A DNA stretch of 42,845 nt from Chloroflexota bacterium (GTDB lineage Bacteria; Chloroflexota; Anaerolineae; J036; Brachytrichaceae), in contig JAUQQA010000020.1 in NCBI GenBank assembly GCA_030550095.1, forward strand, positions 1-42,845. Direction: 5' to 3'. Below are positions 1 through 42,845 of the stretch, piece by piece; within the stretch, counting starts at the first letter, position 1; every line of letters starts with the position of its first letter. A model generated the notes under the pieces. It had not been told where the DNA came from and searched no databases. It saw only the letters and a program-made list of their open reading frames with translations. A program made the position numbers and the translations under genes.

Positions 1-50
1 CCAATGCCAGCGCCGGCAAACTTGTTGCCGATGGAATAAATAGCGCTCAC
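1..50 (-). CDS. Start of a probable glycosyltransferase (partial, runs off the window)
   Basis: Only the first 16 codons are visible. The GTG start at 50-48 overlaps the TGA stop of the flippase gene as GTGA, the classic arrangement for translational coupling. An in-frame ATG at 74-72 is an alternative start that would overlap the flippase by 28 nt. The peptide begins VSAIYSIGNKFAGAGI, which recalls the N-terminus of family-4-type glycosyltransferases, where a small-residue loop follows the first strand. Position next to a polysaccharide flippase fits that role. The fragment is too short to be sure; another polysaccharide-locus enzyme is possible. Confidence 0.45.
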   Translation of the reverse strand, partial: MSAIYSIGNKFAGAGI

Positions 51-1525
51 GCGCGATGCAGACTCGGCACCCATACGCGGCTCCTTAGTTCACGAACACC
101 AGCTTTGAGATCGTCACGCTCCAGCAAGGCAATTCCCAAAAGGAGCAAACCCGCGAACAACCCCAGCCTTAAGACTACACTGGCAAGCGACAGGGATTGT
201 ACTGCAAGCATGGAAAGGAACCAGGCAGCTGCAAGCGCCAGCCCACCTACCAGCAACGGCTGGAACAATAGGCGCAGAGTCGAAAAGTCCACAAGCCGTT
301 TCAGCGTGGGATAGAGCACCGCTACCCCAAGCACCAGCATTCCGTCCGCAGCCAGGGCAACTCCGTTGATGCCCCATAAGCTCCCAAGAAGAACGACCGC
401 TGGAGCAAAGAAGAGCAACTGGAAGAAGTTCGCCCTCTGGAGCGCTTGCGGATGCCCTGTCGCAAGCAAGAGGTGATGAATCAGCATTAGCACTGGATCG
501 AGAACCGCGTAAATCAGCATGAGCCAAAAGGTGACCAGCATCGGCTGCCATTGGTCGCCGATCACGAAGTGGATAAACTCAGGCAGCACAAGCGCAAAAC
601 CACCTGCAGCGACTAAGCTGGTGCGCGTGATCACGTAAGCAGCGCGCGCGAAAGCACGCGAGAGGCGCAGGCGGTCGTCTTGCAGTTGTGCAAATACCGC
701 AGCAAACACACTCACCAAAGGGTTGGCAAGCAGGCGGCGCGGGTAATGGGCAAACTCGTACGCTCGGCTATACAGCCCTAGCGGCGCTTCGCCCAACCAT
801 GTGCCGATCCAGAAGTCATCAAAGCGATCTAACAGGTAAGTCATGTTAGAGGCAGCCCAGGTGGGCTTTCCGTATCTCCATAGCCAACGTGCAACGTTGC
901 CGTCCCAGCCCAGCGCAGGTGTCCACTTCCTAAAAGGCCCCCAGAGCAAGAGAAACCGAACCGCAATCCCCACCACTTGCTCAGCCACCAAAGCCCAAAC
1001 ACCCCAACCCAGCCACGCAAGCGCAGGGGCAACCACTGTCATCGCCACCGCAGCAGCCACGTCCGTGGTTGCCAACTGCCGGAAAGCAAGCTGCTTGCGC
1101 GCAAGCGTCTCTTGGACTTGAGCAAGGCTGGAGAAGAAGAAAGTCGGGGTGAGCACGACCAGGACAGCACTTAAGTTCGGCGAGTGTGGGTTTGCATGCT
1201 GGAGCAAGGGCACCAGCGCAAGCAGAATGCCAAAGGCGAGCGCGTCCAGCCCGAGCCGCAGACCGAAATACGTGCGCATGAACGCACGGTCCGCCTGCTG
1301 ACGGTGGATCAAGGCGGCGTCAAGCCCTATCCCTCTGAGCTGCGCCGCCAAGCCGATGTAAAACAGCGCTAGAGCCACCACACCGAAGTGCTCGGGCACA
1401 AGCAACCGCGCCAGGACCACCGAGCGCACCAACCCTAGCGTCAGCGTGATTAGCGAGGCGCCAACTGCATAGGCTGAGCTTCGGAGCACGCGTTGCCCCA
1501 GCGAGGGCTGTGGCTGTTGCGCCAT
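47..1525 (-). CDS. Polysaccharide flippase (Wzx/MATE-like oligosaccharide transporter)
   Basis: This 492-residue integral membrane protein has about 12-14 hydrophobic segments spread along its length. Its N-terminus (GQRVLRSSAYAVGASLITLTLGLVR, abbreviated here by its key residues) and the RFDDFWIGTWLGEAPLGLYSRAYEFA-type central region are typical of the Wzx/RfbX polysaccharide exporter family in the MOP superfamily. Such proteins flip lipid-linked sugar repeat units across the cytoplasmic membrane during exopolysaccharide or cell-wall glycan assembly. The start is ATG at 1525, because a -10-like TACACT lies at 1540-1535, nine bases upstream; a GTG at 1534 would abut that hexamer. It is followed by an overlapping probable glycosyltransferase gene, consistent with a surface-glycan operon. 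The exact substrate cannot be inferred. Confidence 0.85.
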   Translation of the reverse strand: MAQQPQPSLGQRVLRSSAYAVGASLITLTLGLVRSVVLARLLVPEHFGVVALALFYIGLAAQLRGIGLDAALIHRQQADRAFMRTYFGLRLGLDALAFGILLALVPLLQHANPHSPNLSAVLVVLTPTFFFSSLAQVQETLARKQLAFRQLATTDVAAAVAMTVVAPALAWLGWGVWALVAEQVVGIAVRFLLLWGPFRKWTPALGWDGNVARWLWRYGKPTWAASNMTYLLDRFDDFWIGTWLGEAPLGLYSRAYEFAHYPRRLLANPLVSVFAAVFAQLQDDRLRLSRAFARAAYVITRTSLVAAGGFALVLPEFIHFVIGDQWQPMLVTFWLMLIYAVLDPVLMLIHHLLLATGHPQALQRANFFQLLFFAPAVVLLGSLWGINGVALAADGMLVLGVAVLYPTLKRLVDFSTLRLLFQPLLVGGLALAAAWFLSMLAVQSLSLASVVLRLGLFAGLLLLGIALLERDDLKAGVRELRSRVWVPSLHRA

Positions 1526-1534
1526 TAGGGGCAC

Positions 1535-1570
1535 AGTGTAACCGAGAGCACTGCGCCTTCGCTGTATCCT
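1535..1570. promoter_or_regulatory. Divergent promoter pair between flippase and tilS
   Basis: The 54-bp gap holds a minus-strand TACACT at 1540-1535, nine bases before the flippase ATG, and a plus-strand TATCCT at 1565-1570, nine bases before the tilS TTG. Neither has a convincing -35 element. The spacing implies transcripts that begin at or within a few bases of the start codons. Confidence 0.5.
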
Positions 1571-1579
1571 TTCCTCGCC

Positions 1580-2620
1580 TTGATCCCCAACCTTGTTGCT
1601 CAGGTGCGCGAAGAGGTGGCGCGCGTGTTGACGCTGCTACCGCCAACGGCGCACGGCATTGTGCTCGCCGTCTCGGGAGGCGCCGATTCACTCTGCCTCG
1701 CCGATGCCGCGCTTGCCATTGGCGGACGTTGGCGATTCGTGATCGCCCACCTCAACCACGGGTTGCGCGGCGCCGAAGCCGACGCCGACGCGGCATTCGT
1801 GCAGGCGTTCGCCGAGGCGCGCGGCGTGCCGTGCGTGGTTGAGCGCGTGGATGTCGCTGTCTTCGCTGCTGCCCAAAAACAATCTATCGAAGTCGCCGGT
1901 CGGCGCGCGCGCTACATGTTCTTCGCGCGCGTCGCCGAGCAGTTCGGCGCCCAAGCCGTCGCGCTCGCGCATCACGCCGACGACCAGGCGGAAACCGTTT
2001 TGCTACGCTTGCTGCGCGGCACCGGCTTGAGCGGACTCGCTGGCATGCGCCCCATCGCGCCGCTGCCTGGCGCAGCGCATTTGCTCGCCGTGCGTCCGCT
2101 GCTGCGCATCACGCGCGCGCAGACGGAGCGCTATTGCGCCCTGCTCGGCGTGCAGCCGCGATTCGACGCCACTAACGTTGATCCTCGCTACCGCCGCAAC
2201 CGCGTGCGCCACGAGCTGCTGCCGCTAATGGCGACGTTCAACCCGAACATCCATCAAACGCTCGCGCGCCTTGCTGACCTCGCTGCCGAAGACGCCGAAG
2301 TGGTCCGCCGCTGCGCCGAGCAGACCTTGGCGCAAATCGCGCGCACAGAGCCGGAGCGGATCGTCTTCGACCGCAGCGCTTGGCGCGCGTTGGTGCCGGG
2401 CTTACAGCGCGCCACCTTGCGCGAAGCGGTGCGTTTGCTCACAGGCGCGAGCCTTGCCCCACCGTACAACGCCATCGAAGAGGCGCGCGCTGTGCTGACC
2501 AGCGACGCTGCCACGGGCACCATCGCGCTCACTCGCGATCTGCGCATCCTCGTCGCTTGGCGCACCTTCACCCTCACTCAACGCACCAGTGCGCCGGACG
2601 TGGAGACTGCCCCCCTATAA
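1580..2620 (+). CDS. tilS: tRNA(Ile)-lysidine synthase TilS
   Basis: The enzyme attaches lysine to C34 of the CAU-anticodon tRNA-Ile in the cytoplasm, using ATP, which changes its codon and amino-acid identity from Met to Ile. The PP-loop ATP-pyrophosphatase signature SGGADS is at residues 32-37. It is followed by HLNHGLRG and by the HHADDQAETVLLRLLRGTGLSGLAGM region that is diagnostic for TilS. At 346 residues it is shorter than the roughly 430-residue E. coli enzyme and appears to lack the C-terminal TilS domain, as in other short-form family members. The start is the TTG at 1580, nine bases after a TATCCT hexamer. Its TAA stop lies inside the -10 box of the next gene. Confidence 0.93.
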   Translation: MIPNLVAQVREEVARVLTLLPPTAHGIVLAVSGGADSLCLADAALAIGGRWRFVIAHLNHGLRGAEADADAAFVQAFAEARGVPCVVERVDVAVFAAAQKQSIEVAGRRARYMFFARVAEQFGAQAVALAHHADDQAETVLLRLLRGTGLSGLAGMRPIAPLPGAAHLLAVRPLLRITRAQTERYCALLGVQPRFDATNVDPRYRRNRVRHELLPLMATFNPNIHQTLARLADLAAEDAEVVRRCAEQTLAQIARTEPERIVFDRSAWRALVPGLQRATLREAVRLLTGASLAPPYNAIEEARAVLTSDAATGTIALTRDLRILVAWRTFTLTQRTSAPDVETAPL

Positions 2621-2621
2621 T
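2616..2621 (+). promoter_or_regulatory. -10 element TATAAT of the LuxR-Kelch gene
   Basis: A perfect TATAAT overlaps the tilS stop codon and ends 11 bases before the ATG at 2633. No Shine-Dalgarno sequence lies between them. This predicts a nearly leaderless mRNA expressed separately from tilS. Confidence 0.6.
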
Positions 2622-2632
2622 CTGCGCACGGC

Positions 2633-4033
2633 ATGGCAGAGTACGGGGAGCCGCTCACGGAACGCGAGCTGGAGATCGTCCGCCTTGTCGCCACGGGTGC
2701 CGCGAACAAGGAGATCGCCGCCAAGCTCTACATCAGCCCGAACACCGTGCGCGTGCACCTGCGCAACATCTTCACCAAACTCGGCGCGCAATCACGCACT
2801 GAGGTAAGCATGATCGCCGTGCGCAACGGCTGGGTGGATATCGGTGCCGTCAAACCGCAGCCCGAGCAAGAGACCGACATCCCGCCAACAGCCTCGGAAA
2901 CACCTCCGCCGCGCGTGGAGCGTGTGGTGTTGGTTGCGCCAGACCCGCTGCCCTTGCCGCCCTTGCCGCTCTGGCAGCGCCTTGCGCTTGTGGCGACGCT
3001 CGTCCTCACCGGGCTGCTCAGCGCTTGGTTATGGGCGCCTGCGAACATTGCTGCGCCTAGCGACGAGGTCACGCTTTCTGAGGCGAGCACGCGCCCACTC
3101 GAATTGCAACATAGCGCTGAGCCAAGCCGCTGGTATGCGCGCGCCGCCATGCGCAGCGCTCGTCTGCGCGCCGCAGCCGCTTTTGCCGACAACGCTATCT
3201 TCGTCGCTGGCGGCGAGGTGGACGGTCGGCCTAGCGCTGAGCTGCTGATCTACGATGTGCAGCAAGACGCCTGGCGCGTGGGTCCGCCGAAACCCACCGC
3301 CGTTGCTGGTGCAGCCGCTGCAAGGCTTGGGCAACAACTTTTCGTCGTCGGCGGCACCACCGAAGACGGGACACCGACATCGCGCGTGGAAGTCTTTGAC
3401 CTCGCCACACAGACCTGGCGCGCAGCCCAGCCCCTGCCTGTGCCGCTCACCGCGCACGCAACCGCAGCCCATGAGGATGAATTCTTCGTGCTCGGCGGGC
3501 GCAGCCTCAGCGGCTTGAGCAAAGCAGCTTTTGCCTTCAACCCGCAAACGCAGCGGTGGCGTGCGCTCCCTGAGCTGAACATCCCCCGCAGCGCGCTGGC
3601 TGCGGCAATCGTGGATCGGCGCCTGTTTGCGCTTGGCGGGTTCGACGGTCGGCGCGAGTTAGCGACGTGCGAATGGCTGGACCTCAACGCGCCCACCGCT
3701 TGGCAACCTTGCGCGCCGATGATCACGCCTCGCGCCGGACACGGCGCCGCTGTGATCGGTCGGCGTGTCTTCGTCGTTGGTGGTGGATTGAGCGGCTTCG
3801 TTGGCTTCAGCGAGCGCTATGACGTGGACGATGATCGCTGGAGCTCGTTTGAGATGCCGATCACGCGGCTTGGGGATTGGCGCTACGTGAGCCTTGTGGC
3901 CTCGCCAACAACGCTTTACGCACTTGGCGGTGCAACGCGCGGCGTGCCGCTCGCCGACACCTACGCCTACGAAGTGCTCACCTTCCGCACCTTCTTGCCA
4001 GCGTTTCGCGCAAGCAAGCCCATCACGCCGTAG
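2633..4033 (+). CDS. Membrane-anchored LuxR-type HTH protein with six-bladed Kelch propeller
   Basis: The 466-residue protein has three parts. Residues 8-65 form a LuxR/GerE helix-turn-helix (LTERELEIVRLVATGAANKEIA, then ISPNTVRVHLRNIFTKLG). After a proline-rich linker, residues 115-136 form one transmembrane segment. Residues 180-455 carry six Kelch repeats, with their double-glycine turns near residues 193, 240, 288, 335, 383 and 432, enough for one closed beta-propeller. The predicted topology puts the DNA-binding domain in the cytoplasm and the propeller outside. This suggests a one-component sensor that responds to an extracellular ligand or glycan, as in other membrane-bound one-component regulators; ligand and target genes are unknown. 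Its 3' end overlaps the convergent hydrolase gene by 11 nt. Confidence 0.85.
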   Translation: MAEYGEPLTERELEIVRLVATGAANKEIAAKLYISPNTVRVHLRNIFTKLGAQSRTEVSMIAVRNGWVDIGAVKPQPEQETDIPPTASETPPPRVERVVLVAPDPLPLPPLPLWQRLALVATLVLTGLLSAWLWAPANIAAPSDEVTLSEASTRPLELQHSAEPSRWYARAAMRSARLRAAAAFADNAIFVAGGEVDGRPSAELLIYDVQQDAWRVGPPKPTAVAGAAAARLGQQLFVVGGTTEDGTPTSRVEVFDLATQTWRAAQPLPVPLTAHATAAHEDEFFVLGGRSLSGLSKAAFAFNPQTQRWRALPELNIPRSALAAAIVDRRLFALGGFDGRRELATCEWLDLNAPTAWQPCAPMITPRAGHGAAVIGRRVFVVGGGLSGFVGFSERYDVDDDRWSSFEMPITRLGDWRYVSLVASPTTLYALGGATRGVPLADTYAYEVLTFRTFLPAFRASKPITP

Positions 4034-4787
4034 CAGCCGTAGGCAGCGCAACAGGGAACGGCAGCAGCGCTGTTTCTGGGATTGGTGTGCGCCACCAAGC
4101 GCGAATGGTGTCGGCGTCGGCGAAAAACCAGCGCGGCCAGTTCGGCGAGTGTGACACGCCCTCTAGCTCGATCAGCTCGGCGCCCTCGAGCACGCTGAGC
4201 GCAAGCGGCACCACCCCATCACCCCATTGCGCACCTTCGCCCGCGATGAAGCGATAGTTGAAGTACGCCTCGCGCTGGCGCAACGAGCCTTCGCGCTTGC
4301 CCTCGATGAACTTGCCGCGCACCACGTAATAACGCACGCCCTCAGCTGCGAAGTAGGCTCCAGGGTAAACCCGATCCACCCACGCAGCAGCGCGCAACCC
4401 TCGGTGGCGCGGATCAGAGAGCACCACCTTGAGCGGGCTGCCCACCATGTAAAGCGCAGCCACGCGCTGATGTCCATGATAGGCAGGATGATGCGCGCGC
4501 AGCGACTGATCGCCGAGATAGGCGCGCCCAACCACGCCACCAGCGCTGTGCCCCACGAGGATCACCTTCGAGGCGCCTGTCTGGCGCAAGGCGTGCATCA
4601 CCGCCGCATGGGTGCGGCTGAGCAGCGTGCTGTAGTCCAGCAGCCCGCCGAACAGCCACGAGAAGCGCGTGAGCTTCACGATGAACACGCGCCGACCACT
4701 CACCTCAGCCAGCAAACGCCCAGCGCGGCGATAGTCGCGCCAGTGTGAGCCAAAGCCGCCGATCAACACCACGGGTTCCGCCGCCAT
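4023..4787 (-). CDS. Alpha/beta-hydrolase, lipase/PGAP1-like esterase
   Basis: The 254-residue protein has the alpha/beta-hydrolase plan. An N-terminal oxyanion region (VVLIGGFG, residues 6-13) is followed by a nucleophile elbow GHSAGG with Ser81. Asp190 in the GDGVVP motif and His213 in GVSHS are the likely acid and base of the triad. GDGVVP before a final His is typical of triacylglycerol-lipase and PGAP1-like esterases. There is no signal peptide, so it should act in the cytoplasm or at the inner membrane face on a lipid or ester substrate that cannot be named. The start ATG at 4787 lies nine bases after a weak AT-rich -10 (TAAAAA, minus strand, 4802-4797). It is convergent with the Kelch gene. 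Confidence 0.78.
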   Translation of the reverse strand: MAAEPVVLIGGFGSHWRDYRRAGRLLAEVSGRRVFIVKLTRFSWLFGGLLDYSTLLSRTHAAVMHALRQTGASKVILVGHSAGGVVGRAYLGDQSLRAHHPAYHGHQRVAALYMVGSPLKVVLSDPRHRGLRAAAWVDRVYPGAYFAAEGVRYYVVRGKFIEGKREGSLRQREAYFNYRFIAGEGAQWGDGVVPLALSVLEGAELIELEGVSHSPNWPRWFFADADTIRAWWRTPIPETALLPFPVALPTAATA

Positions 4788-4796
4788 CGGCGCGGA

Positions 4797-4840
4797 TTTT
4801 TAACACACGCGCCCTCACGCGCCCATGCTCACACTACAAT
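4797..4840. promoter_or_regulatory. Divergent promoter pair, hydrolase and FAD oxidoreductase
   Basis: On the plus strand TACAAT at 4835-4840 ends nine bases before the ATG at 4850. On the minus strand an AT-rich stretch at 4803-4796 can supply a weak -10 for the hydrolase. No Shine-Dalgarno sequence precedes either start. Confidence 0.45.
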
Positions 4841-4849
4841 CTCAGCCAG

Positions 4850-6289
4850 ATGGGCTTACGAGGGAGCACGCGCCGCGCTGTGGTAGTAGGCAGTGGTCCC
4901 AACGGCCTGCTCGCAGCGATCACGCTCGCAGAGGCTGGCTGGTCGGTGAGCGTGTACGAAGCGAAAGCTCAAGCTGGCGGCAGCCTGCGCTCCGAAGCGC
5001 GCACCTTGCCCGGTTTTGTGCACGACGTGGGCGCAACCGTGCTGGGCTTAGCCGAACAATCTCCTGCACTGCGCCGCCTGCCGCTGGCGAGCTATGGCTT
5101 CCGGCTGGCAAAACCACGCATCGCGCTTGCGCACCCGTTCGACGATGGCACGGCTGCGGTGGTAACCACCGCAATCGAGGACACCGTTGCAACGTTGGGC
5201 AGCGACGGACGCGCGTGGCGCGCGCTTGTGGGCGCGCTGCTCGACGATTGGGAACACGTGCTGCCGCAGATCCTCGGACCTGTGCCGTTGCCGCCCCGTG
5301 CGCCGTGTGCGCTCATGCGTTTTGGTGTGCACGCGGTGCTGTCGGCGCGGGCGCTGGCGCGTCTCTCCTTCCGCGACGAACGCGCGCGGGCGCTGTTTGC
5401 AGGATTTGCCGCACATGCCTGCTTGCCGCTCGACGCGCCGATCAGCGCTGCGTTCGGTCTGGTGCTCGCCGCCAATGCGCACCTCAGCGGCTGGGGCGTT
5501 GCCGTCGGCGGATCGCAGCGCTTGGCAGATGCGCTCGTGGCACACCTACAAACTCTCGGCGGGACAGTGCACCTCGATGCTCCCGTCGCTGCGCTTGCAC
5601 ATTTGCCCAACGATGCCGTCGTGCTATGCGACGTGACGCCGCGCCAATTCCTGCAACTGGCAGGCGACTCAGCGCCGCAACGCTACCATCGTCAACTCGC
5701 GCGCTACCGCTATGGCTTCGGCGTGTTCAAGGTGGACTACGCGCTGCGCGAGCCGATCCCCTGGCGCGCGGCTGAATGCCGCGAGGCGGGCACGGTACAC
5801 CTCGGCGGCACCTTCGACGAAATCGCGCGCAGCGAGGACGCGGTGAGCCGCGGGCTTTTGCCCGATGCGCCTTACGTGATCGTGGTGCAGCCCACGGTGT
5901 GCGACCCCTCGCGCGCGCCGCAGGGCTTTCACACGGCATGGGCCTATTGCCACGTGCCCAACGGCAGCGACGCCGACATGACCGCGCGCATCGAAGCACA
6001 AATCGAGCGCTTCGCGCCGGGCTTCCGCGCGTGTATCCTCGCACGCGCAACGATGAGCGCCCCGCAGCTTGAGCGTTGGAACCCAAATTGCATCGGCGGC
6101 GACATCAACGGCGGCATGCAGGATTGGCGGCAGCTCTACGCGCGCCCCGTGCCGAGCCTTCGTCCTTACCGCACGCCTTTGCGCGGCGTGTATCTGTGCT
6201 CTTCGTCCACACCACCCGGCGGCGGCGTGCACGGCATGGCGGGCTGGCATGCCGCCCATTGCGCACTCGCCGATGCACGCGCAGCGTGA
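4850..6289 (+). CDS. FAD-dependent oxidoreductase, phytoene-desaturase-like (CrtI/PYROXD2 superfamily)
   Basis: The 479-residue protein opens with a Rossmann dinucleotide-binding motif (VVVGSGPNGLLAA, glycines at 14, 16 and 19). The following strand ends in YEAKAQAGGSLRSE, as in amine-oxidase-like flavoproteins. The C-terminus contains TPPGGGVHGMAGWHAA, the second FAD-contacting motif of the CrtI/PYROXD2 group. A carotenoid or other isoprenoid/hydrophobic substrate is possible, but no crt genes are nearby, so the reaction is unassigned. The start is ATG 4850, nine bases after TACAAT, not the upstream in-frame ATG at 4745 inside the divergent hydrolase gene. The aminotransferase follows after 38 bp with its own -10. 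Confidence 0.8.
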   Translation: MGLRGSTRRAVVVGSGPNGLLAAITLAEAGWSVSVYEAKAQAGGSLRSEARTLPGFVHDVGATVLGLAEQSPALRRLPLASYGFRLAKPRIALAHPFDDGTAAVVTTAIEDTVATLGSDGRAWRALVGALLDDWEHVLPQILGPVPLPPRAPCALMRFGVHAVLSARALARLSFRDERARALFAGFAAHACLPLDAPISAAFGLVLAANAHLSGWGVAVGGSQRLADALVAHLQTLGGTVHLDAPVAALAHLPNDAVVLCDVTPRQFLQLAGDSAPQRYHRQLARYRYGFGVFKVDYALREPIPWRAAECREAGTVHLGGTFDEIARSEDAVSRGLLPDAPYVIVVQPTVCDPSRAPQGFHTAWAYCHVPNGSDADMTARIEAQIERFAPGFRACILARATMSAPQLERWNPNCIGGDINGGMQDWRQLYARPVPSLRPYRTPLRGVYLCSSSTPPGGGVHGMAGWHAAHCALADARAA

Positions 6290-6312
6290 GCACGCCACAA
6301 CAGCGCGGCAAG

Positions 6313-6318
6313 TATCAT
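6313..6318 (+). promoter_or_regulatory. -10 element TATCAT of the aminotransferase gene
   Basis: TATCAT ends nine bases before the ATG at 6328 and there is no Shine-Dalgarno sequence, giving the leaderless-type geometry seen elsewhere in the window. Confidence 0.45.
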
Positions 6319-6327
6319 CGTAGCCCC

Positions 6328-7437
6328 ATGCACGACCACGTTCGGTTGTTCATCCCCGGCCCTGTTGAGGTGCGCAAGGAAATCCTCGAGGCACAGGCGC
6401 AATGGATGATCGGACACCGCGGCGCTGCTTTCGAGGCGCTCTTCGCGCGCATCCAGACCAAGCTGCGCCAGGTGTTCTTCACACAACAGCGCGTGTACCT
6501 CAGCACCTCAAGCGGCACCGGGCTTTGGGAAGCCGCTGCGCGCAATTGCGTGAGCGACGACCCCAACGGCGGCGTGCTCGCCACGGTGTGCGGCGCGTTC
6601 AGCGCGCGCTGGGCTGATGTGTTCGAGCGCAACGGCAAAGCCACTACCCGCCTCACCGTCGCCGACGGCGAGCCGATCACGCCTGAACTCGTGCGCGAGG
6701 CGCTGCTCGCGCGCAAAGCAGACCCCCACAAAAAGCCCTTCGAGGCGATCGCCATCGTGCACAACGAGACCAGCACCGGCTTGACCAACCCGCTTGCCGA
6801 GATCGTCGCAGAGGTGCGCGCGCTTTCGCCCGAGACGCTGATCCTCGTGGACGCGGTCAGCTCGCTCGGCGGCGTGAAGATCGACTTCGACGGGCTGGGG
6901 CTAGACGTGCTGCTGACCTCATCGCAGAAGTGCTTCGGTTTGCCGCCCGGCTTGGCGTTTGCTGCCGTCAGCGACCGTGCGCTCGCCAAGGCGAAGACGG
7001 TGCCCAACCGCGGCTACTACTTCGACTTCCTCGAGCTAGAGAAGTTTTTGCAAAAGAACCACACGCCCGCCACGCCCGCGATCTCGCTCATGTTCGCGCT
7101 CGACAAGCAGCTCGACGACATGCTCGCCGAGGGGCTGGAGAACCGCTTTGCGCGCCATCGGCGCATGGCGGAGATCGTGCGTGCGTGGGCGCGCGAACAC
7201 TTCGCGCTCTTCCCGCGCGCTGGCTACGAGTCCGACACAGTGACGTGCGTGAAGAACACGCGCGGCGTTGACGTGGGCGCGCTGAACCGCTACCTCGCCA
7301 CGCGCGGCATGCACATCTCCGACGGCTACGGCGCGCTGAAGGGCAAGACCTTCCGCATTGCCCACATGGCGGACTTGCAAGAAGACGACATCCGCGCGCT
7401 GCTTGCTGCAATCAACGACTTTCTGGCGACGGTGTAA
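6328..7437 (+). CDS. Class V aminotransferase, alanine/serine-glyoxylate aminotransferase family
   Basis: This 369-residue protein is a PLP-dependent fold-type I enzyme. The opening RLFIPGPVEVRKEIL and the GHRGAAFEALF segment match the AGXT/SgaA group, which transfers an amino group from alanine or serine to glyoxylate in the cytoplasm. The PLP Schiff-base lysine is K201 in the LTSSQKCFGLPPG motif, preceded by Asp175 in the LVDAVSS strand that contacts the pyridine nitrogen. Length is normal for the family. The donor specificity (serine, alanine or another small amino acid) cannot be decided from sequence alone. The 3' end overlaps the convergent TPR gene by 26 nt. Confidence 0.85.
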   Translation: MHDHVRLFIPGPVEVRKEILEAQAQWMIGHRGAAFEALFARIQTKLRQVFFTQQRVYLSTSSGTGLWEAAARNCVSDDPNGGVLATVCGAFSARWADVFERNGKATTRLTVADGEPITPELVREALLARKADPHKKPFEAIAIVHNETSTGLTNPLAEIVAEVRALSPETLILVDAVSSLGGVKIDFDGLGLDVLLTSSQKCFGLPPGLAFAAVSDRALAKAKTVPNRGYYFDFLELEKFLQKNHTPATPAISLMFALDKQLDDMLAEGLENRFARHRRMAEIVRAWAREHFALFPRAGYESDTVTCVKNTRGVDVGALNRYLATRGMHISDGYGALKGKTFRIAHMADLQEDDIRALLAAINDFLATV

Positions 7438-8368
7438 GCGCAAGCGCGCCGCCTTGCGCCTGAAGCAAAAGCCCAAGCCGCACACGCGCCGTGGCAAAGG
7501 CGAAGTCGTCGCCCACCTGTTGCGCGACTTCAGCCGCACGCTCTAAATCGCGCGCAGCGAGGTCGTAGCGGCGTTGCGCCTCATACACCCCAGCGCGCAT
7601 CAGGTACGCGACGGGCAACGCTGGGTTGCGCGCGATGAGCTGCGAGAGTTCATCCTCGGCGCGCGCCAGCGCTCCAGCCGCGATGAGCACCTGGGCGCGT
7701 TCAAGCTGAAAATCGTCGGCGCTGAGCTGCGCCTGGGCGCGAGCGAAGGCGTCCTCGGCAGCGATGGGGTCTTGCGCTTCCACCAGCACGCCTTTCCACA
7801 CAAGCAGCTGCGGGTGATTCGGCGCTTGCGCCAAGCCCGCCTCGATTGCGTCGCGCGCGCGGGCTGTGTCGCCCTCTTGCAGCGCGGTTTGCGCGGCAGC
7901 GATGGCATCTGCGGCTGGGTTTGGCGGAAAAAGCACATCGCGCAGCGCATACGCCACACCCACAAGCACCCCCACCACGACAAGCGCAACACCAAGCCGC
8001 GCGAGCCAGCTACGGCGTTGCTCTGCGAGCACCTCATCGAGGCGCCACCAAGGCAGCGTCGGCGTGGGCGGCGCAAGTTCTGCGCGCAAAGCGCGGTAGG
8101 CACGCGCCCCACCTAACGCACGCACGATCGAGCGCGCCTGCTGCAAGATGCGGCTGTGGATCGTCTCCAAGCGCAGCGCCTCAGCGCGCACGTCGGTGCC
8201 TGCGGCTTGCAGTGTTGCCATAAGCCGCTCCGCCTCGGCAAGGTCAGCAAGCAGCCGACGTGCGTTCTCGGGTGTGATCGCAACGAGCGCGACCTCGCAG
8301 CGGCTTAACGCCTCGCGCAGGCGGTCGCCCTCGTTCAGCGCGCCGATATTCTGTTGCAACTTGCCCAC
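7412..8368 (-). CDS. TPR-repeat protein with one transmembrane segment
   Basis: No specific family is recognised. The 318-residue product starts with about 100 mostly helical residues, followed by a short proline/tryptophan linker (PPTPTLPWWR), a transmembrane helix at about 122-142 and a C-terminal region (155-300) of helix-pair repeats with TPR-like spacing. The start is the GTG at 8368, seven bases after a TACAAT at 8381-8376; the longer reading frame upstream crosses the divergent dnaX promoter. It may be a scaffold for an envelope complex; partner unknown. Confidence 0.65.
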   Translation of the reverse strand: MGKLQQNIGALNEGDRLREALSRCEVALVAITPENARRLLADLAEAERLMATLQAAGTDVRAEALRLETIHSRILQQARSIVRALGGARAYRALRAELAPPTPTLPWWRLDEVLAEQRRSWLARLGVALVVVGVLVGVAYALRDVLFPPNPAADAIAAAQTALQEGDTARARDAIEAGLAQAPNHPQLLVWKGVLVEAQDPIAAEDAFARAQAQLSADDFQLERAQVLIAAGALARAEDELSQLIARNPALPVAYLMRAGVYEAQRRYDLAARDLERAAEVAQQVGDDFAFATARVRLGLLLQAQGGALALTPSPESR

Positions 8369-8375
8369 GGCAAAA

Positions 8376-8413
8376 ATTGTAGAGAGCGCGCTTAACCACC
8401 CGCGTGATACACT
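8376..8413. promoter_or_regulatory. Divergent promoter pair, TPR gene and dnaX
   Basis: The minus-strand TACAAT occupies 8381-8376 and ends seven bases from the GTG of the TPR gene. The plus-strand extended -10 (TG at 8405-8406, TACACT at 8408-8413) ends seven bases from the dnaX GTG at 8421. Both genes are therefore predicted to be leaderless. Confidence 0.6.
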
Positions 8414-8420
8414 CCAAAGC

Positions 8421-9986
8421 GTGGCGCAGGCGCTGTATCGCAAGTGGCGGCCCACCTCGTTCGACGAGGTGGTCGGGCAAGAGCACGTCACCACGACGCT
8501 GAAGAACCAAATCGCCAGCGGGCGCGTAGGGCACGCTTACCTGTTCGTCGGCGCGCGCGGCTGCGGCAAGACCACCACTGCGCGCATCTTCGCCAAAGAG
8601 GTCAACCTTGCCGGTCTGCCGCCTGATGATCCGCGCACGCGCCAACTTGCCGAGGCGATCGCCGAGGGGCGCGCGCTAGACGTGATCGAAATTGACGCCG
8701 CCTCACACACCAGCGTGGACGACGTGCGCGAGATCCGCGACCGCGTGAGCTTCCAACCAAGCGAGCTGCGCTACAAGGTGTACATCATTGACGAGGTGCA
8801 CATGCTCTCCACCGCAGCGTTTAACGCGCTGCTCAAGACGTTGGAAGAGCCGCCGCCGCACGTGATCTTCATCCTCGCCACCACCGACCCGCAAAAAATC
8901 CCAGCGACCGTGCTCTCGCGCTGCCAACGCTTCAACTTCCGGCGCGTGCCCACCGAGAAGATCGTCGCCCGTCTCCGTCAACTCTGCGAAGCCGAGGGCA
9001 TCCAAGCCGAGGACGCTGCGCTCCAGCTCATCGCGCGCCATGCGACTGGCTCGCTGCGCGACGCTTTGAGCTTGCTCGATCAGCTTGCCTCGTCCAACGC
9101 CATGCGCATCACGCCGCAAGATGTGCGCGAGGCGCTCGGCGCAACCGATAGCGCCATCATGCAAGCAGCGCTTGAAGGGCTTGCGACGCGCGACGCAGCG
9201 CGTGGGCTATCGGCAATCCAAACCGCGCTGGAGCAAGGCGCAGACGCGCGCCAAGTGGCTCGGCAAATGGTGGACGCGCTGCGCGGCCTGGTGCAGCTTA
9301 AGACCGGCGCGCGTACGATGCTCACAGAATTCGGCGAAGCAGAGCGCGCAGCGATGGAGATGCTCGCCCAGCACTTCGACTTGCCCACGCTGGCGCGTGC
9401 CATGCGCGCCTTCACCAACGCCATCAACGAGATGCGCCAGATCGCCGAGCCGCAACTGCTGCTCGAGCTGGCTTACCTTGAGTGCATCACAGCGCCTGCC
9501 CCAGCTGCCGAAGCTAGCACCGCGCCGACCCCAGTCCCTGCGCGGCGAAAGCAAGCCACACCTACACCATCCCCTACATCGGTGGCAAGCCACACGCCTG
9601 AGCCAGCGCCCAAGCCGAACGCACCGCAGGCACTCACGCCCACCCAGCTCAACGCCGTGTGGCGCCAGATTAAAGAGGAAGTCAACCGAAGGAACAAGAT
9701 CGTCGCCTCGTACGTCAACTCTTGCAAGGTGCAGAGCGTGGTGAACAACGTGTTCCACCTCATGGCTGCAAACCCCATGGTGTGCGAACGCTTGCAGGCC
9801 CCACGCGCGCGCGCCCTGCTTATCGAGGTGCTCAACGAGGTGCTCAAGGGCGAGTATGATTTCACGGTGTATGTGCAAGGCGCCGATCCACAAACCGAGC
9901 TCGAGCTGATTGCGCGCAAAGCAAGCGAGCTTGGGGGTCAAGTGCGCGCCGAACACCTGCAAGCCCCAAAGACGGAGCAAGAGTGA
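8421..9986 (+). CDS. dnaX: DNA polymerase III subunit tau/gamma (clamp loader ATPase)
   Basis: The 521-residue DnaX opens with the family hallmark ALYRKWRPTSFDEVVGQEHV. Walker A is GARGCGKT (44-51), Walker B IIDEVH (122-127), sensor 1 LATT (152-155) and the SRC arginine finger 166-168. It drives loading of the sliding clamp and holds the polymerase core at the fork. The segment between Walker A and the DVIEIDAASHTSVDD motif (about residues 60-82), which usually carries four zinc-binding cysteines, contains none. A Pro/Ala/Thr-rich linker at about 355-405 precedes the tau-type C-terminal domain. The start is GTG 8421 rather than an upstream in-frame ATG that would read through the divergent gene. 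It leads the dnaX-ybaB-recR operon. Confidence 0.95.
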   Translation: MAQALYRKWRPTSFDEVVGQEHVTTTLKNQIASGRVGHAYLFVGARGCGKTTTARIFAKEVNLAGLPPDDPRTRQLAEAIAEGRALDVIEIDAASHTSVDDVREIRDRVSFQPSELRYKVYIIDEVHMLSTAAFNALLKTLEEPPPHVIFILATTDPQKIPATVLSRCQRFNFRRVPTEKIVARLRQLCEAEGIQAEDAALQLIARHATGSLRDALSLLDQLASSNAMRITPQDVREALGATDSAIMQAALEGLATRDAARGLSAIQTALEQGADARQVARQMVDALRGLVQLKTGARTMLTEFGEAERAAMEMLAQHFDLPTLARAMRAFTNAINEMRQIAEPQLLLELAYLECITAPAPAAEASTAPTPVPARRKQATPTPSPTSVASHTPEPAPKPNAPQALTPTQLNAVWRQIKEEVNRRNKIVASYVNSCKVQSVVNNVFHLMAANPMVCERLQAPRARALLIEVLNEVLKGEYDFTVYVQGADPQTELELIARKASELGGQVRAEHLQAPKTEQE

Positions 9987-9989
9987 ACC

Positions 9990-10361
9990 ATGACAGCAAA
10001 AGGACGACGCCCTGATTGGCGCCCTCAACAAGCGGCGCCAAGCGCTGGCCTACAGCCCGATCTTGTGGCGAAGATCAAGCAACTGCAAGAAGAGATGGCA
10101 GCCACGCAAGCCGCGCTTGAAAACGAGTTGATCAACGTCAGCGCTGCTGGCGGAGCGATCACCATTACCATCAGCGGTCATCAGCGCGTGCAATCCATCA
10201 AGATCGATCCTGCGCTCATTGACCCAAACGACCCAACCATGCTTGAGGATGCGCTCGTCGCCGCCATCAACGAAGCCATCCTTGCTTCGCAGGAATACTC
10301 CGCAAAGCGCCTTCAGGAGGTTACTGGCAACCTGAACATCAACCTGCCAGGGCTGTTCTGA
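9990..10361 (+). CDS. ybaB: YbaB/EbfC nucleoid-associated protein
   Basis: This 123-residue protein has the YbaB layout: a charged and glutamine-rich helix (KIKQLQEEMAATQAALE), a beta-hairpin (VSAAGGAITITISGHQRVQSIKI) and a final helix. YbaB dimers bind DNA as nucleoid-associated proteins. It begins three bases after the dnaX stop and ends two bases before the recR start. This dnaX-ybaB-recR order is conserved across many bacteria and points to one replication/recombination transcript. Confidence 0.93.
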   Translation: MTAKGRRPDWRPQQAAPSAGLQPDLVAKIKQLQEEMAATQAALENELINVSAAGGAITITISGHQRVQSIKIDPALIDPNDPTMLEDALVAAINEAILASQEYSAKRLQEVTGNLNINLPGLF

Positions 10362-10363
10362 AC

Positions 10364-10987
10364 GTGTCGCAGCCGAGCGCACTTCCTCCTTCAGTCGCGC
10401 GGCTTATCGAGGCGCTGGTCGCGCTACCGGGCATCGGCCCGAAGACTGCCTCGCGGCTTGCGTACTATCTCCTGCGCGCGCCTGATGAAGTTGCGCTGCG
10501 CCTTGCCGACGCGCTGCGCGAGCTGAAGGCGCAAACGCGCCTATGCTCCGTGTGCTTTAACATCACCGAAGCAGACCCTTGCCCGCTCTGCACTGATCCC
10601 AGCCGCGACCACAGCGTGATCTGCGTCGTCGAAGAGCCGCTCGACGTTGCCGCGCTGGAGCGCGCGAAGGTGTATCGCGGCACTTACCACGTGCTGCACG
10701 GCGTGCTTTCCCCCATCAACGGCGTTGGGCCAGATGACCTGAAGATCAACGAGCTGATCGCACGCCTGCGCCGTGCAGAAGCGCAGGGTCAGCCCGTGCG
10801 CGAGGTGATCCTCGCCACTAACCCCACTGTGGAAGGCGAGATGACCGCTCTGCTGATCCAACGCAAGCTCGCGGCGTTCAACGTGCGCATCACGCGCCTA
10901 GCGCGCGGTTTGCCGGTGGGCGGCGACCTCGAATATGCGGATGAGATCACGCTGAGCCGCGCACTGGAAGGAAGGCAGCAGGTCTAA
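10364..10987 (+). CDS. recR: Recombination mediator protein RecR
   Basis: The 207-residue RecR has its domains in order. The helix-hairpin-helix LPGIGPKTASRLAYYLL (21-37) binds DNA, four cysteines at 61, 64, 73 and 76 form the zinc finger, and a Toprim domain follows (VICVVEEPLDVAALE onward). A Walker-B-like C-terminal segment ends the protein. RecR works with RecO/RecF to load RecA on gapped DNA. It starts with GTG two bases after the ybaB stop and has no Shine-Dalgarno site, so translation probably depends on coupling. Confidence 0.95.
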   Translation: MSQPSALPPSVARLIEALVALPGIGPKTASRLAYYLLRAPDEVALRLADALRELKAQTRLCSVCFNITEADPCPLCTDPSRDHSVICVVEEPLDVAALERAKVYRGTYHVLHGVLSPINGVGPDDLKINELIARLRRAEAQGQPVREVILATNPTVEGEMTALLIQRKLAAFNVRITRLARGLPVGGDLEYADEITLSRALEGRQQV

Positions 10988-10998
10988 CGTTTTAAGCC

Positions 10999-11370
10999 AT
11001 GAGTCGCGTGCGTTTGTGGCTGGAGCGGATCGGCGTTGGCGTCGTGGCGTTTCTCTCGCTCACTGCGCCGTTCGTGTTCGGGTTCGTGTACTACCTCGGT
11101 GTGACCGACGGGCTGGAGATCAACGTCGGCGATCCCTTGCGCGAGTCGCGCGTGTGGATGATCCACGAGCGACGCGGTCCGGTGGGGATCGGCTGGCTGT
11201 ACACCCGCCCAGTGGATGCCCCACAAGCAGGCGTGCAGTGCGCGCACTCACAGCTCATCCTTTTCGAGTGGCGCAATGGGCTTTCGCTGCGCACTGATGC
11301 AGAGTACTGCAAGTGCTACACACCAGACGCAAAAGGGCGCCTGCGCGAAGCAGCTGTAACCTGCCGCTGA
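10999..11370 (+). CDS. Small membrane-anchored protein of unknown function
   Basis: No family is recognised for this 123-residue protein. Residues 11-34 form an N-terminal transmembrane or uncleaved signal segment preceded by arginines, so the remaining 90 residues should lie outside the membrane. That part has four cysteines (81, 104, 106, 122), two of them as CKC, which could form disulfides or bind a metal. It follows the recR stop by 11 bp. A TAACGT hexamer overlapping the recR stop and ending eight bases before the ATG could be a weak separate promoter. Confidence 0.65.
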   Translation: MSRVRLWLERIGVGVVAFLSLTAPFVFGFVYYLGVTDGLEINVGDPLRESRVWMIHERRGPVGIGWLYTRPVDAPQAGVQCAHSQLILFEWRNGLSLRTDAEYCKCYTPDAKGRLREAAVTCR

Positions 11371-11411
11371 ACTTCTTCGACGCGGCACGCGAAACGCAGC
11401 CCGCCTGTGCG

Positions 11412-11417
11412 TACAAT
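11412..11417 (+). promoter_or_regulatory. -10 element TACAAT of the Ig-like envelope protein gene
   Basis: TACAAT ends ten bases before the GTG at 11428 and no Shine-Dalgarno sequence intervenes. The preceding 40 bp hold no gene or hairpin that I can see. Confidence 0.5.
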
Positions 11418-11427
11418 CCCCTGCGCT

Positions 11428-12063
11428 GTGAAACGACGCTCACGCCTGCGGCTTACGCTGTTGCTCGGTTTAGCTGGCGTCTTTCTCCTCGCCGCCCCCG
11501 CGGGCCATGCCCAATCTCCTAACCCCTACGCACGAATTGCCTCGCCAGCAAACAACCAGCCGCTGCGCGAGCGCGTCACCATCCAGGGCACAGCGAGCCA
11601 CCCGCAATTTGTGCGCTACGAGCTGGCATATGCCGCCGAACCTGATCTAAAGACGTGGATTTCGCTTGGGGGCGGCGTGCAGCCCGTGGAGAACAGCGTG
11701 CTCGGTGTGTGGAACACGCAGCCGCTCGCGCCCGGTGCTTACGCCTTGCGCCTGCAAGTGTTCGCCGCAGACGGCAGCGTGAGCGAGAGCTTGGTGCGCA
11801 ATCTCACGATCAGCGCCCCTGCACCCACGCCCACGCCGAGCACGAGCACAGCGCAGACCCAAGCTGGCGCAAGCGAGCTCCAAACTGCACGCACCTTGTT
11901 CCAAACGCTCACCGCAATCGTTGCCGCTGTGCCAGGAGCGTTCCTCCGCGGCGTGCAGTATGCGCTGCTGGCGTTCCTCGCCTTTGGCGCATACATGTTG
12001 CTCAAGCGGTTCCTTGCGCGCTGGCTCCGCCTTGGAGCGCAAGATCAACCTTACCGAGACTGA
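11428..12063 (+). CDS. Secreted/membrane protein with Ig-like domain and C-terminal anchor
   Basis: The 211-residue product has a signal peptide (arginine-rich start, hydrophobic core, cleavage probably after GHAQ near residue 29). An Ig/fibronectin-like beta domain follows at about 33-125, with the phrase NQPLRERVTIQGTASHPQF typical of cell-surface Ig-like domains in Chloroflexota. A PTPTPSTST spacer comes next, then a transmembrane helix at about 172-196 and a basic cytoplasmic tail. The topology is therefore an extracytoplasmic domain anchored by its C-terminus. The GTG start was chosen because TACAAT lies just upstream and the frame then begins directly with the signal peptide. Binding partner unknown. 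Confidence 0.7.
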   Translation: MKRRSRLRLTLLLGLAGVFLLAAPAGHAQSPNPYARIASPANNQPLRERVTIQGTASHPQFVRYELAYAAEPDLKTWISLGGGVQPVENSVLGVWNTQPLAPGAYALRLQVFAADGSVSESLVRNLTISAPAPTPTPSTSTAQTQAGASELQTARTLFQTLTAIVAAVPGAFLRGVQYALLAFLAFGAYMLLKRFLARWLRLGAQDQPYRD

Positions 12064-12071
12064 AGCCCATC

Positions 12072-12671
12072 ATGAACGACGCCTTGCATCTCATCGTCGG
12101 GCTAGGCAACCCTGGGCGCGAGTACGCGAACCACCGCCACAACATCGGCTTCATGGTCCTCGACGCGCTCGCTGCGAAGCACAACCTGCGCTTCAGCAAA
12201 ATGATGTTCAAAGGCTTAATTGCCGATGGGGTTATCGCAGCGCGCAAAGTGTTGCTGGTCAAGCCGATGACCTACATGAATCTCAGCGGCACGTGCGTCG
12301 GTCCGCTGATGCGCTACTACAAGCTGCTCCCCCAACAGCTACTCGTGATCTACGACGACCTTGACCTACCCGCTGGGCAACTGCGCCTGCGCGGCAAAGG
12401 CGGCGCAGGCGGGCACAACGGGATGCGCTCGATCATCGCGCAGCTAGGGACGGAGGACTTCCCTCGCCTGCGCGTGGGGATCGGGCGCCCGCCCGGGCGT
12501 ATGGCGCCCCGCGACTACGTGCTGCAGGACTTCTCCGCTGCTGAACGCGCTGCGCTGCAAACGGTGCTGGAGCGCGCAACTGAGGCGGTGCGCTTGTGGC
12601 TTGCCGAAGGGTTAGACCGCGCGATGAACTGGGTGAACGCGCCTGCGCCAAGCGCGCCGCTTAGCTTGTGA
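12072..12671 (+). CDS. pth: Peptidyl-tRNA hydrolase
   Basis: This 199-residue enzyme hydrolyses the ester bond of peptidyl-tRNAs that drop off ribosomes, recycling the tRNA. The family signature VGLGNPGREYANHRHNIGF contains the catalytic His23. PMTYMNLSG and YDDLDLPAG, with its conserved Asp, follow, and the GGAGGHNGMRSI motif is intact. The start ATG lies eight bases after the stop of the preceding gene. Its last 11 bases overlap the convergent phosphoribosyltransferase gene. Confidence 0.95.
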   Translation: MNDALHLIVGLGNPGREYANHRHNIGFMVLDALAAKHNLRFSKMMFKGLIADGVIAARKVLLVKPMTYMNLSGTCVGPLMRYYKLLPQQLLVIYDDLDLPAGQLRLRGKGGAGGHNGMRSIIAQLGTEDFPRLRVGIGRPPGRMAPRDYVLQDFSAAERAALQTVLERATEAVRLWLAEGLDRAMNWVNAPAPSAPLSL

Positions 12672-13227
12672 ACACCGGCAGATGTCCGAGCGCGATCACG
12701 TTGGTCCAGCGCGCGCGGTCGCCTTCGGTGAAGATCGCCGCTTCGGCAATCACGTGGGCGCCTGCCTTTTGCATGATCAGCCGCATGCCCTGAAGGGTGC
12801 TCCCCGTGCTGATCACATCATCCACCAACACCACGCGCTTGCCCGCGATGAAGTCGCGGTCCTTCTCATCGAGGAACAGCGTCTGCGGCTTGTTGGTGGT
12901 GATCGAGAGCGTCTCTGCGGAGATGGCGTTGCCCATGTAAGGCTTGTGTGACTTGCGCAACACCACGTAGGGCAGGTTGCCCAACTCCACGCTCAGCGCG
13001 TGCACGAGCGGGATGCTCTTCGCTTCTGCTGTTACCAACACCTCAGCCTCTTTAGGAATGCGCGGCGCAAGCGCGCGCGCGGCTGCTTGCACCAGCTCCG
13101 TGTCGCCGAGGATGTTCAGCACAGCGATGCGCACCCCAGGCGCCACTTCCATCAGCGGCAACCGCCGCTCCACGCCGGCGACGTTCACGACGTAGAACCC
13201 ATCCACGAGTTGATCTTTCGTGTCCAT
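12661..13227 (-). CDS. Adenine-phosphoribosyltransferase-like purine salvage enzyme
   Basis: The 188-residue protein has the type I phosphoribosyltransferase fold. The PRPP-binding loop VVLVDDVISTGST is at residues 132-144 and a VTAEAKSIPLV strand lies near 65-75, as in adenine/xanthine phosphoribosyltransferases. It would convert a free purine base and PRPP to the nucleotide in the cytoplasm. Adenine is the likeliest base, but xanthine or a regulatory PRT of this type cannot be excluded. The start ATG at 13227 has a good Shine-Dalgarno (GAGGAAG) just upstream. It lies 13 bp downstream of the quinone oxidoreductase gene on the same strand, so the two are probably cotranscribed. Confidence 0.82.
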   Translation of the reverse strand: MDTKDQLVDGFYVVNVAGVERRLPLMEVAPGVRIAVLNILGDTELVQAAARALAPRIPKEAEVLVTAEAKSIPLVHALSVELGNLPYVVLRKSHKPYMGNAISAETLSITTNKPQTLFLDEKDRDFIAGKRVVLVDDVISTGSTLQGMRLIMQKAGAHVIAEAAIFTEGDRARWTNVIALGHLPVFTS

Positions 13228-13240
13228 AGCTCTTCCTCGT

Positions 13241-14215
13241 TCAGGCAGCGACTTTCAAAAGCACCTTGCCTTTGGTTGCACGCGCTTCCATGTAGCGATG
13301 CGCTGCTGCGGCTTCCGCCAAGAGGAACACGCGGTCGATCCGCAACACCAACGTGCCTTCTTGTAACCAGCGGAATAAATCGTTTGCGCGCCACAGCAAT
13401 TCTTCGCGCGTCAAGGTGTAGTGCAGCAAGTTCGGGCGCGTGAGGAACAACGATCCCTTTTGGTTCAATAGCTGGGGATCGAATGGCTCGACAGGGCCGC
13501 TCGATTGACCGTAGAGCACCATGTAGCCGCGCGGCTTTAGGATGTTCAGCCCCTTGAGAAACGTGTCCTTGCCGACGGAGTCGTACACCACGTCCACCCC
13601 CGCGCCGTCGGTGAGCCGACGCGCGGCGGCCTCAAAGTCTTCCTGGTCGTAGCGGATCACGTCGTGTGCGCCCGCCTCGCGTGCCAACGCCGCTTTCTCC
13701 TCGCTCGAGACAGTTGCGATCACGCGCGCGCCAAGCCGATGCGCGATCTGCGTAAGCAGCAGCCCAACACCGCCCGCTGCGGCGTGGATCAGCGCCACGT
13801 GCCCAGGCTTAAGCGGGAAGGTGCTGTACGCGAGGTAATGCGCCGTCATGCCTTGTAGCAAGATCGCAGCGGCCTGTTGCAACGTCACGCCTTCTGGCAC
13901 GGGCACAAGACGCGCCGCAGGCACCACGGCATACTCAGCATAGGCGCCTAGGCTCATCGTCCATGCGACGCGGTCGCCGGGCTTCACCTCACCGACGCCC
14001 TCACCGACCGAAACCACCACGCCCGCGCCCTCTTGCCCGGGGATGAAGGGCAGCGGCGTTTTGTACCAACCGCGGCGTTGGTAGATGTCAATGAAGTTCA
14101 GCCCTGCTGCCTCGACACGCACGAGCGCCTCACCTGCCTTTGGCGCCGGGGTTGGCACTTCCTCATAGCGCAGCACGTCGGCGCCACCATATTCGTGAAC
14201 GCGAATGGCTTTCAT
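13241..14215 (-). CDS. NADPH:quinone oxidoreductase (zinc-independent MDR family)
   Basis: The 324-residue protein matches the QOR/zeta-crystallin branch of medium-chain dehydrogenases: [20 protein letters not shown] at the N-terminus, [22 protein letters not shown], and the NADPH-binding [12 protein letters not shown] motif. The cysteine/histidine zinc ligands of alcohol dehydrogenases are absent. It is expected to reduce quinones or related carbonyls by NADPH in the cytoplasm. The start at ATG 14215 gives the family's usual length. The longer frame runs back to a start at 14281 and crosses the TACAAT at 14234-14229, so it is unlikely. Confidence 0.9.
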
Positions 14216-14228
14216 CGGCAACGCCCAA

Positions 14229-14234
14229 ATTGTA
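14229..14234 (-). promoter_or_regulatory. -10 element TACAAT of the quinone oxidoreductase operon
   Basis: TACAAT (minus strand) ends 13 bases before the ATG at 14215, so the transcript would carry at most a leader of about six bases. Confidence 0.45.
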
Positions 14235-14294
14235 TGGCGGCTTTCCCGAGCTTGTGGCGAGTCAGAACGCCCAAAGCGCACGTCATGCGCAAGC

Positions 14295-14300
14295 TATAAT
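14295..14300 (+). promoter_or_regulatory. -10 element TATAAT for tRNA-Leu and trigger factor
   Basis: A perfect TATAAT lies 28 bases before the 5' end of tRNA-Leu(UAG), which would leave a short 5' leader removed by RNase P. No strong -35 is seen 16-18 bp upstream. Confidence 0.55.
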
Positions 14301-14328
14301 CACGCGCGAGCAAGTGGAGAAGGTGCTT

Positions 14329-14410
14329 GGGGATGTGTCGTAATTGGCAGCCGAGCACGACTTAGGATCGTGTGCCGAAAGGCGTGTGGGTTCGAGTCCC
14401 ACCATCCCCA
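14329..14410 (+). tRNA. tRNA-Leu, anticodon UAG
   Basis: The 82-nt cloverleaf can be drawn fully. The acceptor stem is GGGGATG (14329-14335) with CATCCCC (14403-14409) and discriminator A14410. The anticodon stem CACGA/TCGTG flanks loop CTTAGGA (14361-14367), anticodon TAG at 14363-14365. A long class II variable arm (14373-14385) and T-arm GTGGG-TTCGAGT-CCCAC (14386-14402) complete it. The long variable arm and anticodon both specify leucine. CCA is not encoded. Confidence 0.97.
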
Positions 14411-14425
14411 TTGTGTGAGACGACC

Positions 14426-15835
14426 ATGGACTTGAACGTTGAATTCCTCGACACCCACGAAGCCCGCTTAACCATCACCCCAGACGAAGCCAGCATCCAA
14501 GACGCGCGCAACCAAGCGCTGCGCGCGATCAGCAAACAGGTGCGCATCCCCGGCTTCCGTCCTGGGCGCGCACCTGCGCACCTTGTGATCCAGGCCATCG
14601 GAGGGCCACAGGTGCTCGATTTTGAAGCCCAAGAGCAGCTCCTTAAGACGCTCTACCCGCGCGCGCTCAAAGAGGCAAACCTCAACCCCTACGCGGCTGG
14701 CGTCCTCGAGGAAACGCTGCAGGAGCCGCTGCGCTTTGTCGTGCGCGTGCCGCTCCAGCCCGTCGTGGACCTGAAGGACTACCGCTCCATCCGCTTGCCC
14801 TTCCCTGAGGTGAACGTGAGCGAGGAAGAAGTTGCCGAGGCGCTGGAGCGCATTCGCCATCGCCACGCCGTGCTGGAGCCAGTTGACCGCGCGGCGGAAT
14901 GGGGCGACGCCGTGACGTTTGCGCTATACGAGTTGCCCGCCTCAGAAGGCGAGCAGCCGCGCTTGCTCCTCGAAGCCGAAGAACAGCCCTGGTTGCTCAC
15001 CGAACCGAAAAGCGAAACTCAGCCCGAAGGCTACGTCCCGCAGATCATGGCGCTGCTGGTCGGCATGCGCAGCGGCGAGGTCAAAGAGGCAGAACTCCTC
15101 ATCCCACAACGCAAATCCAACGAGGAAGCACAGCCCGAAGCTGAGCCACAACCTGATTCGCCCCGCGCGGTGCGTGTGCGCCTGGAGGTGCGGCGCGTGA
15201 ACAAATACATCTTGCCCGAGCTTGACGACGCCCTTGCCCAAGTTGCTGGCGCATACGCCACCCTCGACGAGTTGCGCAACGCCGTGCGCGCGCAGATGCT
15301 CGAGGAGAAGCGCCGACTTGCAGAATCTGAGTATGAGCGCCAGGCGCTCGACGCTTTCACCGCACTGGCGGAGGTGAAGTTCCCACCCGTGATGCTCGAG
15401 AACGAGTTGGCGCAGGTGCTGGAGGAGTTCAAGCAGCAAGTGCAAGAACAGGACCAGCTCCCCTACGAAGAATGGCTCAAGGTGCGCCAACGCACGGACG
15501 AGGACGTGCGCGCGGAGCTGCGTCCGCTTGCCGAGCAGCGCCTGCGCCGCGCCTTGGTGGTAGGGGCGCTCCTGCGCCAAGAAGGGATTCAGGTCAGCGA
15601 GACGGAGCTAGAAGAAGCCATCGAAGGCATCAGCGCGTTCGCGGCGCAATTCGGCGAAACACGCGCCACAGTGCGTCGCCGATACGCTGCCGGCAGCGAG
15701 GCGCGCAACGACCTGAGAGCGCGCATGCTCTACGAGCGCGCCCTCGAACACATGGCGCGCATCGCGCGCGGCGAGCTTGATCATCGCCAAGAGCCAGCGG
15801 CCGCCCCCACCGAAGCTGAGCCTGCACAAAGCTAA
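14426..15835 (+). CDS. tig: Trigger factor, ribosome-associated chaperone
   Basis: The 469-residue protein shields nascent chains at the ribosome exit tunnel. The ribosome-docking signature GFRPGRAP is at residues 43-50 in the N-terminal domain. The helical arm/C-terminal domain (about 265-455) is well conserved (LPELDDALAQVAGAYATLDELRNAVRAQMLEE). The middle FKBP-like domain (about 155-250) is diverged, with an insertion rich in Glu/Pro/Gln, so peptidyl-prolyl isomerase activity is uncertain. The start ATG at 14426 is 15 bases after the 3' end of tRNA-Leu, and no promoter fits between them, so tRNA and mRNA are probably made as one transcript and separated by tRNA processing. Confidence 0.93.
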   Translation: MDLNVEFLDTHEARLTITPDEASIQDARNQALRAISKQVRIPGFRPGRAPAHLVIQAIGGPQVLDFEAQEQLLKTLYPRALKEANLNPYAAGVLEETLQEPLRFVVRVPLQPVVDLKDYRSIRLPFPEVNVSEEEVAEALERIRHRHAVLEPVDRAAEWGDAVTFALYELPASEGEQPRLLLEAEEQPWLLTEPKSETQPEGYVPQIMALLVGMRSGEVKEAELLIPQRKSNEEAQPEAEPQPDSPRAVRVRLEVRRVNKYILPELDDALAQVAGAYATLDELRNAVRAQMLEEKRRLAESEYERQALDAFTALAEVKFPPVMLENELAQVLEEFKQQVQEQDQLPYEEWLKVRQRTDEDVRAELRPLAEQRLRRALVVGALLRQEGIQVSETELEEAIEGISAFAAQFGETRATVRRRYAAGSEARNDLRARMLYERALEHMARIARGELDHRQEPAAAPTEAEPAQS

Positions 15836-15854
15836 CGCAACGCTAATGCCTCGC

Positions 15855-15863
15855 TGGTAAATT
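15855..15863 (+). promoter_or_regulatory. Extended -10 element of clpP
   Basis: TG at 15855-15856 and TAAATT at 15858-15863 form an extended -10 that ends nine bases before the clpP ATG. clpP may therefore be transcribed independently as well as by readthrough from tig. Confidence 0.4.
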
Positions 15864-15872
15864 GCCACCCAA

Positions 15873-16547
15873 ATGGGAAAGGAACTGCCAGTGCCCCCCG
15901 CCTTCTTGGAAGCGCAAGTTAACGCCGTGCGCAATGTGATCCCGATGGTCATCGAGACCACGGGGCGCGGCGAGCGCGTGTATGACATCTACTCGCTCTT
16001 GCTCAAAGAGCGCATTGTGTTCCTCGGCACACCCATCAACGACCAGGTCGCAAACCTGATCGTGGCGCAGTTGCTCTTCCTCGACCGTGAGGACAACGAG
16101 AAGGACATCAACTTCTTCATCAACTCCCCTGGCGGCTACGTTTACGCAGGCATGGCGATCTACGACACTATGCAGATGATCTCCGCGCCCGTTGCCACAT
16201 TTGCCGTCGGGCTTACGGCAAGCTTCGGCACGCTGCTGCTCCTCGCAGGCACCAAGGGCAAGCGCTACGCGCTGCCGCACGCCACGATCCACATGCACCA
16301 ACCCATCGGCGGCGCGCAAGGACAAGCAACCGACATCGAGATCCAAGCGCGCGAGATCCTGCGCATCAAGGACATGCTCAACAAGATCATCGTGCGCCAC
16401 ACCAACATGACCGAGGAGCAGGTGCTGAAGTACACCGATCGCGATGTGTACCTCACCCCAGAGCAAGCAAAAGAGCTGGGCGTGATTGACGCCATCACCG
16501 AGCTTGACCCACGTAAGGCGAAGATGCTTGACGGGAAGTCGGCATAG
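15873..16547 (+). CDS. clpP: ATP-dependent Clp protease proteolytic subunit ClpP
   Basis: The 224-residue serine peptidase forms the barrel chamber that degrades proteins delivered by ClpX/ClpC. The catalytic triad is visible: Ser117 in [10 protein letters not shown], His142 in HMHQPIGG, and Asp191 in YTDRDVYLT. The oxyanion loop [15 protein letters not shown] is intact. It follows tig, the usual tig-clpP order, but clpX is not next; an intrinsic terminator ends the unit 25 bp downstream. Its partner ATPases must be elsewhere. Confidence 0.96.
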
Positions 16548-16571
16548 CCCCAACAGCAGCACGTTCACAAT

Positions 16572-16600
16572 GCCCCGCAGCCCACGCGGGGCGTTTTCTT
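16572..16600 (+). terminator. Intrinsic terminator after clpP
   Basis: A 7-bp GC stem (GCCCCGC at 16572-16578 with GCGGGGC at 16586-16592) and 7-nt loop are followed by GTTTTCTT. This is one of only two clear factor-independent terminators in the window. Confidence 0.88.
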
Positions 16601-16603
16601 ACC

Positions 16604-17434
16604 ATGAAGCTCGTCGTTACAGGTGCGAAAGGAACCATCGGTCAAGCAGTGGTGCGTTATGCGCTCAGCCAAGGCGCGCAGGTGCTGGCTGTGGACAACG
16701 TCGGGCGCGGCGATGGCGAAGGACACTACCTCGCAGCGGACCTCACCGATCTAGGGCAATGTTGCGAAGTGCTACAAGGCGCCGACGCGGTGATCAACTT
16801 GGCAGCGATCTCCGCAGCACTGCAACGCTCCAGCGCTCAAACGCTGATGACCAACGTGGCGATCACCTACAACGTGTGTATGGCTGCGGCGCTTGTCGGT
16901 GTGCAACGCGTGGTGTGGGCTTCGTCCGTGCAGGTCTTCCATAGCTACCCCACCCTGCGCCGCGCCCAATACCGCTACTTCCCCGTGGACGAGGATCACC
17001 CCAACGACCCACAAAACGCTTACGCGCTTTCTAAAGTGCTGGGCGAGCAGATCGCTGAGTACTTCGCCCATCAACACGGGCTAACTACCCTCAGCCTGCG
17101 CCTGCCTGAGGTAGTGCCGCCCGAGATATGGTCAGAGCTGCCGCGACCTATTGAACCCTGGGAGCACTCGCCCTTGCCGCACTACGTGCATCTTGAAGAC
17201 TGCGCACGCGTGTGCTATCTCGCTGCCACTGTGCCGCTTCCCCCTGCGACGCATCATGTGCTGCTCATCACCGCCGAAGACACCAGTGCAGACCAACCGA
17301 CCCTCTCGATCATCCAGCGCTACTATCCCGACGCGGAAATACGCGCCGAACTTCCTGGCTACGCTGCCATGCTGAGCGGCAAGCGCGCCGAGAGACTGCT
17401 CGGCTTCCAACCACAATACCGTTGCCACCAGTAG
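16604..17434 (+). CDS. NAD-dependent epimerase/dehydratase (extended SDR)
   Basis: The 276-residue protein has the Rossmann motif TGAKGTIG (residues 6-13), a NLAAISA segment, the catalytic YxxxK as Tyr140 and Lys144 (YALSKVLGEQ) and a Ser in WASSVQVF, all of the extended SDR type. It likely acts on a nucleotide sugar or similar substrate in the cytoplasm. It is shorter than typical sugar epimerases (about 310-340 residues), with a reduced substrate domain, so the substrate is uncertain. It begins just after the clpP terminator, and I see no convincing -10 or Shine-Dalgarno. Confidence 0.82.
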   Translation: MKLVVTGAKGTIGQAVVRYALSQGAQVLAVDNVGRGDGEGHYLAADLTDLGQCCEVLQGADAVINLAAISAALQRSSAQTLMTNVAITYNVCMAAALVGVQRVVWASSVQVFHSYPTLRRAQYRYFPVDEDHPNDPQNAYALSKVLGEQIAEYFAHQHGLTTLSLRLPEVVPPEIWSELPRPIEPWEHSPLPHYVHLEDCARVCYLAATVPLPPATHHVLLITAEDTSADQPTLSIIQRYYPDAEIRAELPGYAAMLSGKRAERLLGFQPQYRCHQ

Positions 17435-17474
17435 CGCTACACTTTCGACAAGCCCAGCGTGCTTGTGGAAAACA

Positions 17475-18128
17475 ATGACGTGCAATGCTTGCTGCGCTGT
17501 TTACGCGCGCGTGTTCGGCAAGGAACTCGCGCAGTTTGAGGCGTGGCTTTACCGACGCCGCGGCCCTGCACGCGCCACACGCGCCTTGCTCGAGTTGGTG
17601 CAAGCTGCTCACCCGGCTCGCGGCGCGAGCGTGCTCGACATCGGCGCTGGCGTCGGCGCCGCGCATCTCGAGCTGCTCAAGGCTGGCGCAGCAACCGCCA
17701 CAGACGTGGACGCCTCGCCTGCTTACCTAGACGCCGCGCGCGCCGAAGCACAACGCCTGGGTCTTGTCGAGCGCGTGCACTATCACTACGGCGACTTCAC
17801 CCAGCTCGCTGAGACAATCCCCACTGCGGACATCGTGGTGCTCGATCGCGCCATTTGCTGCTATCCCGACATGCCCGCGCTGCTCGGCGCCGCTGCACCA
17901 AAGGCGCGTCACGTGTTGGGGTTAGTTTGGCCGCGCGAAGTGTGGTGGGTAAAAGCGGCTGTGCGCGCGTTCAATGCCTTCGAGCGGCTCACTGCGCGCT
18001 GCCCGCTTATCGTGTACGTGCACCCCGTTGCTGCTGTGGATGCAACCGCAGCACGCCATGGGCTGCACCTCTACGCCAAGCGCAACGCTGGCTTCTGGCA
18101 CGTGCGTGTCTATACGCGAGACTTTTAG
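17475..18128 (+). CDS. Class I SAM-dependent methyltransferase
   Basis: The 217-residue protein has SAM-binding motif I VLDIGAGVG at about residues 53-61 and an acidic loop TDVDASPAYLDAARAEA. A VVLDRAICCYPDMPALLGAA motif, a VWWVKAAVRAFNAFERL helix and an IVYVHP strand follow. This set defines a widely distributed bacterial methyltransferase family of unknown substrate. The N-terminal CNACC cluster (Cys3, 6, 7) may be functional. ATG at 17475 has GGAA at a usable distance; an in-frame TTG at 17463 is the alternative start. A TACACT at 17438-17443 may be the promoter. It ends overlapping the convergent lipoprotein gene by 4 nt. It resembles Mg-protoporphyrin methyltransferase only superficially. 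Confidence 0.78.
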   Translation: MTCNACCAVYARVFGKELAQFEAWLYRRRGPARATRALLELVQAAHPARGASVLDIGAGVGAAHLELLKAGAATATDVDASPAYLDAARAEAQRLGLVERVHYHYGDFTQLAETIPTADIVVLDRAICCYPDMPALLGAAAPKARHVLGLVWPREVWWVKAAVRAFNAFERLTARCPLIVYVHPVAAVDATAARHGLHLYAKRNAGFWHVRVYTRDF

Positions 18129-18757
18129 CGGAGGGGCAACACCCGAAAGTTATCGAACGCAATGTCCACCCCTGGAGCATCGAAGAGCGCTGCCGCCATT
18201 AGCCCTGCATCGCCTACTGCGAACGTCTCATCCTCGCGTGTGCCGACGAGCTGCTCGTTGACGTAGAACGCAAACCGCTTGCCCTCCATCGTCACGCGCA
18301 GCGCGTTGGGCGCCTCGTCCGTGTGGATGGCGGGGTGGAGTTGCCAAGTGGTCCATTCTTGCCATTCCCCGTCCTTCACCATCCCAGCGCGCCAGTAGCC
18401 ATCCGAGGAAATGTTGAAGAAGTAAAAATTCTTTCGGTCCTGCACACGAAAGATCACACCAAAGCCGTTGTCCATCGGACCGCCGAGACGACGTGCCTCG
18501 ACCTCGATGATGCCGTCCTTGAAGCGTTTGCCGCTGACTGTCCACTGGGTGGTGCTCGCTTGCTTAACGAGGATGCGCAAAGCGCCGTCCGCGTAGCGCA
18601 CTTCTGCGGAGAGATCATCGGCAGTTTCCCAACCACTCGCGGGGTCGCTGAAGTCGTCCTGATAGGGCAGCGGCGTGAGCGCTTCCCCACTCCCTAAACC
18701 GCATCCTACCATCCCCATCACCGCCAGCACAATCATCATCCGTCTCAAGCTGCACAT
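18125..18757 (-). CDS. Lipoprotein with concanavalin/LamG-like domain
   Basis: The 210-residue product begins with a lipoprotein signal peptide whose lipobox MVGC places the lipidated cysteine at residue 19. The mature part starts with a PYQDDFSDPASGW motif, seen in many Chloroflexota surface proteins with a beta-jelly-roll (DUF1080/concanavalin-like) domain, and continues in short beta strands to the end. A carbohydrate-binding role is plausible but unproven. The start is ATG 18757, because the TATCAT hexamer (18773-18768) overlaps the upstream ATG at 18769. A GAGGAG also lies just upstream of ATG 18757, so the true start of the mRNA is ambiguous. Confidence 0.75.
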   Translation of the reverse strand: MCSLRRMMIVLAVMGMVGCGLGSGEALTPLPYQDDFSDPASGWETADDLSAEVRYADGALRILVKQASTTQWTVSGKRFKDGIIEVEARRLGGPMDNGFGVIFRVQDRKNFYFFNISSDGYWRAGMVKDGEWQEWTTWQLHPAIHTDEAPNALRVTMEGKRFAFYVNEQLVGTREDETFAVGDAGLMAAALFDAPGVDIAFDNFRVLPLR

Positions 18758-18767
18758 AGCGCTCCTC

Positions 18768-18791
18768 ATGATAGCGGGGTTGTGTGATAAT
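18768..18791. promoter_or_regulatory. Closely packed divergent promoters of lipoprotein and rnpB
   Basis: The minus-strand TATCAT (18773-18768) serves the lipoprotein gene. The plus-strand GATAAT (18786-18791) lies eight bases from the predicted 5' end of rnpB. The two -10 hexamers are only 12 bp apart, so each polymerase footprint should cover the other promoter. Confidence 0.5.
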
Positions 18792-18798
18792 TATCGTT

Positions 18799-19173
18799 GC
18801 GCTCGAGCCTGCTGGGCAGTCGCGCCCTGCAACGCAGGGTGAGGAAAGTCCGGACTCCACAGGGCACGGTGCTGGCTAACCGCCAGGCGGGGCAACCCGA
18901 CGGAAAGTGCAACAGAAAACACACCGCCACGCAGGAGCCATCATCCTGCGGGGTAAGGGTGAAATGGTGCGGTAAGAGCGCACCGGCGTCGCAGTGATGC
19001 GGCGGCCTGGCAAACCCCACCGGGAGCAACGCCAAGACGCGCAGATGAGGCGGCCCGCTGATGCGCAGGTAGGCGGCTTGAGGCGGCTGGTAACAGTCGT
19101 CCCAGAGAGATGACTGCCTCGGATCCTTTGTGGGATCTAAGACAGAATCCGGCTTACAAGCAGACTCGAGCGC
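18799..19173 (+). ncRNA. rnpB: RNase P RNA
   Basis: This is the catalytic RNA that trims 5' leaders from pre-tRNAs. The conserved core GAGGAAAGTCCGGACTCCAC is at 18841-18860 and its 3' partner ACAGAATCCGGCTTACA is at 19142-19158. Helix P1 closes the molecule, with GCGCTCGAG (18799-18807) pairing to CTCGAGCGC (19165-19173). The length of about 375 nt and the type A-like set of hairpins are normal for bacteria. The 3' end lies eight bases from the stop codon of the convergent foldase gene, so the two transcripts must terminate or overlap there. Confidence 0.97.
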
Positions 19174-19180
19174 GCCCCTG

Positions 19181-20455
19181 CTAGCCGATCCCCACTTGTC
19201 GCAGGAACTCGCGTGCGCGCTCGCGCACGTCGTTGGGCACTACGGAGGTCGGCGCGATCAGGCGCTGCACGCGTGCAGCGTCGGTGCGCGCGCTGTTCAG
19301 CCATTCATCGAAGCGAGCGCGCTGCTCCGTCTGAAGATCGAACGCCGAAAGCTCGCGCTCCTCGCGCCCGAGCGGCAGCAACACGTAGTAGCTCCCTGCT
19401 GCGGTGATGACCCCGGTGGGTTTGCTCAACTCGGCATTGCGCAGCGCGGCGAGGATCTCGAGACCGTACTGCCGCTCCACGTTTTGCACGCTGATCCAAT
19501 CGCCGAGCGAGACACCAGTGCCGATAGGCGCTGGCTGCGTGATGGCGTTGGTCTCGGAGATGAGCGCATCGAAGGTGATCTCACCCTTCACAAGGCGCTG
19601 AGCGGCGCGCTCCGCATCCGCAAGCTGATTGAAGCGCACGTAGTCAAAACGGAAGTGAAGCGCGCGCGTTGGCGTCTCGCGCGCGAACAGGTCTTGCAGC
19701 CGCTGGCGGTAAAGCCCATTGCGCACCAGTTCGCGCAGGTCTGCTTCGCTAATGCCAATCGCCGCATAGCCTTCGAGCGTGCGCTGATAGAGTTGATTGA
19801 ACTCCGCCTCGCTGATGGAGGTCGGCTGCGCGCGAGGCGTCGGCGTTGGGAACGGCGTAGCTGTGGCGGTGAGTGCTGCGGAGGCGTCGGGGGTAGGCGT
19901 AGGGAACGGTGTCACTGTAGGGAAAGGCGTCAACGTCTTGCGAAAGAAGCCGAAGTCGCGCTCGAGCGTCTCTTGCACTTCTTCATTGGTGATCGTGACA
20001 CCACGACGCTCTGCTTCATGGCGGATCAGCGCTTCATCAATGAGCGCATTAAGCGCGGTGTTGGCGATGGATTCAGTTGTTGCCTCTTGCTGAAGGCGCT
20101 GCAATTGTTGCTGGTAAAACTGCACCAAGAAGCTCGCCGAGGCATCATTGCCGCCGCTGGCAGCAACCTGCTGCGCTTCGGCGCTGAGCTGCTGATAGCG
20201 GTTGAGCACCTGGAACTGGGTGTAGCGCATCCGCGCTTGCACCTGATTGACGCGAATCGGCTCGCCCTCCACTGTGGCGACTACGCGCTGCGGCTCGAAG
20301 ACCACAATTTGCAGCACAGCTGCTGCGATCAAAATCACCACCAAGACGCCGATGACTATGCTGCCGATGGTGACCCACTGTCGAATTCGTTGTTCGCGCT
20401 CGTAGCGCGAGGATGAAAACCGAGGTGGTGTTGGAGGAACAGACGATTTCGGCAT
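19181..20455 (-). CDS. Membrane-anchored SurA/PpiC-type peptidyl-prolyl isomerase
   Basis: The 424-residue protein has a short cytoplasmic N-terminus, a transmembrane helix at 29-52, a SurA-type N-terminal chaperone domain (about 59-170, TVEGEPIRVNQVQARM then NTALNALIDEALIRHEAERRG), a low-complexity TPFPTPTP spacer (175-212) and a parvulin/rotamase-like region (about 285-375). It should act outside the cytoplasmic membrane to fold secreted proteins. The parvulin core is diverged, so isomerase activity may be lost and chaperone activity retained. It is convergent with rnpB and lies 73 bp downstream of ssb. Confidence 0.8.
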   Translation of the reverse strand: MPKSSVPPTPPRFSSSRYEREQRIRQWVTIGSIVIGVLVVILIAAAVLQIVVFEPQRVVATVEGEPIRVNQVQARMRYTQFQVLNRYQQLSAEAQQVAASGGNDASASFLVQFYQQQLQRLQQEATTESIANTALNALIDEALIRHEAERRGVTITNEEVQETLERDFGFFRKTLTPFPTVTPFPTPTPDASAALTATATPFPTPTPRAQPTSISEAEFNQLYQRTLEGYAAIGISEADLRELVRNGLYRQRLQDLFARETPTRALHFRFDYVRFNQLADAERAAQRLVKGEITFDALISETNAITQPAPIGTGVSLGDWISVQNVERQYGLEILAALRNAELSKPTGVITAAGSYYVLLPLGREERELSAFDLQTEQRARFDEWLNSARTDAARVQRLIAPTSVVPNDVRERAREFLRQVGIG

Positions 20456-20528
20456 ACAGGCAGAAAATGCTCTCCCCTGCTAGGGACTGCTTTGCTTGGC
20501 TAAGCTGGGCGCATGAGCGCGTGGGCGC

Positions 20529-20933
20529 TTACTGTGAGATGCGCGCGCGCTCGCCGTCGGCATGAGCGAGGGCAGCCGACTCGTGATGCCAGCGTCGTTC
20601 GCCAAGCATCACCATCTCGTTCGCCACGATCTCCGTGCGGAAGTGTCGGCGTCCCTCGTCGTCTTCCCAACTGCGCGTCTGCAATCGCCCTTCGATGAAG
20701 ATCTGCTGGCCGCGCGTGAGATGCTGCTTGCAAATCTCAGCGAGCGCTCCCCACGTGACCACGTTGAACCACTCCACTTCCTCTTGCCGCTGCCCGTCCG
20801 CGCTCACCCACTCTCGGCGCACCTCCAATGGGAAGGCAGCAACAGCTTTGCCGCTGGGGGTATAACGCAACTCTGGCTCGCGCCCTAGCACGCCAATTAA
20901 CAGCACCTTGTTCAACCCTCGTGTCTTGTGCAT
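20529..20933 (-). CDS. ssb: Single-stranded DNA-binding protein without acidic tail
   Basis: The 134-residue SSB has a complete OB fold (LNKVLLIGVLGREPELRYTPSGKAVAAFPLEV, then EWFNVVTWGALAEICKQHLTRGQQIFIEGRLQTRSW). The C-terminus ends in HADGERARISQ and lacks the acidic DDxIPF-type tip through which bacterial SSBs recruit RecO, RecG, PriA and others. Start ATG 20933 has a GGAG Shine-Dalgarno eight bases upstream and a TACACT -10 at 20971-20966. It is downstream of rpsF, but the usual rpsR is absent. A paralogous SSB with a tail may exist elsewhere. Confidence 0.92.
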   Translation of the reverse strand: MHKTRGLNKVLLIGVLGREPELRYTPSGKAVAAFPLEVRREWVSADGQRQEEVEWFNVVTWGALAEICKQHLTRGQQIFIEGRLQTRSWEDDEGRRHFRTEIVANEMVMLGERRWHHESAALAHADGERARISQ

Positions 20934-20965
20934 AAGCCACACTCCGCTTCAGCCACTCACAGGCT

Positions 20966-20971
20966 AGTGTA
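20966..20971 (-). promoter_or_regulatory. -10 element TACACT of ssb
   Basis: The hexamer lies 32 bp upstream of ATG 20933, leaving a leader of about 27 nt that includes the GGAG ribosome-binding site at 20945-20942. It lies between rpsF and ssb, so ssb can be made independently of rpsF. Confidence 0.45.
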
Positions 20972-21015
20972 GCGCGAACACCTCTGCGTTGCAAATGCGC
21001 GCCTCACAGGCGAAA

Positions 21016-21366
21016 TCACACGTGCTCAGGCGCAGCAGTTGCTTCGCTCGTCGTCTCGCTGGCTTCTAGGTCCTCCTCGTCTTCGTCCGTGCGCACGATG
21101 AGATAGCGCAACACGTCCTCCATCAAGCGCAGGCGCTGCTCGAGGCGTGCAACTGCCGCTGCGTCGAGCATGAAGAGCGTAAACACGTAGTAGCCTTCGC
21201 GCTGCTTGCGGATCGGATACGTCAGCGTGCGCAACCCCCACGGCACAACTTTGTTCACCACGCCACCTTCGGCGGTGATGTAACCGTTGACGCGCTCGAC
21301 CAGCGCGTTGATGGCGCCCGCCTCAAGATCGGGGCGCAGAATGTAGGTCAACTCGTATTGGCGCAT
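21016..21366 (-). CDS. rpsF: Ribosomal protein S6
   Basis: The 116-residue protein is a component of the 30S subunit, where it pairs with S18 on 16S rRNA helix 22/23. The opening RQYELTYILRPDL, the GWGLRTLTYPIRKQREGYYVFTLFMLD-type beta-strand block and an acidic C-terminal tail (TDEDEEDLEASETTSE) identify it. The start is ATG 21366 with GGAG about 11 bases upstream. In many bacteria the operon is rpsF-ssb-rpsR, but here S18 is missing. Confidence 0.95.
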   Translation of the reverse strand: MRQYELTYILRPDLEAGAINALVERVNGYITAEGGVVNKVVPWGLRTLTYPIRKQREGYYVFTLFMLDAAAVARLEQRLRLMEDVLRYLIVRTDEDEEDLEASETTSEATAAPEHV

Positions 21367-21438
21367 AGACTGCGGTGCTCCTTTCCTCGGTATTGCTGCC
21401 TTTGCGCATCGCAGCAAAGGCGGAAAGCAATCATGCGG
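21367..21438 (-). promoter_or_regulatory. Structured 5' leader of rpsF
   Basis: About 70 nt separate the predicted transcription start from the rpsF ATG. The leader contains an 8-bp hairpin (GCCTTTGC at 21418-21411 with GCAAAGGC around 21402-21395, minus strand coordinates approximate) and CCG trinucleotides in the adjacent single-stranded parts. S6:S18 is known to repress its own operon by binding a hairpin with a CCG bulge in many bacteria, so this could be such a site. I cannot fold it here. Confidence 0.35.
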
Positions 21439-21443
21439 GGGCG

Positions 21444-21452
21444 AATATATCA
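21444..21452 (-). promoter_or_regulatory. Extended -10 element of rpsF
   Basis: On the minus strand TG (21452-21451), one base and TATATT (21449-21444) form an extended -10, placing transcription start near 21438. Confidence 0.5.
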
Positions 21453-21500
21453 CACCTGTCGGCTAAACGTCCTCAGCGCAGCCGTGTTACGCGCCGGCGC

Positions 21501-22334
21501 TCATGCCGACGCCTCAGGATCGATCCCCAGCGCGCGCAGGCGCGCTGCGAGACGTTCAGCACGTTGGCGTTCTGCCTCAAGGGCGCGCCGAGCGTCTTCC
21601 AGCGCGCGCTCCGCCGCTTCGGCGCGTTCCTCGCCCGTGAGCAATACGTTCCCCGAAGCATCGCACCAGCGCAGCCACACCGCCTCGACGCCCTCGTACG
21701 TCCCTTGCCACGTCTGCACACCCAGCCCGACCGCTTCCATCCACCCCTCTTGCAAAGCGCGGAATCCCTTCGCGGTGTTCTCGTACACGCGCAAGCCGTC
21801 CTCCACCAGCAAGCGCTGGGGGTCATAGACGACGTAGTACAGCACCCGCATCCACTCATAGACCGCCAACTTCTCGCCTAGCTCACCGCCCTCTCGATTC
21901 GACACCACTTCCACCACAACATCGGGCGGCTTGCCGTACATCCACACCATGTACGAGCGTCCTGCCTTGCTCCACAGGTCGGCGATGGGCGTCACCCCCA
22001 CGCTCACGAAACAATCGGGCACCACCACGGCGCCCTGCTCGAGGCGATAGTAAACCCCCACGTTGGCATCGGCGAGAAAACGCTTGCCGAACGTCGGATG
22101 CTGCCATGAGGCGTAGAGGGAGTCCACGAGCAAGCGCTGCTGTTTTGCGGAGAACAAGTTGTCCAAGGGCGTGTCGTCTTCGGTAACGAGTGTCTCCATG
22201 CGGCGCTTGAACTCGGCGATCATTTCGGATGTGAGCACCCCCTCGCCTTCCGCAGGTGCGTCGTTGGTGCCCCTACTTTGCTCAGGCAATACCTGCTCCG
22301 CTGTGGGCGCGATCGCCGGCTGCACGTCCGCCAT
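21501..22334 (-). CDS. Uma2-family putative restriction-endonuclease-fold protein
   Basis: The 277-residue protein has the Uma2 (DUF820) PD-(D/E)XK core: PD at 106-107, then PPDVVVEVVSNREGGELGEKLAVYEWM, with Glu142, Glu151 and Lys155 as likely active-site residues, and the VYDP strand after it. A disordered N-terminal extension of about 50 residues and a Glu/Ala/Arg-rich coiled coil (about 235-268) flank the core. Uma2 proteins form large paralogous families in cyanobacteria and Chloroflexota, and their function is not established. The start is ATG 22334, ten bases after a TACAAT; the longer frame reads into the divergent tyrS promoter. Confidence 0.82.
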   Translation of the reverse strand: MADVQPAIAPTAEQVLPEQSRGTNDAPAEGEGVLTSEMIAEFKRRMETLVTEDDTPLDNLFSAKQQRLLVDSLYASWQHPTFGKRFLADANVGVYYRLEQGAVVVPDCFVSVGVTPIADLWSKAGRSYMVWMYGKPPDVVVEVVSNREGGELGEKLAVYEWMRVLYYVVYDPQRLLVEDGLRVYENTAKGFRALQEGWMEAVGLGVQTWQGTYEGVEAVWLRWCDASGNVLLTGEERAEAAERALEDARRALEAERQRAERLAARLRALGIDPEASA

Positions 22335-22344
22335 GGTGCTCTCA

Positions 22345-22384
22345 ATTGTAGTGATGTTTCGTCGGCGCGCTCGCTCCGTATAAT
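22345..22384. promoter_or_regulatory. Divergent promoter pair, Uma2 gene and tyrS
   Basis: TACAAT on the minus strand (22350-22345) ends ten bases before the Uma2 ATG. TATAAT on the plus strand (22379-22384) ends eight bases before the tyrS ATG. The tyrS geometry leaves no room for a T-box or other leader regulator. Confidence 0.6.
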
Positions 22385-22392
22385 CAGCCGCG

Positions 22393-23619
22393 ATGTCAGC
22401 GCCTCTCCCGTCGCTCTCCCTCGATGAGCAAGTTGCGCTGCTCATGCAAGGCACAAACTACGGCGATGAAAGGCTGGCGCGGCGCATGGCGGAAGAGCTA
22501 CGCGCGCGTCTGCAAGAAGGGCGCCCGCTGCGCGTGTATTGCGGCTTTGACCCGCGCACCAGCGACCTGCACCTCGGGCACACCATCCCGATGCGCAAGC
22601 TGCGCCAGTTCCAAGAGCTGGGGCACGAGGTGACGTTCCTGATCGGCAACTACACCAGCTTGCTGGGTGACCCTTCCGACAAAGATAAGCTGCGCCCAAT
22701 GCTCACCGAGGAGCAAGTCGCCGAAAACGCGCGCACCTACGCGGAGCAAGCGTTCAAAATCCTCGACCCCCAACGGACGCACATCCGCTACAACGCGGAA
22801 TGGCTCAGCAAGCTCTCGTTCCTCGACGTGATCCGCCTGGCGCAAAACTTCACCGTGCAGCAGTTCTTGGCGCGTGAGAACTTCGCCAAGCGGCTGGAGC
22901 GCGGCGAGGCGATTTACCTGCACGAGACGTTTTACGCGCTGATGCAAGCCTACGACGCCGTCGCGCTGCAAGCTGACGTGCAAGTCGGCGGCAGCGACCA
23001 GCTCTTCAACATCATCACCGCCGGTCGCAAGCTGCAAGAGGCGATGGGTCAGCGCCCGCAGATCGGCATCATCATGGACATCTTGCCCGGGACGGACGGC
23101 GTGGTGAAAATGTCCAAGTCGCTCGGCAACCACATCCCCATCACCGCGCCGCCAGAGGACATGTACGGCAAAGTCATGTCCATCCCTGACAGGGCGATGC
23201 TCACCTACTTCAAGCTCACCACGCGCTACACGCCGGCGATGATTGCCGATGTGCAACGCCGCCTCGAGGCAGGCGTGAACCCGCGCGACATCAAGATGGA
23301 ACTCGCGCGCGAGATCGTCAGCATCTTCCATGGTGAGGAAGCCGCGCAGCGCGCAGAAGCGCATTTCGTCACCGTCTTCCAGCAGCGCAGCGCGCCCGAG
23401 GAAATGCCTTCGCTCACGCTGAGCGATTCCATGACCATCGTGGACGTGATCATGGCGCTAGGGTTCGCCGCTTCGCGCAGCGAGGCGCGCCGCTTGATCG
23501 CGGCTGGGGGCGTTTCGCTCGACGGGCGCACCGTCACCGATCCCTTCGAGCGTCCTTCCGCACCAGCCGTCCTGCAGGTCGGCAAGCGACGCTTCGCGCG
23601 CCTCGTCGCGGCGAAATGA
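22393..23619 (+). CDS. tyrS: Tyrosyl-tRNA synthetase
   Basis: The 408-residue class I synthetase charges tRNA-Tyr in the cytoplasm. The HIGH motif appears as HLGH at residues 60-63 and KMSKS at 239-243. The tyrosine pocket includes the QVGGSDQLFNI segment (197-207). An S4-like RNA-binding domain closes the protein (about 335-408, with ASRSEARRLIAAGGVSLDGR). Its length and KMSKS form fit the TyrZ-like branch. The ATG lies eight bases after a perfect TATAAT. Confidence 0.96.
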   Translation: MSAPLPSLSLDEQVALLMQGTNYGDERLARRMAEELRARLQEGRPLRVYCGFDPRTSDLHLGHTIPMRKLRQFQELGHEVTFLIGNYTSLLGDPSDKDKLRPMLTEEQVAENARTYAEQAFKILDPQRTHIRYNAEWLSKLSFLDVIRLAQNFTVQQFLARENFAKRLERGEAIYLHETFYALMQAYDAVALQADVQVGGSDQLFNIITAGRKLQEAMGQRPQIGIIMDILPGTDGVVKMSKSLGNHIPITAPPEDMYGKVMSIPDRAMLTYFKLTTRYTPAMIADVQRRLEAGVNPRDIKMELAREIVSIFHGEEAAQRAEAHFVTVFQQRSAPEEMPSLTLSDSMTIVDVIMALGFAASRSEARRLIAAGGVSLDGRTVTDPFERPSAPAVLQVGKRRFARLVAAK

Positions 23620-23628
23620 CACGCACGC

Positions 23629-24402
23629 ATGCCGCCTTACCTCTCTGTCGTCATCCCCGCCTACAACGAGACTGCCAACATTCGCGCAGGCGCGTTGGAG
23701 TCGGTGGCGCGCTACTTGAGCCAGCAGCCGTACGAGTACGAGGTGATCGTTGTGGACGACGGCAGCGTGGACGAGACTGCCGCGCTTGCAGAGGCGTTTG
23801 CAGCCGAGCAACGCGGCTTCCGCGTGATCCGCAACCCGCACCGTGGCAAGGCATACACCGTCGCCACTGGGCTGCGCGCGGCGCGCGGCGAGATCGCGCT
23901 GTTCACCGACATGGATCAGGCTACCCCTATCCACGAAGTGGAGCGCCTGCTGCCCTGGTTCGCGCAAGGGTATGACGTGGTGATCGGCTCGCGCGGCACC
24001 TATCGGCGCAACGCGCCGCTCTGGCGCAAGTTCATGTCGCGCAGCCAAATTCTGCTGCGCAACTTGATCCTCGGCTTCCGCGAGATCACCGACACGCAAT
24101 GCGGCTTTAAGTCTTTCCGCGGTGCAGTCATCGCGCCCATCCTCGATCACCTTTACCTTTACAACTTCAATCGTCCCGTTGAGGCAAAAGGCGCAACAGT
24201 GACGGCGGGATTTGACGTGGAGGTGCTGTTCGTCGCCAAGCGGCTTGGGTTTCGCATCAAAGAGGTGCCTGTAGATTGGGACTACCGCCACTCGCGGCGC
24301 GTCAACCTAGTGCGCGATAGCGTGCGCGGGCTGCGGGAGCTGATCGAGATCCGCGCAGCCGACCTGCGCGGCGCCTATGCTCGCCCGGCGCGCACGTCCT
24401 GA
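23629..24402 (+). CDS. Family 2 glycosyltransferase, dolichyl-phosphate glucosyltransferase-like
   Basis: The 257-residue GT-A enzyme begins MPPYLSVVIPAYNETANI. Its nucleotide-sugar motifs are VVDDGS (42-46) and DMDQ (94-97, a DXD-type metal site), followed by GSRGTYRRNAPLWRKFMSR and TDTQCGFKSF, as in ALG5/dolichyl-phosphate glucosyltransferases and polyprenyl-phosphate sugar transferases. It has no C-terminal membrane domain and would make a lipid-linked sugar at the cytoplasmic face. It starts nine bases after the tyrS stop, so it is probably cotranscribed. Its 3' end overlaps the recombinase-like gene by 28 nt. Confidence 0.88.
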   Translation: MPPYLSVVIPAYNETANIRAGALESVARYLSQQPYEYEVIVVDDGSVDETAALAEAFAAEQRGFRVIRNPHRGKAYTVATGLRAARGEIALFTDMDQATPIHEVERLLPWFAQGYDVVIGSRGTYRRNAPLWRKFMSRSQILLRNLILGFREITDTQCGFKSFRGAVIAPILDHLYLYNFNRPVEAKGATVTAGFDVEVLFVAKRLGFRIKEVPVDWDYRHSRRVNLVRDSVRGLRELIEIRAADLRGAYARPARTS

Positions 24403-25286
24403 GGCGCCGTCTGCGCCAGCAGGCGCACCAGCTTCGCCTCCATCTCGCTCCACCCCACTGGTGAAAGCCCAAACTTGTATCGCATTGCCTCGGCGTCCAG
24501 CTCGCCTGCGCGGTAATCGCGCACGGCGCACGTCCAGCGCAGCATCTCGAAGGTGAGCGAATCCAAGCCTGCTGGCGGCGCAATGCGGCGGTTGAAGATG
24601 TACTCCAAGTTACGCCCCGTACAGGTGAACAGCCGCACTTTTGGCTGCGTGCGCGTGATGTGCAGTTCGAGCGCCTGCGCGCATCCCCGCGAGATCGGCA
24701 ACGAGCGTTCTTTGAACTTCAGGCGCTGCTCGGCGTAACGCACATGCACCAGGCGCTCTCCAAGATCCACATCGTCCAGCGTGAGGCGCAAGCACTCGCT
24801 CTTTTTCATGCCCGTCTCGAGGATCAGGGCGATGATCGCCAGCGGGCGCGTATCGGGCTTGGGCGCACGCGCCAGCGCCTCGGCGGCGCGCATCACCGCC
24901 TCGACTTGCGCGTCGGTGAGGTAAGCTGGCAACGGCTCTGGCGCAGGACGATAGGGGATGCCATCGGCGGGGTCTTGGGTGATGTAGCCCGATTCGCGCA
25001 GCCAGCGAAAAAACACCTTGATCGAGGTCAAGCGGCGTTCCAACGACTTAGGGCTGTTGGCACCTGGGCGATTTTCTTCGTGCTGCAAGAAGGCGCGAAT
25101 GTGCTCCGTGCGCAAATCGGCAACGCGCCAACGCGCCGTCGCTGAGGTGTCCTCGCGCGTGATGAAACGCACGAACAAGTTGAGGTCACCCCAGAACGCT
25201 TTGCGGGTGTTCTCGCTGATCGGACGCCGCTTTAGGTGAAGCGCATAGCGCGCCAACGCTTCATCGAGGCGCAACACCTCAGCCAT
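24375..25286 (-). CDS. Tyrosine-recombinase-fold protein lacking catalytic residues
   Basis: The 303-residue protein has both parts of the XerC/XerD fold. The N-terminal SAM-like core-binding domain (about 5-105) includes NTRKAFWGDLNLFVRFI and SLERRLTSIKVFFRWLRESGYI. The C-terminal domain follows from about 118 (LPAYLTDAQVEAVM). The active site is degraded: the first Arg is Lys161 (ETGMKKSE), the HxxR histidine is Glu247, the next conserved His is Leu274, and the nucleophilic Tyr aligns with Glu283. Only Arg250 of the pentad remains. This suggests a DNA-binding or structural role rather than strand exchange. The start is ATG 25286, seven bases after TACACT; the longer frame starts at 25310 inside the promoter. 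Confidence 0.75.
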   Translation of the reverse strand: MAEVLRLDEALARYALHLKRRPISENTRKAFWGDLNLFVRFITREDTSATARWRVADLRTEHIRAFLQHEENRPGANSPKSLERRLTSIKVFFRWLRESGYITQDPADGIPYRPAPEPLPAYLTDAQVEAVMRAAEALARAPKPDTRPLAIIALILETGMKKSECLRLTLDDVDLGERLVHVRYAEQRLKFKERSLPISRGCAQALELHITRTQPKVRLFTCTGRNLEYIFNRRIAPPAGLDSLTFEMLRWTCAVRDYRAGELDAEAMRYKFGLSPVGWSEMEAKLVRLLAQTAPQDVRAGRA

Positions 25287-25293
25287 ACGTTTG

Positions 25294-25299
25294 AGTGTA
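25294..25299 (-). promoter_or_regulatory. -10 element TACACT of the recombinase-fold gene
   Basis: The hexamer ends seven bases before ATG 25286, and no Shine-Dalgarno sequence is present. Confidence 0.5.
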
Positions 25300-25338
25300 A
25301 TGCAAGGCAAACGATGTAACGTCCCCCGCGCGCGTTGA

Positions 25339-25377
25339 ATCCTAATATGTCGGAAATCATCAATCCCGTGTTAGGAT
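25339..25377 (+). promoter_or_regulatory. Inverted repeat overlapping the thioredoxin promoter
   Basis: ATCCTAA (25339-25345) and its perfect complement TTAGGAT (25371-25377) are separated by 25 bp, or 32 bp start to start, about three helical turns. The right arm includes an extended -10-like TAGGAT with TG at 25369-25370. The arrangement resembles a dimer-binding operator that could control trxA. Chance occurrence of a 7-bp inverted repeat in about 100 bp is possible. Confidence 0.35.
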
Positions 25378-25399
25378 CGCACACAAGGAGCGTGTTTCA

Positions 25400-25750
25400 A
25401 TGACCACCTTAACCAGCAAACCCTTCGCCGTTACGGATGCGACGTTTGCCCAAGCCGTGGAGCACGCACAGGGCTTGATCTTGGTTGACTTCTGGGCGGC
25501 GTGGTGCGCACCATGCCGCATGATCGCGCCGATCCTGGAGCAGATCGCCGCAGAGTACCCCGACCAAATCAAAGTCGCTAAGCTGGATGTGGATAGCAAC
25601 CCAGCGACCGCAATGAAGTATGGCGTGATGAGCATCCCCACGCTGATCTTGTTCAAGGACGGCCAGCCTGTGGAGCGCCTAGTGGGGTACATGCCCAAAG
25701 AACGCCTACTGATGCGTCTGCGCCCGCACTTCTCAACGCCCAAGGCATAG
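25400..25750 (+). CDS. trxA: Thioredoxin
   Basis: This 116-residue thioredoxin has the redox motif WCAPC at 35-39 within VDFWAAWCAPCRMIAP, the conserved Asp-containing strand VAKLDVDSNP and the cis-proline SIPTLILF. It reduces disulfides in cytoplasmic proteins using electrons from thioredoxin reductase. A strong AAGGAG Shine-Dalgarno lies nine bases before the ATG, in contrast to the leaderless neighbours. The OsmC gene follows after 18 bp on the same strand, suggesting a redox-stress pair. Confidence 0.95.
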   Translation: MTTLTSKPFAVTDATFAQAVEHAQGLILVDFWAAWCAPCRMIAPILEQIAAEYPDQIKVAKLDVDSNPATAMKYGVMSIPTLILFKDGQPVERLVGYMPKERLLMRLRPHFSTPKA

Positions 25751-25768
25751 GTTGGGAGGCGTGTGCGT

Positions 25769-26230
25769 ATGGCTGAGCGACATCACACGCTAGCGCGCTG
25801 GCGCGAGCGCATGACCTTCGACGCCTACACCACCACAGGACATCACCTCATCTTGGACGCCTCGCCGCCCAACGGCGATGATCGCGGTCCGCGTCCCATG
25901 GAGCTGCTGCTCACGGCGCTCTCAGGATGCACAGGCATGGATGTGCTTTCGATCCTGCAAAAGAAGCGCGAGCCTGTGGAGGCCTTCGAGGTGTATGTCG
26001 AGGGCGTGCGCGCGGAAACACACCCCAAGGTGTTTGTCGAGATCGACGTGCTGTATCGCGTGACGGGCAACGTGAAGCCAGAATCGGTGGAGCGCGCCAT
26101 TGAGCTTTCGCGCGATAAATACTGCGGTGTCAGCGCGATGCTGCACGAGATCGCGCGCATCAACTATCGCTACGAGATCCTCGCAGGCAAGGGCGAGCAA
26201 AGCGAGCCTGCGACGAACTCAGCCGCATAA
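25769..26230 (+). CDS. OsmC-family peroxidase/peroxide-protective protein
   Basis: The 153-residue protein has the OsmC fold with the two redox cysteines, Cys54 in LTALSGCTGMDV and Cys119 in RDKYCGVSAML. Such proteins reduce organic hydroperoxides with thiol or lipoyl donors. The region GDDRGPRPMELLLTALSGC matches the family core. A GGGAGG ribosome-binding site (25754-25759) is nine bases before ATG 25769, favouring it over the GTG at 25763. It lies 18 bp downstream of trxA, so thioredoxin may be its partner; this is inferred from position. Confidence 0.87.
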   Translation: MAERHHTLARWRERMTFDAYTTTGHHLILDASPPNGDDRGPRPMELLLTALSGCTGMDVLSILQKKREPVEAFEVYVEGVRAETHPKVFVEIDVLYRVTGNVKPESVERAIELSRDKYCGVSAMLHEIARINYRYEILAGKGEQSEPATNSAA

Positions 26231-26257
26231 CGCTCCTCATCGTCAGGCGCGATGCTT

Positions 26258-26283
26258 GGGGCGCAGGTTGCCCCCTGCGCCCC
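26258..26283 (+). terminator. Strong hairpin after osmC, possible terminator without T-run
   Basis: GGGGCGCAGG (26258-26267) and CCTGCGCCCC (26274-26283) form a perfect 10-bp stem with a 6-nt loop. It sits between the osmC stop and the GNAT start. No T-tract follows, so it may be a terminator of the T-poor type, a transcript-stabilising element or a bidirectional pause. Confidence 0.45.
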
Positions 26284-26326
26284 ACCCTCCATAAACACCG
26301 CTCCACTCCGCAGCTCTCTGGGCATC

Positions 26327-26833
26327 ATGTACGAGACCCTCGACGCGCTGCGCACTGTGCACTTGTGGGCGGTGCCCCCGCTCTACGACGGCGAGCTAGC
26401 GTTGGTGCTTGCTGAAACCACGCCGCTCCACGAGAGCGCTGAGCTTGCACCAACCTACCGCTTCCACATGCGCTTGCGCGAGAGCAACATCACCGTTGGC
26501 GAAATCTCCTTGCGCATCGGCAACTTGCCCAGCCTCGTCGTTTACTACGGGCACATTGGCTATCACGTCGATCCGCCGTATCGCGGGCGGCGCTTCGCTG
26601 CGCGCAGTTGCCGCCTGCTTTTCCCTTTGGCGCGCGCACACGGCTTAGACGTGCTCTGGATCACGTGCAACCCCGACAACTGGGCCTCTCGACGGACGTG
26701 CGAATTAGCGGGCGGCGTGCTGTTCGACGTTGTGGATATTCCGCCAGGGAACCCGCTCTACCGGCGCGGCGAGCGGCAGAAATGCCGCTATCGCTTCGAT
26801 TTGCGCAACATCGAGCCGTTGCATCTCGACTAA
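26327..26833 (+). CDS. GNAT-family N-acetyltransferase
   Basis: The 168-residue protein fits a GNAT subfamily with HIGYHVDPPYRGRRFAARSCRLLFPLARAHGLDVLWITCNPDNWASRRTCELAGG as its acetyl-CoA-binding core (about residues 75-130). Motif A (YRGRRFA) and the NWASRR box are intact. Substrate is unknown; it could acetylate a small amine or a protein N-terminus. The ATG at 26327 (MYETLDALRTVHLW) is chosen over an upstream in-frame ATG at 26252, because the intervening segment is the hairpin region and lacks homology. Its stop overlaps the convergent mutY gene by 4 nt. Confidence 0.82.
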   Translation: MYETLDALRTVHLWAVPPLYDGELALVLAETTPLHESAELAPTYRFHMRLRESNITVGEISLRIGNLPSLVVYYGHIGYHVDPPYRGRRFAARSCRLLFPLARAHGLDVLWITCNPDNWASRRTCELAGGVLFDVVDIPPGNPLYRRGERQKCRYRFDLRNIEPLHLD

Positions 26834-27894
26834 GCCCGCTGCATCGCGTGTTGTGCCAGCATCCACACTCGGCGATCGCTGCGCGTGAGCGCAAGGCGCG
26901 GCAGCTCCTCGAGCTGCACCCAAGCAGTTTGCGCATAACCAAGCGCTCGCTGAGGCATCACGGGCGACTCGAGACGCACTAGCCAAACCGTGCGCACCAG
27001 CCGAAAGTGTGTGAAAGCGTGCCGCGTCTTGCCAAGCATCTCGTGATGGGCAGCGCTAAGGTCTAGCCCCACACGGCGCGCAACCATCTCGACCAGCGAC
27101 TCTTGGGGCGGGTCGCGCAGCTCACTGCTGATGAACTCCCACAGGCCACCAAGCAGCCCTTCAGCAGGGCGCTTCCCCATCAACACAGCCCCATTGGCGA
27201 GGATCACAGCGGTTTGCACATGCACCTGCGGCGTTGCAGGAGTGCGCCGCGGCGCAGGAAAAGCCTCAGGGTTGCCGTTGGCGCGCGCAGCACACAGGCG
27301 ACGCAACGGACAAACGTCGCAACGCGGCGCGCGCGGGGTGCAGATCAGTGCGCCCAACTCCATCAACGCTTCGTTGAACGCGCCTGGGCGCTCGTGTGGC
27401 ACGAGCGAAGCCGCAAGCGCCCACACGTCAGCATCCTCTGCGCGCGCGAACAAGCGACACAACACGCGGCGCACGTTGCCATCCACCACAGGCACAGGCT
27501 GGTTGAAGGCAATGGAAGCGATCGCGCCAGCAGTGTAGCGCCCAACGCCGGGCAGCGCCCGCAATGCCTCCGCCGTTTGCGGCAACACGCCATTGTGGTG
27601 CTCGAGGACGTGGCGCGCGGCGCGGTGTAGGTTGCGCGCACGGCTGTAGTAGCCCAGCCCCTCCCAAAGCTTGAGCACTTCATCAAGAGACGCCTCGGCG
27701 AGCGCCTGCAACGTTGGGAAACGCGCCATCCAGCGTTCAAAGTAGGGGATCACCGTGCGCGCTTGGGTTTGCTGCAACATCACCTCGCTCACCCACACGC
27801 GATAAGGGTCGCGCGGCTCAGTGCGCCATGGCAGGTCGCGCTTGTTTGCATCGAACCAGCGCAGCAGCGCGCGCTGAATGCAACGGCAGTTCAT
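26830..27894 (-). CDS. mutY: Adenine DNA glycosylase MutY
   Basis: The 354-residue enzyme removes adenine mispaired with 8-oxoguanine. It has the HhH-GPD fold with catalytic Glu37 (SEVMLQQTQ) and Asp138 in VVDGNVRRV. The hairpin is LPGVGRYTAGAI. The iron-sulfur cluster loop has Cys185, 192, 195 and 201 (C-x6-C-x2-C-x5-C). The C-terminal NUDIX-like domain (about 225-345) recognises 8-oxoG. The ATG overlaps the photolyase stop as ATGA, so translation is coupled. Confidence 0.95.
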   Translation of the reverse strand: MNCRCIQRALLRWFDANKRDLPWRTEPRDPYRVWVSEVMLQQTQARTVIPYFERWMARFPTLQALAEASLDEVLKLWEGLGYYSRARNLHRAARHVLEHHNGVLPQTAEALRALPGVGRYTAGAIASIAFNQPVPVVDGNVRRVLCRLFARAEDADVWALAASLVPHERPGAFNEALMELGALICTPRAPRCDVCPLRRLCAARANGNPEAFPAPRRTPATPQVHVQTAVILANGAVLMGKRPAEGLLGGLWEFISSELRDPPQESLVEMVARRVGLDLSAAHHEMLGKTRHAFTHFRLVRTVWLVRLESPVMPQRALGYAQTAWVQLEELPRLALTRSDRRVWMLAQHAMQRA

Positions 27895-29462
27895 TGCTCC
27901 TCGTCTCCTTCTTCTGCGCCGAGCGCGGCTTTTGCATCTGGCGCTGTGTTAAGCCAGGGCGCGACGCCAGGCACGCGGTTGCGGAAAGCCTCCAAGCGCC
28001 CTTCGCGCTCCGCCTGCGCGAGCTGCTCGCGGATCGGCATGAGCGCCTCGATGGCAGCTTTGCGGGTTGCCTCGGCGTCCACAATCGGCATGGGGTAATC
28101 ACGACCAACGCGTATGCCATACCAGCTCTGCTCCAATGGCGTTAGGCGGTGTGGCTCAAACGCGAGCGGCGCCGGAAGCGCGCGCAGCTCGGGCACGTAT
28201 TTGTGGATGAAGCGCGCCTCAGCGTCGTGGTCGTGGCACTGTTTGAGCGGGTTGTAGGCGCGCACAAAAGGACGGCTCGGCTGCGTGATCCCCGCTTGCA
28301 TCTGCCATTGCCAATGATCAATGCACGTGTCGCCGTCCACCAAGTGCTTCATGAACCACTCAGCGCCGTGCCGCCAGTGGATCATCAAGTTGAGTGTGAG
28401 AAAAGTGGCAAGCATGGCGCGCATGCGGAAGTTGAGCCAGCCCGTCTCGCGCAGCGCACGCATCGAGGCATCAATAAGCGGGAACCCTGTGCGCCCTTCC
28501 TGCCACGCCGCGAGCAGCCTGGGATCGGCGTCCTCGTAACGTCGCAGCGCGTCGAATGGGTAATATACGTTGACGAACTCCGCCTCTGGATAGAGCGCGA
28601 ACTTCTGGATAAGGTGATCGCGCCATTGCAAGCGGCTCACCCACGCCTGTAGGCTTTTCTGCACAGCGGGTGATGCACCAAGATAGCGCTTGCGAGCGGC
28701 TTGGACGCATGTTCGCACGCTGAGGCAACCGAACTTAAGGTAGGGCGAAAGGTGGCTGGTGCCGTCGTCCTCGGCTAAGCTTGGGCTGCTGATGCAACGG
28801 CGATAAGCCGCGATGCGTTCACCAAGGAAGTAAGCGAGGCGAGCGCGCGCTGCGCTTTCGCCACCCGGCGGCAAGCGCTGACCATGCGGCGGCAAGCCGA
28901 GGTCGCGCAGTGTGGGGATGTAGTCGAAGCTGGGCACCGACGCACAACGCACGTTTTCGGGCGTCGGAATGCGCGCCGGCGGATCGTAGAGCGGCTGCTT
29001 GCTAAAGCGCGTCCATGCCGCTTGCCAGCGCGCGCGATCGTATTCGCCCTCGAGCTGCAAGTAGTAGTTGAGGAAGCCACGAAAGATCACTCCTTCGCGC
29101 GCAAAGCGCTGAGCCAGCGCGCGATCGCGCACCTGCCCGCTCCAACGCTCGATGTCGAGCGAGTAATACACGCCCTGCGCGCCAACGCACTGCACAAAGC
29201 GCGGCAACACGTCCTCGGCGCGCCCGCGCAGCAACGTGAGGTAGCTGCCGCGCGCGATCAGGCTGCGGTCGAGATCGGCGAGGCACTCCAGCAAGAACTG
29301 CACCCGCCCCGACCCCACCTCATCGTGGGCGAACTGCGTTGGATCGAGGACAAAGACGGGGATAACCTCCCCAGCGTCTTGGCAGGCGTGCACCAGCGCC
29401 GCGTGGTCATGCACGCGCAGGTCACGCCGAAACCAAACAACGAGCCGACGATAGCGGGGCAT
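27891..29462 (-). CDS. DNA photolyase / cryptochrome-family flavoprotein
   Basis: The 523-residue protein has the N-terminal photolyase antenna domain (VVWFRRDLRVHDHAALVHA) and the FAD-binding domain (GRTGFPLIDASMRALRETGWLNFRMRAMLATFL, HWQWQMQAG, AYNPLKQCHDHD). FAD absorbs blue light and donates an electron to UV-induced pyrimidine dimers. The segment VDGDTCIDHWQWQMQ differs from the GDLAANNGGWQW form of E. coli PhrB, so its class and substrate are unclear and could be cryptochrome-like. A TACAAG -10 seven bases before the ATG suggests a leaderless mRNA that continues into mutY as a DNA-repair operon. Confidence 0.88.
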   Translation of the reverse strand: MPRYRRLVVWFRRDLRVHDHAALVHACQDAGEVIPVFVLDPTQFAHDEVGSGRVQFLLECLADLDRSLIARGSYLTLLRGRAEDVLPRFVQCVGAQGVYYSLDIERWSGQVRDRALAQRFAREGVIFRGFLNYYLQLEGEYDRARWQAAWTRFSKQPLYDPPARIPTPENVRCASVPSFDYIPTLRDLGLPPHGQRLPPGGESAARARLAYFLGERIAAYRRCISSPSLAEDDGTSHLSPYLKFGCLSVRTCVQAARKRYLGASPAVQKSLQAWVSRLQWRDHLIQKFALYPEAEFVNVYYPFDALRRYEDADPRLLAAWQEGRTGFPLIDASMRALRETGWLNFRMRAMLATFLTLNLMIHWRHGAEWFMKHLVDGDTCIDHWQWQMQAGITQPSRPFVRAYNPLKQCHDHDAEARFIHKYVPELRALPAPLAFEPHRLTPLEQSWYGIRVGRDYPMPIVDAEATRKAAIEALMPIREQLAQAEREGRLEAFRNRVPGVAPWLNTAPDAKAALGAEEGDEEQ

Positions 29463-29524
29463 GGGTGCGCTTGTAGCGCGGCAAGTTTACGCACCCCAGC
29501 GACGCAAGATGAAAGTAAGCTTGC

Positions 29525-31144
29525 TCAGCGGCGATCTGCGGGCAACACCCCTGCAGGGCGCACAATCATCATGATCACCAACAAAGCGGCAAACGTGACG
29601 ATGCGGTATTCGTCCACGCCGCGCAGCACTTCGGGCAAGCCCTTGAGCGCAATCGCACCAAGCACCACGCCCGGGATGCTGCCCATCCCACCTACAATGA
29701 CCAACGCCAGTGCGTCAATGGAGACGAACAACGAGAAGTTCTCAGGAAAGATGTTAATTTGCCGTGCAGCATAGAGCTGACCAGCGAGCGCGGCAAACGT
29801 TGCGCCGATGGCAAACGCGAGCAGTTTGGCACGCACCAAGTGAATGCCCATAGCTTGTGCTGCCTCCTCATCCTCGCGCACCGCTATCCACGCTCGACCC
29901 ACACGCGAGCGCTCAAGGCGAAGCGCGATGAACGCGATCGCGCCCGAGCCGATCAAGGCAAGGATGAACATGTCGCGGGGGTTGCCTAAGTCATAGCCAA
30001 ACAGTTGGGGCGTGGCGATGTTGAGCAAGCCACGCGGGCCGTTGGTGAGATCAGCGAGGTTCACCATGAACAGGCGAATGATCTCGCCGAAGCCCAGCGT
30101 GACGATGGCGAGGTAATCGCCACGCAGACGCAACACAGGCAATCCAAGCATCACACCACCCAGCGCGCCGAGCACCATGACGGGCACCAGAGCTTGCCAA
30201 AAGCTCAAAAGCGGCTGCGTCGTGGGCAAGCCTAGTTGTGTCAACTGCTGTGAAAACCACGGCGACGAAAACGGCGCAGAGAGGAAGGCATACGCATACG
30301 CACCAACAGCGAAGAAGGCAACGTAGCCAAGGTCGAGCAAGCCAGCATAACCGACCACAATGTTCAAGCCCAACCCCATCATCACGAAGATAAACACGAT
30401 CCCCATCACCGCATTTTGGAACTGGTCCAGCACGAAGGGCAACACAGCGAGGCCCACCAGCAGCGCGCTGGCAACAAGGCGGCGCTCTAGCCCTGGCTGA
30501 GCAGCACGCAGCGCTAACATGCCGCTCCCCACTGCAAGCAAAGCAAACAGCAACCGCACCGTGCTGCGCTGCCCTGCGACCAACGGAAAACTAGCATCGC
30601 CCATTGCAATGACAAACCCGAGCGCCACAAACGGCAGCGCGATCACCAGCCATCGCCACTGCCGCGCCGCGGGGATGGGAAGCGGCGCGCGAAACAGGCG
30701 TGCCAGCATGCTGCCCCCAACGCCAGCAAGCGCAAGCCACAACGCGAGGCGCACTACCTCTATGATGCCAAGCTGGTTCCGCGTAATGACAGCAGGAGAC
30801 ACGCCTAGCCAAGCAGCAAGATTAGGCGGTGTGAGCTTGTCGAGCACTTGCTGGAGACGCACGCCGCTGCCGACAAGGACAGCAAGCCCGCCCACTAAGG
30901 CTGAAGTGAGCACACCCGCGACGGCACCAGCAAGAAACCCTTGCACAAGCAATGTCCACCCCCTGCAATCCTCGGCACGACGCAGCAACAGCCCAAGCAC
31001 CACCATCGCAAGCAAAGCAAAGATGAGAGGCGCATCATTGCCCAAACGCGCTGGCAATCCCACGAGCGTCAGGTATGCAAGCACAACGAACGCGATGACG
31101 CCGCGCCGCAGCGCGTCCCTTAGCACCGGCAACACGATGCTCAT
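29525..31144 (-). CDS. livM: Branched-chain amino acid ABC transporter permease LivM, N-terminally extended
   Basis: The 539-residue permease carries the LivM core from about residue 225 (NIVVGYAGLLDLGYVAFFAVGAYAYAFL onward, with the EAA-like loop LRGDYLAIVTLGFGEIIRLFMVN). It has eight or more membrane segments there. About 220 residues at the N-terminus contain further hydrophobic helices not found in typical 320-420 residue LivM. It forms the channel with LivH for leucine, isoleucine, valine or related substrates such as urea or amides. Its ATG overlaps the livH stop by 4 nt. The ATPases LivG/LivF are not in the window. Confidence 0.9.
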   Translation of the reverse strand: MSIVLPVLRDALRRGVIAFVVLAYLTLVGLPARLGNDAPLIFALLAMVVLGLLLRRAEDCRGWTLLVQGFLAGAVAGVLTSALVGGLAVLVGSGVRLQQVLDKLTPPNLAAWLGVSPAVITRNQLGIIEVVRLALWLALAGVGGSMLARLFRAPLPIPAARQWRWLVIALPFVALGFVIAMGDASFPLVAGQRSTVRLLFALLAVGSGMLALRAAQPGLERRLVASALLVGLAVLPFVLDQFQNAVMGIVFIFVMMGLGLNIVVGYAGLLDLGYVAFFAVGAYAYAFLSAPFSSPWFSQQLTQLGLPTTQPLLSFWQALVPVMVLGALGGVMLGLPVLRLRGDYLAIVTLGFGEIIRLFMVNLADLTNGPRGLLNIATPQLFGYDLGNPRDMFILALIGSGAIAFIALRLERSRVGRAWIAVREDEEAAQAMGIHLVRAKLLAFAIGATFAALAGQLYAARQINIFPENFSLFVSIDALALVIVGGMGSIPGVVLGAIALKGLPEVLRGVDEYRIVTFAALLVIMMIVRPAGVLPADRR

Positions 31145-32208
31145 GCGCGCTTCTCCACCTCTCCCCCACCGAGTAGCCCTGATGGTCGGAAGACCAACAC
31201 AAGCACCAGCACCGAGAAGGCGATAATGTCGCGATATTCGGCTGGGATGCCCAGCGCGCTCGGTCCCAACGACTCCGCTAACCCTAACACCAACGCCCCA
31301 ACCATCGCACCAGGGATGTTGCCGATACCGCCGAGCACAGCCGCCGTGAAGGCTTTAAGCCCCGGGATGAAGCCGCTGTTGAACTTGATCACACCATTGT
31401 GCAGACCCAGCATGACTCCAGCAGCTCCTGCAAGCGCTGAGCCCAGCAGAAACGTGAACGCGATAACCTGATTGACATCAACACCCATAAGCGCAGCAGC
31501 TTCTTTATCCGCAGCGACAGCGCGCATCGCGCGCCCTAGCTTGGTGCGCTGCACAATGACGAACAAACTGCCCATGAGCAACAGCGATGTGACAAAGATG
31601 ATCAACCCAGTGAGAGGAATAAACACCACGCCCAAGCGTATGCCGTCTGCGATTAGCGGCGGGCGCTGGTAAACCATGGGGCGAACGCCAAAGATGAGCA
31701 GCACGGAGTACTGCATGAACAACGAGGCGCCAATTGCGCTGATCAGCGGCGCTAGGCGCGGTGCATTGCGCAGGGGGCGATAGGCAACGCGCTCCAACGT
31801 GACGCCAGTCAACGCAGCCACACCCATGCCGAAGCTCAGCACTAGCAACAACCCCAGCGCTGCTGCCAGCGACGATCCACCCAGCAAGCCCAACGCCGCA
31901 GCAAGTTGCAAGCCAAAGAAGCCCGCCACGCCGCCGATCATCATCACCTCGCCATGGGCAAAATTGATCATCAGCAGGATGCCATACACCAGCGTGTAGC
32001 CGAGCGCCACAAGGGCATACACTCCACCGAGCACAAGCCCGTTGACGGTCTGCGCTGCCCAGAAGCTCAGCGGGTAGCTCTCTGCGGCGCTTACGCTGAT
32101 CGCACGCACGAGCGCTGCCGCAATCAACGCTGCGCCTAACACACGCTTAGCAAGTCGCAAAGGCTTTCCTTGCTGCTGTGCAGCAGAAGCACGAATCAGC
32201 GTTGTCAC
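31141..32208 (-). CDS. livH: Branched-chain amino acid ABC transporter permease LivH
   Basis: The 355-residue permease has about eight transmembrane helices and the LivH signature GLVLGGVYALVALGYTLVYGILLMINFAHGEVMMIGG near residues 58-92. The coupling helix contact SAIGASLFMQY and the LRAVAADKEAAALMGVDV-type cytoplasmic loop (about residue 238) are present. It starts with GTG 32208, seven bases after GAGG. It lies 98 bp downstream of livJ, and that spacer shows no gene or obvious terminator. Confidence 0.92.
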   Translation of the reverse strand: MTTLIRASAAQQQGKPLRLAKRVLGAALIAAALVRAISVSAAESYPLSFWAAQTVNGLVLGGVYALVALGYTLVYGILLMINFAHGEVMMIGGVAGFFGLQLAAALGLLGGSSLAAALGLLLVLSFGMGVAALTGVTLERVAYRPLRNAPRLAPLISAIGASLFMQYSVLLIFGVRPMVYQRPPLIADGIRLGVVFIPLTGLIIFVTSLLLMGSLFVIVQRTKLGRAMRAVAADKEAAALMGVDVNQVIAFTFLLGSALAGAAGVMLGLHNGVIKFNSGFIPGLKAFTAAVLGGIGNIPGAMVGALVLGLAESLGPSALGIPAEYRDIIAFSVLVLVLVFRPSGLLGGGEVEKRA

Positions 32209-32306
32209 TGCACGACCTCACAAAGAGGCGGCGCAGCGCTGGCTCCTTTTCAAGCTGTGAGCACTCTAAACGCTGCACCGCCACGCGCGCTTTCACCCAG
32301 GGTTGC

Positions 32307-33602
32307 TCACTGCTTCAAACCAAAGCCATATACTTGCTTGAACTGGCCGTTCTCCACCGTAAACACCTGCACGCCTCCAGCGCCACACTCCCCGATCGGA
32401 CTACACGTGAGCGTGCCCGTGATGCCAGCAAGGTCTTTTGTCTCGCGGATTGCCTTAATGAGCGCCTCGCGGTCAATGATGAGATTGCCAGCGCTATCTA
32501 CCCGAGCCACCCGCTTGATCGCATCCACGATCAGAAGCACCGAGTCATACGACTGCGCATGAAACGGACCGAGTTTTTCAGGTTCGATGCCGAACTTGGC
32601 GATGTACTTCTCACGGAAGGCTGCAAGCTTATCCGCTTGTGTATCGCCCGCAACGTAAGACATGAACGCGCCTTCTGCCGCGACACCAGCAGTGTCGAGA
32701 TATTGCTGCGTGTAGGCGCCATCGGTGCCCAAGAACTTCGTGTTTTGCAAGCCAGCGACCTCCTTCATCTGTTGCGTGATCAGCGCCGCCTCAGTGGAAT
32801 AGCCGCCGAAGAAGAGCAGCTCAGGCGCGTTCGTGGCGATGCGTGTGAGAATGGCGCGGAAGTCCGTGTCACCTACTTGGGCACCCTCGAAGGCAACCAC
32901 CTCACCTCCTAGCTTGATGAACGCATCGCGGAAGATCTCCGCAACGCCTTTGCCGTAGTCCGAGCTATCATGCATTACAGCAACCTTGCGGAGTCCGAGC
33001 TGCTTGTAAACGAACTCGGCATCCACCTCGCCTTGCAGCGCGTCACTGAGCGCAACGCGATTACAGACATCACAATCCTCGCTGGTGATGGCAGGGTTCG
33101 TAGCGCTTGGTGAGACAAACGGGATGCGCGCGCGCTGGAGGATGGGCTTCAGCCCAAACGTTTCACCAGAGCACGTGCCGCCCGTCACAGCGACGATGGT
33201 GGGATCGGCAGCAAACTTGTTCGCCACCACCGTGCCTTGGTCGCCCGAGCAAGCGCCGTCTTCAGCAACAAGCTCGAAGAGGAAGCCGTTCACCCCCCCA
33301 GCAGCATTTGCATCGTCAATTGCGATCTCAGCTCCTTGGCGGATGTCTTTGCCTGGGTCTGGGATGGGGCCTGTCAACGCAAACGACCCGCCGATGCGGA
33401 TCTTGCCGCCAGGAGGCACTACCACGACGCCAGGCGCAGGCGCTGCAGTGGGCGCTTCAGGCGGTTGGGTCGGCTGTGCTGCAGCGGGCGGTTGCGTGGG
33501 CTCGGCGGCCGGCTGCGTAGGCGTCGCACACGCTGCGATCAGCGTGATCGTGCTGCCGAGGGCAACAAAACGCAGGAAGCGGCGAACAGTTTGGTCTCGC
33601 AT
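32307..33602 (-). CDS. livJ: Substrate-binding lipoprotein of the Liv-type ABC transporter
   Basis: The 431-residue protein has a lipoprotein signal with lipobox LIAAC (Cys25). A Pro/Thr/Ala-rich spacer to about residue 66 (typical of Chloroflexota surface lipoproteins) follows, then a periplasmic-binding-protein type I fold (IRIGGSFALTGPIPDPGKDIRQGAEIAIDDANAAGG and the VAVTGGTCSGETFGLKPIL loop). It should capture a branched-chain amino acid or related small solute outside the membrane and deliver it to LivHM. The start is ATG 33602 with GAGGAG ten bases upstream and a TTGTGC/TACACT promoter at 33680-33652; the longer open frame overlaps the promoter. Confidence 0.9.
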   Translation of the reverse strand: MRDQTVRRFLRFVALGSTITLIAACATPTQPAAEPTQPPAAAQPTQPPEAPTAAPAPGVVVVPPGGKIRIGGSFALTGPIPDPGKDIRQGAEIAIDDANAAGGVNGFLFELVAEDGACSGDQGTVVANKFAADPTIVAVTGGTCSGETFGLKPILQRARIPFVSPSATNPAITSEDCDVCNRVALSDALQGEVDAEFVYKQLGLRKVAVMHDSSDYGKGVAEIFRDAFIKLGGEVVAFEGAQVGDTDFRAILTRIATNAPELLFFGGYSTEAALITQQMKEVAGLQNTKFLGTDGAYTQQYLDTAGVAAEGAFMSYVAGDTQADKLAAFREKYIAKFGIEPEKLGPFHAQSYDSVLLIVDAIKRVARVDSAGNLIIDREALIKAIRETKDLAGITGTLTCSPIGECGAGGVQVFTVENGQFKQVYGFGLKQ

Positions 33603-33651
33603 GGCAACGAATCTCCTCTCTCGATGAGTTGGACACAACGCTGTTCGTGCT

Positions 33652-33680
33652 AGTGTAACCGCAAGAACCTGGATGCACAA
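33652..33680 (-). promoter_or_regulatory. Promoter of the livJHM operon
   Basis: On the minus strand TTGTGC (33680-33675) and TACACT (33657-33652) are separated by 17 bp, one of the few places in the window where both -35 and -10 can be placed. A 5' leader of about 43 nt carries the GAGGAG ribosome-binding site. Confidence 0.55.
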
Positions 33681-33748
33681 ACCAGCCATACGACAGGTCG
33701 GCTCATAGCGCGATCGATACAACTGGGCGCAGCAACGCACCAAGCCCT

Positions 33749-33754
33749 TATAAT
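33749..33754 (+). promoter_or_regulatory. -10 element TATAAT of purH
   Basis: A perfect TATAAT ends nine bases before the purH ATG, leaving no space for a purine riboswitch or a Shine-Dalgarno sequence. Confidence 0.6.
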
Positions 33755-33763
33755 CCCTGCGCC

Positions 33764-35302
33764 ATGAAGGCGCTGTTGTCTGTCTCGGATAAGCGCAACT
33801 TGGCGGATTTCGCCCGCAAGTTGCTGAAATTCAACGTGGAACTGATCGCCAGCGGCGGCACAGCGCGCGTGTTGAAGGCAGAGGGTTTGCCCGTCACCAC
33901 GGTGGAAGAATACACCGGCTCACCAGAAATCCTCGACGGGCGGGTGAAAACGCTACACCCGAAGATCCACGCCGGCATCTTGGCGCGCGATACCGAGCAA
34001 GACCGCGCTGACCTCGCGCGCATCGGTGCCGAGATGATTGACTTGGTGGTGGTGAACCTCTACCCCTTCCGCAAGACCATCTCACAGCCCTACGTCACGC
34101 TACAAGACGCAATCGAATCCATCGACATCGGCGGTGTGGCACTGCTCCGCGCTGCGGCGAAGAATTTTCAGCGCGTGGCGGTCGTCTGCGACCCCAACGA
34201 CTATGATTTGGTGATCCGCGACCTGGAGCGCTACGGGTACATCTCGCTGGAGACGCGCGAGGTTTTCGCGCTTAAGGCGTTCGCACACACGGCTGAGTAC
34301 GACGCCAGCATCCGCGATTACCTGCTCAACCTCCGCCCCGCCGACGCCCCTGTGATCACGTTGATCATGCACAAGGTGCAAGACCTGCGCTATGGCGAGA
34401 ACCCCCACCAGCAAGCTGCCCTCTATAGCCTCAACGGGGCGCCGCGCGGTCCACTTGGCGGCAAGCTGCTCCAGGGCAAGGAGCTTTCTTACAACAACCT
34501 GCTCGACCTCGACGCAGCTTGGCAAGCTGTTTGGCGCTTTGATCGTCCAGCAGCGGTGATCGTGAAGCACCTCAGCCCGTGCGGCATCGCCGTTGCGGAG
34601 ACGCTCGCGCGCGCCTTTCAAGCGGCCCTCGCCAGCGACCCAGTTTCGGCCTTCGGCAGCATCATGGCGTTCAACCGCATCCTCGATGGCGACACAGTGC
34701 GGGCGATGGGCGATTTGTTCATCGAAGCTATCGTGGCACCAGGCTACACCGACGAAGCGCGCGCGCTGCTTGCTGCGCGCAAGAATTGCCGCGTGGTCGA
34801 GGCGCCGCAGCCCTCACCCGCAGTGAGCGTAGGCTGGGAGTACCGCACGATCACGGGCGGCATCTTGCGCCAGTCAGTGGATCAGGGCGACCCAGCCGAT
34901 GCCGTCTGGCGCGTGGTGACCGAAACGCACCCCACCGAGGCACAAATGCGCGCTTTGCGCTTTGCGTGGCAAGCCTGCCAACCAGTGCGCAGCAATGCCA
35001 TCGTCATCGCGCGCCTTGAAGACGACGGCACGCTCGCCACAGTTGGCATCGGCGGCGGGCAGCCCAATCGGGTAGATAGCGTGCGCTTAGCGTGTGAGCG
35101 CGCTGGCGAACGCGCCAAAGGTGCTGTGCTCGCTAGCGACGCCTTCTTCCCCTTCGCCGATGGCGTTGAGGTTGCGGCGCGCGCTGGTGTTGCTGCCATT
35201 GTTCAGCCCGGCGGCTCGATGCGTGATGCGGAAGTCATCGAGGCAGCAAACCGCGCCGGCATCGCGATGGTCTTCACTGGCGTGCGCCATTTTAGGCATT
35301 GA
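33764..35302 (+). CDS. purH: Bifunctional AICAR transformylase / IMP cyclohydrolase
   Basis: This 512-residue enzyme carries out the last two steps of IMP synthesis: formylation of AICAR, then ring closure. The N-terminal MGS-like domain holds the cyclohydrolase site (MKALLSVSDKRNLADFARKL, then ASGGTARVLKAEG). The C-terminal AICARFT domain has the Lys268-His269 pair in VIVKHLSPCGIA and ends in AGVAAIVQPGGSMRD. Length and all key motifs are intact. It heads an operon with the next three genes. Confidence 0.97.
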   Translation: MKALLSVSDKRNLADFARKLLKFNVELIASGGTARVLKAEGLPVTTVEEYTGSPEILDGRVKTLHPKIHAGILARDTEQDRADLARIGAEMIDLVVVNLYPFRKTISQPYVTLQDAIESIDIGGVALLRAAAKNFQRVAVVCDPNDYDLVIRDLERYGYISLETREVFALKAFAHTAEYDASIRDYLLNLRPADAPVITLIMHKVQDLRYGENPHQQAALYSLNGAPRGPLGGKLLQGKELSYNNLLDLDAAWQAVWRFDRPAAVIVKHLSPCGIAVAETLARAFQAALASDPVSAFGSIMAFNRILDGDTVRAMGDLFIEAIVAPGYTDEARALLAARKNCRVVEAPQPSPAVSVGWEYRTITGGILRQSVDQGDPADAVWRVVTETHPTEAQMRALRFAWQACQPVRSNAIVIARLEDDGTLATVGIGGGQPNRVDSVRLACERAGERAKGAVLASDAFFPFADGVEVAARAGVAAIVQPGGSMRDAEVIEAANRAGIAMVFTGVRHFRH

Positions 35303-35304
35303 CG

Positions 35305-35748
35305 ATGAACCGCTTGCACACCCGTTACCTCATCATCGCTGCTGCGAGCGTTGCGCTTTCCGCGGCGCTGATGCAGTGGCTGTTGATCTCGCTGCCAGCA
35401 CAAGGCGGGGCTATGCTCGCTGGTGCTGCGTTCATCGCTGGTTATCTTGCCGCGTTGGTCGCAACAGGCACCGTCGCCATCCTCGGCGCGCGCAAAGCGG
35501 CAGAAGGCTTCACCGACCCGCGCATCGGTCGCGTGGCAGGGCTGGCGATGGGCGTTTGGGTCGGTGTAGGTGCCATCGCGGGGCTGGTGATCTCGGCGCT
35601 GCTGCTCATGCTGCAAGTGCCCGCCGCTGCGCCGCGTGCAGGGTTGGTCGTGGTGTTTGGGCTGGTGTGTTTCCTCGTGGCGGTGGTTGCTGGCGCGATC
35701 ACGGGACGCGAGACGGCACAACCACCCGAGGCTGAAGAAGAGGCTTGA
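35305..35748 (+). CDS. Small four-helix membrane protein, unknown function
   Basis: No family is recognised. The 147-residue protein has about four hydrophobic segments (near 9-27, 35-55, 78-102 and 110-132) separated by short loops, with an acidic C-terminal tail. It begins three bases after the purH stop at ATG 35305 (a TTG at 35299 that overlaps the purH stop is an alternative). Its last bases overlap the YraN start as TTGA, so it belongs to the purH operon. Confidence 0.6.
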   Translation: MNRLHTRYLIIAAASVALSAALMQWLLISLPAQGGAMLAGAAFIAGYLAALVATGTVAILGARKAAEGFTDPRIGRVAGLAMGVWVGVGAIAGLVISALLLMLQVPAAAPRAGLVVVFGLVCFLVAVVAGAITGRETAQPPEAEEEA

Positions 35749-36134
35749 GCGCGCGCCCGAGGCGACGCACACCCCAGCAAAAGCTCGGCGCTGCCATCGA
35801 GGCGCTTGTCGCGCAACACCTGCAAGCGCGAGGCTACGCTTTGCTCGCCCGCAATTGGCGTTGTCCACACGGCGAACTCGACCTTGTGGCGCAGCGCGAC
35901 GACACGATCACCTTCATCGAGGTGCGCGCGCGCCGCTCCGAAGCTTTCGGCGCGCCCGAAGAAAGCCTCACGCCGCGCAAGCGCGCCGCGCTGATCGCCG
36001 CAGCGCAAGCGTTTCTGGAAGCCCACGCACTCAGCGAGCGCGCGTGGCAGATCGATCTCGTCGCGGTGACGCTCGATGCGCGCGGTCGCATTGTGCGCAT
36101 GGAACACATCCCATGTGCAGTCGAGGCTTCATGA
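35745..36134 (+). CDS. YraN/UPF0102-family putative endonuclease
   Basis: The 129-residue protein has the YraN core: GELDLVAQRDDTITFIEVRAR, in which Glu44, Asp46 and Glu59 form a PD-(D/E)XK-like active site with Arg61 in place of the usual Lys. YraN proteins are thought to act on nucleic acids; the role is unknown. The TTG start overlaps the previous stop as TTGA. Its own stop overlaps the methyltransferase start as ATGA. Confidence 0.87.
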   Translation: MSARPRRRTPQQKLGAAIEALVAQHLQARGYALLARNWRCPHGELDLVAQRDDTITFIEVRARRSEAFGAPEESLTPRKRAALIAAAQAFLEAHALSERAWQIDLVAVTLDARGRIVRMEHIPCAVEAS

Positions 36135-36805
36135 ATCCCCAACGCGCGCGCCAGCCAGAGCTGCTCGACCTCGGCGCTTATGCCTCGCTCGATGTGCTGC
36201 GCGGCAACTTGCACGACATGACGCGCTACGCGCGCTGGCTCGGCATCCCTCGCCTTGTCCTCGCGCAGCTCCCGACGACGCTGCGCAGCGTGCTCGATAT
36301 CGGCTGCGGGCTGGGCGATCTCCTCGTGCATTCCGCAAGGCACCTATCGAACACAGGGACGCTCGCGGTGGGGCTCGACCGCAATGCCGACGTGTTACGC
36401 CTTGCGCGCCACGCAACGAAACAGCCGATCCACTGGCTGCAAGCCGACGCCTTGCGCCTGCCCTTTGCTGAGGGAGCGTTCGACGCGGCATTGTGCGTGC
36501 ACGTGCTGCACCACTTCGACCCACCGAACGCGGCGCGCGTGCTGGCAGAGTGTGCGCGCGTTGCGCGCCAACGCTGTGTGGTGGTGGATTTGCAGCGCAG
36601 CGCGTTTGGGGTGCTTGGGGCGTGGCTGCTCACGCGCATCACCAGCCGCAACCCGCTTACGCGCATTGATGGCGTGCGCTCTGCGCGCAACGCCTACACC
36701 GCCTTCGAAGCGCACGCGCTTGCACGCGCGGCTGGCTGGTCGCACTTCTCGCTGCGCGCCACACCTGTGCTGTGGGTGTTGGTGCACGTGCGCTCAGGGA
36801 CATAG
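36131..36805 (+). CDS. Class I SAM methyltransferase, UbiE-like
   Basis: The 224-residue protein has SAM motif I VLDIGCGLGDLL (about 54-65), VGLDRNADVLRLARH, and the later LQADALRLPFAEGAFDAALCVHVLHHF motif of methyltransferase type 11. The substrate is unknown; a quinone, lipid or pigment is possible, given the MGDG-synthase-like and bchP genes just downstream on the opposite strand. The ATG overlaps the yraN stop by 4 nt. Its last 12 bases overlap the convergent MGDG-synthase-like gene. Confidence 0.83.
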   Translation: MNPQRARQPELLDLGAYASLDVLRGNLHDMTRYARWLGIPRLVLAQLPTTLRSVLDIGCGLGDLLVHSARHLSNTGTLAVGLDRNADVLRLARHATKQPIHWLQADALRLPFAEGAFDAALCVHVLHHFDPPNAARVLAECARVARQRCVVVDLQRSAFGVLGAWLLTRITSRNPLTRIDGVRSARNAYTAFEAHALARAAGWSHFSLRATPVLWVLVHVRSGT

Positions 36806-37912
36806 CCGTAGGAGAGCGCGCGCGATCTCAAGCGCTGCCTGGGGGCGCGCGAGCTGGCGCGAGCACTGACGTGCCAGCGCCAGTGAAGCAGGGTGATTCA
36901 GCCACCAGCGCAACTGCGCAACAACATCCTCAGGCGTCGGACACCATGCCGCAGCGCCGTGGAGCACGGCGTAGTCGCGCGGTCCCTCTTCTTGACCGGG
37001 CAACGCGTCAAAGAGGATGATCGGCAGCCCGGCGATAAACCCCTCAGCTAATGTCGTCGAGCCTGCTTTGGTGATCAGCACATCGGCGGCGCCCATCCAT
37101 TCGGGCACGTCGTCCACGAAGCCGAGCACATGTGCTGAAGTATTTGCGAGCAAGCGGCTGAGTCCCTGGCGCAGCATCTGGTTGCGCCCACAGATCACCA
37201 CCTGGTGCACAGGCAAGCGCGCACGCGCGATGCTGAGCGCGATCTCGCCTAAAAGCCCCATGCCTTCACCCCCACCAAGCAAGAGCACCACGAGCCGATC
37301 CTCAGGCAAGCCTCGCTGCGCGCGCGACTGCTGTCCTGCCTGAATGCGCGCCTCAATGTCGGGCATGACGGGCTGCCCTGTGGTCAGCACGCGGCTCGCG
37401 CACACACCGCGCCCGATCAACTCTTGGCGCGCCTCTTCGGTCGGCGTAGTGATGAGCGCGGCATGAGGGGTGACGTGAAAGCTGTGCAAGCGGCTTAGAT
37501 CGGTGACCACATGCGCGTAAAACGAGAACGGCGCGTATGTGCGCATTGCCAGCGGCACAAACGGGTTGAACTGTGGCTGGCATGAAACGTACACATCCGC
37601 GGGGTGCTCCTCGAACAACCGCCGCAGGCGCGCGCCGTCGAGGCTCAGCAACACCTGACCCACAAGCTGTGCGCGCCACACACCGTCCGAGACAACGTAG
37701 CTGAGATGATGCAACCAACGCGCGCGCTGAATGGCGAGCCGATAGGTGCGCTCGCTGTGGTTGAAAGGGAGCGGCAAGTATTGGATTGCATTGACCACCT
37801 CAGCGCGATGTTGGCGATGTGGATCTAGCAAAGCGATCGCTTGTTGGATGCTATCTGCCGCAGTGCGGTGTCCGCCACCTGTGTCGGAGTAAAGCAGCGC
37901 GAAGGTGGTCAT
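36794..37912 (-). CDS. MGDG-synthase-like glycosyltransferase (GT28)
   Basis: The 372-residue protein begins FALLYSDTGGGHRTAADSI, the N-terminal donor of MGDG synthase/MurG-like GT28 enzymes, with the glycine-rich GGGHR at 12-16. The C-terminal half has LLLGGGEGMG, ICGRNQ, LGFVDDVPEWMGAADVLITKAGSTTLAEG and LPGQEEGP, which form the UDP-sugar site. It would add a sugar, probably galactose or glucose, to diacylglycerol at the membrane. Related enzymes in phototrophic bacteria make galactolipids. The ATG at 37912 lies eight bases after TAGAAT. Confidence 0.85.
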   Translation of the reverse strand: MTTFALLYSDTGGGHRTAADSIQQAIALLDPHRQHRAEVVNAIQYLPLPFNHSERTYRLAIQRARWLHHLSYVVSDGVWRAQLVGQVLLSLDGARLRRLFEEHPADVYVSCQPQFNPFVPLAMRTYAPFSFYAHVVTDLSRLHSFHVTPHAALITTPTEEARQELIGRGVCASRVLTTGQPVMPDIEARIQAGQQSRAQRGLPEDRLVVLLLGGGEGMGLLGEIALSIARARLPVHQVVICGRNQMLRQGLSRLLANTSAHVLGFVDDVPEWMGAADVLITKAGSTTLAEGFIAGLPIILFDALPGQEEGPRDYAVLHGAAAWCPTPEDVVAQLRWWLNHPASLALARQCSRQLARPQAALEIARALLRLCP

Positions 37913-37920
37913 CGCCGCGC

Positions 37921-37926
37921 ATTCTA
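37921..37926 (-). promoter_or_regulatory. -10 element TAGAAT of the MGDG-synthase-like gene
   Basis: The hexamer ends eight bases before ATG 37912 and lacks a Shine-Dalgarno partner, so the gene is probably transcribed separately from bchP, which ends 38 bp upstream. Confidence 0.45.
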
Positions 37927-37963
37927 TGCGCGCGGCTTGAGGCAAAGCAAGCGCAGCGACCGC

Positions 37964-39193
37964 CTAGGGCGAAACTGGCTTCGAGACAGGCTTATATTGC
38001 CGCAAGCGCCACCATTCGCGCAGCGCCGTGGTGAGCCAGTGTGCGGTGATGCGCAGTTGCACATGCCATGGCGCCGGCACGATTTGCTTGCTGAAGTAGC
38101 TGTCAAACGTGAGGCGCTGCACGTCGTGATCGTCGCACATGTGGGCGAAGATCTCGCGCTGCAAGTCGCTGTTGTAGGAGATGCGCTGCAAGAAGGCGAG
38201 GAAGAGGTAAGTGGGTCGGTAGGCGCGCCACCAGGGGCGATCGTAATCGCGGCGCAGACGGGCTGCCGTAGGCGCGTCGAGGTTTTTGGCGATGGCGCGC
38301 GCTGCCATTTCACCGCTGCGCATCGCCCAGTAGATGCCCTCGCCTGAGGTCTGCTGCACCAAGCCGGCCGCATCACCGACCAGCGCCACGCGGTCGTAGG
38401 AGAGATACTTGCGCGGGTGCATGGGCAAGTGGTGCGCCTCGAACTTCACGCTCTCGCCGCCCGCTAGCTGATCGCGCAACTTGTGCTTGAGGTTCGCCAG
38501 TAGCTGCCGCGCGGCTTGCGTGCGACCTGCGCCTGCGCCGATCCCCGCCGCCACGTGGTCATACTTGGGAAACACCCAAGCGTAGAGATCAGGCGAAACA
38601 TCGTCACCGAGGTAAATCGCCGCGCGCTCGTGCCAGTAATCCATGAGCCGATCGGGCAGGCGAATGCGCTCCTGGTACGCCACCGCCATCGGCAAGCGCG
38701 GCAGCCCCAACGAGCGCGCCACTGTGGAGTATGCGCCATCAGCGCCGATCACGGCGTCCACTTCGAGCACGTGCGTCTTCTGTCGGCGATCCTCGTACAC
38801 TGCGCGCACCCCCCTCGGCGTCACCTCGAGGCGCTCAAGCTTGCCCTCGATGAGTTCTGCACCCTTGTTCACGGCGCGCTCGCGGATGTAGCGGTCGAAC
38901 TTCTCGCGGCGCACCATGGCGATGAAGTCTGTCTCGGGGTTTGGCGCGCTGCTCGCCACAGGAAACTCGGTGTAGTAATGCGGCGAGCACACAACAGCGA
39001 TCGTCACTTTGCGGTCAATCAAGTCGTGGGGCAAATTCCAATCGCTGAAGGCGCGCGGGGGCACAGCGCCGCCGCAGGGCTTCACGTAGTTGAGATCGCG
39101 CTCCAGCAAGATCGTGTCCACCCCTAAGTCGCGCAGCGTATTTGCTGCGATACTGCCGCCAACCGAGGCACCTACAACAAGCACTTTCGCCAT
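37964..39193 (-). CDS. bchP: Geranylgeranyl reductase, BchP/ChlP type
   Basis: The 409-residue flavoprotein saturates the geranylgeranyl tail of (bacterio)chlorophyll or its diphosphate. The FAD motif is VLVVGASVGGSIAANTL at residues 4-20. ChlP/BchP-specific blocks follow: KPCGGAVPPRAF, NLPHDLIDRKVT, DFIAMVRREKFDRYIRERA, VAYQERIRLPD, GDDVSPDLYAWVFPKYDHVAAGIG, VALVGDAAGLVQQTSGEGIYWAMRSG and DDHDVQRLTFDSYF. These extended matches set it apart from archaeal lipid GGRs. The start has GGAGG ten bases upstream. No other pigment gene is in the window, so phototrophy remains an inference. Confidence 0.88.
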   Translation of the reverse strand: MAKVLVVGASVGGSIAANTLRDLGVDTILLERDLNYVKPCGGAVPPRAFSDWNLPHDLIDRKVTIAVVCSPHYYTEFPVASSAPNPETDFIAMVRREKFDRYIRERAVNKGAELIEGKLERLEVTPRGVRAVYEDRRQKTHVLEVDAVIGADGAYSTVARSLGLPRLPMAVAYQERIRLPDRLMDYWHERAAIYLGDDVSPDLYAWVFPKYDHVAAGIGAGAGRTQAARQLLANLKHKLRDQLAGGESVKFEAHHLPMHPRKYLSYDRVALVGDAAGLVQQTSGEGIYWAMRSGEMAARAIAKNLDAPTAARLRRDYDRPWWRAYRPTYLFLAFLQRISYNSDLQREIFAHMCDDHDVQRLTFDSYFSKQIVPAPWHVQLRITAHWLTTALREWWRLRQYKPVSKPVSP

Positions 39194-39306
39194 CGCTCAA
39201 AAACCTCCGAGTTTCGCTCACCAAAACACGCGGGTGTGAGCGCCATTGTGTGCGATTTTCGCTGAGAACGCAAGTTGAGCCTGGCTGCTCGCAAAGGCGC
39301 GCGAGG

Positions 39307-39528
39307 CTATGTGCGTTGCTGTTCCTCGTCGTCTGGCTCCCAACTGATGATCCAAACGCACAACCCTGCCAAGCCGATGGTCGCAAGGATGAGAAAGAGC
39401 CACTGGTTCCAGAGCAGCCCCACGTTGCGCGCTGCGATCACCAGGATGATCACCATCCCAGTCGCCAGCGCGATCCACGCTGTGAGCCGCGGGTGGCGCT
39501 CAGCAAAAGACTTCAAGCGCGCAAGCAT
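39307..39528 (-). CDS. Small two-helix membrane protein
   Basis: The 73-residue protein has a basic N-terminus and two transmembrane segments (about 15-35 and 43-62), ending in WEPDDEEQQRT. No family is recognised. A TACAAT at 39544-39539 ends ten bases before the ATG, supporting a real gene. It lies 113 bp upstream of bchP on the same strand. Confidence 0.65.
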   Translation of the reverse strand: MLARLKSFAERHPRLTAWIALATGMVIILVIAARNVGLLWNQWLFLILATIGLAGLCVWIISWEPDDEEQQRT

Positions 39529-39538
39529 GATTGTTTCG

Positions 39539-39544
39539 ATTGTA
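39539..39544 (-). promoter_or_regulatory. -10 element TACAAT of the small membrane protein gene
   Basis: The hexamer ends ten bases before ATG 39528, the leaderless-type distance. Confidence 0.45.
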
Positions 39545-39600
39545 CGCCCTCAGGATGAGAGGGGAGGCGTGCGCAAGCGTTGCCCAGCAGCCGACGCTTT

Positions 39601-39657
39601 CTCAGCTTGCTCTCAGCTTTCGCCCACACTTGCTCCACAGCTCCGCCGCATGATAAC
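39601..39657 (+). promoter_or_regulatory. Direct repeats and promoter of the secreted repeat protein
   Basis: CTCAGCTT occurs twice, at 39601-39608 and 39612-39619, with an 11-bp period, one helical turn. A -35-like TTGCTC (39630-39635) and -10-like GATAAC (39652-39657) follow at 16-bp spacing. Tandem repeats one turn apart, upstream of a -35, are typical of OmpR-family activator sites. Such a regulator is encoded 1.1 kb downstream. Confidence 0.45.
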
Positions 39658-39725
39658 GAGCGCGCAGCGAGCACGCTGCGCACCACACACGAAAGCAGCA
39701 GAACAGAACAAAAGGAGGAACAAGG

Positions 39726-40622
39726 ATGAACCGCAGAACGTTTCTCACACGTGTTGGGCTTGGCGTCAGCGCCACTGCCTTAGCCGCTGCGCTCGGTCTT
39801 GGAGCAACGAACGCTGCCCAAGCTGCTGCGCCGCGCGCCTCAGCGCTGTTCCATCATGGCGTGCCTGGGATGTTTGGTGCAGGGCGTGGCTGGGCAAAAG
39901 GCATTGGCGCACCCTCGCTCAACACCATCGCCTCTGCGCTGAACATGACCGTCGCCGAGTTGCAAGCAGAGCTGCAAGCGGGCAAGTCCGTCGCCGACAT
40001 CGCCGCAGCGAAGGAGATCGCGCTGGAGAAAGTGATCAACGCGCTCGTGGACGAATACAAGCGGCAACTCGATGCCGCCGTTGCTGCTGGGCGCCTCACC
40101 CAAGCGCAAGCCGATGCTCTGTTGGCTAACTTCCGTGCCGTGCTACCTGGTCATTTGCAAGTGCGCGCTGTTCCCGGCCTGCCGCCAAAAGCGCCTGGTG
40201 CGGTGTCGCCTCTGCAGAAGCAGGAGGGCATGCTGATCAACGCGCTGGCTGAGACGCTCAACCTCACTCCAGCCGAATTGCTCACGGAGCTGCGCGCAGG
40301 CAAGTCTGTCGCCGATATTGCCTCGGCAAAAGGCGTGGCGCTCGATAAGGTGATCAGCGCCTTGACCGACGCCTACAAGCAGGTGCTGAACGCGCGCGTC
40401 GCCGCGGGGCGAATGACGCAGGCAGAGGCAGATGCCCTCCTTGAACGGTTCAAGGCGAATCTTCCTCACCTGCTTGCGCTGAAGGGCGGTCCTGGGCTAG
40501 GATTTGGACCTGAGTTCGCGCCAAAGCGCGGCAAAGGAGGGCGCGGCCATGGATGGTGGTTTGGGACACCGCCAGTGCAGCCCAGCACAACGCCCACACA
40601 AACCACCGGGCTGCGCTTCTGA
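39726..40622 (+). CDS. Tat-type secreted protein with duplicated helical domain
   Basis: The 298-residue protein has a twin-arginine-like signal (NRRTFLTRVGLG, residues 2-13) and a hydrophobic Ala-rich segment to about 35. Two copies of a helical module follow, at about 66-141 and 172-247, with the shared core LN-T-AEL-EL-AGKSVADIA-AK followed by DEYK/DAYK and AAGR-TQA-ADALL. Modules of this type occur in secreted bacterial proteins of unknown role. The C-terminus is Gly/Arg/Lys-rich and then Pro/Thr-rich. A strong AAGGAGG (39712-39718) lies seven bases before the ATG. It is a likely target of the adjacent two-component system. Confidence 0.75.
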   Translation: MNRRTFLTRVGLGVSATALAAALGLGATNAAQAAAPRASALFHHGVPGMFGAGRGWAKGIGAPSLNTIASALNMTVAELQAELQAGKSVADIAAAKEIALEKVINALVDEYKRQLDAAVAAGRLTQAQADALLANFRAVLPGHLQVRAVPGLPPKAPGAVSPLQKQEGMLINALAETLNLTPAELLTELRAGKSVADIASAKGVALDKVISALTDAYKQVLNARVAAGRMTQAEADALLERFKANLPHLLALKGGPGLGFGPEFAPKRGKGGRGHGWWFGTPPVQPSTTPTQTTGLRF

Positions 40623-40648
40623 ACACATTGCCCTTCTCTGGCTGAGTT

Positions 40649-40696
40649 TGCCCCGCGTACATCGCTGCGCAGCGGTGTGCGTGGGGCATTTTGATT
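40649..40696 (+). terminator. Intrinsic terminator after the secreted repeat protein
   Basis: A long stem begins with TGCCCC (40649) and ends with GGGGCA (40688), nearly perfect over 19 bp when G-U pairs are counted. It is followed by TTTTGATT. It isolates the secreted protein from the two-component genes. Confidence 0.88.
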
Positions 40697-40720
40697 GTCG
40701 CGTTATCTAATTGTGGGCAA

Positions 40721-41455
40721 ATGATGAACGCGCGTGTGCTGATCGCAGACGACGACCCGCAGATTGTGCGCGTGCTGCGGGGATACTTTGAGCGCGAGGG
40801 CATGACCGTCTTCGTCGCCTACGACGGCGAAGAGGCGCTGCACGTGATCCGCAGCGAACGCCCCGATTGTGTCGTGCTCGACTTGATGATGCCCAAGCGA
40901 GATGGCTGGGAACTCACGCGCTTGATCCGCAGCGACGAGCACCTTGCTCGCATGCCGATCCTCATGCTCACTGCGCGCGTGGAAGACACCGACAAACTGC
41001 TTGGGCTTGGGCTGGGCGCAGATGATTACGTGACCAAGCCTTTCAACCCCTTAGAGGTCGTCGCGCGCGTGCGCGCTATTCTGCGCCGCGCACGTTGGAG
41101 CGAGATGCCGCCAGTGCCCGCCGTGCGCCAAGTGGGCGATCTGCGCCTCGATGAAGCCGAGCGCCGCGTGACCCGCGCAGGGCAACCTATTGAACTCACG
41201 CCCACCGAGTTTGCGCTGTTGCGCACGCTGATGACTTATCCCAACTACGTTTTCACGCGCAGCGAGCTGATCGAGAAAGCGCTCGGCTACGACTACGACG
41301 GGCTGGAGCGCACCATTGACACGCACATCAAAAATCTGCGCCGCAAGATCGAGCCGAACCCGAGCGAGCCGACCTACATCGAGACCGTGGTCGGCGTGGG
41401 CTATCGCTTGCGCGCGCAGCCCCCCACGCAAAGCCGTTCATCCGATGCGCCATGA
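40721..41455 (+). CDS. OmpR/PhoB-family response regulator
   Basis: The 244-residue protein has a receiver domain with Asp10-Asp12, phospho-acceptor Asp54 and Lys106 (YVTKPFNP). A winged-helix DNA-binding domain follows (about 140-235, ELTPTEFALLRTLMTYPNYVFTRSELIEKALGYDYDGLERTIDTHIKNLRRKIEPN...VRGVGYRL-type end). Two ATGs (40721 and 40724) are equally possible starts, preceded by a TTATCT/TATCTA at 40703-40709. Its stop overlaps the kinase start as ATGA. Confidence 0.94.
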   Translation: MMNARVLIADDDPQIVRVLRGYFEREGMTVFVAYDGEEALHVIRSERPDCVVLDLMMPKRDGWELTRLIRSDEHLARMPILMLTARVEDTDKLLGLGLGADDYVTKPFNPLEVVARVRAILRRARWSEMPPVPAVRQVGDLRLDEAERRVTRAGQPIELTPTEFALLRTLMTYPNYVFTRSELIEKALGYDYDGLERTIDTHIKNLRRKIEPNPSEPTYIETVVGVGYRLRAQPPTQSRSSDAP

Positions 41456-42845
41456 ACCGCCTTTGGGTGCGTCTTACCCTCGCCTTTATCGCGGTGACGC
41501 TCCTCACTGCAGGGCTTGTTGCCGCGCTCGCCACGTGGACGGTCAACCAACAATTTCGTGGCTACTTGGTGCAGCCCGATGTGCTGCTGCGCGGCGGCGT
41601 GGTGCAAGTGCTGGGCGTGTATTACGCGCAAAACGGGAGTTGGGAAGGGATTGAAAACCTCTTGGAGCGGCGCCGGCGCCGCCCACCGTTGCCGCTTCGC
41701 GCGCGTGCCCTCGAACGCGAAACAGGCGCGCGCGGCTGGGCGCTGCTCATCACAGACGCAGAAGGGCGCGTGGTGTATGACGAGCAAAACCGCGCGCTCG
41801 GCTCAAGGCTCAGCGAGGAGGAACTGGCGCGGGTGGGCGTGCCCATTTACGTGGATGGCGAGGTGCGCGGCTTTGCAGTCGCCACTGTCGCCGCGGGCGA
41901 GATCATCGGTCAAGCCGAGCAACGCTTTCTAGACGGGCTGCAGCGCTCCATCGTGTTGGCAGCGCTTGCCTCAGCCGCGTTTGGTGCGGTGATCGGCGTT
42001 GGCATCAGCCGCAGCTTGAACCGACCGCTTTCCGCGCTCGCGCGCGCGGCGCACGCTTTCGCGGGCGGCGATTGGCAACAGCGCCTGCCGCCAAAGCTCA
42101 CGAGCATCACCGAGTTGCGTGAGGTGGCGCAAGCGTTTAACACCATGGCGGAGTCGCTGCAACGCGCCGAACAACAGCGCCGCAACCTCATGGCGGACAT
42201 CGCCCACGAGCTACGCACGCCGCTCAGCGCGATGCAGGGCTTGCTGCGCGCGCTACTCGATGGTGTGTATCCGCTCACGCTCAAAGAGGTCTCCACGCTA
42301 TATGACGAAACGCGCCTGCTCACGCGCCTTGTGGACGACGTGCGTGTGCTGGCGCTTGCCGAGGCGCGCCAGCTCCCCATGCAGATGCAGACAGTCGCCG
42401 TTGAGCGTTTGCTCGTGCAGACCGCCGAGCATTTTGCGCCGCTGGCGGACGAGCGAAACATCGCGCTCAACGTTATTAAGCCCTCTGTTCCGCTGTGGGT
42501 GCATGCCGACCCCGACCGCACGGCGCAGGTGTTGCGCAACCTGGTGAGCAACGCGCTGCGCCACACGCCGCCTGGGGGGACGATCACGCTAAGCGCCGAG
42601 CCGAGCGCCGCAGGCGTGCGCTTCACGGTGCAAGATACCGGCGAGGGCATCGCGCCCGAGGATCTGCCGTTTGTGTTCGATCGCTTCTACCGCAGTGACA
42701 AGTCGCGCGCGCGCAGCACGGGCGGCGCTGGACTGGGGCTTGCCATCGCCAAGTCGTTCGTAGAGATGATGGGCGGGCAAATCGGTGTGCACAGCGCGCC
42801 GGGTCAAGGCGCAACCTTTTGGTTCACGCTGCCGCAAGCGATGCC
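41452..42845 (+). CDS. Sensor histidine kinase (partial at window end)
   Basis: The open frame runs off the window after 464 codons. Two transmembrane segments (about 9-29 and 166-186) enclose an extracytoplasmic sensor of about 135 residues, with a basic patch RRRRR near 73-77. A HAMP domain (about 187-240), DHp helix with H-box His252 (MADIAHELRTPLS), and the HATPase_c domain follow (N box NLVSNALRH, G1 DTGEGI, F box FDRFYR, G2 GAGLGLAIAKS). The protein is almost complete. It phosphorylates the upstream regulator; the signal is unknown. Confidence 0.94.
   Translation, partial: MNRLWVRLTLAFIAVTLLTAGLVAALATWTVNQQFRGYLVQPDVLLRGGVVQVLGVYYAQNGSWEGIENLLERRRRRPPLPLRARALERETGARGWALLITDAEGRVVYDEQNRALGSRLSEEELARVGVPIYVDGEVRGFAVATVAAGEIIGQAEQRFLDGLQRSIVLAALASAAFGAVIGVGISRSLNRPLSALARAAHAFAGGDWQQRLPPKLTSITELREVAQAFNTMAESLQRAEQQRRNLMADIAHELRTPLSAMQGLLRALLDGVYPLTLKEVSTLYDETRLLTRLVDDVRVLALAEARQLPMQMQTVAVERLLVQTAEHFAPLADERNIALNVIKPSVPLWVHADPDRTAQVLRNLVSNALRHTPPGGTITLSAEPSAAGVRFTVQDTGEGIAPEDLPFVFDRFYRSDKSRARSTGGAGLGLAIAKSFVEMMGGQIGVHSAPGQGATFWFTLPQAM

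Follow-up and report, generated by a model that had tools for sequence, protein, structure and literature searches.

The chromosomal Xer recombinases XerA, XerC, XerD and XerH share a two-domain fold with an N-terminal core-binding domain, a second catalytic arginine (Arg-II) and a housekeeping-type distribution. In streptococci, a chromosomal, Xer-like protein (XerD-like, NCBIfam NF002685) is reported to lack the catalytic residues. A recombinase fold without catalysis is also found among phage lysogeny repressors, namely MrpR (YopR) of prophage SPbeta and SroF of phage phi3T; for MrpR, it has been shown that the fold is kept, that catalysis is lost and that the protein binds DNA as a repressor (PMC10516654). 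In the openly accessible literature searched, no account of dead tyrosine recombinases in Chloroflexota was found.

Here, we describe a catalytically dead Xer-type protein (XL) encoded in a 42,845-nucleotide stretch of a Chloroflexota contig (hereafter, the window). Its coding sequence occupies positions 24375–25286 of the minus strand and runs from an ATG at 25286–25284, a start backed by family-wide alignment, to a stop codon at 24377–24375; the 303 codons form an intact reading frame, in agreement with the preliminary description. The gene lies between tyrS/glycosyltransferase and trxA, diverges from trxA and overlaps the 3' end of the convergent glycosyltransferase gene by 28 nt. Its product comprises an N-terminal SAM-like core-binding domain (residues 12–98, positions 24993–25253, minus strand; Pfam PF02899, E 1.2e-8), with the class-invariant residues K80, R84, R85 and K90, and a C-terminal tyrosine-recombinase-fold domain (PF00589, Phage_integrase, E 8e-11), which Pfam delimits to residues 122–261 (positions 24504–24923, minus strand) and which, according to the AlphaFold model and PDB matches, continues to about residue 293.

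XL shares with XerA, XerC, XerD and XerH all the properties listed above but lacks Arg-I, His-II, His/Trp-III and the tyrosine nucleophile, and it scores far below the cut-offs of the curated NCBIfam XerC and XerD models (92.7 and 88.9 bits versus 335 and 330). The closest precedent is the SPbeta repressor MrpR. However, MrpR and SroF are phage lysogeny repressors linked to XL by fold similarity only, whereas XL is chromosomal, encoded by neither phage nor prophage, single-copy and spread across the class, with LexA control predicted for one family. The streptococcal XerD-like protein belongs to another phylum, and its profile matches XL weakly (21.6 versus a cut-off of 178 bits), providing no evidence for common descent of the inactive state in these two proteins. 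XL represents a new protein family that belongs neither to active Xer nor to phage MrpR, although its mode of action would be that of a dead, MrpR-like recombinase.

Active site and predicted fold

When XL was aligned with intact Xer-type relatives encoded in the same genome group, the catalytic positions fell exactly as numbered in the preliminary description, which had proposed that four of the five pentad residues are replaced. The catalytic residues of XL read K-E-R-L, compared with R-H-R-H/W in active enzymes, and only Arg-II is retained. Lys161 (24804–24806, minus strand, as for all residues below) replaces the catalytic Arg-I and is lysine in 72/72 readable high-scoring homologues. Glu247 (24546–24548) replaces His-II; the position is acidic in 70 of 72 (51 E, 19 D, 1 A, 1 N) and never histidine. 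Arg250 (24537–24539), the Arg-II, is kept in 72/72 and in 10/10 proteins of a second clade, Leu274 (24465–24467) replaces His/Trp-III and is L, V or I in every readable high-scoring homologue, and Glu283 (24438–24440) occupies the position of the nucleophilic tyrosine, where residues vary across the class and tyrosine never occurs. Among the 73 closest homologues, positions 161 and 250 are lysine and arginine wherever readable. Across all homologues Arg-II is nearly always kept, one distant protein having lost this residue as well.

Both refutation checks named in the preliminary description left its reading standing. No alternative alignment restored the pentad or revealed a conserved tyrosine elsewhere after Arg250, and none of the orthologues found carries an intact pentad: the tyrosine is absent from 93/93 distinct homologues in the phylum, and both histidines are also missing in every readable row. 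Because Arg-I, both histidines and the nucleophile are gone, XL is, at the level of sequence and fold, unable to cut or rejoin DNA by tyrosine-recombinase chemistry. A further residue, Trp279 (24450–24452), is threonine in intact relatives and class-invariant in XL (36/36). Within the class, K161, R250 and W279 never vary and E247 rarely does, which is tight conservation for disused residues and would suit an active site rewired around Lys161, Lys192, Arg250, Glu247 and Trp279, with XL still acting as an enzyme such as a nuclease or a ligase-like protein. We consider this reading very improbable, since the residue at the nucleophile position varies freely, Trp279 is not always kept and position 247 becomes glutamine outside the class, and, to our knowledge, no relative works in this way.

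The tyrosine-recombinase fold recognized in the preliminary description is borne out by both Pfam domains, by structure prediction and by comparison with the PDB. The AlphaFold model, predicted with high confidence (mean pLDDT 93.7), displays the full two-domain Xer-type fold and resembles XerA (Z 20.4) and DNA-bound XerH in the XerH-difH complex (Z 18.3 over 284 residues), with further matches to Tn1549 integrase, lambda integrase and Cre, and to the dead phage repressors SroF (Z 14.8) and MrpR (Z 12.6). As a separate observation, chain 14 of PDB entry 9i5v (401 aa), named RaiA (ribosome-associated inhibitor), matches XL over the first 200 residues (E 3.6e-5), which suggests either a Xer-RaiA fusion or a misnaming.

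In a profile built from 36 class sequences (A1), lysine and arginine account for 10 of the 24 invariant residues against a 15% background (P 0.0014), an enrichment that partly follows from shared descent with Xer. Specifically, the invariant positions 84, 85, 147, 194 and 250 are basic in intact Xer proteins as well, while K80, K162 and R225 are basic residues new to the class family. Together with the predicted clamp fold, these conserved residues fit a retained contact with DNA. The suggestion in the preliminary description of a repurposed DNA-binding protein likewise fits the intact clamp and the invariant basic residues.

Distribution, descent and genomic context

Of the 28 genomes in the window's family, 27 encode a full XL orthologue, each a single one, and neither any of the eight genera nor any of the 21 good-quality genomes lacks it; the named records are Thermoflexales, Candidatus Roseilinea and Anaerolineae bacteria. 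Across the class (Chloroflexota, Anaerolineae), 252/298 genomes contain a match at E 1e-18, nearly always single, although the few weakest of these (E about 1e-20) may be other recombinases. Searches with the A1 profile also reached more remote relatives elsewhere in the phylum; these fell into two bands (E 1e-60 to 1e-79 and 1e-32 to 1e-49), and all of them have lost the pentad. The feature is therefore far wider than first noted, extending over the family, the class and several further phylum groups. The novelty lies in how old and how widespread this protein family is, together with a predicted SOS link in one family of organisms.

In a tree with 12 intact Xer-like recombinases, the dead proteins fell on one side of a branch with support of 100/99.9 and split into four subclades. 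The simplest reading is that catalysis was lost once and that the proteins were inherited vertically afterwards. Pairwise dN/dS values of 0.04–0.21 indicate purifying selection. Loss of four of the five pentad residues is what a decaying integrase remnant, or a chance open reading frame, might display; the preliminary description had already thought decay unlikely. Purifying selection and class-wide single-copy retention exclude it, and a conserved promoter footprint and the lack of mobile-element neighbours also count against it; with these orthologues at hand, we regard decay as refuted and its residual probability as negligible.

Mobile-element cargo was considered as a further origin and rejected: no element genes lie nearby, and the matches in phage and viral contigs that were examined proved to be intact integrases. 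Plasmid matches covered only part of the query (<80%) and carried integrase annotations. The neighbours of XL are not conserved; the exceptions are a LuxR-type/kelch gene that lies convergent in some families and tilS, which two other families share. The genomic context therefore indicates no pathway. The product of the former gene is an HTH protein of the LuxR type whose C-terminal part is kelch-like, and it was observed near XL, often convergently, at about nine loci in several class families (L055, L056, L061, L068, L072 and others).

Every genome that was checked closely also encodes at least one intact tyrosine recombinase. This, and the resemblance of the fold to dif-bound Xer, would accommodate XL as a non-catalytic accessory subunit of an intact Xer-type recombinase, acting in mixed complexes at dif. 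However, the presence of XL is independent of canonical Xer (TIGR02225 at E 1e-40), XL being found in 213 of 253 genomes with it and 39 of 45 without it (Fisher P 0.82), and this lack of association argues against an obligate partnership. In addition, the accompanying intact recombinase differs between families, which is ill-suited to a dedicated partner, and an accessory role therefore appears improbable. Separately, most genomes of the window's family encode a second, catalytically intact tyrosine recombinase family (G000:C62:80934-81380, L073; L075; L076) besides canonical Xer (L074).

Promoter organization and a predicted SOS link

The preliminary description had assigned XL its own -10 element, which is confirmed as TACACT at 25294–25299 (minus strand), 7 nt before the ATG; the pattern TANNNT is kept 6–8 nt before the start in 25/26 family orthologues. 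Since a consensus scan revealed no full -35/-10 pair at XL, the promoter is classed as leaderless and -10-only. Upstream regions have diverged within the family except for a block of 18–20 nt beside the start codon, AGAACATNTGTGCTANACT-N6-ATG, comprising the leaderless -10 (TANACT) and GAAC-N4-GTGC, which overlaps the upstream side of the -10 in most family orthologues and is one mismatch from the LexA box GAAC-N4-GTTC. The latter is the LexA motif in Gram-positive bacteria (PMC3323433). The G of GTGC may reflect a trade-off between the box and an extended -10 (TGC-TANACT).

With up to one mismatch, the box is present in 21 of 26 family XL promoters, whereas shuffled sequences gave 0.4 on average and never more than 4. 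Searching seven family genomes with the 18-mer returned 17 sites, against one for the reversed pattern, and these precede XL, uvrA, radA, gyrA (in one genome) and a conserved gene of unknown function; at radA, the box lies 6 nt from the ATG, just as at XL. The lexA promoters of the family mostly contain one or two GAAC-N4-GTTC boxes. Because the box is common to uvrA and radA and GAAC-N4-GTTC occurs at lexA, XL is a predicted SOS (LexA) target in the window's family, with AGAACATTTGTGCTAAACT as the candidate LexA site.

In the window's own species and a congener (G015), the left half of the box (GAAC) has been lost while the -10 is kept. Elsewhere, the box is not enriched before XL, either in the class (6/45 versus 6% in control regions) or in the phylum (4/19 versus 9%). 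Given this loss and the lack of enrichment outside, an SOS role may be confined to the window's family. Two further observations concern genes behind LexA-type boxes. In three family genomes (L193, L184 and L134), a protein of unknown function of about 137 aa (M-T-x-[KR]-E-R-S-Q-D-L) is encoded directly behind such a box, and a gene for a radical-SAM type protein (L186, G021) starts 9 nt past one.

The main rival to a maintenance or repair function is that XL acts as a sequence-specific transcription repressor like MrpR and SroF, whose targets would be the XL gene itself and perhaps several more, with no connection to repair as such. The fold shared with these proteins, one of them a demonstrated DNA-binding repressor, agrees with such a role, as does an element in family f27 (CTATACGnAAAGRCTATRCG; L176-L179), which lies just downstream of the XL -10, where an autoregulatory site might be expected; genome searches placed it before XL only, plus one site with two mismatches. 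However, this element repeats in direct rather than inverted orientation and may instead belong to the promoter or the leader, no operator common to the families was found, and no conserved neighbour hints at a regulon. We consider a dedicated repressor unlikely, albeit less so than an accessory subunit.

Proposed role and implications

We favour, as the probable reading, a non-cutting DNA-binding derivative of Xer serving chromosome maintenance or the DNA-damage response. On this view, XL belongs to an ancient family of chromosomal, vertically inherited Chloroflexota proteins that arose from Xer-type tyrosine recombinases, and it has kept the two-domain clamp and conserved basic residues but lost catalysis. 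Most probably, XL assembles into a complex that binds DNA, duplex or branched, without cutting it, the target being either a specific operator, in a repressor-like manner, or a junction, in a repair-like manner. In most species of the family the leaderless promoter has a LexA-type operator over its -10, so that XL expression would be expected to rise with DNA damage, alongside uvrA and radA, as predicted from the promoter sequences. More tentatively, and with less confidence than in the general reading, the fold may have lost its catalysis in a single event that preceded the divergence of several Chloroflexota classes, and turned into a damage-responsive, junction- or site-binding maintenance factor kept phylum-wide.

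Annotation pipelines are likely to label XL a tyrosine recombinase, and counts of mobile-element markers or of Xer would therefore wrongly include it. More broadly, dead relatives of DNA-cutting enzymes reveal which parts of a fold are worth keeping without the chemistry. A housekeeping role for a pseudo-recombinase has not been described for the tyrosine-recombinase fold in the literature searched. The occurrence of a single-copy, chromosomal dead recombinase throughout a class and in further phylum groups, with predicted SOS control in one family, suggests that the fold has such an unrecognised housekeeping role.
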